64,000 bases of DNA from positions 32,081,712-32,145,711 of the forward strand of contig CM040746.1 of NCBI GenBank assembly GCA_022829145.1. The letters run 5' to 3'. Below the pieces are notes generated by a model. The model saw only the letters and a list, made by a program, of their open reading frames with translations. It ran no database searches and was not told the DNA's origin. Numbering within the stretch: the first letter of the stretch is position 1; the number at the start of each line of letters is the position of its first letter. The position numbers and the translations under genes were made by a program. Below, piece by piece: positions 1 to 64,000 of this stretch. This stretch comes from Albula goreensis. Its lineage: Eukaryota; Chordata; Actinopteri; Albuliformes; Albulidae.

Positions 1-615
1 CACCCTTTCTCTTGCACCCCTTTAAAACAATTCTTTCCATCTAAAGAAAGGAGTCTTTACATCATGCCCTAAGCTATAAAAGCACAGCGAGGTTTCTTCC
101 TGATCAGGCCGTAAGGCCGAAGCCCTGCTCTGAAGTCCTGGCTTCGTTCAGCACTGAATAAGTATTTCAGGTTGTCAGCAGCAGGTCCTAATGAGTCCCC
201 ATCAGTGCAAACTCCCCGCCAACGGTGCTCCGGCTGTCTGCCTGCCACATTGTTACCGAGAGGGAAGTCAGTAACTTTCATTTTATTTCTGGGTGAGGTT
301 ATCATCCCCCCAAAAAAGGAGAAAATTCACTGTGTGAAGAAGTGGCAGTCTTTTTTAACACCCAAAGCAGACCGTGCCTCAGGGCCAGGAGTTTCTTGGT
401 GGATTAAGCAGCTTTTCAGGCCTGGTCAGAGGCATCCTTGTTATTTCTGATGGCACTGAAAGCTCTTCCCTCTCATAGAGGTGAAACTCAATAAGCAATG
501 ACAGATCATTTGGGACTTTATCTGCTAGGGAAAAACTCCAGTGGACGTCAGAGGAGGTGAGCTCTGAGTGTGTGGCAGAGTTACATGCTGTGTGGGTAGG
601 GAAAGTGAAGAGAGC

Positions 616-616
<1 letters not shown>
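1..616. other. Non-coding, nothing recognised
   Basis: Mixed-composition sequence with short overlapping open frames on both strands. None has splice context or a recognisable domain. Confidence 0.5.
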
Positions 617-697
<81 letters not shown>

Positions 698-817
698 ATG
701 TGTTGTGTGTATGTATATCTGTGTGTCTATGTGGGTGTGTGTATGAGTGTGTGTGTGTGTGTGTGTGTGCATGTTTTGTGTGTATGTATATCTGTGTGTC
801 TATGTGGGTGTGTGTAT

Positions 818-856
<39 letters not shown>

Positions 857-1350
857 GTGTGTGTATATCTGTGTGTCTATGTGGGTGTGTGTATATGTGT
901 GTGTGTATGTATATCTGTGTGTCTATGTGGGTGTGTGTATGAGTGTGTGTGTGTGTGTGTGTGTGTGTTTTGTGTGTATGTATATCTGTGTGTCTATGTG
1001 GGTGTGTGTAGGAGTGTGTGTGTGTGTGTGTGTATAGATATGTCTATCTCTGTGTCTGTGTGTGTTTATGTATGTGTGAGTGGTGAGTGTGCATGTGTCA
1101 CTCTGTGTGTATTTTTGTGTGTGTGTGCCTGTGTGCTTCTGTGTTTGTGTGAGTGTGCGTGTATGTGTGTCTCTGAGTTTGTGTGTGCCTGTATGTTTGT
1201 ATGTGCCTGTGTGTGTGTTTTTATGTGTGTGTGTGTGTGTCTATGAGCCTGAGTGTTTGTATGTGTGTGTTTTTCTTTGTGTGTGTGTGTGTGTGTTCGT
1301 GCGTGTGTGTGAATGTGTGCATGAGTGTGTGTATGTGTGTCTCTGTGTGT
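617..1350. repeat. Long TG microsatellite with a higher-order unit
   Basis: Pure (GT)~40 (617-696) passes into TG-rich DNA. A unit containing tatatctgtgtgtctatg plus a GTGGGTGTGTGTA continuation recurs near 713, 787, 866, 909 and 981. From 1035 to 1350 the array is degenerate TG/TC-rich DNA. The long Cys/Val open frames here are translations of the repeat. Confidence 0.95.
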
Positions 1351-2311
1351 GGGCTAGGGTAACTGAGGGCATGTATGACGATGAAAACAATCTGCAGTAG
1401 AGCCCTGGCCTCCAACAGGCCTTGGGGTTGCCTTTGGTTTCTGTTGTAAAGTCAGTCGATCAGATGTCCTTCTCTGAGAAGGCCCACTCAGAGGGAGAAA
1501 GGGGAGATATGAAAAAAAAAAAAAACAGCATAAACCAACACAGGCAAAGCTATAAGTCACAGACTCAGGGAGGTGGAGGGATGGGGGTGGGAGCAGGGGT
1601 GGGGTGTTAGCTGGAGAAGAGCTGGAGAATCTGAGACAGGCGGAGGAGTGGGGTCCTCTCCAGTGCATGACTGTGTCTCCCAACAGGGCAGGGGGCCATG
1701 AGAGCTGCATTCACAGCAGAAACACGGGCACATAAGATCATCTGAGTCATGGGGCGGTGGAGGGGGAGGGGTGAGGGGGACTGTTTGCAGGGGGCTTAAA
1801 CTTGAATCATTTCAATTTTAGGCTGACAAGGACAGTCAGGAGGCCCAGGTCCCGGAGGCTGCGAATATGTCGCTGAAAAAAAAAAAAGCGATGAATAGAA
1901 ATTGCAGGAGGAATAGACTCATCTGGAACATCTCTGTGAGGTGGAAAAATACTTTACACAGTGAGTCATAATGTAGCGCTAAATTAGTGCCGTGTGCCTC
2001 GTCAATGAGGGTAATTAAATGCCGCAACCGTTTTGTGCTGGATTTACTGCTGTGGGCATCTTACACGTTTTATAGCCCTGAATTAACTTCCCAGTTCAAT
2101 AGTCATTATGGGGAATCACTGTCCCTCTGGGGTTGGGGGAATTGGGGTGGGGAAATGGGGGGCCGGGGGGGCAGGTGCATTGGGGCTCTACAGCACTCCA
2201 CTTGACTAGCTCCATGCGGATGATGTTGTTGGGATGAACACTGATTCTTAACGTTGCCACTCGTGGTTTCCAGTTTTTTTAAATTTACTTATTTCTTTGT
2301 TGGTTTTCAAG
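1351..2311. other. Non-coding block, possible regulatory DNA
   Basis: It contains an A13 run (near 1513), a G-rich stretch (1570-1600), another G-rich stretch (2130-2175), and between them complex sequence with homeodomain-type TAAT cores (1960-2110). No gene is seen. Confidence 0.3.
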
Positions 2312-2394
2312 GGCCCTCCGAGGGAGGACAGCACTCCCCCACAGGGAGAACGACGGCCCCTGGAGGTCATTGAGGAGGCGGGTCCTGACTACAG
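2312..2394 (+). other. Exon-like segment, unassigned
   Basis: A T-rich tract ending ttttcaag is followed by 83 bp open in one frame (GPPREDSTPPQGERRPLEVI, then EEAGPDY and a split codon) and then ACAG/gtgggt, a good donor. Phase would be 0 in and 2 out. I do not recognise the peptide, and no partner exon could be found in the window. It could be a chance acceptor-donor pair. Confidence 0.2.
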
Positions 2395-2879
2395 GTGGGT
2401 GGAGAAGAACGGAGGAATGGTGGAGGAGAGCTGCATGGAGCCAGAGGATGGGGGGGCAGGCGATCCAAATGCTCGGGAAGATTTTAATTGAAACCCCACC
2501 CCTGCAGCTAATTATAACTCAGATCAAACTAGCTCTGGTGGAGTGAGTGTTTTTCTGATATAGTACATATGTAACTCACTGGACTCACCGAAACTCTAAT
2601 GTTAAAGCTAAAATAGCAAAGCATTTTACCATGCACTGAACATCTGGCTACAGAGAGATGTAACCACGATAGCCAGTTTTTCAATATGTCAGTCAAGGCT
2701 TCTGGTTACAGCACAGTACCCTTGTAGGAGATATATCTCAAGGATTGTCACAGAAGACTGCAAATCTTCTAAGGAACATGGCATTTAATGAGAGCCACAG
2801 CAAAATGCAGCAAAAGGTTTTGTATCTTGAACGTGACCAAGGTGTTTGGGAGGGATTGAGAGGGGCAGTGAGCAGTAGG
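2395..2879. other. Non-coding, nothing recognised
   Basis: Single-copy sequence with no supported gene or repeat. Confidence 0.4.
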
Positions 2880-3075
2880 CTGAGACACCACACCCTGTCC
2901 ATTATGTCCTGCACCCTAAGCCCAGTACCTGACATCCTGCTCCCTAAACCCTACGCTTGGCATTCTGGGCCCTATGCCCTACACCCTAAACCCTATGCCC
3001 TGTCACCCTGCTCCCTACACCCTACCATCCTAGTCCATATGCACTATACCCTAAACCTTACACCCTATGCCCTGC
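2880..3075. repeat. Degenerate CCCTA-type heptanucleotide array
   Basis: About two dozen imperfect 7-bp units such as CCCTACA, CCCTAAA, CCCTATG and CCCTGCT run through this stretch, with several interruptions. They resemble telomere-type CCCTAA motifs but are too varied to be a recent telomeric insertion. Confidence 0.7.
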
Positions 3076-3672
3076 CTGACAACCGGAACAGGAGACGACC
3101 TCATCAGGCTGTCCTACCTCCCACCCCCCACTTCCACATCTCTCATTTAAAAGCAAAAAAGACCAACCAGTCATGCGCCATGAAAATTTCATTATTATTT
3201 CTTTCCTTGAGTTTACAAATGTATCCAATATTTATGCACAGGGAAAAGGCCACAAGCAACGGTAACAGTAATTATTGATGACAAGTTTTGCTTCCTGTTG
3301 GCGGATAAGCAGTCATCTATTTTCACCCCTATGGCTGAAACGCTGCCCTTACAGGGCTTGCACACGGTGTTTGTTTGCCAAGGCATGAATACGATGTGTC
3401 CAAATCCATCAGCCCCTACTTCTCAACGCATTACAAAACCATTTCTGTGCTGAGCGTGGTTGTTCCCTACCTTGTACACCTATGCTGAAGCTGGCTAATT
3501 TCCTCTGGCGAGAATACGCGTGTGCTGGGGAAAAAAAAATTAATTTCCAAAGTCAAAAATAATGATGCAGAGGATGCAGAATCCTAATAATTTGTGGGTA
3601 ATGATGGGAAAAATTGCGTACTTTTGGTGTGAGTCATCAGCCCTCGTCTCACTGCCAACCATTGAAAGCAGT
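3076..3672. other. Non-coding block
   Basis: Complex single-copy sequence, including a G+C-balanced stretch (3290-3530) that could be regulatory. No gene seen. Confidence 0.3.
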
Positions 3673-3850
3673 GATGTCAAACTCTGAAAGGGAAGGATAG
3701 GTGTGTGTGTGTGTGTGTGTGTGTGTTTTGGGGGCTATGTATATGCAGGTTGTTGTTCCAGCCAATTACTTTGGATGAATTGGTCCAATTAGTTAATTAG
3801 CTACGTATATTTACACCTGTGCACTTCCAAAATATCCCTCAGCACAGGGT
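3673..3850. mobile_element. Short non-autonomous DNA element, copy 1 (partial)
   Basis: It begins gatgtcaaactc and contains the fish-repeat interior wording ttgttccagccaattac, followed by a stretch of AATTAGTTAATTAGC type. A (GT)~13 tract (3702-3726) sits inside. It shares its end sequence with the elements at 31053-31598 and 48421-48700. The right end is unclear. Confidence 0.45.
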
Positions 3851-4431
3851 AAAAGTATAATATTGAGATGGGATGTTATTTATGTAATCTTATTTAGCTT
3901 TTATTTAACCAAAGAGTGTCAATGAAATACATTTATTTACAAAAGAGACATGAACATTTACACAAATATGACATATATTAAAAAAAAATCAATTGAAAAA
4001 CGTTTAGGTTAATTACCATAATTAAGATCAGACTGCCAAAAAAAAAAAATCTGAATTACAAGAAAAGAATACACACATCTTTCTAGGAAATGAGGCTGAC
4101 ATTTGATCCACTGTGTGGTTTTCTCAGAATTTCATCCCATCCTTCGCAGAGCAGACTGCCGCCACTGCGGTATTTGACACCTCGCAGTGTGTGAAGTGAC
4201 AGACCGCATCACTGTCATGTCATATGACTGTCAGGTCGAGCAGCGCGACCTGGGCTGATTAAAAAGTGGAGCCATGCCAGTCTCTTCCTCAACCACTTTA
4301 GCCTGTGGCATTTTTCACATAATGAAGGATGTGAAGACTGTAATTGTTTACGTGTTGACTTCCTTTAAATAGATTTTTTTTCCTTTTTAGGGAAATGATA
4401 TGCCACTCACCATGGTCTTTCTCATTCACAC
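3851..4431. other. AT-rich non-coding block
   Basis: AT-rich sequence with A8-A10 runs near 3980 and 4038, then mixed sequence. No gene or known element seen. Confidence 0.4.
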
Positions 4432-4662
4432 ACGTACACAAACACGCACATGCACAGGCATACACACACATACACGCACACACTTATGTACACGCACATG
4501 CACAGGCATACACACACATACACCACACACTTATGTACACGCACATGCACAGGCATACACACACATACACGCACACACTTATGTACACGCACATGCACAG
4601 GCATACACACAAATGCACAAGCGCACACACACACACACACACATATACGCATACACAGTTAG
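4432..4662. repeat. CA-rich minisatellite, unit about 50-60 bp
   Basis: Four copies of a unit built from acgcacatgcacaggcatac, CA repeats and acttatgtac, ending in a purer (CA) tract. Confidence 0.9.
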
Positions 4663-5337
4663 ATTGAGGTGAGATAAAACTCCTACTCCTTTAAATCTGT
4701 TTTTCAGTCCAATGCCTGCTTAAATCATTGGAAGCAGGCGTTTGGGTATTTGGTTTCATACTTTAGTTGTTGCTGGAAACATAGCAGACAGAATTATAAT
4801 AATAAATAACAGATAGTAATTGATACTTCATAACCACCCTTGCTTGACTAGCTAGTTAACTACATTGTATTAAACACTGTGATGTTAATGTGTCAGTAGG
4901 GGCCATCCCACATAGAAAGAGCTGAACAGCCTCATTATCTTTTTCTGAATCTTCTACTCAGCCATTGATTTCCCCAGATCTTCTGTGTGTGTGTGTGTGT
5001 GTGTGTGTGGGACCAGCGCTCACACACAGGTGAGTTAATCCAGCTTGTGGGAGGGCAGAAACCTGGATGTGTAGTTCGGCAGGGGTGCGGAGCAGCTCTT
5101 TTATTTTGCTGTTGCAAGATTTGCTTGCCCTGCTTAACAATTGTCAAATACAAAGGCAGTAAGCTAAAAAGGTGAAGACATTATTCATTTCTGCAAAATG
5201 TGTCGTACTTAAAGCATCCCATATATTCTTGCATGTGCACAGCATGTTTTAAATACATATAAAATATGTTTAAAATTAGCTATTTGAGCAATTGGTTTTT
5301 AATGTTTCTTTACATTTTACCTTTTAGGGAACTATTT
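4663..5337. other. Non-coding block with a short (GT) microsatellite
   Basis: A (GT)13 tract lies at 4984-5009. The rest is single-copy with no gene seen. Confidence 0.5.
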
Positions 5338-5366
5338 TATAATAATAATAATAATAATAATAATAT
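5338..5366. repeat. (TAA)n microsatellite
   Basis: About nine uninterrupted TAA/AAT triplets. Confidence 0.9.
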
Positions 5367-6600
5367 TACAATCAGTTTGACAGAGAATGTAAATATTACT
5401 TTATAAATTCCCTTTTTTAATTCAAATGGAATATAGTTCCCTCTTAAGTCGCAGCATAGAGCATACAGGACAGTGGGGTAAGTGCAGAGCTGTGCAGTGA
5501 TCAGGAAAGGAGCTGGAAGCTTCTGCATCTGTGGGTCTGTGCCACCCAGCCGTCCTGTCAGCCATGGTAATCAAACAAACACCCCCTCCCCATTCTGATG
5601 ACGTACCAGGGCTGGTAAGGACACCCCCAGCTCCGCGGCCAGCTCTCCTGCCCGCCCCCGGCTTCTGCTGCTCCTCCCGCCTGTGATCAATAAGCCCCGT
5701 GGGCCAGTAATTTCCCCCCTCCCTCACTCGGAGACTGTGATTACCCTGCAGAGAGCTGTGACTCCTGACAATGAGATCTCCAGCTATTTCAATTAGCCTT
5801 CTTCCTGGGATTACTGCTCTCTGGCTCCTGCACCCACAACCACCCCCAACCCCCCCAACACCACCAATACCACCCCTCAGGGGGCAGTGGAGATAGAGCC
5901 GCTGTTGTGTCGTAAAGAGCTCAACGCATCGCTGGCATGAGCTGAAAACTTCCTTCATACTCGCCTGCCCAAATCTAGTTCTTACTCCCCCTGGCAGAAT
6001 AGGTTGGAGAAAATTCAATCGCTGACCCAAGTGGCATGGTGCTGACGCCACGGAATTTATTTGATCTCCTGGATGTACGGAAGGCAACAGAAGAATTGGT
6101 GAGGGAAAAGTATCAAGTGTTGCAAAAGAAAATGTATCACTTTTATTTTCCCGGTTGCTGGTTGGGAGTTTGGGCCGTGAGGCTGTAGGTAAACTGAAGC
6201 TGCACGTTGGTTGTGCTAACACCTTTGTGCCTCCTTTTGATTACATGTTTGACCCAGAAGTTCAGTTTCCTTCCCCCAAAATTCCCAGCTCTGGGCACAC
6301 CTTGGGAAGGGGGTGATTTGGACCCCCCAGATGAGGCTGATTTGCTCACCTGTCTGCTACCTGTGGAGCCACACAGAGCGCAAACAGTCACAAACACCAT
6401 ATGCCTCAGCATCTGCTGCGGAAGCCGCACTGCCGTTTCTGCTGCGAGTCACTCCACCCCAAGAGGCTTCCAGATCAGGGCTGTCCTCAAGCTATTTACC
6501 GCTCTCCTGTTGTGCCAGCCAATTTACCTTTCCACATACACAATGGAAATCGACTGAAGATAGATGGGAAATTAAATCTGGTGTGAAATAACAAGATGGA
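5367..6600. other. Complex non-coding block, possible enhancer
   Basis: This is moderately GC-rich single-copy DNA. The core (about 5690-5820) combines gtgattaccctgcagagagc with ATCTCC and caattagcct motifs, typical of vertebrate developmental enhancers. A 266-codon minus-strand open frame covers 5422-6222, but its translation has biased, non-domain-like composition and no splice context. Confidence 0.3.
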
Positions 6601-7390
6601 GAAAATAAAGCATAAAACACAGCTCTAGCATATGAAATACAGTATGAGAATAACCAAACTGTAATGAATACAAACTAATATATATTTATGTATTTTGGAT
6701 AGAATAACACAGCATATCTATATGCCATATGGATGACTAGATTAACAATAGGTGTAGATCATTTGATTAATTGTCATCCACATTTTTCTCATATGCTATG
6801 TATTTAAATAAATACAAATTTCTATATTAAATATAAAATCTCTAAATATACTTTGGTTGTAGACAAAGCTAAAAAAGCAGGGAAATTCAGATGACATCAC
6901 CATGACAGATGTGCATGTTCAGTCTCACGACAAGCAAAAAAAAAAAGCTGCTTAAAAAAACATGCTATCAAGAGTTTTATTTCAGATGAAAATGTACCTT
7001 GGACTCTATTAGCATCCCAGAATGACCATACATATGGACGAGACGGCGCACGTTACCATGGTTTGCTTCAGAGGAGGACAGCAACGCGTAAGCGTGAGCT
7101 GCTCGGGTAAGCGGGACCTGTTTTATTGCGTGAGCCCCTGGCCCCAGCGTGGCATGGCTTTTCCCCATTTGGGGCTGGTAAATGGAGAATGTGTTTATTG
7201 GGCTCGGTCTCAGGTGTTTGAGGTTGTAAAGGATGTGGTTGACCTTTCTGGGTAGATTTTAATTGCTGGCACTGCGGCAGTGGAGCTGATCACTGGCCCC
7301 TGTCCTCTTATCTTCTCCACAGAGAATGACCACTGCCGCTCAGCTCCGAGTGAGGAGGAGGCACACACTCACACACATGCGCGCACACAC
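6601..7390. other. Non-coding block
   Basis: AT-rich (6601-6960), then complex sequence with several CpGs (6985-7330). No gene seen. Confidence 0.35.
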
Positions 7391-7392
7391 AT

Positions 7393-7443
<51 letters not shown>

Positions 7444-7444
7444 C
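7391..7444. repeat. (GCAC)n microsatellite
   Basis: About 13 GCAC tetranucleotides in a CA-rich surround (7360-7500). Confidence 0.95.
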
Positions 7445-7569
7445 AATGCTCTCTGTGTAAATGCAGCCACACACGTATGAGGGCATATACGCACACAAAA
7501 CAGTTATTCAAGTAGGCATATGTGTACTGACCTGAGCCCTCTTGTGACCAAAGGCATTCACAAATGCAT

Positions 7570-7570
<1 letters not shown>

Positions 7571-7610
<40 letters not shown>
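7571..7610. repeat. (CA)20 microsatellite
   Basis: Pure CA run. Confidence 0.95.
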
Positions 7611-7611
<1 letters not shown>

Positions 7612-7776
7612 GCCCTCACTTCACTACAGGCAATCACACACAGATGCATACGCCGAAAGCGTAATATAAACACAAATTAGGCACATAGACTCACACATAG
7701 AGAGGAACACACACAAACACTAAAGCCTGATGTACGGAAAATCCATTTGTATCTTACAGTCTGTTTCCTGTGCTAC

Positions 7777-7809
<33 letters not shown>

Positions 7810-7872
7810 TAGAGGGAGAGAGAGAGGGAGAGAGAGATAGAGGGAGAGAGAGAGGGAGAGAGAGAGAGAGAG
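7777..7872. repeat. (GA)n microsatellite with GATAGAGG interruptions
   Basis: A purine tract of about 95 bp made of GA dinucleotides with a repeated gatagagggagagagagag sub-unit. Confidence 0.95.
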
Positions 7873-8209
7873 TATTTGTTTGAAAGCTACGCTCGTGGCA
7901 GGTGGGGGACTACTCTTTTCCGTCGCGCAGATGAGGGATGGAAACAAGTGGGCGTGTGTGACGTCAATCAGCACAAACAGCGCGGCACTCCCCCACCCCC
8001 CACCTCAGGCAGCCCCATGTGTCATCACTGACCGCAGCCACCAGCCACCAGCCGCTCTGTCCTCAGACTGCACAGCGTGACACAGGGGCCCACGTGAGGT
8101 GTCAGTCCACTGTCCCCCGACTCTGAGTGACAGCACATACCCCCGGGTGAGGCCTCCAATGCCACTGCTGTGGACCAGGGCGACCCAGACTCTCCACACA
8201 CACGCAAAA
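7873..8209. other. Non-coding block
   Basis: Complex sequence between the GA tract and the minisatellite, with no supported gene. Confidence 0.35.
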
Positions 8210-8815
8210 CACAACCCCCCCCAACAGTCCAAATGCAAAGCACAGACCCCCTTCATTCAGAGAAACAACACTCCAAACGCAAAGCACAAACCCCCCCCTT
8301 CATTCAGAGAAACAACACTCCAAACGCAGAGCACAGACTACCCCCCCCCTCCATTCAGAGAACCATCACTCCTAACGCAAAGCACAGACCCCCCCCCTTC
8401 ATTCAGAGAAACAACGCTCCAAACACAAAGCACAGACCCCCCCCATTCAGAGAACCATCACTCCTAACGCAGAGCACAAACCCCCCTTCATTCAGAGAAC
8501 CATCACACCTAACGCAATTCAGAGAACACAGACCAGACCCCCCTTCATTCAGAGAAACAACGCTCCAAACACAAAGCACAGCCCCCCATTCAGAGAACCA
8601 TCACTCCTAACGCAGAGCACAGACTCCCCCCATTCAGAGAACCATCACTCCTAACGCAAAGCACAGACTACCCCCCCTTCATTCAGAGAACCATCACTCC
8701 TAACGCAGAGCACAGACTACCCCCTTCATTCAGAGAACCATCACACCAAACACAAAGCACAGACCCCCCATTCAGAGAACCATCACTCCTAACGCAAAGC
8801 ACAGACTCCTCCCCT
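8210..8815. repeat. Minisatellite, about 13 units of 40-52 bp
   Basis: The unit is cattcagaga plus a variable middle, agcacaga and a C-run of 3-9. Two monomer types alternate irregularly: AAACAACACTCCAAACGC and ACCATCACTCCTAACGC. C-run length varies between units, so the array is expected to be length-polymorphic. Confidence 0.95.
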
Positions 8816-9110
8816 TCATTCTGACCTCAGAGACTCCACACATAAGGATAAAGCACTGACCACCTATTTACTCAGAGAGCGGAGACTCGAAACATTTCTC
8901 ATAAAAGGGCACTAGCTTTCTCATATAGGGCACTGAGACTCCAGGAGACCACAGCGATGGCCTGTTTATTTATGGAACTCAAATGATCTCCACAAAGCAC
9001 TGACCACCTCTTTATGTTAGGCACTAACACTCCCATAAGAATGCACTGACAGCTTACTTAGGACACCAAGACTCTCTGTAGATGGTGCAGACCACATCCT
9101 CCTTATGGAG
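8816..9110. repeat. Decayed outer part of the same minisatellite
   Basis: Degenerate motifs such as aaagcactgaccacct, aggcactaacactcc and gggcactgagactcc recur every 50-70 bp. They look like older, unhomogenised units flanking the young array. Confidence 0.5.
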
Positions 9111-9519
9111 GAAACTGACAGTCTCTCACACTCTCTCACTCTCTCTCTGTGCTGAACGGAGGCCAGTCACAGAGTTCTGCGTCCAAGCACTGAAATTCAT
9201 TTATCATCCAAGATCTGTGTCAGATTAAAAATGAATAAACAAACAAAAACACCAAACATATTTAGCAATCTCCAAATGATTAACAGATCTCCAGATGCAG
9301 ATACTGTATGCTTGAGTGAAATGCCATTGCACATTGTTTGTTTCTTCATACAGACTTTTTCAATGCTTAAATGCAGGTAGTGAAAACAGAAGCACCAATG
9401 TAGGGACAATGGGTGATGGGTGTTAGGCCACACAGTGTGGCATATTGTGTGGGATTCTCATGCAGGAGCACGATGCTACTCTTCCCTAAGAAAGTCAACT
9501 AGCTCATGATTGGCTAACA
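9111..9519. other. Non-coding, nothing recognised
   Basis: A short CT-rich stretch (9123-9150), then single-copy sequence. Confidence 0.4.
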
Positions 9520-10130
9520 GACGTTGAAAACACTGTCTCAGCCATCATTCCAGAATTTCTGATACATATTATTTGAGATCATATCTGGCAAGTGCACCAC
9601 AAAGTTGGATTACCAAGATAGCTGGATAACTCTGGTCAACATGCTGGAGTAAAAAAAAATATTCAAGAGGCCGTTCGAGTTCACAGACAGCCATAAAATA
9701 TTTAGGTTAGCTGGACAGCCCATGAACTTGCCTTGTGGTATCCCCCCTGGTGACTGTGAACACTAAGATTTATAAATAATATTGTTACCATGCTTTTCAA
9801 ACCAGCAGGAGGCTATTCTTACTCTGAGGATGGGAGCGCCATCTTTAGAGAAATCCCTCTCTGCAGGAAAGAAATGGTCCAGCATGGGGTTAGGACTGGT
9901 CATGGAACATCATTGGTAAATGATCATTGACACTGGTCTTACCTGCTAAGGGTATGAGTGTACCCATATCGCACCAGAAAAATGCACCCCACACCATGAC
10001 TGAGTCACCAGAACCCCTCACTGGCGTGTTTGCATCTGTTTGCTATTTGTCTGTCTATTTCTGTGATTAACTTTGCACTGACAGAAAACAAGATCATGCC
10101 AACGTGTCTTCAGTGAAACATGCTCACTCT
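9520..10130 (-). mobile_element. Decayed Tc1/mariner transposon relic
   Basis: Minus-strand translation of about 9890-10030 gives GDSVMVWGAFFW followed by GTLIPL, the wording of Tc1-family transposases just before the second catalytic Asp. In another frame, 9790-9850 gives DGAPILRVRIASCWFEKH, matching the following DNAPxHxAxxVxxWFxxH segment. Stops and frameshifts separate the pieces, so it is inactive. Terminal repeats were not found. Confidence 0.6.
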
Positions 10131-13976
<3,846 letters not shown>

Positions 13977-15000
13977 GTGTGTAAGTGTCACATTCAGGAA
14001 ATGAATGATTATCTATTGATCTCAGAATTACTTGCCTGGGGAATGAAAGGAGATCGCCTCCAAGGCACTGCTAGACCTTGGGCACATGGGAGCTTGGGAG
14101 GCAGGCTTGGAGCTTCAACGCAGGAAAAACGCAGAGGCGTATTTATTCTGCTGTTAATTGGCTGGCACGGAGACGTCAAATGGCCCTTTTGCTCCCCTTT
14201 CGGAGTGCGCACATTAGCAGCGACGGAATATAAATGTCGACTCTCCTGCGAAACGCTGGTCTCTGAAGCCGGCCTAACAAGCTCGTTATCCCATAAAGAG
14301 ACTAAGCCTTTCATTTGCACCTCAATGGGCTTGAATCCCCAATCCTGACGCAGTGGAAGCTGACTGCAGCGGTAACGTGGCAGGAAGAGGATACGTCACA
14401 CTCCTTTCTCAGGTTTGAAATGGATCTGAGAGACAGTGGGGGAGGGGAAAAGGTGCAGGAGGGGGGTTTAGGAGAGGAGGGAGGGTGTAATATGCCTTGG
14501 TATGGGAATTTGTGAATGAAACATATTAGTCATCTTTTGGCCAAAATGTCCTGTCCTGACCATTACGTCTGGGCCAACTTCCACCCAGGGAAGTCGGACA
14601 TTCATACCCCCGTCACACACACTCTCACCCCCACCACCTCCCAAAGGCTGAGTTAGCCCAATTTGTGCTGTCAGGAACCGGCTCCTTTCCCAGGACTATT
14701 TAAAAACGAGGCCAGTGCTACAGCGCGCTTTAACTGTCAGGGAATAGAGACCGCTGAGCGCGCCACACTTCATCAGCGGCCGAAAGAGTGAGCATGAATA
14801 CATTAAGCTCTCTCTGTTTCCTCATTCACTTCTCCTGATTAGAGGTTCAACAGGGCTGACCTCGCTCTGCGGCAGATTATTGGTGTTGCGTTTGCCGACG
14901 CGTCCGCTCCGATGACGTTTGCTGCATTGTGATTCGATGTGGCGGCTTGGCTTTGTTCGGTGGAGACGTGACGCCCTGCGGGGCCCTGCAGGTGACGTGG

Positions 15001-15001
<1 letters not shown>
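13977..15001. other. Complex block with promoter-like signals
   Basis: Two CpG-containing single-copy stretches (14030-14350 and 14640-14990) stand out from AT-rich surroundings. At 14697 TATTTAAAAA is followed by a GC-rich leader and a 14-codon open frame (14794-14838, MNTLSSLCFLIHFS). No larger gene is visible. Confidence 0.3.

Positions 15002-15031
<30 letters not shown>
15002..15031. repeat. (GT)n microsatellite
   Basis: About 15 GT units. Confidence 0.95.
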
Positions 15032-15033
<2 letters not shown>

Positions 15034-15153
15034 GTGTCAAGAGCTCCCATCTGCTGAGAGTGTAGCACTGTCCCTACAATACTGAACATGGAGCGGCAGT
15101 GCACAGGCACACTACAGACCAGTATATACATACTGAGACATATACATGGCATG

Positions 15154-15156
<3 letters not shown>

Positions 15157-15218
<62 letters not shown>

Positions 15219-15322
15219 TACAGGTATACACACAAGCAAGCAATCACACACAGATGCAGGGACACACACAAACATACAGGTACACACACAAACAAAGTCA
15301 ATGACAGAGTTACACATGATAC

Positions 15323-15353
<31 letters not shown>

Positions 15354-15360
15354 GATGCAT
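15157..15360. repeat. (CA)n microsatellite and CA-rich extension
   Basis: Pure (CA)~28 (15157-15213), followed by degenerate CA-rich sequence with a second pure run (15321-15342). Confidence 0.95.
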
Positions 15361-18300
15361 GGTAGGACATGGCAAGCCAGTAAACAGTTTTGTTTTCAAA
15401 TAACAGGAAATTACAAAACATAATAATTTGGCCCCCATCTGGAAGCAAGGTAGGTCACTCTGATGCAAAACGCTGGGAGAGCAGGCACCAGGCCAGGGAA
15501 TTCACATGCTGCAGATGTGGTGAGCTTGTGTGGATGTATGGTGTTTGCGTTCCATTTATGAGAAATGACATCCTGTCCGCCTGCACCCCTGAAAGAGAAA
15601 CAGCGGAGACAGCCAGTTCTCCCAAAGTAAATACACAGTTTGACTGACTGGGGCACGTGGGGACTTTAATATCAGTTTCACTGACTTCCTCTGGGTTATT
15701 TCTGATAATTATAAAGAGTAGACCATTTTATATAAAGGCTGTTTTCATGTGGTTCACATAAAAAAGACCAGAACTTTCATCGTGATTACTCTGAATGTCC
15801 CCAGGTGTATCTGTTAAGTCCAATGCGCTGCCAAGAATCAGAGATTACTGAAGGTTGCCCAGTCATTCTAAAATGTGAAAAGAATGTTACCATGGCGCTC
15901 TGTAAAATCTTGTGCTTTCCTGGCAGCAATCTGCAGTGATTTCCCATCAGGTTCTTCATATTGCGCTGACACTTCCATCTCATGTGAAAGGAAATCATAT
16001 CTCTTTCAGCAAACAGGGGAACATTTTGCAAAGAAATTCTTTTGTTCATACCTTATTTATCTCTTTCCTTTAACATGACTCCTGGATTCTGTTAAATGAG
16101 CCCTCCTTTTTTCCATGGTGCTTGTTATTCCTCCATTCCTTTTTGTTTGCTGTTCTGTCACATTATAATATTGCTTGCAAATCTATTTCCATAAGTGCTA
16201 AATTTTACTTTAGCTTTTTTTGTATGTTGAGTTTTATTTTTTGTTGTTACCATGAATATCTTTTTGTGTAAACCATCTGGGATAAGGATGCTTGATAGTA
16301 ATGGTAAAAGAAAAAAATAAATAAACAATATTTTAAATATATCTAATAATGCAGTGATATTCTTTTCTACAGGTTCCTCACACAGCTCCAAACAAATACG
16401 CTGTGGCAAGGGTTCACTCATAACGGGCTCTTTTCATTGGCTTGTCAGCTGATAGACTCTACATGCACACTGCTGAATGAGAAGCCTGATTAAGAAAACG
16501 TGCTAATGCCGCACTCAAAATCATGTCACATTCGGCTTATCCACAGATAGACAGCAGTACAAACCAATATCAATTAAAACTCTTCTCGTAGAGCTGGTTT
16601 TATGCTCTATTTTTAAAACGTGAATTACCAGAAGAAAAAAAAATTAAAAAACACATTAGTGAGACCGACGGGGTGGGCAGCCAGAACGAGGAAATGTGTA
16701 ATTGGTGGTGCTGCAGCGGTAATTTTCCACAGTTAATTGGTTTTTTGGCTCAGTTCTTGTTGAATGGGTTTAATATTTCTACACCTCAGGTTGGCTGTGT
16801 CACAGTGACACGTGATTTGAGTCATCCAGAGAGGCAGGGCGGGACTGAGGCGTCCACAGCTGTATGGTGAGAGTGTCTGTTCCCACCATCTCACCAACAT
16901 TCCCACCCCAACTGGAAGCCATTTTAGGGAGTAATCTATCGATATGTTAACTTTTCAGTGTGGTGCCTCCTCCAGTGACCAAATTAATTTGGTGCAAGGT
17001 TCCACATCACATTGCTTGTGCAGCCCAATGTCACCACACCATAGCTGGCCATTATCATTGTTTAACACTGACTGTTCTATCAAAAGCCTGCAACCATGTC
17101 TTGCCCTGTTTCCCTCTCCAGCCTGATGGCCGAATTTCCGTGGGTTTGGTTTGCACTTTGACATAAGAATTCCTGGTAAGGCCAGGTTGCTGCTGCAGGC
17201 CCACCAGGTGGGCGCTGTCTTCCCTCTGCACCAAGTAGAGAAAAGTCTCTGTTCAGTGATGGGGACACTGTGCTGTAGGTCATTCAATCCCTCTGTCATA
17301 AGATTGGACTGAAGACCTAAATGACTGCAGTCATATAGGATGCTGCTGGTGCTGGCAGAATGCAGGTGTTGAATGGACCAGAGGAGTTGCTGACTCGGGA
17401 TAATACAAGGATAAATCCTGCTGTAGGCACAATGCACTTGTGAAAAAGAAGTGTGATACTCTCAGCAGTTTTAAGGGAATAATTTCTGGGAGTAAAAAAC
17501 ATTTCACCACATATTGCAATAAACATAACAAGTGTGTAAAGCTGGTTATGTGGATCTGAGCTGGTTGTTGAATGTAAGGTGAAGGCAAAAGCCGGCAGGC
17601 CCATGTGACTTTGCAGAACCGGGACTGAGGACCTCAGCGTTACAGATTTATGCAGACCAAACAGAGCAAAAGAGACATACGGTGAACTGCATGTGAAGAA
17701 TGACACTGGAAGTCAAACATTATATAAATCCATCAAAATAATAGCAGAGTTCTAATACTTTTCCATATACCCATCAACTACAAAGGACACTGGCCAGCAC
17801 TGTCACATTTGGTATTCAGTGCCACTGACTATGGGAGTGAATCACTGCACCATTGCTAGGGAAGAGCCTTCTGACAGGCCCATATTTACTGTTTTTCAGA
17901 TCTTTTTTCCCTCCTTTGAACATTGCTTATTCCTCAAATAGAGTTGGTGTAATGGGACCCACTTCAGAACCGCAGTCTTTCATGTTGCTTTTGTTGATTA
18001 AAGAATCCTTAAAGACCAGCAAGCTACTGCCCTAAAGTACATTCCCATGGTTTCCCAGCAAAAAATAGAGGCAGAGAGAGAAGCTATTTGAGGATGTGTT
18101 TAGACTTATAAAATTCAGTCAATCTGAATCGAAAAACAACAGCGATGAACCTTGACATAGCAGGATGAGGAAATATGATGTTTTATGATTTTACACATAA
18201 TGTAATCAGGTGATAGATCTGAGATGGCACTGAGGAATGACAGAAAACAAACTCTGCATTTGATAGCAGACAGAACCATTAACACTTCAGTGGAAAATGG

Positions 18301-20106
18301 CATCAGCCCTTCCTCATATCAGAAAGCAGCCAGACTTCTCCACAAATATTGCTTTCAGATGTCACTGAGGGAAATTTTGTGACTGAAGAGCAATTAACAA
18401 TTCAAACTACATGAATGCACATTTTGAATATGAACTTTTAAGATCATTAGTTTGAATCTTTTTAAGTGGAGAACAGGAGGGGATGCATTAGCTCAGGTGA
18501 TAGAGGAGAGGCACCGGCAGACATGGTGGGCAGAATCGGGGTGTCAGCAGCCATAGACTGACTCAGCCCATGGGGGGATGGGGGGTTTTGGGCAGCCAAT
18601 GTGAGCAGAGACTAATCTGGCTAATGCACGGAAGACTAGGAAGTTGAGTCACCCCAAACGAACATAAATCCCTGCATTTAAATGTGTTATGCTGTAACTT
18701 GATCAGAGATGGGGTGTGGGGGGGGGGGCTAAGGGGATCAATAGTGACATCCAGGGCACTATGACACACCAGCTCAGGAAAATGTCCTTATCTGTAGGCT
18801 GCCATTTCAAAATAGCAGACTGGGCATTGTTATTGTACCCTTGAGAAAAATTGGCAAAGTAAAGGTGTGGAAGCTGTGCATACAGGCATCAGCCATGCAA
18901 ACAATACAAACAAGCAAATAAGTAAACATTACCATACTGTCCCCAAATACATTAGTGAGCATGGCTATCTTATGATAGGCCTGACATGGTAGCATTCATC
19001 CACAGGAGATGGTTGAGTCCCCAGTCTTGCAAATCTAAGGTCCTTGAACAGTAGCTGAGCAGTCGTAGAATCCAGACGTTCAGCTCTCGAGAGCTCTCAA
19101 GACCAACAGACCATTTTGCCACTGAGCAGCAGTCACTATACTGCACAATTTATACAGCAGTTTATAAATTGGTCAAGGTCTCAGAGGGCATATTGCAGAA
19201 TTCTTTTCTGGTTTTAATCTCAACCTTAACCCATAGAGCTAGCAGATTCCATAGTCCTTCACCTCTGACCCGACTTTGCAGAGTTGATGCGATAAAAGGA
19301 AAGTTTGTACCACATTGCTGTCATCAGGTACAGGATGAGGAGAAATACACATGTGGGATGCCAGGCTAAAAGCTGAGTGGTTTTTTGATGCAGAGGTCAC
19401 ATCAGGACCATGGACAGAGAAACTCATGAGAACTGCTATGTCCTCCTCCTCCTCCTACTACTTTATGCTCTATCAGAAACCAGAATTCCTTAATTAACAA
19501 TGTAATATGTTGACCATTAGTAAATAAGATCAAGACAGTTACAGCGTCATGACTACATGTTTAAATGATGTCTGTCTGAGAGCAGTGGCTCCCATACCTT
19601 CATGGTAAGGAGTGGGAGGAGCCAAACCTGGCTTCAGAAACCTACAGCATGAAGAGATTTTTGTTGTTACTTAGCCTTTAATTGACCATTTAGCACAGCT
19701 GATGCTCAGATAATTCACCTCGTCTGGTTTCTTGCGTCCGATCTGGTTGCTGATTTTAAGCTGAAAACAAAAACTGGCGACACATGCCACAGCTCACCAG
19801 GACCGGGTCTGGCAAACCCTGCTCTTTATCATGTGAGTTTGGGAACCATAAAGAAACAATGCCCTGGCAGAGTCATGACACTGCCCATAAAACAAAGACT
19901 TCCCCAAAGACATGATAAAAGGTGTCAATTGCTCACATTGGTAACAAAATACAAAGACTCGGACTAGAAAATGGGAAAGGATAGACTAGATGTTCTTTAC
20001 TTATGGCCAAAAATATCAACTGATTAGTTTCCCTTAGTGGCAGAAAAGTCCCATTATGACTGTTAATCTGGTTTGCCTGAAACCATTACCAGCAACCACC
20101 ACCCCC
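15361..20106. other. Gene-free block with old repeat traces
   Basis: Mostly AT-rich single-copy DNA. The stretch 17259-17285 (ggggacactgtgctgtaggt) resembles a common fish interspersed repeat from memory. A GGATAAGG-type L2/SINE tail fragment may lie at 16270-16310. A 14-bp palindrome agctctcgagagct is at 19083-19096. No gene seen. Confidence 0.35.
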
Positions 20107-20129
20107 CACACACACATGCACGCACACAT

Positions 20130-20226
<97 letters not shown>
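20107..20226. repeat. (CA)~55 microsatellite
   Basis: About 120 bp, with a few ATGCACGC interruptions at the left end. Confidence 0.98.
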
Positions 20227-20227
<1 letters not shown>

Positions 20228-21065
20228 CTTGTAAGCCTCTGTCTGAAACAATGAAAAAGTAATATGGAGTGATAAGAATTTAATTGTTCTTCCTCTCTGA
20301 GCAGAATCCAAATCCCAGAAAGCATTTCGAACTGTTCTCAATTAAGTAGCAATTAAGATGTAATTGGAGACCATCATTAATAGTTATAGAGTATCAGCAT
20401 ATCTACAGAGGTAAAGGACAGCATTTATTTAAGTAGCATATTTTCCTTTTGTTAGGTTACATTTGCATAATGTGGGACTTGTCAACTGAGTGAATGACTG
20501 GAAATAAGGTTGAATGATACCGATTTATAAAAAGGGGGCTCATACTGACTCAGAAAACTACCACAGGTGTGCTCATGTATAATTCTGGATTCTATTATGA
20601 GGAACAGGTATTATTTCTGGTATGAATTAGTTTTGTTAGGAATAATCCTCATTGTTTCTGTAGGGGGAGATCATGTATTTCAGCTGGTCATGGTCTGGAA
20701 TGAGCTGCTCTTCTTCAAAAAAGGGAAATCAGTGGGAATTATATGAGTTTTTTCCCAAGTGTGTTCATTACTGACTGCAGTGTGGAGCACAAAAGTAACA
20801 ATTTGAGGAGCCATACAATGGGTAGAGATAAATTGAATCTTTTGAGGGGTGTGTAATTTTATGTCAAAATTATTTTATAGTAGGAGTCAATTTTGTGTAT
20901 CAATTAATGGCAAACATTGCAAAACTCCAAAAGGGTTGGCATAAATAAATTGGTGAGAGTTTTGGACTCCACACAATACGAAAGATATAGAAGCTCTCAA
21001 GAAAATAAAAACAAAGGAACCTGAACTCGTTCCAGGTTTGAAATGTAATACATATGAAGAAAGGC
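20227..21065. other. Non-coding, nothing recognised
   Basis: AT-rich single-copy sequence without a supported gene. Confidence 0.4.
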
Positions 21066-21280
21066 TTAAGTAAGAGCCCCCTAAAGTCCCAGAAGGTGAT
21101 ATTTTTTTATCATGTGCGAACAAGTTATCATCTTGTGAGCAAAAGTTATTATCTTGTGTGAACAAGTTAAGATAATTATCTTGTGCACACAAGATAACAA
21201 CGTGTTCCCACAAGATAATTACTTGTGTGCAGAAGATAAAAAATGATCACCTTTCGGGACTTTAGGGGCTCAGTACTTAA
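21066..21280. mobile_element. Palindromic MITE flanked by TTAA
   Basis: TTAA (21066-21069) and TTAA (21277-21280) bound a 215-bp imperfect palindrome. Left end: gagccccctaaagtccc then AGAAGGTGAT. Right end, inverted: gagcccctaaagtccc then GAAAGGTGAT. The middle carries repeated ATCTTGTG/CACAAGAT motifs on both strands. TTAA target sites are typical of the piggyBac superfamily. No coding capacity. Confidence 0.65.
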
Positions 21281-24200
21281 GATACATCACATCTTCAGGA
21301 AAAAGAAACTGAGAGGGGATAAGATCACGGTTATAAAGTGTATAAAAGGGACTTTGGTTGAGTTATGTCCTCAGAGATGGTGCAGCAATTAGGTATATTA
21401 CAGACTGAAACCAATACAGTACAAGAAGTATTTTTCATTCATACAATCCATAAAATACTGACCAGTTACACAAGTGAAGTCAAAGTGTTTCAGGTGTAAA
21501 AGATCAGACTTGAAATAATATTTGGTGCTGGACAGTAGGCCCAGTGATTAGCCTAATTGGGCTTAATGGTCTGATCTCAGCATCAGCTCTCCTGCTTTCT
21601 TACCACATGCTTGCATTCTGTGACTCACACCCAGCACCACTGAACTGCTCCCCTTAGTCTGAGCACAATGGATTTCCATAGCAAGCTCTGAAGAACAGAA
21701 AAGACATGAAGGCCTAGGTCACAAAATATATGTGTTAAACAGCTTCTACGTGGTACACCTCCACACTTTAACCCTTGAGCAATATCAATGCTGTAAGTCA
21801 CCAGGTATCTCTGGTAAATTACAGAATTAATAGTAAGTTTAACATCTTCACAATACTGTTTTCTCAAACTGGGATTAAACCTGTTATTGGGTGTTTTTAT
21901 GGACTAAGAAAAACTGTCTGCACAGCTGTGTGATCAGAGATAGATAATAGCAAAGGTCTCATGTCAATAATAGGTTCACATGAGATCAAACGTATCGGGC
22001 AGCTTCTTATGCACTATAGGTTGCCCAGTGTTATTTTAAAAGAGACACTGCCTGTAGGAAAATAATTGAAAGGGGAAATTTGCTCTGGCAGCACCTAAGC
22101 TCTGTAGTTTTCTTACACCTGGTATGTCCTCTTCAATGAGGTAGAATCACTTTCTCTTCACATATGTGCTAGATGTACGTTTTCCAGATTGCTTTGTAAA
22201 AACACACTAGAGGTGAGGTGAAAGTTAGGTTGAGGCCTTTATGGACCGCCTCGAGGCTGGGTCAGCTTGGAAGACAGGGTGAACAGAAAATGTCCATACT
22301 GCCTTTATGAAGACGCATCACAGGTAAAGCTAAAAAATGTACATGTGACCAAAGTGGAATACCCATAGAGCTTGGGTTGTGGATGATCATTCAGTACCAA
22401 TAAGTAACAACTGACATCAACCTTGCCCTCTGAGGGTAAATGTCCACCCAAAAACATGCTGGACAAATTCACCCACACTGTGACAAAGAATCCTGTTACC
22501 AGAATCATGCACCGTTGGAACACTGGCTATACGACATGAGGCAAACTGAAAGGGATTTTCAATAAAAATGAGAAATCCCTAAGCTCTCTACTGATTCTAT
22601 AAACAAGTCTGACAACTGTTTCATCACCCTATGGCTCTATACACACTAAACACAATACATTTTGTTTTCATTTAATAAAAAGCAGTAAGCAAATGCTACG
22701 TTTTATTTCTTATAGAACCTTTTTAAAACTTAATTTCAATGACAGATGAATGTATTATATCGTGTAAGGAAGAAAGTAGAAACAGTTGCTTATATTTGCA
22801 GTTGAAAGTCACGGGAAAAACACTGCTGTACAACTGAACAGAGACCCCACAATGAACTCATTTATATGGTTTGAACTCAAGTAAATGAGGAGAGATAAAA
22901 CTCTGTAAAGTGAGTTCAATGGACAATGAGATAAAAGGGGAAAAAAATATATATATTGGTCCGTGATTGGTGGACTGGCAGCGGGTGAAATTGTCAGATT
23001 GCAGCTAAACATGAGCTCATGCAGAGCTAATTACTGTGTCTCACACGTTCTAAGGAGTGATGTAGCAGTGGAGCCACATAGCACTTTCAAACTGTCAAAA
23101 CACAGAAGCCGTCTGTCTTTTTGAAGCTCAGCTCGGGCTCAGTGAATGGAGGGATGAGGGCTGTGGTTGAGTGAGATGGTTTTTTTTTCAGTAGCACAAT
23201 GTTCATAGTGTTATTAAATCTACACACTAATGAAAGAGGTAGCTAGCTTTCAAAGCTCTCCAAGGTTCATATTCAGTCTAGGTTTAATCCTACAATCCGC
23301 AACCTGTTTCCTATGTGTCCAGAGACTGGTTGTATTTTGTATCAGAACATCTATGGTTCACTCCTCAGAGCCTGATCCAGATAAGAACAACAGAAATGTA
23401 GTTTTCTCCTTGATTGCTGGCTGTTTAGTGCTGGCTAGAACAGGGCTGAGTATACGGCCACCCTGATGCAATTGCAGACCACCCACAATGCCCCCACCCC
23501 TCGCAAGTTGCATATGGATAATATGCTTCTGAGTATGCATAAAATGCTTTTATCTGATATTTTTATTAGGCATCATTCATTCAAATCAATAAATCAATAG
23601 TGTATATTTATCAGTATGCAATTCCTTCAATCTCACATTGACATAGTTTTCAACTAGCCTATATACTACAACTGCATAATAGAATTGAAATTCAGTTATG
23701 GCTTTTAACAGCAGAATCAAGCAGAATTAAACAATTCCAATGATGACCCATGTTGTTGTGAAGTTTCAACTTTTTGCTGTTATTTCCAGCTGTAAATTGA
23801 GTGTTCATTAATTTTGAAAAAGTGTTGAATAGTTTGAAAATTGATTTGGAAGGACACAAACTCCTCTGCTGAAATTACTTCACAGCTGTGCATTATACTG
23901 TTTTCCCAGCAGGTTACTGAAAAATCATGAACAACCCTATTAACCAATCAGAATGGAGTATTTAGCCTGGGCATGCTATAATGCAACAGAACAAAACTTG
24001 ATCTCAGTTATCTGAGAACGGAAACAGGTAAGGGAAGCAGAGTTGAATGTTGGTGCAGGTAGCATATGACGAGAAGCTCAGGGGTTAATAACGGTCATTG
24101 ATGGCAGTAGTATCAGGGACTGACACTGTCCTATCAGAGCATTCACAGTTTATAAACATTGTTTACTTTGGTGGCCATCTGTATTACCGTAAGAACCACA

Positions 24201-27200
24201 CCTACCACCTCACTTTCATATTTGCATTTCATTAAGGTGATACCTGCATAAAATAATAATAGCCTAATAAAATACCATCTGTTTCTCTGTGGTCAAAGGC
24301 AGGTGGAATGTTATACTATTTTGTTAAATTTACTAATTAGATAATATATATGTTTGTGCAGCTGGATTTGAAATGGCGTTTGCAGATACAATTTGCTTTA
24401 TAGTTTTGATTCACATTGCATATAAATACCTGTGTGTGTGTGTATGTGTGTGTGTGAGAGAGAGAGATTTATGACAAACCATTATGACATTCCCATCATG
24501 CAGACCAAAACTGAGATTTTTAATTTAGTAGCTATAGCTAATGTTTGATATGAGATGCTTTACATATTAATACAGCCAATAGTAGTAATTTGGATGATTT
24601 TCCTTCACCTTCTCTCCAAAGATATGATGTTTCTCTTCCATTGTCAATGCTCCATTAAGGTTTGATTGACACAGTTTGTTTCACAGTGAGTTAAAACTAG
24701 CCAGTCAGTCATACTAGTTATTTACTTCAGTATCACCTTAGGAACCACCTGCATCTCTTTCTACCTCTACCACACTGCCATAATTCTACTGTTTAATTTA
24801 CTTAAAACATCCCATTGGATGTTGTTCCTTGCATATTGATATAAACTAAAATATATAAAATATAGGCAATACTGGGCTTACATTGTTGCAGTAGTCATTC
24901 AAGTGTCACTTTTGCAAACCGATAAAATATGTTGTTGCTCAGTTCTTTTGCCAGAAGCAGAGATGCAACTGCAAACTTTTATGAGTAACTGTGAACACTG
25001 TTGGCCCCAGTAAAAGGAGGCTGTCTAGAGATTTCACTGAAATATTTGACATTTGAAAAGGGGGACAAATAATGAGATCCACAGATGCTAGTTTATATAT
25101 ATATATATATATATATGGGACTATGGGGCTACATAAATCTAACTTAGCTTAACATAAAGACACCTGGAAGTATTTCTTCACATAAAAATCTATAAATGTA
25201 CATTGTAACTTGCCTGGATTTGTAGAAGTTTGAGATTCTTTCATACAAATCTATGAAATGACAGATTCACTGTGATGAGCTGAGATAGGCCGAATAGTCT
25301 GTTTTTTAAGTGTAGATTTTAATGCTCTTATGATAAAAATGAGAGCACTTTAATGAGCCAACCCACTGTGATATGAACTTTTTGTATAAAACAGATCCTG
25401 CTCTTTATTTTTTAACTTGTCATTCACGTCTTCAGCACCAGCAGATATTTGGGCTCCCCTACTGTTTTGTTACTTTTTTGAAGGGGGGGCAGCGTTGAAG
25501 GGGGTGTTGTAGGAGGAAGAGGGTTGCCAACAATTCAGATGAATAATGAATAGGGCACAGAAAAAAAAACACAACACACATAGTTCATTTCATGATTCTC
25601 TTTGCCTTTTTTTTTCTTGCCTGCCTTCACACACTTAGGGTGACAGACAAAAAATGAGGGGCACATATAGTGTTTGTGGACAGGGGACCTCCTGGAGAAA
25701 TGGGCTGATGAATAAGTAACACTGACAGCTTGGGCTCTTTCATCTCCCTCAACCACAGCTGGGGATCCCGCCTCGCCACTTCCATGTGGTGTCCCGGAGA
25801 GCCAGGGGTTCTGGGACCTCTGACTGGGACCCGATTTGGGCCCTGATTCTGCATCTTTATGTAGTGTGTGGTATGTATGTAGGATTGTGTCTTACTGCAC
25901 GAATTTGGGCTTACACATATGTATGCATATTTATATATATATACTTTATGTGTATGTGTGTATGACAGACAGAGAGAGAGAGGCAGAGAGAGAGAGAGAG
26001 AAACACATTTTAAAAATCCCCAGGTAATGTCTGCTCCCTTATCTGCACTTCAAAAGGTAACTTCTCACAGCATCATAAACTCCATGATGCTTTCCAGCAG
26101 AGCGAACAGCTGGAATTTCGCAGAAATCTTCATTCCCACATTCTCTCTTCCCTTTTAATTTCCCTGCTTCTTTCAAATGCTGCTGCAGTCAAAGTGCAGG
26201 TGAAAATGTTCAATATCTCCCCAGTTTCCACAGCCGTTTACCACCCAAAAAGACAAATGCGTTTGAAAGATAAAAAAAAAACTGAATGAAAATGAAAAAA
26301 GTCATATCCACAATTATGGCCTTTTTTAATAGTGTCAAAGGTTGCCTTATTTGCCTTCTTTTTATAATTACAGAAAATGAAGCATGTCTGAAGGTGACTA
26401 TATTTTCTTTTCTTTTTTTTTTTACAGATGTAGAAAAAAATGTTGTTCCTTCCCCACACTCACACACACTGAAATAGCTTGCAATAAGTGTCAAGGACAA
26501 TAAACTTTATCTGAGCTCCAAGAGAGAAGAGGGTTTGACTTTCCTCTGCACAGTCCGTCATGTTTGTGTCAATTGGCATTAGTGCGCTATCCACCTGCAT
26601 TCCCCAAACAAAACAAGCAACTGAATCCTTTGTTCTGACCCCAAACGAGGAGCCGCTCTTCTAATGGACAGTGGATGCACTTCGTTTGAAATGCCCTTCT
26701 GGCACCCCCGTTTATCATTCAAAGGTGAGTCTACAGGGAAAGACAGCCGTAGCAAACACGCCAGTCAGTCACAATCAGAGAGTTTGCAGCTCCCCGCGGA
26801 ATATCAATGTGTGAAATAAGCGCTCGCTGTTGCTCATTTAACTTCGTAAGCCCACGTGCTGTAGATTCTGGGCCTCCGACGTTAGGAACATTGATTTCAT
26901 AAATAAAAGCTGTTGTGACAAATTTATTCCCCCCAGTTGGACTCACATGAGTAAACATTTTTAATGGCAAACACATGGACTGGCATCCGTCACTGTCAGC
27001 TCAGTGTCACCGAACAAACAGGCGAGAGCCCATTCCTATTATCGCTTATTCAGTGCCTTTAGCATGAGGTTCGTATGAAAGTAGAGACGGGGCGAGTGGA
27101 CATGCCTATGCATTTGACTTCTGTTTTATCCCCGCCCCTCTTTGCGAGGTGGGTGGTTCATAAAGGAGGAAAATAAGTTTTTAAAAGACCATGAAAATAA

Positions 27201-27785
27201 AACATCCACTGTTGCAGCTTCAGTGTTGAACAACACAAGCTATAAATACAATTCTTATGTTGCATCACTAACAATACCTAATGATAACAACGATTCATGC
27301 AATTAACATAGCACAAACTCCTCAACATCCCTGCGCCCTGCAACGTGATAATGGCCCTCAGTCAGAGTGTGGTTACATCACAAACAAAAATGCCACAGGC
27401 TTATCTTGCTTCATGTCAGAGAGGAAGCCAGCCCCGGTTGGGTAAATAAACACCGCGACTGTGTACCGTGCAGCGCTGGGGATCACAGCCGCTTTTGAAA
27501 CTCTCTGAGAATTGTTGGAAACAAGCGTGGGTCGTGTGTTTTCTCCCTGTCTTTCTGTTCGAGGTTATTTATTTCCCTGCCCACTCCCGACGCGAGTGTG
27601 AGGAGGGAGGGGGCGGGCCAGGGGATGGCAGGCCATTAAGAAAATTGATGAAAATACCTCTGGTGCTTTTCTGCGGCTGACGTCAGTGCTGCCGTCACAC
27701 AGGGTTCTGAGAGTCGCTCCCATGGGATTCTGGAGGGGGGAAAAGGCCAGGCAATTACCTCGCACCATCACCACTCTGAATCCTC
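21281..27785. other. Gene-free block
   Basis: AT-rich from 21281 to 25990, with an (AT) tract (25093-25116) and a GA-rich tract (25970-26000). The stretch 26040-27780 is more complex and CpG-containing and may hold regulatory DNA. The stretch near 23930-23970 (ccaatcagaatggagtattt) resembles fish DNA-transposon sequence from memory. No gene seen. Confidence 0.35.
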
Positions 27786-27787
27786 TC

Positions 27788-27859
<72 letters not shown>

Positions 27860-28010
27860 CCTCTCTCCCTGTGTGTGTGTGCATGTCTCATATTTTCTTC
27901 TATAAAAAGTATCTCTTCTTTCTGTTTCTCTCCTCTTTGTCTCTCTTTCTCTCTTCTCTCACTCTGCATCCTCCTTTCCATCTCTCTCTCTCTCTCTGTA
28001 TCTCTTTACC
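27786..28010. repeat. (CT)n microsatellite and CT-rich tail
   Basis: Pure (CT)~35 (27786-27855), then degenerate CT-rich sequence to about 28010. Confidence 0.95.
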
Positions 28011-28138
28011 TCTGTCCTTCTTGTGGCCCATCTCCAGTCATTGCATCTCCATGGAAACGTGATATGGACAGGCCTTGTCAAGGTTCCCTGGTTTGTGAGG
28101 CCCTGTGATTGGTCCCACTGTGCAGCAGACACTCCGCA

Positions 28139-28168
28139 TGCACACACACACACACACGCACGCACGCA

Positions 28169-28202
<34 letters not shown>

Positions 28203-28428
28203 GTAACATTCACATACTCTGAAAAACAAATGATAACACACACATGCTCATATACAACAACACACAGGCAGCAACACACAGAAACAGTAACGCACATATA
28301 TACACACAACAATGAACAGACACCACACACCTGCTCACAAAAGGTAACTCACACACGCAACCATACAATCAATGAGGGACATACACATGCCTCAACATTG
28401 CATACACAGACAGATGCACTCAAATGTA

Positions 28429-28506
<78 letters not shown>

Positions 28507-28511
28507 CACAC
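28139..28511. repeat. CA-rich cluster with two (CA)n runs
   Basis: (CA)n with CACG interruptions (28139-28201), CA-rich spacer, then pure (CA)~35 (28431-28499). Confidence 0.95.
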
Positions 28512-31052
28512 TCACAAACATGCAGGCACACACAGCTCACAGACATACAATAACATAAAATGCATATCAAGGCATGCATATGCATACACCCAAAAACCTA
28601 CACACACATACACACACACACTCTCTTTCCTGTATACATAAGCTCCTACATAGGTGTGCCCAAACATGCTGAGCTTCACCTTGGAGAATGAGAAATGACT
28701 AATGTGCCAATTGTACTGAAGCAGGTTTGTTTTAGAGGAGTAGGGTGACTGCAAAGCGTGGGCAGTTGGTGGTTTTTCTATCGCCTGTTGAGTGCCACAA
28801 CGTCAGGAGCGGATAACCGTGAGAACCCACTGAGAACCGGCCGCCAGGATCATCAAAACTGGAACCCACCTCACCGATCAGAACCAGCTCATCACTTCAC
28901 AGTTACTGGCTAAAATGGAGGACCACTCAAGGCCAAGAAACATCACTTTTGTGTGTAGGTGTGTGTAATTTCACTTTTCATAGATATACAGTACTCCATC
29001 CCTACTATCTGGGTACAATCAGGAGAAAAATGAAGGAGGTGAGGAGGGTTCAGGGAATGAATGTTCTTTTGAGGTAAATATAATGATGCTTAATATTACC
29101 CTTGAAACTGAAACCATATTTTTTATTATTATTTTTTTATAAAATTGAAGTAACTGTCTTTGGATTGTTGAGCTAGTGCCTCTGAATGACTGGACTCTCC
29201 AGCTGCATGTCTTTCATGGTGGAATATGGGTAAGAGTGCTTCAGATACGTGAGGCATGCAGCGAATACTGCTGCCATTTCCACGAAAACAGAGCTGTCAG
29301 ATTCACACTGCCCCTGTTCAACTGGGTCTGCAGCTTTTTCTGCCTCGTTTGGCTATGGCTCAGGTAATTGGAGACAAGGGCTTGGTTTTGTCAAGCCTTC
29401 ACACAGACAGATTTAGGGTTGATATCTCCCTGATCAAATCTGAAAGGACCTGCGTCATTCACATCGCCGTGTTCCTGACTTTCAGAAATCAAGCCTGCTG
29501 CCTGTGAGTGATTCGCATGCTAGTGACGATGTCCCCGTTTAGCCTAATGAGCAAGTCATGTACGTTTTCAGCAGACAGTTTGGAGCTCTCTGACCTTGCA
29601 CAACCACTCACATATGCAATTAGAGCAGTTTAAATGAGCTCACTTTCTCTTACCTTTGCATGTTTCATTTTTAAATCCCCCCTGAGAATACAGAAAGGTA
29701 GAGGGGACATAGGTGACTTGTGTCTGTTTGTTTGTTAAAGAATCAAAAACTAGCACCCAATCACATCCTCAGGTCATCACAACACAGAAGAGGGGAGAAA
29801 AATCATTCACCTTTTTCTCTTCTCTCTCCTATACATATACAATATATACAGATGACATTGATATATGTCAATGATATTCCGGGAGTGGGTATTCAACAAC
29901 CTCTGCTTCACAGCCAGTCATATCCTGGTGTTTATGTTTTAAAGTGTGTCTTTCTCATGGAAAATTTTCAGCCTAATCCCTTTAATTAATCTGACAAATC
30001 CTGAGTTGAGCTGAATGGACTTGCGATCTTGAAGAAGGGTATGCTTCAAAGGCTCACTCCAGCCAATCATACCTCCTGATTCTACTCTTTCTTTTTATGT
30101 CTTTCTCCAGTTTGTCCTACACATTTTCCAGTTCTGGTCTGAGGCAAGGCAGGGAATGCCTGATGCTGTGGAAAACACAGCGACCCAATGGCACTCAAGG
30201 GATGGATCAACGGCAGAGTGGAAGCAGGTAAGGATTATGTAGGAGTTCATGGAACCAGCTGGAAAAGTAATGCCCCCCAAATTCTCTCAGAAACATTATG
30301 AACAGCACACCTGCAGTATGCAAGAACATATGTCACAGTGCATGGAAAATTAATGTCAGAGGAAGTCAGGAAATTGAATTTGCCATCCACAATATTTATA
30401 CTTTAAACTAAATTGTCAATTTTCTGACTCAATTTGTCATTGTACAATACAATCCTGTTAGACTACAGAATGTGATATGTCAAGTGAAACTTGACAAAAT
30501 AAATCCTTTAAAATATTTTTTTCAAGACAAGCTACTGAATTTATGTCTAAACTTTGTAGAACTTAATTTGATGCGCTTTTTACATTCTCTGAGACTGGAG
30601 ATGACAACTGGCTGCTTTAGCAAAATCTTTTCCAGTCTTACATCTACAGATGTGGATTATTGTGAATTGTCCCTGTCAGGTAAATGTAATAAGTGAGTAG
30701 CTGCACTGAGGACACAAATGTGGTGCCACCCACTGGATCACTTGCACTTATATGGTGAGGCAACAGTATGGTCTCAGCCCACTGCTCTCAGAAAACCCCT
30801 CATCAGCTGGGTGTGAACATAACCTGCCACTGATGGAAGGTGCTTTTCCATGATAACAAAATATGAAAAAAATATGAGAGGGTCATCCTGACACAGATGG
30901 TGAAATCCATTGGGACAGAAGACCTAAAAGCCAGTATTGATCTTCAGGCAGAAAGCCCAATTTGTGTGGGCAGATGGACAGGTAGAGTATGGGATAGAGA
31001 TTCAGAAAACTCCATACTGACAACAGCTCTACTCATCAGTCTGTGTGGGTGT
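28512..31052. other. Gene-free block
   Basis: Single-copy DNA. Short frames in 29176-29507 have no domain and weak splice context. No RNA gene or clear repeat seen. Confidence 0.4.
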
Positions 31053-31598
31053 TGTCAAACTCAGTCCTGGGGTACCCCTGTGTTTGATGGTTTTTGTTGC
31101 CATGCAGCTTTTGATTAATAAAGGATGCTAATTACCTTTACCTTCTTTTAGAGCTGTTTTCTTCAAAATGTAGATTTATTCCCTGCCCTTTTCTTTGTCC
31201 ATGATTTTACTTTTCATGTTCCACAAATTGTTTAGTTTCAGTGACCAGTTGACCTAACTTAAAAAAAAACTTGGACACCAATGCTAGCTGTGACTTGTCA
31301 GTCTTAAATATAAGAAATTTAAGCTGTGTTCTGTATTTTCATATATTCAGTTCTGCCAAATGAAACTACTTGTTGATCTGCCTGATTAAAAGTAGAGGGG
31401 TTGAGAATACAGAATATTTCTTCCTCATGGCATCCATAGGGTGTTCTCTTTTAATGTGGCCCAAGAGGGTGGATCATCCCTCAACAGACATTAAGACTTC
31501 ACCACTGACATCCTAGCAACAATTCACGGGTTGCAACTGTAGCTGGAACAAAAACCGGTGTACACAGAGGGTCCCTGAGGACCGAATTCGAGAGCCTT
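31053..31598. mobile_element. Non-autonomous DNA element with about 45-bp inverted ends, copy 2
   Basis: Left end: tcaaactcagtcctggggta, then CCCCTGTGT, then ggtttttgttgcc. Right end, inverted: ctcgaattcggtcctcaggg, then ACCCTCTGTGT, then ggtttttgttccagc. The pair forms long imperfect inverted repeats about 0.5 kb apart. The interior has no transposase. The superfamily is not assigned. Confidence 0.55.
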
Positions 31599-33634
31599 TG
31601 CCTTAGAGGGATATGACCCCCTCAAGGGGTGCGCGTCTAGCGGAACTAATGCCTGAGGTGTCAGAATACCTTAAGGCACGGGCTGTTTACCGCTGCTTAC
31701 AGGGCGACTGAGCTGCAGTGCATATGAAGAATCCACGTGAAGGAGCCCAATTACCTCCATTGTTAGTGATAGCTGGGGGGGTCACGCTCCCTAGAACAGC
31801 CAGCTGACATCTTCTTTGAAGCGCTTTATCTCTCCATGGCAGCAGCCCGGCACCCAAACTGCCTGCGCATTAAGTTTTCACAGCTTTTCCACACGTTCGA
31901 CAGTCCTAACAATATGTCACCGGCCTATTTAATTTTTTTGACCCTTTTGTTTAGTCGGTGGCTGCTGTCAGATCTCTGATCACACCCTGGATGACAGAGA
32001 GAAAACTGCCTGCGCCAGACATGTGTTCTCTTTTACATTTTCCACATGCCGTTTTGATTTTGTGCTGTTCCTGTAATCTTCCAGCAACTGAAAGGGTCCT
32101 GCCTCGGGAGCGGAAAAAAGAATCTTTGAATCTTTGTTGATATATTTACAAGATGTGATTGTGTTTTTTCCCCAGATATCTTCCAGCCACCTTCAAAGCT
32201 CCAAGCTTATCTCTGGCTGCACGACTTCCCTCCATCATCCATCGTGTGTGTGTATGTATATATATATGGTATATCATTGCTAAAAGTGCTTATCTGGGTT
32301 TTGGCAGTACTTAGGTAGCCCTGCTTTGTGAAGTGAAGTCATTTGTAAACCTCAGAATCATTCACAGCTCCTCTTCATTCCATGTCAGCCAAGTCTGCAT
32401 GTATCCATATGTCAACAGAGCCTCACCCACAGCGGCTATGGCTCGAGTCAAATTCACAGCTCTCCAGTGATCTTAACCTTCCCCCTGCTCAAGCCTTCAC
32501 GAAAGATAATAAAGAAAGGAGAGAAGGCAAGAGATGGCAAAAAAGAGTTGAAAGACAGTCAGTAGATGTTCTTAACACAGGTCAATAAATCATTCTACAA
32601 GAACCATCAGTGTTAATCAGGGCTTTCCTAACACAAAAAAAGGCTGGATAACAAGATGTTCATCGTCGTTGCTCAAATTCAACTTCACACTTGACAGCAA
32701 CCCCTCATTCATTCTCCAGACCAACCAAGTAGTAATCTCTGCATGTTGTACTTTGCTGGAGTGGCAGATGATGGATTCAGCCCACTAGACCAGACTGAGA
32801 CTCATAAACACAGAGGAGCTGCGAAGAACTAAATAGTTTTTAGGGGCATATTTATTTGAAGCAACATATGCACACTTCTTATCATCTTCATGTTTCCCCT
32901 CCCAGGTGATTTAGAATTTTATCTTTGTGCAACTTGTTCACAATATCCATGGGTGAGTAGCACCACTGACGTCTTTTAAATGTAGATGATGAAAAAGCTG
33001 AAGGTGTGACTACCGGTATAATCCTGCATCGTTGCGGCCAGCCATGATTTCAAGCCCAGTGTAAGGAAATATGCCTGCAGGAAGTTTCTTGAGAACAGCC
33101 GTAAAATGATTCATGTGAATTGAACCAAGAGGGGTCAGAAAACATGTGACCCACTATGAAATTCACCTACAGCCTGTTCCCAAAAATAGTCCGCTGTTGA
33201 CCCGGCAACAATGGCTGAGGCCCAGAGTGGACTGGACGGAACCCCTTGTTCTGTCACCCTCCTCTGGCTATAAGGTGGGAGGACTTGTCAAGGCCGTGAG
33301 GAATGACAGTGACAGCTCCCGTCGACGAGCAGAGGAAGGTGGGCGAACTTTTAGATCTCCCACGCGTTTCCACCTGTGTCATTCTCAACCATATAGTTAC
33401 TTCATAAAGCACTTTTCCCGAATATCTCCCATATGGGAGCTTCATATTATGTATTTATTTATGGTTTCATATCCTAGCCTGTTAAATATCCGCCTCATTT
33501 TAGCCTGTGGTGGGTGTAAGCTAGAGGTGTAAACAGTTAAACATTTTATTGAGATAATAGGCTGGGGGGCTATTATTGCTACGGGCTAGTCATTTTAGCA
33601 GACCTTCCTTGGTTTGCTAAACCAAATGAAAAAT
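31599..33634. other. Complex non-coding block
   Basis: The stretch 31600-32150 is CpG-containing complex DNA and 33000-33530 is similar. Both are candidate regulatory DNA. An (AT) tract lies near 32257-32270. No gene seen. Confidence 0.3.
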
Positions 33635-33882
33635 GGGGCAGCAGTGGAATATGATGATTTTAAACCTTGGCTTGCAGTTCACAGGTTGCAAGTTTGTTTA
33701 CGAGATGGGGCAAAGCCGTTCCACCTTTGAGCAAGGTAATTACTGTGAATTGCCTCAGTTAAAAATATCCAGCTGTATGAATTTGTAAATCATGTACAAA
33801 TGTGTTGTATGTGAAAATAAACTGTAAGCTGTGTGGGTCGGGTGGGATGAGAGCATTTGCTAAACGCTGAAGTGTAAATGCA
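33635..33882 (+). mobile_element. tRNA-derived SINE
   Basis: Head ggggcagcagtgg, a box-B-like aggttgcaagtttg, the fish SINE body wording cctttgagcaaggtaattac and aaaatatccagctgtatga, and the L2-type tail ending gagcatttgctaaacgctga. About 250 bp, diverged. Confidence 0.7.
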
Positions 33883-36388
33883 AACTGAAGCTGTTTGCTT
33901 GGGCGGCGTGATTGAGTTGCCGTTCTGCTTCACACATCGCCCCTTCCTGAGCATCGTACAGAGACCTACGGACACCCAGTGTGCCCTGGCACTGGTCACC
34001 AGCCCGTCAGCTTTAATCACGGCTTCCCACCTCTCCGTGTCCTCCCTGCCCCTATCCTCGCCTCCTGCGTACAACAATCCAAGCTCCGCGCCCCCGTCGA
34101 CCGCACTATCCCTCAGAACCGCGAGGCCCAGTTGTGCAGATGTTTTGTGTTGGCGGTTTAATTTTTCATGAAAGGAGGCTCATTTGCATTTGTTTCCTCA
34201 TATTCATCATCCAGCTCCCTAACCAAACCCCCCATCTTTATCTCTCTGCCTCTCTCTTTCTCTCCCTCTCTTTGTCATCTCAGCCTAAATTCCCCCTTTT
34301 CTTTTCAGAAGCTCAATTTGCACATTTGTGCCTGGTTGTCGGGAATTGGAGCTGACACCAAGTGATCCTTTCAGCACGAGCGCCAGAATTATTCTGACTT
34401 ACAGCCACAAGAGATCTTGAAAAGAAAATCATGTGGTGTAGCAATAAAGCGGTTAGCAAACAATAACCATTACCATGAAGTTAAGGACAGCAATCGTCTA
34501 TTGCAGCTAGTGGACGAAGCTGTGCAAGTGCTCACTCTCCAGCGCGCACGCTTCAGTATCCCCAGCCTCTGCACACCGACAGCTTTGTATGATTATTGTT
34601 CTGAGAGCAGACATTAATGTGTAATATGACAGTAGGAGAAGAATGATTGAATTAAATAGCCTGATATTGCCTGTGGGAGTTATGAAATCTCGGAATTTTA
34701 GAGAGGGTAATTGGTTAATAATATTCTCTGATGGAGAGAGGAGAATGGCAGGAAATGTGAGTACTGTTGCCTTTGTCACGTTGCATTTGTGTGTCCTCCA
34801 AAAAGAAGAAGAAAAAAAAAGCCTTTCCACTTGTTGTTGCATTTTAATCCAGTAGAGGGGAACCAGGTCCTAAGCACAGTGCACATGTAGTTTCCAGGTC
34901 TGACTAAAGTCAGTAAAGCAGCAATCTTCTGTGCTCACATACAGATCAGCCACTTCAGCAATCAACTCTGCAGTTCATTTTTATTTTGTGAATAAACAAG
35001 ACAGCACTGCCTTGATCTTCAAAATGTATTGAATCTTGGGAAATTTGCTGCTACGCTCACTGATGTTACTCACACTCATGTATTGTTCAACTTTGGACAG
35101 TTCATTGGTCGAAGTTATGGTCACACTTTTGAGTTCTGATATGACATACAGCAGGGACGATCTGATGCTGCTCCAAATGAGACAGTAGTGATGGATCAAC
35201 CATGGAAGAGCCCGTTGGGGAGGAATGGATAAAGGTATGCGTTAAAGACCTGCAGTAGTCCAACTTACTTCTTGAGTTTCCTTAAGAGTTTCCTTCATAA
35301 TCATATCATAATATTCATAACATGGAAGCAGAGGATGGTCACATGGATTTGGCTGGAAAAGCCACGTCTCCTCATTTGCCGAGTGTTTTAAGGACCAGGA
35401 TAGCTATGCCCCATCACTCATTTGAGAAGGAACGTACATAGCAACATGTAGGAAAGTCAATTTACTTTTACAGCAAAAACTAATACTTTCACTGACATGT
35501 CAACTTTCAGACTTAATGATATATATAATATATGATATATATAATATATATAATATATGACAGATGTAATATATAGTTAAAAAAAGATCAGAATGGGTCA
35601 AGTGGCCCTTTAAAATGGATTTTGATGTCTCAATACTTGCTGTGTAGATATTGTTATTGATACAGCTTTTTGCAAATGGTCTTATACAAATCCAGTTCCC
35701 TCACCATTACACTTCAGTTATTACACCACAATGGGCTGGAAAGACAGGGGGATATGGGTGAGTAGCAGGGCTCTTTGAGGTTCTCAGTAGATAATCACCA
35801 CTGGGACTTTAGGAGCCATTGCATTCCCACCATCAAACACACCCCAGACCCTCTCAAGCTCAATACCAAAGAGACCACAGAGAGAGACGGAGCTGTCTGT
35901 TCACAATGCCAGTGCTCTCCCCGCACTCTCAGTGTACAGAGGTTCCTCACGCACCACCACCTAAATGAGTCATGACTCTCAGAAATACGTGGGGTTTTGG
36001 GAGCCATTAGTGTCCTATGTATCCTGTCCTTAGTGTTTTTCATCTCTTTGATGAGCGTGGTAGGGGGGAGGTATCGCGCACGGAAGGCGTGATGGAATTC
36101 TGTGGAGGGCAATGTTTGAGAGTGACACTGTATGACACACATGTCTTTTGTGTGCTCTTTGTGCGGGGGGTGGCACCGAAAGCCTGGATGTCTCCCTGTG
36201 AGAGGCTCCGTGTTGAGCTGAGGAGCTCATTGACCCTGCCTCTACCACAGCAAGCCCATAATGAACATGCTAATGTCACCGTCACTGCCAAGTCACACCG
36301 TATGACTCCCCACGCTCTGTGACTAATGCAGTCTGAGGAAGAGCACACGCATACAAACACAGGCACACGCACAACATGAACACTCATG

Positions 36389-36391
<3 letters not shown>
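33883..36391. other. Complex non-coding block
   Basis: The stretch 33890-34620 is moderately GC-rich and single-copy. An AT-rich tract of repeated ATATATAAT type lies at 35520-35576. The stretch 35760-36330 is complex. Open frames in these regions overlap on both strands without domains, so none is called. Confidence 0.3.

Positions 36392-36430
<39 letters not shown>
36392..36430. repeat. (CA)n microsatellite
   Basis: About 19 CA units. Confidence 0.95.
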
Positions 36431-39400
36431 CATGCAAACCTGCATATCCAAACACACAAATTCATGATTATATAAGAACATGCAGAAACCCATTCTCACT
36501 TTTTAATGCCCTCAGTACATTGCAGATACAATCACTCCCTCTCCTTACACATAAACACACTCATGCATCATGCATAAAGACAGTAACCCCACGCATGCAA
36601 TTCACCACATATTATCAATAGATGTATTCACTGAGCAGGCATAGGGTCCTAAGCTCACTGCTACATCTTAGATACTCACTTTTCCAAGGTCACTGAGCCC
36701 ACGAAATATAAAGATATTACTTTATTGCATTATGAAAAAATAGACAGGCTATGGAATGATCCTTGATTGTTTTTTTGAATAGTACCTTGGAAACTGAGTA
36801 ACAGTGGTCCTACTTATTAGTCACACATATAAATTGCTTTCATTGCCCTGGATCCCTGATAACAGTCATGGGTTTCTGATGTGTCTGGGTGAGGCAAACG
36901 ATTTTAGTTTATTAATGTGAGTATAGTAGAATCTCAGAGAAACTCAGACATTCAGGTTCAGTGTTAAATAAAACTGTAATAAACCCATTAGAGGTGCATT
37001 TTAATTATGCATTATTGATTTCAAACACTGATTCAAAGGGCAAACATTAAGCTGAAAATGTTATCACTAAATTATGCAAAATACAACCATAACTGGAAAA
37101 GGCACTTGTGTTAGCAAAAACATACTATTGGGGAAATTAGAATGCTGGATGTGAAAAGTTAGTTCATCCAAAGATTGGTGATACAAATTCATTTTATGAG
37201 GCAAGAAGTTGTACAGGCAGCGAGGGTGCAAAGTAGGTGGACACAATTAAAAAGAAAAATAAAAGCAATTTAAATGTGATGTAACTACTTACCTCTCACC
37301 CCAGGGGGATATGGAAGTGGTGATATCTTTGTTATCACTGCTACAAAAACGTGAATGTTAATTTGTAAAAGTTAAAAATAAAACTTTCCTCACTTTGAAT
37401 AATATAGAGAAAAAGCCTTGAGCACAAGCAGTCCATGAGGTGCTGGCAACAGCAAGACACTCAAAAAGTAGAAAGGTCGGGAGTAATAAGTAGTAGAGTA
37501 ACTCCAAATTCCAAATCTCACACCCCAAGGACATGAGGAGGACTTGACACTGGATGCAAAAGCGTTGTATTTTATTTGTTAATATCAATATTATTAAATA
37601 GAAGAACGAACAACAAACGTTTCAAAAACTTTCCTCTCTTTGCTTGTGTAACACGGTCAGTAAAAACCATAGTTCTTACCTAATTCTGCAAGCTACAATT
37701 AAACATGCATTTTTAAACCAGGGATCCAATCATCACTTCTAGTGGACACTCATAGTCCTGTCCTTCTATTTGGACTGTACTTGGCTAATAGCTTTCAGTT
37801 TCTCTGAAATATAGATGCTTTATTTCCTTTAGCCATTTCTGATAGCCAAGAAACAGTCGTATCCCTCATCATGAGTAGCCCCTGTTGGTTTTTTTATCTA
37901 TGGAAGCTACAAAAAAAATCATTCTTCCAAGGATTACAATTATTCAAATTCTATTTGATGTTACTTTCTGTGATCCAGAACTTTCAGAATTCTGAACAAT
38001 CCCTGGTCCTGAAGGGGTTCAGATCCCATAGGTTTTACCCTGTATGAAATAGCGGCCTCTTCCAGCGTGTGTGTTTAACCAGATTCTTTCAGCGTTTTTC
38101 AATTTCTGTATAAATTAAATTCATAGATCAAGTCCCAGCTGTGCCCTTAACAGTCATGGCCACACTGGTAAGGTAGTAATCGACTCACCCTCACCAGGGA
38201 GAAATAGGGGTGAAATAGGTAGGCTATGAGGCCTTCGCTGGTCTTGGTTGTGTATCATGTATTACTTTCAAACATTCTCAGTAAAAGGATGTTTACTTAA
38301 ATCAATACTGCCAACTCCCATAGTATTTAATTAATTAAATTGTGTTTTGAGATCAAGACAGTAAAACAGTGTAAACTGTCATGCCCAAGATATTATTTAT
38401 AAATCACCTATTATCAGGGCAGCCGAGTGTCAAATTGCCTGCATTTTTTTTTTTTTTTTTTTTTGGTTATGTGCATCAGCAAGAGCAAAATGACATTGTG
38501 TATTACTGATGGAAGAACAACAGATCTAAATAAATTAGTTTGGACTCCAAAAGGAAGACTACATTTCAATTCCTTAAGAGTAAAAAGTCAACCACGTTTG
38601 TTCAACCTATGGCTCTGCAATTTGACTCTAAGCAAAAAATGTTTGCTGTTGGCTAATTATGGTTTTCCCTGCAGTGGGTTTTACGGTGAAAAGACATACC
38701 AGCAGGTCCTCCTTCAGAAACAGGGCCAGTGACCTTCACATCACCCAAGAGCTGGTGACCATTGTCTTCTAAGGGTATTTTTGTTTTTTCAGAAAGCAAA
38801 GTTTCTTTTTTTTTTTTTTTTTTTGTTGTTTTTTTCTGGTGGGCTGGCTGAAAAGGGTCCCTCGATAGAGAGCATTAGTGTTCGAGTCCCAGCACAATTC
38901 CATTTTCTCTCATCTTTGAAAATTCTACCACTGTGGCTTAGTGCTTTATTCATGATGTGATCTTTGCTCTGAATTGTGAAAGCTGTGCCTTTAGTGGTTA
39001 ATATTTGTGCATACAGTACATCGATGAGAGCTGACATTATACCCAGTGAGGCGGTATTGATCCAGGCCATCAGAGAAAGACCGGTGGGTGTGGGTGAGAT
39101 CACAGGTTTTTTTTTTTTCCCTACCCGCGAGATGAAAGTAGAGAATGCCCGGCACTAATGTCTGCTGTTTGATTGCGTGCGTGTGTGCTGTTTCCTATTC
39201 ACATCGATCAGAAGCGAGGAGCTGATACAGCCGCTCTCAACTCCAATATTTACCCATTTTTCAGTGCTTTTACAGACAACCCTGCTGTTCTGAGAATGCA
39301 TAATCTGTGTTTCTTCTTTGTTTCTTCCCTCCAAGTTTTGATTTTCCTGTCATAGTTGATGGGCTAACCCCATCATTCAGTGTAATAGCGCACACATCCT

Positions 39401-42246
39401 CCTTGCATTAACATTTACGTATTTAAGGAATGTAGTTATGCTTATATATTTATGATGCATGCTTTTTCATTACATACAATCCATTTATAAAATTGCATGT
39501 TTAGTAAAGCAATTCAGACTAACTACCAGGAATTGCTCCACAGAGTTGCAAGCCCAGTCCCCAAATTATTATAGAGCACTGCAGTTTTGTAATGTATGTA
39601 ACTGGTTGACATCACAATGTTATTTTGTTAGTTTTGAGACCAGGGATCCATGTAGTTAGTATGTATTTGGGCGATATTTGATATTTGAGGAGAAAGCCGA
39701 AGTAAAGTTTGCCTTGAACTCTACAAGTGTTTCCCAGTTGATTCCATATTACTTTTTCACTCTGCTAATGGACATGCTGGTGCAGTTGTCGCGGCAGGTG
39801 ATTGGCTGGCCAGATGAGCTGATATCGCATGATGGGCCAGGGAACATCCCCCCTGATGAAACCCTCCCTCCCTAGGCAGTGCTAGGGCCAGTTATTTGTT
39901 TCCTTACAGGATCCCCAGCCACAGTCAGCAGTGGCCATGTTATGATTGAGACTGAACCGTGGGGTACTTCACTTCCCCGAGACCAGTGCACCACAGCTGG
40001 GCTCAGCTCTGATGAACCCATTCTCCCACCATTTATTGGCCATTACCAGCCAATCCACTATCCTTTAATGTGCGCCTCCACACTGAGATGGTTAAACTGC
40101 TCATAGTGGGTTGTGCAGTGAATCTAATGAAGTGGAGTTCCAGATGGAGGGACTGGGGGGCATGTGAGGATTCAGATGCATAAAAACACAAGCGGAGAAA
40201 ACATTCCTGTGTGAGTCGTGTATAGAAAACACCCGGCTTCCTTCTACACGTCCTCCCCATTGATCTGCTCCCACTCCACGCTACCACACAGAGCCAGGCA
40301 CTGTCCTAATCCTTCACTGTTGCTAGGGAACCACAAAAACTAACTTCAAGCCACAACTCTTGGCTCTCACTTTATTGTATCGTTGGTGTCAGCGACAGGT
40401 GTATGTCCACCCACGAGTCCTTTATCAGGTAGGCAGTGAGAGGAAGCTCATCCTTTGTTGTTGAACTTGCATATTTATTGTAATTTATCGTATTTTTCAG
40501 CATTTTGTTGTGTTGCACAGCAAGCCAGTCCTCTGTAACCCCCAGTCAAAAGAGACCAAATGTGATTTAATGCATATTGATCACTTATCGGTTCATACAA
40601 CAATGCATTTCTGAGAAGATGACTGGTCTATCAGTCAGTCAGTCATTACATGTATGATAGTACTACTTCATATAGACAAACTATGATAGATAGATCCTCT
40701 TACTTGTTAGGTTTTCAGTAACACAGACATATACTCCACACATCTAGTACTTATTCATACTTATTGCAAGTGTATGCTTTCCCAAAGTATTGACTGCCGG
40801 CGTGCGGATTAATAGTAACATTAGTAAAACGAGCCTGGCTATAGCTAAATAAATCAGCAGCCCCCTGTGTTGTATTTATGTGATCAATTTAAAGCTGTGT
40901 TACAAGGGTAAAGATGTTTTGTACTTCTTGTTTTCCATTTTCCACTCACTCCTTGTTAGATGTGCTGGCTGTAAACAGGTCCTGAGGATGGTGCTAGCCA
41001 CAGAGCCAGTTTCAGGAGCAGACGCCTTTGACACATCAGTAGGCATTCTGTGGGAAGTCCCATAATTGTCAGGCTAATTAGGTCTGCCTGAAAACTGCGC
41101 TCCTGTGGCAGCATGTCAGCCAATTAGTTATCTCTGAGTGCCAATTACCAGCCTGGGGGGCTTCTGTCAGCACCGGGTCTTTAACCCAGGAAAACCAAGG
41201 AGAAAGAGTCTTCAACCATCACCTCCCCACGCCTCAGCTTTCAACCAATCATATCATTTCCACACATGATGGACTTGTCTGCCTGGGTGAGGAGAGATGG
41301 CGGAGCTACTGCCGTAGTGACTGTCTGCTCCAAAGTCAAGTGGGGAGCATGGGAGAGGATGGTTCTCCTCTGGAGATGGCTCTCCTCCAATCATCAGTGA
41401 ACTCCAGGAGCCAAAGAGAAAAAAAAAAAGAAAAACAGTACTAAGGAGCACTTTCCTCCTGAGTACCCCCTTCCACAGCCTCCTTCCATTCTGCTCCATT
41501 CCAATACACCGGCAGCCTATTACTGCGTACAATCGGGTCTGCCCCATCATCACTCCCTGCGCCCCCATCCCCCCACCGCAACATCGGCTGATTAATCCTC
41601 AACCCCTCTGACCCGTGTAAAAATCATCCGACCCACGCGGGGGGAGGGTAAACAGTGACACTGGGAGCCCTTTGAAGGGCAGGAAGCTTCGCATTTCGAG
41701 AGTCTCTCTCGCTCCAGGGGGAAAAGGTAGCGGTGAGTGGGCCATTTTGAAACACGTAATGTTTTTTTTTTTTTTTTTTTTTCCGGAAACGAAGCGCAAA
41801 CTGTGAGGACAGACCCACAGGGCAGTGTGTACATTGGATGAGGGAGAGAGTGAGAGATAGAGGGGGAGGGGAGTGGAAGACAGAGAGAGAGAGAGAGAGA
41901 GAAAGAGAAAGAGAGAGAAAGGGTGGGTGAGAATGAGTGGGAGCAAAATGCAAGAGAAGGAAAGAAACAAAACTAGAAACAGTCCGAAACATTCAATAAG
42001 TAATTAGATTGGAATCTGTTATGGCAGACATGAAGGTGAACATGTGATACGTTTGCAACAACTACAACCGACTGACTGAGAGCACAGCATGCCACTGTGA
42101 TCCACAGGTAGGCCAGGTTAGCCGTGTGGCTGGTGAGGCTGTAGGTTAGACTGACCGACGGCGTGTGTCATTCGCACGCTGCCACTTTGAGAGGTGTGAA
42201 ACAACATGAGACCAGGGCATTTGCTGGGTGACTCTGACCACATATG
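36431..42246. other. Gene-free block with poly(T) tracts
   Basis: AT-rich single-copy DNA. T runs at 38443-38464, 38807-38824 and 41762-41782 could be tails of old retroposed sequences. A GA tract lies at 41884-41920. No gene seen. Confidence 0.4.
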
Positions 42247-42272
42247 CGTGTGTGTGTGTGTGTGTGTGTGTG
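42247..42272. repeat. (GT)n microsatellite
   Basis: About 13 GT units. Confidence 0.95.
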
Positions 42273-42469
42273 CGCTTAAGGGGAGACTCAGGTGGCTCAG
42301 GGCTGAGAGTCTGAAGCTTTTAGAGAGGAGAGGGACAAAGGCTCTTCACCTTCTCTCATCTGCTCCTGATTACAGCTCTCTTCCTCTCAAATTCTCCACT
42401 TCACATCAACTTTAAAACCAATACTGTGTCCCTCACAAAAACTGGTGGGGGGGGAGTGTTGTGGTATTG

Positions 42470-43756
<1,287 letters not shown>

Positions 43757-43834
<78 letters not shown>
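43757..43834. repeat. (CA)~38 microsatellite
   Basis: Pure CA run. Confidence 0.98.
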
Positions 43835-43835
<1 letters not shown>

Positions 43836-45079
43836 CAGTTTAAATAGTTAAATAGAAGCACAGCTATGCAGTTTTTTAAAAAACCACACTATGACACAGA
43901 CCTACTCACAAGTGAGTGTGCCCTCTCACATACTACACATGTGCACAAGCACACATACTCACCAAACTTAAACAATGCTATACAGTCACAACAATTTGTA
44001 GATTTGGCATACTTGTTTTACCAACACAAATGCATGTACAAGGGAAGAGTCATTCAATTTCTCATTACTTTTCATTATTTCCATTCACCTTCGATTTATT
44101 TATACAAGAATATTATACAGCAGGCATACACACACACATGCACTCACCTGTTTATGAATCAAAAGTGTTCCAATGTATGTAAACAAGGAATATTTATGGC
44201 AGATTAATAGATTTGGAAAAAAAATTAAAGGTGAAATTCTGCACCCATGCAGAGAAAATTATATGTTTTCAGCTGCCAAGCCGACTAGCTGCGTCTGTGT
44301 ACAAAGTCATAATATCCTTTTTGTTTCCTAGTCTAGCAGTATATGATATGAGGGCTTAAAGTATCCAAAGAATAATTGTGGTTCCAGCTGTCATTTACAC
44401 ATTCTCTGAAACAAACCAAATGATTCATGCTTTCTAACTGCAGTCTGGTGCTGCAGCTTTTTATTTTGGGACAAAAAAATTTACAGACATGAATTCCTCC
44501 TCAAGACATTGAAAAACAATATAAAGTGCATCTCAGATCATACAGCGAGACAGAAAAAAACTGGTAAAGTGATTAGTTGGATGTGTCAATGCTTTATGAG
44601 CCATCCAGTGACTTCCATATTTTGTTTTCTATCATTTAATTGTTTACTTGAAAAAAATGTTTAAAATTATTTGAATTACTGTACATAAAACCTAATATTG
44701 GTCGTGTTGTGTATTGCTTTGACTCTGTACGGAAGCAGTAGCAGCTAGCTTATCCCCGCTTCTATCTTGTTCTGGAGTTTACTTGTGAGTTGGAGAGGGG
44801 GGTCTTGTGACGTGGTTCAGTGAAGTATCACATGTCAAAGGATAACCAAGCTCATGAAATGTCCCTTTAAAAAGATGTAGATGGGGGCACGGGCAAGTTC
44901 CCGTTGAAGCTTTTGATATTTTTCATACGGATCATAATGGAAAGTCATGCATCTCGCCTTTGTCTCCCTGCGTTACCTTAACCGCTCTACCCTTGACCTT
45001 TTCAAGTAGCCACGCAAACTCTGCGGATACTCTTTCCTGAATATTAACAATGGCAATGTGATTTTCTCTGACACCCCCG
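43835..45079. other. Non-coding block
   Basis: AT-rich, then more complex CpG-containing sequence (44860-45075) adjoining the hairpin. No gene seen. Confidence 0.35.
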
Positions 45080-45178
45080 GTGGAGTATCATCAACTCATA
45101 TAACGTCCAGCATGAATCCCTGTCCACATTCATGCTGGACATCATATGAGTTGATGTCCATGTTGCTATTTACTCCAC
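45080..45178. repeat. Near-perfect hairpin (29-bp stem, 10-nt loop)
   Basis: 45089-45117 pairs with 45128-45156 at 27 of 29 positions around the loop ccctgtccac. An outer 8-bp pair (45080-45087 with 45171-45178, gtggagta/tactccac) extends the stem past an asymmetric bulge. It could be a small RNA precursor or a miniature palindromic element. No known family is recognised. Confidence 0.7.
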
Positions 45179-45700
45179 ATGGCACAGATAGTTATTGAAT
45201 CATGCCAAAACACGAGTACAAAGATGAGAAATTCATATACTATGATGCTGTAAAATTACATGGACATGAACTTCCATACATTCAGTATATATGCCTACAT
45301 ATAATAAATATATATAACAAATTTATATTCATAGTACATATATTTATTGTATTTGGCAACACGTATGCATATAAAGAACTTGCACTGTATGGATGTAATG
45401 TTGCACATAGTGCATCAGGCAGTATCAGAGAAAAATTCCTACTCAAAATAAAATACTAAATATGCATATAATTTCATACAACTTTTGCGAAGAAGTAATA
45501 CATAATGGTTCGGATCCCTGGATATGGTCAGATCAAAACTGAAGGGTATAGCTTGCTTTCTCTGGTTGCAGTAAAGGGTGCAGTCTCAAGGTACTGATGA
45601 GCTATGTATGGCAACAGTACTCTCTTTTTCAAGGTAAGATTATATCAGTGCAAGTGGGGTCCGAAGACCTGTGCACTGATTGCAGCCCAAATTGAATTAA
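45179..45700. other. AT-rich block
   Basis: AT-rich single-copy DNA, nothing recognised. Confidence 0.4.
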
Positions 45701-48420
<2,720 letters not shown>

Positions 48421-48700
48421 GGTGTCAGACTCAGCTCCTGGAAAGCCTAATGTATACATTTTTGTCTAAAGGATCATCTAACAATTAGCCAATTTTTTTC
48501 ATGAATGTAAAAAAAGCAAGTCACATCTGTGCCTCAGTGACTAGAAATCTCTTTACAGTAATGTCTTTTGGTGACAAAATGGACAGGATAATACATTAAG
48601 AATATTAATTAATTAACTAATGCCCCGTTTGGTCAGCAGAGCTGAATAGGGGTATGACTCGTGTGTACAAGCCCAGCCAGGAACTGGAGTTTGACACCTC
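48421..48700. mobile_element. Non-autonomous DNA element, copy 3
   Basis: Left end ggtgtcagactcagctcctg. Right end, inverted: gaggtgtcaaactccagttc then CTGG. The element is 280 bp and non-coding. Its end sequence matches the elements at 3673 and 31053. Confidence 0.55.
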
Positions 48701-51145
48701 TCAACTAATGCATGTGACGAGAGCTTCATGGACAGGATCATTACTGCTGGTAGCTCCCATTCAAAAGTACTCATAGCGACCAGTCAGTCACTGGCCCAAG
48801 CGTTCCTGGACCCCCAACACAGCCGCAATCAGTCCTCTGGCCAAGAGGCCAGTCTAATCTCTTCAGTGAGTTTAACAAACATGTACATGAACAAAGAGAC
48901 TTGAAGATAACCCTAGAAAGTAATGACAAAGCAAATACTGCACATAACAAAGTACAGACAGTTTTACAATAACCAAGGGAAATCAGATTTTTTTTTAATA
49001 ACCAGTCTCCACAGTAGTAATTCAGGAAAATCCCCTGAAAAGAATCAATATGAATGAAGGATTGAACATATAAGATCAACATATTTCCTATTATTTTCTG
49101 TATTGCACTTATATAGAAGTCTCTCTCGTTCTCCCTCTCTCTTTATATCTTTGTGAGTGTGTGTACATTTGTTTGTGTTATGTATGGGGGTGCATGCTTG
49201 TGCTTGTGTGGATGTATGTATACATGTGTGTTTGTGTTATCCATGGATGCATGCCTCTGTGTATGTGTGTGTGTGTGTGCGCACATTTGTTATCCATGCA
49301 TGTATGCATGCTTGTGCTTGTGCATGTGTATGTGCTTGTGTTTGCATGCATGTGTGTATGTGTCTGTGCATGCATGGGTGTTTGGCACAGTTATATTCAC
49401 ATGCTGTGTGAAAATGAAGTGTTAGCATTGTATAGGGCTGTTGGTAGTATGGAAGGTAGAGATTCCTTACTTTGATACCTGATGGGTGGTACAAGTTTCC
49501 TTTAGACCTTTCTGGCTGACATCAGTTGATGTCCTTTGAGGCTGAGCAATGCGTCATAGGTTATATTAATTCCTGGCTGCTTATTACTCTTTATTATATA
49601 AACCCGACACTGTGCATCATAGATACACAAAAGACACCTACACAATTCATTAAATTCATTTTCACAAAGTTTCACAATTAAATATTTTTTTGCAAGTTCA
49701 TCACACATCTGCCCACAGTCCTTTGGAAAGAAAGAAAAAAATTGGCAGTAATGTTTTTTCTTCAAAAATTGTAAAGGGTCGTGACTGTCGTCAAGAAGAT
49801 GTAACCCAATGCTTATTGGGCATACTGGAACAACGCTGCGTTTAAAATTCTCTCCTCTATTTTAAGACAAATATGACAAGAAATTGGCACATATATTAGG
49901 AAGATTAAAAACTGAACCTGGCCAAGGTGCTTCAATCAGAGATGTTTCTTTACTTTAAGTTTCAGCTTGACTCTCATGCTCTGATAGTCGCTGGAGTTTA
50001 GCACAGTGTGTTCTCACTCAGATTCATGAAAAACATCAAGTGTAAGTCACTTATAGGTCATTTTACCCACAATTAAAACATTATTTTTTTTTGCTAAAAT
50101 ATAGATGTTATGTTCTTTGACATATTTGCTGAGCAATTATATGTAATTTCAAATAGATGAGCAGTCCGTATTAAATCGGCTGTGAACAGATGGGCTGCAA
50201 GCATCTGTTTAATGTTTATTAACCCTGTCCTTACCACAAAACTGCCTGGTGTGGTCATCGGGTGGGGTTTCCATATCCTGAATGTCTCAAACCTATATTA
50301 ACCATTCTTATCTCTGCATAACAATGTGTATGTACAGCTCCAAGCCTTCATTGATTTGACTAAAGCTTGGTAGTATATTCAATATTTTTTTATTTTTAGA
50401 CCCGTGCAGAAAATGCATTTTTGTAAATTGTACACGGAAGAATAATTTTGTACATAATCATATTTGCTAACTTTTTTGCCTCATCATTTCAATTTATGCT
50501 GCAGAATCTTTAAATAAACTGACAGAACTCTGACAGTCTCTCTGTGTTTGGAACAACCTGATCTTTTTACAAGTGCTGTCATTTGGTCTTGGCCCTGTCA
50601 CTTGACAGAACAGCTGACAGAAGCAAACATGAATGATCATTAGATGTAAAGAAAATTTAGTTTAAATTGTGATGACCTTCTGTAACAGTGAATGGCTTGC
50701 TGCAGCATTGGCTAACCTGTCAGGAAGTCTCATTCCCAGACCTCATTTTTTGTGTTGGCTCTCATCTCTCAGGGTCCTCTCTGCCCACCGATTACCAGGG
50801 CGCACCCCATCTCAGCCCAGGACACACACTGCAGACAAGAGCTGACAGGAATTTCCTGAAGTGCTTTGCTTTTACTCTAACGTTTTTACTCTGATATAAT
50901 TGCAAATGATCAACAGCCTCGCTTTTCTTAGAAGCGCAAGACCAGCACTTTCAAGCTGCTGGTTCAGTCACTCTGACACAGTGACATTTATTTGTTTTGA
51001 CAGCCAAAGCCCCCTTACGATCAGCCCCGAATCATTGTCAGCCTTCGTGCACATTTAGTGGACGATTCTTTTGTTAAGCATTTGGACTGATGTTTAATTT
51101 TTTTATCGCACACTGATTTAATTTGGTGTTACTTTTGTTTGTCTA
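48701..51145. other. Non-coding block downstream of tent5d
   Basis: A TG-rich tract with ATGCATG motifs (49155-49375), then AT-rich single-copy DNA. The last ~1 kb may contain the tent5d 3' UTR, but its extent cannot be seen. Confidence 0.35.
50505..50530 (+). promoter_or_regulatory. Plus-strand AATAAA with GT-rich downstream sequence
   Basis: CTTTAAATAAACTG is followed within 40 nt by a tctctctgtgtttgg stretch, as at a poly(A) site. The preceding AT-rich 200 bp (50330-50510) resembles a 3' UTR end. No plus-strand coding exon is visible upstream, so this could be chance. Confidence 0.15.
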
Positions 51146-51151
51146 TTTATT
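51146..51151 (-). promoter_or_regulatory. Possible tent5d polyadenylation signal AATAAA
   Basis: The first AATAAA on the minus strand after the stop codon lies about 90 nt downstream. Further ones occur at 50987-50992 and 50214-50219. Family 3' UTRs are often longer than 90 nt, so the distal sites may be preferred. Confidence 0.3.
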
Positions 51152-51241
51152 CAATTCTTTTTAAAATAGTGGCTGTTTTTGTCACAGAACTGCATTGTTA
51201 ATCCTGGCAGTGGTCTCCTGCTCACACCCCCTGTCCCTGTA

Positions 51242-54163
51242 CTACACCAGGCCAGTCTGCATGTGAATATGAAGAGGGTAAGGCTGGTAAAAGAGTGGAG
51301 GCTGGCCATGGGCGATGTAGTAGTTGTTGAAGCTGTGGTCGGTCATGTAGGGAGCTGGCTGATAGTAGCAGGTGACGTTGGTGGTGTTGGGGATGATGTT
51401 TTGCTCTCCCAGCACCTTGAGGGCCAGGACGGTGATCATGTTGAGAGTCTGGCGGCGCTCATGGCCCATCAGGCACACCGTACTCTCATTGACGACCCTC
51501 CTGAGGGTCATCAGGTAGTCATACTTGCTCTTCTCCTCGCCGATGAAGTGGTTGCGCAGGTAGGACTCGATCTTGCGCTGCTGCTCGTTGACGTCGGGGA
51601 AGTCGATGAAGAAGCGTGAGCACATGTAACGCTCCAGAGTCTTTATCTCTGTCTCGCTGGCCGGCTTGAACTCCCGCACCAGCAGGTTGCTGTACTTCAG
51701 CAGGCCGCCCCCTCTGATCTCCTCTGGGTTGCGTGTGGCAATCAGCCGGTACCGCAGGTGGTCCATAGCCTGCTCAAAGTCTCCGTACATGCTCTCTGCC
51801 ACCACTGTGATGGACGGCAGATCTATACTCGGCGATGTAGCCTCTTTTTCCTCATCGTGTGATGCTGCTTCCTCTTGTAGCTTCTTACACACTTCTGTAG
51901 CCTCTGGAACCTGGATATCAGTCTCCAGTATCTGCACATCCGGTTCTGATACCTGGACACCAGACTCCCTTAAATGGACATCTGGTTGTGTGACCTGGTT
52001 ATCAGATTTGAGTTCATCGACATCAGGCTCTGCTACCTGGATGCCAGATTCCTGAGCCTGAATATCGGCTTCAGGTGCTTGGAAATCTGACTCCAGTAGA
52101 TGGACATCAGGTTGTGGTAGCTGGACATCAGACTCCTGTGGCTGGGCATCAGGTTCTGGTGTACTGCTAGTTTGAGCCTGAGATGCTAGTTCAGGTGCAG
52201 GTAGTTCAGGTAGCTCTGGTCCCTGACAAGAAACTTCTGCTACAGGATCAATAGGTCCAGGTGCCTGAGCAGCAGTTTCTAACACTGGAGCTGTAGACTC
52301 TGGAAACTTGGTGATGTTGTCTGGTTCCTGGGCCATGGATTCTGGTACCAGTGAAGTAAGTTCTGATACCTGATCAGCAGGCTCTGCTATCTTTACAGCA
52401 GGCTCCAGAGCCTGAGGAGAGGGGGGCAGTATTTCCACTGTGGGAATCTGGCTGCATTGATCCTTGTCACTGAGTTGTGGGACCTCGGCTTCTGCACTCT
52501 GGGCTGTTGCCTCAAGGATTGGACTTGGTGACTCGCAAGACAGGCGTTGTGAGGATGAGGCCTGTGTTTGTGAATCTGTGCTGCTGCCAGGGAGTTCAAC
52601 AATGTCGGTTGTGGTTTGAATGTTTGAAAGTTTGTCCTGCCTGTCTTCTTGCTGTGGTGTGCTGGTTGGGGGTTCGCTGTGGTTTGTGTTAGAGCCTGAT
52701 ACTTCAACTACCATTGGTACTGATTCATCGGAGGCTGTTTTGGCATTTTCCAATCGCTGACTGATGACAGATGGCTCCTCTGGGGAGATCGTTTTTATGG
52801 GGGGCGGTACCACACTGGTTACTTTCTTTGACATTTTTCTTGGGGGTTTTGGAGAAGAATGCTTAAGCACAACCATTTGTGAGTTTTTGTAGATTTTCTT
52901 AGCAGGGGGTGGCAATGGATACTCTGTGTCCTGTGTGTCCAGAGAATGGCACGTACAGGACTGGTAAGGTGATACACACAGCACCTTAAGGGAAACTTGC
53001 CCTTCATTTGTTGTTTTCTCAAGCGGGGGCATTGAGTCAGTATTTATATCTGTTGTCTCTATGTTCACAGAATTTTCCACATTAACTTCAGTTACTGCAT
53101 TCATTGAAGTTTTCACCTCTAGAGACATCTCGTCTTGTGTGGGTGCTTCAAAGTCTCCTTTCGAAGTCTCCTCTTCCTTCTCTACAATGGATGCTGTTTC
53201 CTCTCCCCCTGCTTCTGTTGGTTTTACCTCTTGCTCCATCTCCTCCCATGCCTCTGGCTCCAGGGCTGGCGCTGTAGTGCTTGTTTCTGTTGCCTCCTCC
53301 ACCTCTGTCATTTCCTCCATGTCCACTGTCTCTGTGACAGGTTCTTCGGTCAGACATGATGGCTCTTCCTCCCTCATCTCCACCCCTTTGCAAGGGCTGT
53401 CACTGGAGCCTGTTGTGACCTCTGGGCTGCCTGGCAGGTCTTCATCTTGACTCTGAGGTTTATCCAGCTCCTGGGAGGTTGAGGGCACCTCTGCTGGAGC
53501 TACCTGTGGCTGGCTGGTGCTCTGGCCCTGAGGAGAAGCCTTCTCCTCTGGCCTCTCGCGCCGCAGCCCCTGCCTCCTCTCAGCCTCCAGGTAAGACTCC
53601 AGCATGCGGTCCAGAATGATCTGGAAAGAGTCCACGCTGAACTCAAACTGCCGGCGCAGGGAGTTGACGAACTTGAGCTCCACATTCTTGCCGCTGTTAT
53701 TGGACAGGGAGATGAGGCTCCAGCGGTCATGTTCGGTGAAGACCTTCACCATCTTCTGAACGTAGGCCTCCTTCATGGTCAGGGCGGTGATCTTGTCCTT
53801 GTTGACTCCGCTGGGCAGGAAGTCCAGGAGGCAGCGCAGTACCACCTCCTTGATGATCTGGAAGTCCTCCTGTTTGGGCAGCTCCACCCCAAAGATAATG
53901 TCCAGGTCCTTGTAGCTGGTGCCATTCTCCTTGACCAGCACATGGCTCGCGGTGGAGCCATTGAGACGCACGTCCCGCACCTTGATCTCCTTCTCCCTCA
54001 GTTTGTCCCTCACCATGTGGATGATGTCCTTGGGCTTCACCTCCAAAGTGGGGAAGTTGCCCCGCCCATGAATGGGGATGACCTCTGTAAGGACCTGGTC
54101 CAAGGTCTGGACCTGCTCCTGGGTCAGGCTGTGGAACCGGCGGTCAGTGCTGAGCTCTGTCAT
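51242..54163 (-). CDS. tent5d: TENT5D-type non-canonical poly(A) polymerase with a giant internal insertion
   Basis: Seen: a 973-residue open frame. Residues 10-190 carry the TENT5 nucleotidyltransferase core: IPIHGRGNFPTLE (29-41), the LNGS turn (67-70), the catalytic pair D86/D88 in YKDLDIIFGVELP, and a third acidic residue E162 in NVELKFV. Residues 786-973 carry the remaining conserved part: VAESMYGDF, NPEEIRGGGLLKY, ERYMCSRFFIDFPD, VNESTVCLMGHERRQTLN and CYYQPAPY. Family knowledge: TENT5 (FAM46) proteins add poly(A) to mRNAs, and mammalian TENT5D is testis-biased and needed for sperm production. The D assignment rests on remembered D-like wording (EVKPKDIIH, IFGVELP, VVAESMYGDF, NHFIGE, LKVLGE). 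Odd: residues 196-785 replace a linker of about 15-20 residues, against a usual family length near 390. Start: ATG at 54163 lies 17 nt inside the exon, and joining to the candidate 5' exon gives an in-frame TAG upstream with no intervening ATG. All catalytic residues are present, so activity is likely. The paralogue letter is less certain than the family. Confidence 0.95.
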   Translation of the reverse strand: MTELSTDRRFHSLTQEQVQTLDQVLTEVIPIHGRGNFPTLEVKPKDIIHMVRDKLREKEIKVRDVRLNGSTASHVLVKENGTSYKDLDIIFGVELPKQEDFQIIKEVVLRCLLDFLPSGVNKDKITALTMKEAYVQKMVKVFTEHDRWSLISLSNNSGKNVELKFVNSLRRQFEFSVDSFQIILDRMLESYLEAERRQGLRRERPEEKASPQGQSTSQPQVAPAEVPSTSQELDKPQSQDEDLPGSPEVTTGSSDSPCKGVEMREEEPSCLTEEPVTETVDMEEMTEVEEATETSTTAPALEPEAWEEMEQEVKPTEAGGEETASIVEKEEETSKGDFEAPTQDEMSLEVKTSMNAVTEVNVENSVNIETTDINTDSMPPLEKTTNEGQVSLKVLCVSPYQSCTCHSLDTQDTEYPLPPPAKKIYKNSQMVVLKHSSPKPPRKMSKKVTSVVPPPIKTISPEEPSVISQRLENAKTASDESVPMVVEVSGSNTNHSEPPTSTPQQEDRQDKLSNIQTTTDIVELPGSSTDSQTQASSSQRLSCESPSPILEATAQSAEAEVPQLSDKDQCSQIPTVEILPPSPQALEPAVKIAEPADQVSELTSLVPESMAQEPDNITKFPESTAPVLETAAQAPGPIDPVAEVSCQGPELPELPAPELASQAQTSSTPEPDAQPQESDVQLPQPDVHLLESDFQAPEADIQAQESGIQVAEPDVDELKSDNQVTQPDVHLRESGVQVSEPDVQILETDIQVPEATEVCKKLQEEAASHDEEKEATSPSIDLPSITVVAESMYGDFEQAMDHLRYRLIATRNPEEIRGGGLLKYSNLLVREFKPASETEIKTLERYMCSRFFIDFPDVNEQQRKIESYLRNHFIGEEKSKYDYLMTLRRVVNESTVCLMGHERRQTLNMITVLALKVLGEQNIIPNTTNVTCYYQPAPYMTDHSFNNYYIAHGQPPLFYQPYPLHIHMQTGLV
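51809..53578 (-). other. tent5d: In-frame insertion of about 590 residues within TENT5D (residues 196-785)
   Basis: Seen: 1,770 bp of uninterrupted frame between LDRMLESY and ITVVAESMYGDF. Very few aromatic residues occur. In order: a charged start (196-215); an acidic Glu/Thr/Ser/Val-rich stretch (about 240-345); a Cys trio (C396, C403, C405); a Pro/Lys-rich basic island (418-458); a Ser/Thr/Gln-rich stretch (460-580); heptapeptide repeats (585-757); and a short acidic exit (762-772). No globular domain is recognised. Inference: it is an intrinsically disordered tether joining the two parts of the enzyme. An intron is unlikely because no stop occurs in 590 codons and the repeats are in phase with the frame. 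The one splice-like pair noticed, CAG/GTAGCT near 53503 with CACAG near 51797, would shift the frame. Confidence 0.85.
51893..52411 (-). repeat. Coding 21-bp minisatellite: about 24 heptapeptide repeats
   Basis: Residues 674-757 (51893-52144) divide into twelve consecutive heptads of the form Q-[VAL]-x-[EQ]-x-D-[VI], for example QAPEADI, QVAEPDV, QVTQPDV, QVSEPDV and QILETDI. Residues 585-673 (52145-52411) continue the seven-residue phase in degenerate form, such as IAEPADQ, VPESMAQ, FPESTAP and VLETAAQ, with a small phase slip near 662-671. Hydrophobic residues are spaced 2/5 rather than 3/4 and Pro is frequent, so a coiled coil is unlikely. An extended, acidic array is more probable. The 21-bp period keeps the frame, so copy number could vary between alleles without breaking the gene. 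Confidence 0.8.
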
Positions 54164-54180
54164 TTCACCGCTTTCTGTGT

Positions 54181-54204
54181 CTGTAAAGAGGGAGAGAGGA
54201 AAAG
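54181..54204 (-). promoter_or_regulatory. tent5d: Splice acceptor of the tent5d coding exon
   Basis: On the minus strand a pyrimidine tract (ttttcctctctccctctttacag) leads to AG at 54182-54181, and the exon begins at 54180. Only 17 nt of 5' UTR then precede the ATG. The open frame runs on upstream into the intron, which would add a spurious N-terminal extension if this acceptor were ignored. Confidence 0.8.
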
Positions 54205-54851
54205 AAAGCATTGCTTTTGAGAATTTTTTTTTTTTAGAAAACTCTTGCAAACCAAATGTGAACAAGCCTTGGGAATCGATGCCACTTTAAATATACATTT
54301 TAAATAAACCAGACTTTAAAATGTATGTAACCATCCTGGCTTCTAAGAAGTACCACATATCATAGCTGCTATGATTCAATTATTGCTGCCTTGCCATCCT
54401 TACCCCTCAACAGTACATGGGGACTGGGGTGGGGAGGGGGGGTTCAGTAAGCGCTACTGCTGTTGCTAAGTAGCTCTTAATTGTAGGGGGAAAGGCTTTC
54501 CATTGTGCAAATAAAAACAGCTCCTTATTTGTTTTGTGAAGTGAAGCAGGAGTCCGATCCACTTTTCCCCAGCAACAGGTCTGCACTGTTAAACCACCAC
54601 AGGACCATCTACCCAATCAGCCTGTTTCTTCCATGGCAAAGAAAGAAGTCACACTTGTATTGGTTCACAGCTGAGAATTTAAATTCTTTGGAATGAAATA
54701 CAGAGAAAATATTTACATGCAATTTACATTTATTCAAAGTACACAAAGTAAAAAAATATACTGATTGTAAGTATGTATTTGTGCTGTATAGGTGGGAGAA
54801 TGAGGCTTCATGACTCACCAAATGGGTGGAGCTATGACATGCCACAAAAAC

Positions 54852-54925
54852 CTGACTGAGTTAAGCCAATCGTTGTGTGTTTTGCTCTGAAGAGCAAAAC
54901 TCTGTCATTGGTTCAAAGCAGTCAG
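54852..54925. repeat. 74-bp imperfect palindrome with paired CCAAT motifs
   Basis: A perfect 10-bp stem gttttgctct/agagcaaaac (54879-54888 with 54891-54900) is nested in longer arms: ctgactg...ccaat on the left and attgg...cagtcag on the right. It lies in the tent5d intron about 0.7 kb upstream of the coding exon. Confidence 0.65.
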
Positions 54926-56667
54926 AGACAGACGACGTCGTCTCCCCTACACAACCCATCCTGTTATTGTGGTTATGAGTGAGCAAGAGTCATGTTCTGT
55001 CACTAATTATTTCAGCTGTTCCTTTTTTTTTTTTTTTTAGTGATTAATATTTTGCTCAGGGTGTGTTAGTGATGCTCTTTTTCAGCGTAGAAAGCTGCAC
55101 CGGCGTCAGATCTGAGCCTGTGAAAGCCACAGTGGCACTTATCAGGACCGCAGAGAGTCGTGAAGAAAGAGCATAATGGGAGATCCAGGATGTGAATGAG
55201 AGCCAGGACAGGGCTTTATCACAGATACATCACAGCGGCACTCATACTGTCGTTAGCAATGTGTGCCATTCACTCCGTGTGTGTGAGTATCTAATGTGAC
55301 ATCCACAATCAATTCTTTTATCTCAAAACAAAATATTTAAGAGGAAAATTTAAGAAAAAAAGTTACCGGGCTGTCACAAAACCAGGGGGTGGCTGAGTGT
55401 GGGGGGCACAGACGAAATGAGAAAGTAGAGTTTAAAGCCCTCTGGTGAGTCGGAAACGAACACTGCAGTTAATCAAACATTAAAAGCGCTCAATAAATGC
55501 CACATTTTCCATACAGACCCATAAGCAGCCTTCTCTCGGCATCGGACCACTTTAAAAAGAACACATTATTCCACAGAATTCACGGACATAAGCTCTCAGA
55601 CTATGAGCTGTCACGAATTTCACAGTTTTGTCGACAAGATTGCTAATATGCTACTGTTATTGCTTTTCCCTTCCAGGAAGACGAGGAAAGAAAAAGCCAT
55701 GCCCAGAAAGGGAGACAAATTATGAATTATGTCACACAGTAGAGCCTTTTTTAAGTGGTGGAGAGGAAATATGTCCATTCTGTTGTCTGACTGATAATTG
55801 TATTTTCTTAAGGCCATGAAACAGTTAGATTTAGCAGAAGTCATAAGACTGGATTATAAGAATGATATAAAACAAATCTATATGCATACCTGAGTGTGTC
55901 AGTCAGTCCATCAGAAACATTAAAGTTGTTAATATTCACAATACACCAAAGTAGCAGTACGCAGATTTTACTCAGGAAATACAGATTCACACATTACAAT
56001 TTGTCATTAAACTTGTGGCCTCTTGTACAGACAACAGCCTTGTTGTGGGATAAATTCAATCAACTTAAGCAAGGTCTGAGGTGCAAGCCATTAAGGTGTA
56101 GGCTTGAGGATTACCCATAGTCAATTCCCTACACTGTTTTGAATTTCAAATATCAGCATCTTTTAGATTTTTTTTCTTGAAGTTGCAGTGAATGAGACCC
56201 CCTGTTTCTGAAGAGAAGACTGAGAATATGATATATTTATTCCTTAAAATGAACTCTACAACATAGAATTAGAAGTCAATGAAAAAAAAAGAATGAAAGT
56301 AAAAGGCCATCCCAAAACAGCTCGTATTGATTCTCTTTCCCCGGAACAAACAGGGTTAAGATGAATGACTCATTGCTAGCTCAAGGCATTAATCAGCCGA
56401 GTCATTGATGAAAAAAAAAATATATATATAGCAAGAGAGGGAGGGAAGGAGAGAGACTGGGACATTATGGGGTGGCTATATTTATTATAATTAGATAAAC
56501 ATAATCCTTCCTCTGTAAAGAAAAGTTTTCTCACTGCAGTTTTCTCTCTCTTTCCAAGAGCCATGCAATGCACATGGCCATGCACTCATGCACTTTTGTT
56601 GACAAGATGATACTTTAGACAGACAGAAGCTGTATCCATGACAATACTGCTAATCTGTCTATTTAGG

Positions 56668-56688
56668 TTTTTTTTTTTTTTTTTTTTT
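56668..56688. repeat. Poly(T) tract
   Basis: About 21 T in a row inside the tent5d intron. Confidence 0.9.
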
Positions 56689-57015
56689 ACTTGGGATGGT
56701 GGTGAATGGTTGGACACTCCTGCCAGGGCAGTGAGTCAGAAGACCCAGGTCTGCTTTCTGACTAGGTGCTTAGTTCCCTTGGCTGCAAATCCATTATGGC
56801 ATGCATTCATTTTTACCAAGAAAAGGATGGAGAAAATAGAAAAAATTGTCCCCATTATCTCATTGTGCAGCATGATGAAGTCGCCCGAAACCTGGCTTCT
56901 GCTACTCTCCTGACCCAAACTGTCACAAACATCTGCAGCATGAAAGGCCTGGATTACCGAGACAGCACTTCTCTGGAGCTTTTTGGGAAATAAAAAAGGA
57001 AATAAAGGGTTTGTC

Positions 57016-57025
57016 TCTCGCTCTC

Positions 57026-57056
<31 letters not shown>

Positions 57057-57057
57057 G
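57016..57057. repeat. (CT)n microsatellite
   Basis: About 20 CT units with two CTCG interruptions, inside the tent5d intron. Confidence 0.95.
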
Positions 57058-60000
57058 CTGCCTGTCTTTTCCTCAATATAATTTGTGCAATTTGATGTTT
57101 TCTTTTTACAACTATTTTGGTTATATCACACAAGAAGGAGCTTACAAATAACCAAAATGGTATAGTCATTATTTTTAAGTGTATTTTAGCTGTAATCACC
57201 TTTGATTTCTTACATCCTTATATTCACTTCCAGACAAATAACAACCAAAAAAAGTTACAAAAAGCTGCATTAACCAAAGGAAAATACTCACTGTTTCTCT
57301 TTTTATCCAGGCATGTACAAAAATGAACACTTATGTAACACTTTTCAAGATTTATTACATGAACATGTTTGAAAAGCAGCTTTAACATTGCATTTGTCTG
57401 TGCCAAAAATGACCAACAGAAAGTAAAAATAATTTACTCCCTGAAAGAGCTTGCAAAATCCAAAGAAAAAAACCTCTTGCTCCATGCATCACATGTTAAA
57501 CATTTTTTTGAATGTTTTTTTCTACTGCACTGTTTTCCTCACATTGCAGTATATTCAGTAGCATTTTCTTAAAGCAATCACTTGTCTAAACATTAATCAA
57601 TTATTTACAACAACCACTCTATAGAGGGCTTGGAGCTTGTCATTTTTGTTAACTGTGGCAGTATTTAGTGATGCAATAAAGAGAAGAATGCCTCCACAGT
57701 AATGGTTTTTAAGAGTGTCTTGATGCTTACAGGGGACATTTCAACAAGGAAAGGTGAAGCCTAGTTTTTGGCAGACACCTGGCAGTCATTAACTTCAAGA
57801 TCAGGGTCCAGGAAAGAAAAAGATAAAGAGATAGATATCTTCTGAGTTGGGAGAACTATTGACTAAGTTAGAACTTAATCAATAGCACGGTTCATTCTTT
57901 CAATGGTTTCAAAAGCATATGCATTCAAAAACACATATTCATGCAAAATACATAGCAAGGGACCAAATAAAGGCAAAGGAAAATTCTCTTTTATTTGGTT
58001 ATAAAAACTCAGCCCATTGCAGAATTAATCTGATAGAACAGAACTGCATTAGACTCAAACACATGTTTCTGTTAATACACTTCCCTTCTTTAAACACCAC
58101 TAGGTTTAACTGATCAGGCATGAGCTTGGCCAATGTCTGGATGTGTTTGAAGTTTGATGTCCTCCCCCCATACTTCTCTGTTCTCTGTGTTTTTCTGCTT
58201 CTGGAATGCAGACTTGCACCATCTTTCCTTGTTTTCCTTATTAGATTTGGGATATGACTTTTGTTTGTGAAATTAAGTTAAATTAATAAGAAAAAACAGT
58301 ATTCCCTTGATTTACTCTGTGTTTGGTTATATAATATATATTTTTTATTTACTCCACTATGCTCCATTCAGATCACCTCCCTAAATTTGCTTTGTTTCCT
58401 TTAGCTCCCAGAGTTACCTTAGGGTTTACCTTGGAATCCTCCACCTTCTTTATTTTCCTCTTTATCTGTAAAATTGTCTGACTTCCCACAGAACAATTAT
58501 GTGGCCACCTGACCTATTTCATTGCAAACACAACTTGGTACTCCAGCGGATTCCCCTCTCATTTTAAATTATGTTCTGAATTTTCACCATTTTCCTAGAC
58601 ATGATGTCCAGTTGGGAGTTTGTGCGGTGCCAAGGCAAATATGAATGAGACAATTATAGGGCTCCCACCTCAAGCCAGACTGGAAAGGAGATCATGAGGG
58701 TTCAAATACATTTTTCTTGTGACATGAGTGACAGATCAGAATACAGATACATTTTTGAACAAGCTGCAACATTGCCAAATTTGAAAAAAAGTACAATTCC
58801 ACTATATTTTCTGTCCTGGTTTCACCTCTCTCCCCACTCAGAGAAGAAACCTCTGTAGTCACATATCCCTGCCTGCCTATTAACAGAGCTGGTTTGGACA
58901 CACCACTCTCAGTTCCTATTGGTGGAGATATTACAAACACACCTGTTCAGCCTTTAGGTTGGCGGTGCATAGCTTTAGTTCAGTAGGGCTGCTGTGTTTG
59001 CTGCTTGTGTGTGTGTGTGTGTATGATGACAGAGAAAAAAAGAAAGAGGGAGAGAGTGAGAAAGAGAGAGATTTAGTGCATAACCGTTTAAGTTGAAGAA
59101 TCTACACCCTTTATTTCCAATGACCTGCAGACACTGGATAGGAGCAGCTATTTGTATGGTATTCGTTAGCTATTTTAAATATTCCCGTATTACCCACAGT
59201 TTTCCCTGTAGAAATTGCCACCAATCGGTTCCACACAAAAGGATACTTCTCTGCTGGACTGCTCCATTGAGTCAACAGTAAAGCTGCAGCTGCCATGAGC
59301 TCTCAGACCCACAGTTATATGAAGAGATTAATTACCATGATGATGGGGTCCACCAAATGGGTTGATTACTAATCATAGCTGCATGGCAAATGGTGTCATA
59401 ATCAATACAAATTAGCAAAAGAAAAAAAAAAAAAACATGTGTTAGAGAACATCTTCAAACAACAATTGATCATTTTAGGAGTGGGGCAAATTTGCATAAA
59501 AAAGAAATAAAAATGTCAAAACTAAAATAAACAATTAGCCTAAATATAAATTCTTATTTTAAGGCAACATATCATTGATGTCATTTATATAAAGAAATAA
59601 GAATATATGAAATAACAAAAACAAATGAATAAGACTCCAGGAGGTTAAAAAAGCCAGTCTGATAACAGGACCATGTGAGGTATTTGCACTGAAGTGTGAC
59701 TGACTTAATTAAAGTTAGCAACCATTGTTAACAGACCACTCCATTGACACAGAATCAGCTCATCAATATGTCTGCCTGCGTGTGTTCCCCTGAATCCATT
59801 TCCTGTCACCGTTCGTTAACTTGAAACAGAAACCAATCAATGTCTTCATTTTTTCCCCTGTCAAAACTATTGCCCAGACGTTCATTGTAATCACCTGAAT
59901 TTAATAGGGACCAGCCCTTTGGTAGTCAGCTGTGGCTAATTTATTTTCTATACTTGTGTTTGGATTAATGTGTGACTTTGCAGCTGTTTGACATACAATT

Positions 60001-60430
60001 ATCTAGACTTTAATTTACAACTATGGCTAAATGAGACTATTAAATTATTTTTGACACATTGTTCCATGAAAGTAGATTAGTATTAATGGAAACATATAGA
60101 CTCGGGGATGCACACAAAGGGTCTGTAATGTTTTTGTGCATTGCTGTAAATTCCATTAGTGCCAACATGTTTTTAATAGCTACTTTGTGCTTGGTTGTCT
60201 AATAGGTGAAGCACATCATATGTTTTGCAACCAAAAAAAAAACATGAGTCTGCATCCTCCATAGTTTCCAAAACATCTGAAACCACACAGATGCATTAGT
60301 CTGCAGCGAGCGCAATCCTAACAGCAGTACTCAGTCAACAAGAGGCCACGGTGATGACTGCTGCAGCACGTACGATGTGAATCTCTATTTTGCCAAAACA
60401 TTTACCACAGCATGGTAATGGTGATTCACC

Positions 60431-60615
60431 GGGGCAGTGGGGAAATGATGAGAGGCACGACTGATGACAGCAGTAGGGGAATGGTAATTAAGGAACTGGT
60501 TATCTTGTTAACAGGAGGTTGTAGGTGAATATCCAGCTGTATTAATGGATGGGGTGTAGAGTATAAGTAATGGGAGTCGGCCTGGATAAGGGCATCTGCT
60601 TCGCAAGTAAATAAT
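60431..60615 (+). mobile_element. Second SINE copy, internally deleted
   Basis: Head ggggcagtgg, box-B-like aggttgtaggt, body gaatatccagctgtattaat, tail gtcggcctggataagggcat then CTGC. Same type as 33635-33882, but the stretch between box B and the AATATCC body is missing. Confidence 0.6.
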
Positions 60616-62819
60616 TCAATGCAATGATGAATGCAAGTAATAGCTTCTGGAGCTGGCAGTGTTGCCGACACACCGCCAAGGGCCCTCTCAAAAGGAAACA
60701 CTCACCTTTATTATGTCGCCCATTTACAAGCAAGGGCTGTTTTGCAAGATGTTTTTTTCCCCTCTCTTTCTTTATTGCTATCATTTGTTTAGCGATAGAG
60801 GTTTATAGCATGTTCTTCTGGATTACGCTTCATTTCCATAAAGCAAAGCTGTTTTTTTTGTCCTATTTGAATTTTACAACCAAAATGTTTGGGAGGGAGC
60901 TGGGGGGGGGGGTGTGGTTGGGAGTTGTATTCCTTACTAAATAACTCCTCCAAAACATGTGAATAAAGTCAATACTAATCAATGTCGAACATGCTGGGTG
61001 ACTGAATGGCACTATTTTAGACTTCAGAGAGAGGAAACAGAGTAATAACTACGAAATGAGAGAGAGAAAGAGAGAGGGACAGGGAGAGAGACCTTCTAGT
61101 GACCCAGAGCTTATTAGTCTTAAGAAAAGGGGTCATGATGTGAGTGTGTTAAGAACCAAAAAATCCTATAGAAAAAGAGGTTGACTTAATTTGTAGATAC
61201 GCAAGATCCAGTCACCACATCGGCGCCAAGGGGAGATGTGGTCCTAGCCAAGACGCACAGCCTATCCTGTCAGCAGGTTTGCACGTGGCGCTGGGGATAC
61301 ATGCCAAACAGAACGATGAGCTCTCGGTTTGAACGCCACTGTTCGTGCGTCACGGTTCGTCATCGCTATTACAAGGAGAATGCCAGAGATCTCACGATCT
61401 GTGGGAAAATTAACTTAAAGATCTCTTCGGGTTTGAAATGTTGGAAATGTAGCAATGCTGCGGGATTTTTGTCTCCCCTCCATACCCTCCTCCTCCCCCT
61501 CCCCCTTTCTCGCTCACTCACTCTCTCTCAAATAAGCCTGTGTGAGTCATAGCTGGGTGAAAAAAACTGCACCCAGATGCGCTTCCCCACCTGATTTACA
61601 CCATGTTTATATAAACCGGCTTCAGATGGAAAGAGCAAAAAGAGGTATTGGTTTTTGTTTATGAATTCAACGGATCACTTTTAGACTACTAGAGTGGCGA
61701 GACCTGTCGATAATCTGATATGACTGCATTTTGCTTAAACCCAGCAAGCCCGCTGTCTTTGACAGGCAACAAACTTCACCAAGATAACAAAGGTAGCTTC
61801 GACTTTGTCCATTTTGACCTATTATTTGTTTCCAGAAGGGTGTATCACGAAACTAAGTAAAATAAACATATAAACAAATACAAATAAGGAACACTTGCAC
61901 ACACGAAAGCACACGTACAAGAGAACTTCAGTGCTGTTACGCCTACGTTTTAGGTTAATGGTGCTATAAAAATAACACAGGGACAAAATATAACCCAAAG
62001 CGTGACAACTGATTGCAGTCAAGATCATTCGTCACAAAAGTGTCAAGGGCTTGCTTTCTTTAACCTTAAAATCAAACAACGAATCGTTCGGTTGCGTGGA
62101 AGCTGTTGCCAATGTAGCAGTTAAGAGCACACTGGTACTTGTAAACAGCCATCTAATTTCAAAACAGATTTCTGGCTTATTCTGTTAATTTAATCTTCTC
62201 CGTATCATTTGGAACAATATGTCCTGGGTCGATAAAAATTAAAAAGCAAATAATTACAACGACCAACTGCATACTTGCAGAATGTAAGAACAATACATAA
62301 ACAGTATCGTGGTGTACTGAGATACAAAAAATGGACAGTTACAAATAAAAACGTTAATGTAACTGTTTAAGTAGCTACTAGCGAGCCTACATATTTCCCT
62401 TAACACACTCGTTTCGATTGTGTATGCTTATTTCAAGATATTGCATCCAAAATATACTGTTTCAATCTGTAACGACGATAAATGTTTCCAAAATAACAAC
62501 CCGAGGCCATTTCAAATAGCTACAGTGATTTGTCTGAAGTTCTTTTGATTCGCTGCTCCACTCAGAACACAGGAAGCCCCGGTTCTTCCAAAGCACCAGC
62601 CTTAATACGCACCAATAAGTATGCCGATATCCATAATCAATAACTTTCTAAAGCTGCAATTCGTTCTTTATTAAAAATGTTATGAAAATGTATGACGCAA
62701 ACTTGTTGATCATCGCTAGGTCAATTCTGTATTCACCTGAATGCCGTCACACACCTAGCAACAAGCACAGAACATGGCAGTGTAATAATAGGGGAAAAGT
62801 GTCTGGAAAAGTAACTCAC

Positions 62820-63040
62820 CTAAATATCCAACAAACTAGAAGGGCAACAAGGCGACGTTGATTGTCAGCAGGTAAGATCCGTCAGGGTCTACGGTCAGCA
62901 GGTCTTTGTCTCTGGAAGAATTCACGTGAACACGGGAAATCGCGAAGCCGGAGTTTGTGCGTGGTCGCTGTCCAGGCTGAGCGTGGTGCTGAAATGAAAC
63001 TCCTAAATATCTCGCACTGTTTTCTCTCTCAGACCCTGTA
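62820..63040 (-). other. tent5d: Candidate 5' non-coding exon of tent5d
   Basis: Minus strand: a stretch with about 16 CpGs ends in ...ggatatttag followed by the donor GTGAGT. No ATG is seen in it. Spliced to 54180 it gives an in-frame TAG (plus-strand cta near 62835-62837) seven codons before the coding-exon frame continues, so translation should begin at the ATG at 54163. The upstream (high-coordinate) limit is a guess, because the transcription start cannot be seen. Alternative: the real first exon lies elsewhere in the intron or upstream. Confidence 0.5.
62921..62930. promoter_or_regulatory. Palindromic E-box TTCACGTGAA
   Basis: A perfect 10-bp palindrome with a CACGTG core inside the candidate 5' exon. 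bHLH-Zip factors of the USF/MYC type bind this core. Short motifs of this kind also arise by chance, so support is weak. Confidence 0.25.
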
Positions 63041-63050
63041 GCGTAAACCA

Positions 63051-63064
63051 GTTTCCATGGTAAC
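63051..63064 (-). promoter_or_regulatory. RFX-type X-box at the presumed tent5d promoter
   Basis: Minus strand GTTACC-AT-GGAAAC, an inverted pair of RFX half-sites. The first half matches the GTNRCC consensus exactly and the second has one departure. It lies about 230 bp upstream of the candidate 5' exon donor. RFX factors drive ciliary and spermatid genes, which fits the testis bias of mammalian TENT5D. Regulation by RFX is inference. Confidence 0.5.
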
Positions 63065-64000
63065 CTGGCGTCACAATTTTAAGGTAGTCCACTCAGTATA
63101 CAGACAAGCCACAACAATGGGGCTTGGGTGAGCTTTAACAGGTGGGAGTCTGCCTTTCTATGTATCATTCAGTATTTTATGTTAACACCGGTATGCTCCT
63201 GCACACGAATGTAATGGGCAGGCATAACACTGTAAAATGAATGCATTTCTGCACCTTGTTTCACAAAGCGATCTGTCATAGTGCGTTTTCCGCTCCACGA
63301 AACTGACAAATGGACTGATTCGATTAAACATTTGCTGTCTACATAGAAGTAATTACTTGTGTAGCCAGAACAATATTTGTGTCCTTTTTTCACGTACAGT
63401 TACATTGTCCCTTTTCAAAAACTGCTTTATAATATGAAAATATGATGACTTCCTCTGGTAGAGCTTATAATTATCAGCAAAATCGTTATTAAAACAAAAA
63501 CCGTAATTATGATAATACTTATTACAACGATAATTACATACTTACACAACTTTTAGGCGATTAGCACCAAACACATCAGAATTTCGGTGAAAAATAAGAA
63601 TGTTGAAGAATGTCCTGAGACGTTGGACTGGGACTGCTGGTTCTTTAAGTGCCTCCCCATCAGGTTCTCAGAGGACGGACATGGCTGCAGCAGGGCTCAG
63701 GAGCGCCCGACGCTGTCCCACAGGTGGGAATTCAGTGTTGTGTCATCGTGCGAAGTGTGCCTAAGCCACATCACAGGGTTATCGAGTTCACTGAAACAGC
63801 AAGTCTCCAGGGACCCGGTCCGCCCATGTGCACAAAGGCCTGCAACATCACCGCCACCACTTGGACTTTGAAATCGAACCTTTTGGATGGAAGTTTGTTT
63901 TTGCTTTGCCTGACTCTTAAGTATGGGAAATCATGCATTGGCAATCATGACACTTGCCTGGAGAAAACGTAGCAGCAGTAATAACAATGAAGAACATTAT
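63065..64000. other. Region upstream of tent5d
   Basis: Single-copy, AT-rich in the middle (63410-63560). A 94-codon plus-strand frame (63587-63871) has no recognised domain. No gene is called. Confidence 0.35.

Follow-up and report, generated by a model that had tools for sequence, protein, structure and literature searches.

A 594-residue coding insert between the two parts of TENT5D in Albula goreensis and a short peptide conserved within it

The TENT5 (FAM46) enzymes act on secretory and germ-cell mRNAs by extending their tails, and how they are targeted is an active question (PMC13291444 and PMC11193744, both in excerpt). For human TENT5D, the accessible portion of PMC13291444 attributes targeting to the ER to the C-terminal region, which acts via FNDC3. 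A testis-only role should not be assumed for the fish enzymes, since differential expression of stickleback Fam46d in the brain is reported in the available part of PMC4569571. A tailing nucleotidyltransferase interrupted in a comparable manner is human TUT1 (U6 TUTase), in which, according to the excerpts of PMC5467268, the palm domain is interrupted midway by a proline-rich insert predicted to be disordered; TUT1, however, is not a TENT5, and the inserted region comprises only 70 residues (235-304) and lies elsewhere in the fold. Among the listed matches from the TENT5/FAM46 literature, as far as their text was accessible, no insert of the kind reported below is described.

Here we describe a TENT5D gene of Albula goreensis, located in a window of 64,000 nucleotides (the whole stretch of DNA that was analysed). 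Its product shares with human TENT5D and with the TENT5 family (PF07984) the nucleotidyltransferase (NTase) and helical parts, the catalytic acids and a D-like C-terminal tail, but differs from human TENT5D in possessing a linker of 594 residues between these two parts, a basic motif and a heptad array. In the human sequence the corresponding linker has 13 residues. The human sequence used here agrees with the landmarks given in the excerpts of PMC13291444 (length 389, D210, I289 and F355).

Gene structure, family assignment and the duplicate gene

The TENT5D coding sequence occupies positions 51242..54163 of the minus strand, stop codon included, and encodes 973 aa in a single coding exon. 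In the list of open reading frames the minus-strand frame is longer (51242..54286), with the stop at 51242 and the likely start Met at 54163. This start is likely because a very strong acceptor, probably that of a 5'UTR intron, is found at 54181..54200 of the same strand (score 10.7 with a consensus matrix, at a background percentile of 100.0 as rounded); if this acceptor is used, the exon would start 17 nt upstream of the ATG. The first AATAAA past the stop codon is at 51146..51151, also on the minus strand. As to the surroundings of the gene, 10 ORFs chosen for synteny from 347 of at least 60 aa gave no match above the Pfam cut-off, and Rfam gave no match at the gathering threshold.

The protein comprises the NTase part (residues 1-191; 53591..54163, minus strand), an insert defined as the gap in homology (residues 192-785; 51809..53590, minus strand) and the helical part, which ends with the TENT5D-type C-terminal tail (residues 786-973; 51245..51808, minus strand). 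The Pfam family PF07984 (NTP_transf_7) matches it in two stretches with an E-value of 3.3e-156, and TENT5 sequences from the PDB provide six distinct matches with E-values of 2.3e-72 or better. Three solved chains, two of TENT5C and one of TENT5B, align within residues 6-191 and 783-956, as numbered after correction for the 34 residues preceding the Met, and a TENT5A chain matches too. BLASTP alignments to TENT5D cover residues 9-191 and 786-972, while the N-terminal homology to TENT5B reaches residue 199. D86, D88 and E162, the catalytic acids of the family, occupy the expected positions inside conserved aligned blocks, with the numbering in which the earlier note had listed them. Judged by its domain and its catalytic-acid positions, the predicted protein belongs to the TENT5/FAM46 non-canonical poly(A) polymerases; it departs, however, from the usual though not defining compactness of this family, since a gap of 594 residues takes the place of a short linker between the NTase and helical parts. 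Measured between the ends of BLASTP homology, this gap agrees with the growth to about 590 residues claimed in the earlier note, whose bounds for the insert (51809-53578) are right to within a few codons.

A search of the genome to which the window belongs (932 Mb in 208 contigs) with the NTase part yielded 13 matches on eight contigs, which we read as eight TENT5 genes. In a tree of 11 rows these genes form four pairs, i.e. the window gene (on C6) with that on C2, C5 with C21, C10 with C3, and C20 with C7. The window and C2 copies join human TENT5D with support 98/97, the human sequence lying on a long branch (0.44), and the C5 and C21 copies join TENT5C (99/97); the remaining two pairs cluster together with TENT5B and are probably TENT5B and TENT5A. 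By plain identity, the C-terminal part of the window protein is nearer to TENT5C (80.7% over 150 residues) than to human TENT5D (66.5% over 188, tail included), so that its naming as TENT5D, already proposed from the single sequence and upheld here, rests on the tree and on the D-like tail that it keeps. The four pairs fit the teleost genome duplication.

The C2 twin is 90.6% identical to the window copy in the N-terminal part and 93.6% in the C-terminal part, with dN 0.053 and dS 0.92 in the former, and dN 0.040 and dS 1.18 in the latter; the TENT5D core is under purifying selection between the copies. The insert is confined to these two TENT5D copies, and the linker is short, as judged from the reading frames, in all six other TENT5 genes found in the genome. 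Should the insert be older than a genome-wide duplication, it would be expected in many fishes, perhaps already present without comment in public gene models. Searches of IMG/VR contigs and GTDB genomes confirmed no relatives, these viral and prokaryotic collections being uninformative on fishes.

Coding state of the insert and the question of splicing

Within the 591 codons of positions 51806-53578 there are no stops in the coding frame, as compared to 24, 34, 28, 16 and 21 in the five remaining frames; when the insert was simulated 2000 times with a first-order Markov model, the stops averaged 24.7 and were never fewer than 11. The base composition by codon position over the 390 codons that precede the heptads (residues 196-585) gives a chi2 of 64.3, whereas none of 52 control pieces of equal size from the window exceeds 13.7, although the signal is weak when sub-pieces are taken alone (p 0.087 for residues 381-470 and p 0.012 for 471-585). 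With a stop-free frame and a codon-position composition far beyond the controls, the insert is coding sequence and not a chance open frame. The best evidence for this comes from the comparison with the C2 twin.

The insert of the C2 copy has diverged and comprises about 400 residues, 272 of them in one frame, followed by up to 151 that are read in the same frame as the helical part, with the change of frame located between positions 6291 and 6343 of the C2 locus (L009). Thus, the assertion that the insert carries no stop or frameshift is correct for the window copy but does not extend to its twin. Since the helical part downstream is still strongly conserved, an assembly error, splicing and a recent lesion are all candidate explanations for the frame change; a lesion would mean that loss of the full-length protein is tolerated. 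The first parts of the two inserts align over 283 columns with 32% identity and an E-value of 2e-23 (composition and low-complexity filters off). For the C2 stretch past the frame change, the E-value against the window insert is 0.001 or weaker, again with the filters off, and behind the conserved motif the two inserts are not convincingly alignable.

We consider it highly doubtful that all or part of the insert is spliced out as an in-frame intron (exitron), leaving a shorter protein as the main product. The best in-frame splice pair of the window copy would excise approximately residues 221-584, with a pair score of 10.4 made up of a donor of 2.4 (96th percentile) and an acceptor of 8.0 (where the 99th percentile is 5.6), and a break in the third-position GC content (GC3) at residue 218 adjoins this donor; in the C2 copy a strong donor (6.6) occurs just past the motif, but no acceptor downstream is better than mediocre, and among those compatible with the frame the highest score is 0.1, at position 6678 of L009. 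Against this explanation, a pair at least as good is found in 10 of 32 same-strand control pieces, and the stretch 221-584 includes the peptide that is conserved at the protein level; an isoform that lacks this stretch is possible but gains no support from these scores. Removal of 51809-53578 by splicing in all tissues had been named in the earlier note as the result that would overturn its reading, and at the level of sequence the in-frame pairs there are no better than those of the controls. An intron that spans the whole insert is unlikely, its borders offering no good in-frame splice pair.

The GC3 break mentioned above is one of the two best change-points (residues 218 and 781) in a mosaic in which GC3 is 0.86 in the NTase part, 0.72 in residues 192-230, 0.34-0.47 in the remaining insert and 0.82 in the helical part. 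The same mosaic is seen in the C2 copy (0.78, 0.40, 0.38 and 0.76), and the contrast is therefore probably older than the duplication.

A conserved basic motif and the proposed tether

The alignment of the two inserts contains a basic proline-rich motif, MVVLKHSSPKPPRKMSKKV (residues 430-448; 52820..52876, minus strand), which is identical in the C2 twin at all 19 positions, while the underlying 57 bases carry 11 synonymous and 0 nonsynonymous substitutions between the copies. In a second alignment of the inserts, 93 of 260 ungapped columns are identical and one run of identity extends to 19, the longest run in 20000 column shuffles being 13. For the comparison of the window and C2 copies, pN/pS is 0/0.87 in the motif, 0.23/0.68 in residues 416-429, 0.49/0.68 in residues 196-415 and 0.57/0.75 in residues 449-480. 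With pN at zero inside and higher around it, selection acts on this short peptide, the flanking sequence being far less constrained, a conclusion drawn from one comparison of two duplicate copies in one genome. A 91-residue region around the motif has two matches in the genome at E <= 0.001 among 12 candidates scored, both of them TENT5D. The motif is separated from the NTase part by 238 residues in the window copy and by 218 in the C2 copy, and in the former 337 residues separate it from the helical part. The sub-piece 381-470, mentioned above for its codon-position signal, is the one that contains it.

Docking sites usually take the form of a fixed motif carried by a spacer that varies. The reading towards which we lean, with slightly better than even confidence, is that of a normal polymerase core bearing a tether that is translated and variable and contains a single conserved docking motif. 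The linker between the NTase and helical parts of TENT5D would have grown into a translated and probably disordered tether of about 590 residues. As the insert emerges from the stretch that links the two parts, normal function of the core is to be expected, and the core would fold and tail RNA much as other TENT5 enzymes do, a view in keeping with the TUT1 deletion cited below. The selected content of the tether would consist mainly of the single basic proline-rich linear motif of residues 430-448, most likely a docking site for a protein partner by which the enzyme is directed or regulated, and the rest of the insert would serve as a spacer, free to diverge and to change in length.

The earlier note had proposed a flexible tether recruiting RNA, ER or germ-granule partners and a scaffold-like enzyme. 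The idea of a tether gains from the finding that it carries a selected site, but the recruitment part does not share in this. Simple patterns for FFAT, PAM2, LIR, PPxY and eIF4E were scanned for in the insert and none was found, so recruitment to the ER or to germ granules by the insert has no direct support; nor is the insert needed to explain ER targeting, which the C-terminal region accomplishes via FNDC3 (PMC13291444, in excerpt). To call the enzyme scaffold-like goes beyond the evidence.

Permissive patterns are present in the insert, namely PxxP (8), [ST]P (12), CK2 (16) and SIM (3), together with one each of NLS-like, TQT-like and 14-3-3-like patterns. Within the motif, PKPPRK fits a class II SH3 pattern, and KxxKxxxMVV ahead of S437-P fits a MAPK-docking-like pattern, both patterns being permissive, with about 0.5 and 0.6 matches, respectively, expected per insert by shuffling. 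A possible but tentative extension is that TENT5D of this lineage became a docked enzyme, which would bind a partner via the tethered motif, separately from the FNDC3-binding tail, and whose tether could be tuned in length by units of 21 bp; proline-directed kinases and SH3 proteins would be examples of candidate partners.

A natural TENT5D whose core is interrupted by a 594-residue tether with a selected 19-residue motif would offer a concrete peptide with which to look for further TENT5 partners. Such an enzyme also suggests that insertions of very large size are tolerated in the NTase-helical linker, a property that would aid the building of tethered tailing enzymes.

Composition of the insert and the heptad array

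E, S, P, T, Q and V are abundant in the insert, whereas aromatic residues are few. Of the 12 fifty-residue blocks spanning residues 201-800, 10 have a FoldIndex of -0.06 or below, and the two at 551-650 are close to zero (0.01 and 0.02). A single-sequence AlphaFold2 model has no helix or strand from residue 200 to 755 and a mean pLDDT of 36, with only 17 residues at 70 or more; since most of the core is of low confidence as well, this model is non-discriminating. The disorder claimed in the earlier note is supported by the composition and FoldIndex, with weak support from AlphaFold2, and the insert is probably disordered in the cell. At E-values up to 10, no known Pfam domain was found in the insert or its heptad array, and no PDB sequence matched the insert.

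The window insert has a pI of about 4.1, with 117 acidic and 38 basic residues. Such a charge would be consistent with autoinhibition, in which the acidic tether would limit the access of RNA to the cleft in cis, either by shielding it electrostatically or by mimicking RNA, the basic motif serving as a counter-ion or RNA-binding patch; BCCIP-alpha, a partner that wedges into the same cleft between the lobes, inhibits FAM46 according to the accessible part of PMC10075960. However, strong acidity is not maintained throughout the twin, in which the net charge is -6 over the 272 residues of the first part and -21 over the 151 of the second, and the contact with the cleft would be hypothetical. We regard autoinhibition as decidedly unlikely.

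Behind the motif, the window copy contains 22 heptads with the consensus PEPDVQV, encoded by 21-bp units (CCA GAG CCT GAT GTC CAG GTA). The array, the conserved motif and the insert-bearing twin gene are absent from the earlier note. Ten units form block 1 (residues 586-655; 52199..52408, minus strand) and twelve form block 2 (residues 669-752; 51908..52159, minus strand), in which a higher order of 14 residues is apparent; tandem repeat detection (TRF) reports a 42-bp unit in 6.1 copies at 51903-52160. Over the whole insert, identity exceeds that of shuffled sequences at lags 7, 14, 21 and 28 (z 5.1, 6.4, 3.2 and 6.3), and a profile of block 2 fits block 1 best in the predicted phase, with a score reached by none of 2000 shuffles. 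The heptads resemble the repeats of AHNAK. A disordered region with acidic repeats is also described for the scaffold protein periaxin, in the available text of PMC6465933, but homology to periaxin or AHNAK was not found in the Pfam and PDB searches reported above (no family and no sequence at E-values up to 10).

In the C2 insert there is no excess of identity at lag 7 (z 0.5 and 0.1) or lag 14, so after the duplication the array either expanded in the window copy or vanished from the twin. Within the tether reading, the C-terminal spacer of the window copy would have been lengthened by tandem duplication of 21 bp. A different account, which we consider unlikely, is that growth was mostly neutral, with a permissive loop gathering disordered, repeat-prone sequence that was tolerated and has no function beyond its harmlessness to the fold. 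The fast evolution of the insert outside the motif and the lack of detectable heptads in the twin agree with it, as does the observation, in the excerpts of PMC5467268, that TUT1 deprived of its inserted proline-rich region retains 96% of kcat/Km in vitro. It is opposed by the 19-residue motif, which has stayed fixed through its synonymous changes, and by the heptads of block 2, where pN (0.33) is lower than pS (0.59) and a ratio as low as the observed 0.565 occurs in 31 of 1000 column permutations. Read as a tether, the insert would illustrate neatly how a spacer can evolve fast while a motif inside it stays fixed. For all 22 heptads together, pN/pS is 0.45/0.61, and the constraint looks weaker than in block 2 alone.

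Composition and reading frame of the TENT5D insert

Third-position GC across the minus-strand, single-exon TENT5D coding region (51245-54163) is 0.86 in the NTase part, 0.34-0.47 in most of the insert and 0.82 in the helical part. This sharp mosaic, whose change-points fall at residue 218 and residue 781, lies inside one exon and is common to the window gene and its insert-bearing twin on another contig of the same genome (C2). Within the insert of the twin the frame shifts (positions 6291-6343 of its locus, L009), with conserved flanks on both sides, and this change may represent an assembly error, splicing or a lesion.

A heptad-like insertion in a TENT5C-like gene

The second TENT5C-like gene of this genome, located on contig C21 (locus L011, 3436-4056), possesses an NTase part with a 28-residue insertion upstream of FQLVRD, across which the reading frame is unbroken. 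The insertion comprises four putative seven-residue units (LQPQEVG, PQPHEMG, VQFHEAP and FQPPDTG) and, from its sequence, reads as a second heptad-like expansion, in a different TENT5 gene of the same genome.

Remainder of the window

No further genes were recognised in 1-48000 and 55000-64000 among 10 chosen ORFs compared with Pfam (none above the cut-off); weak matches below it were to HTH_7 (11482-11793, E 0.072) and Nodulin_N (42939-43622, E 0.0035). Rfam returned no matches at the gathering threshold. The impression given by these ORFs is that the window outside TENT5D may be gene-poor. Tandem repeats include a minisatellite (8221-8821; 12.9 copies of a ~44-bp unit), an array with a 48-bp unit (4442-4618) and numerous long dinucleotide arrays.
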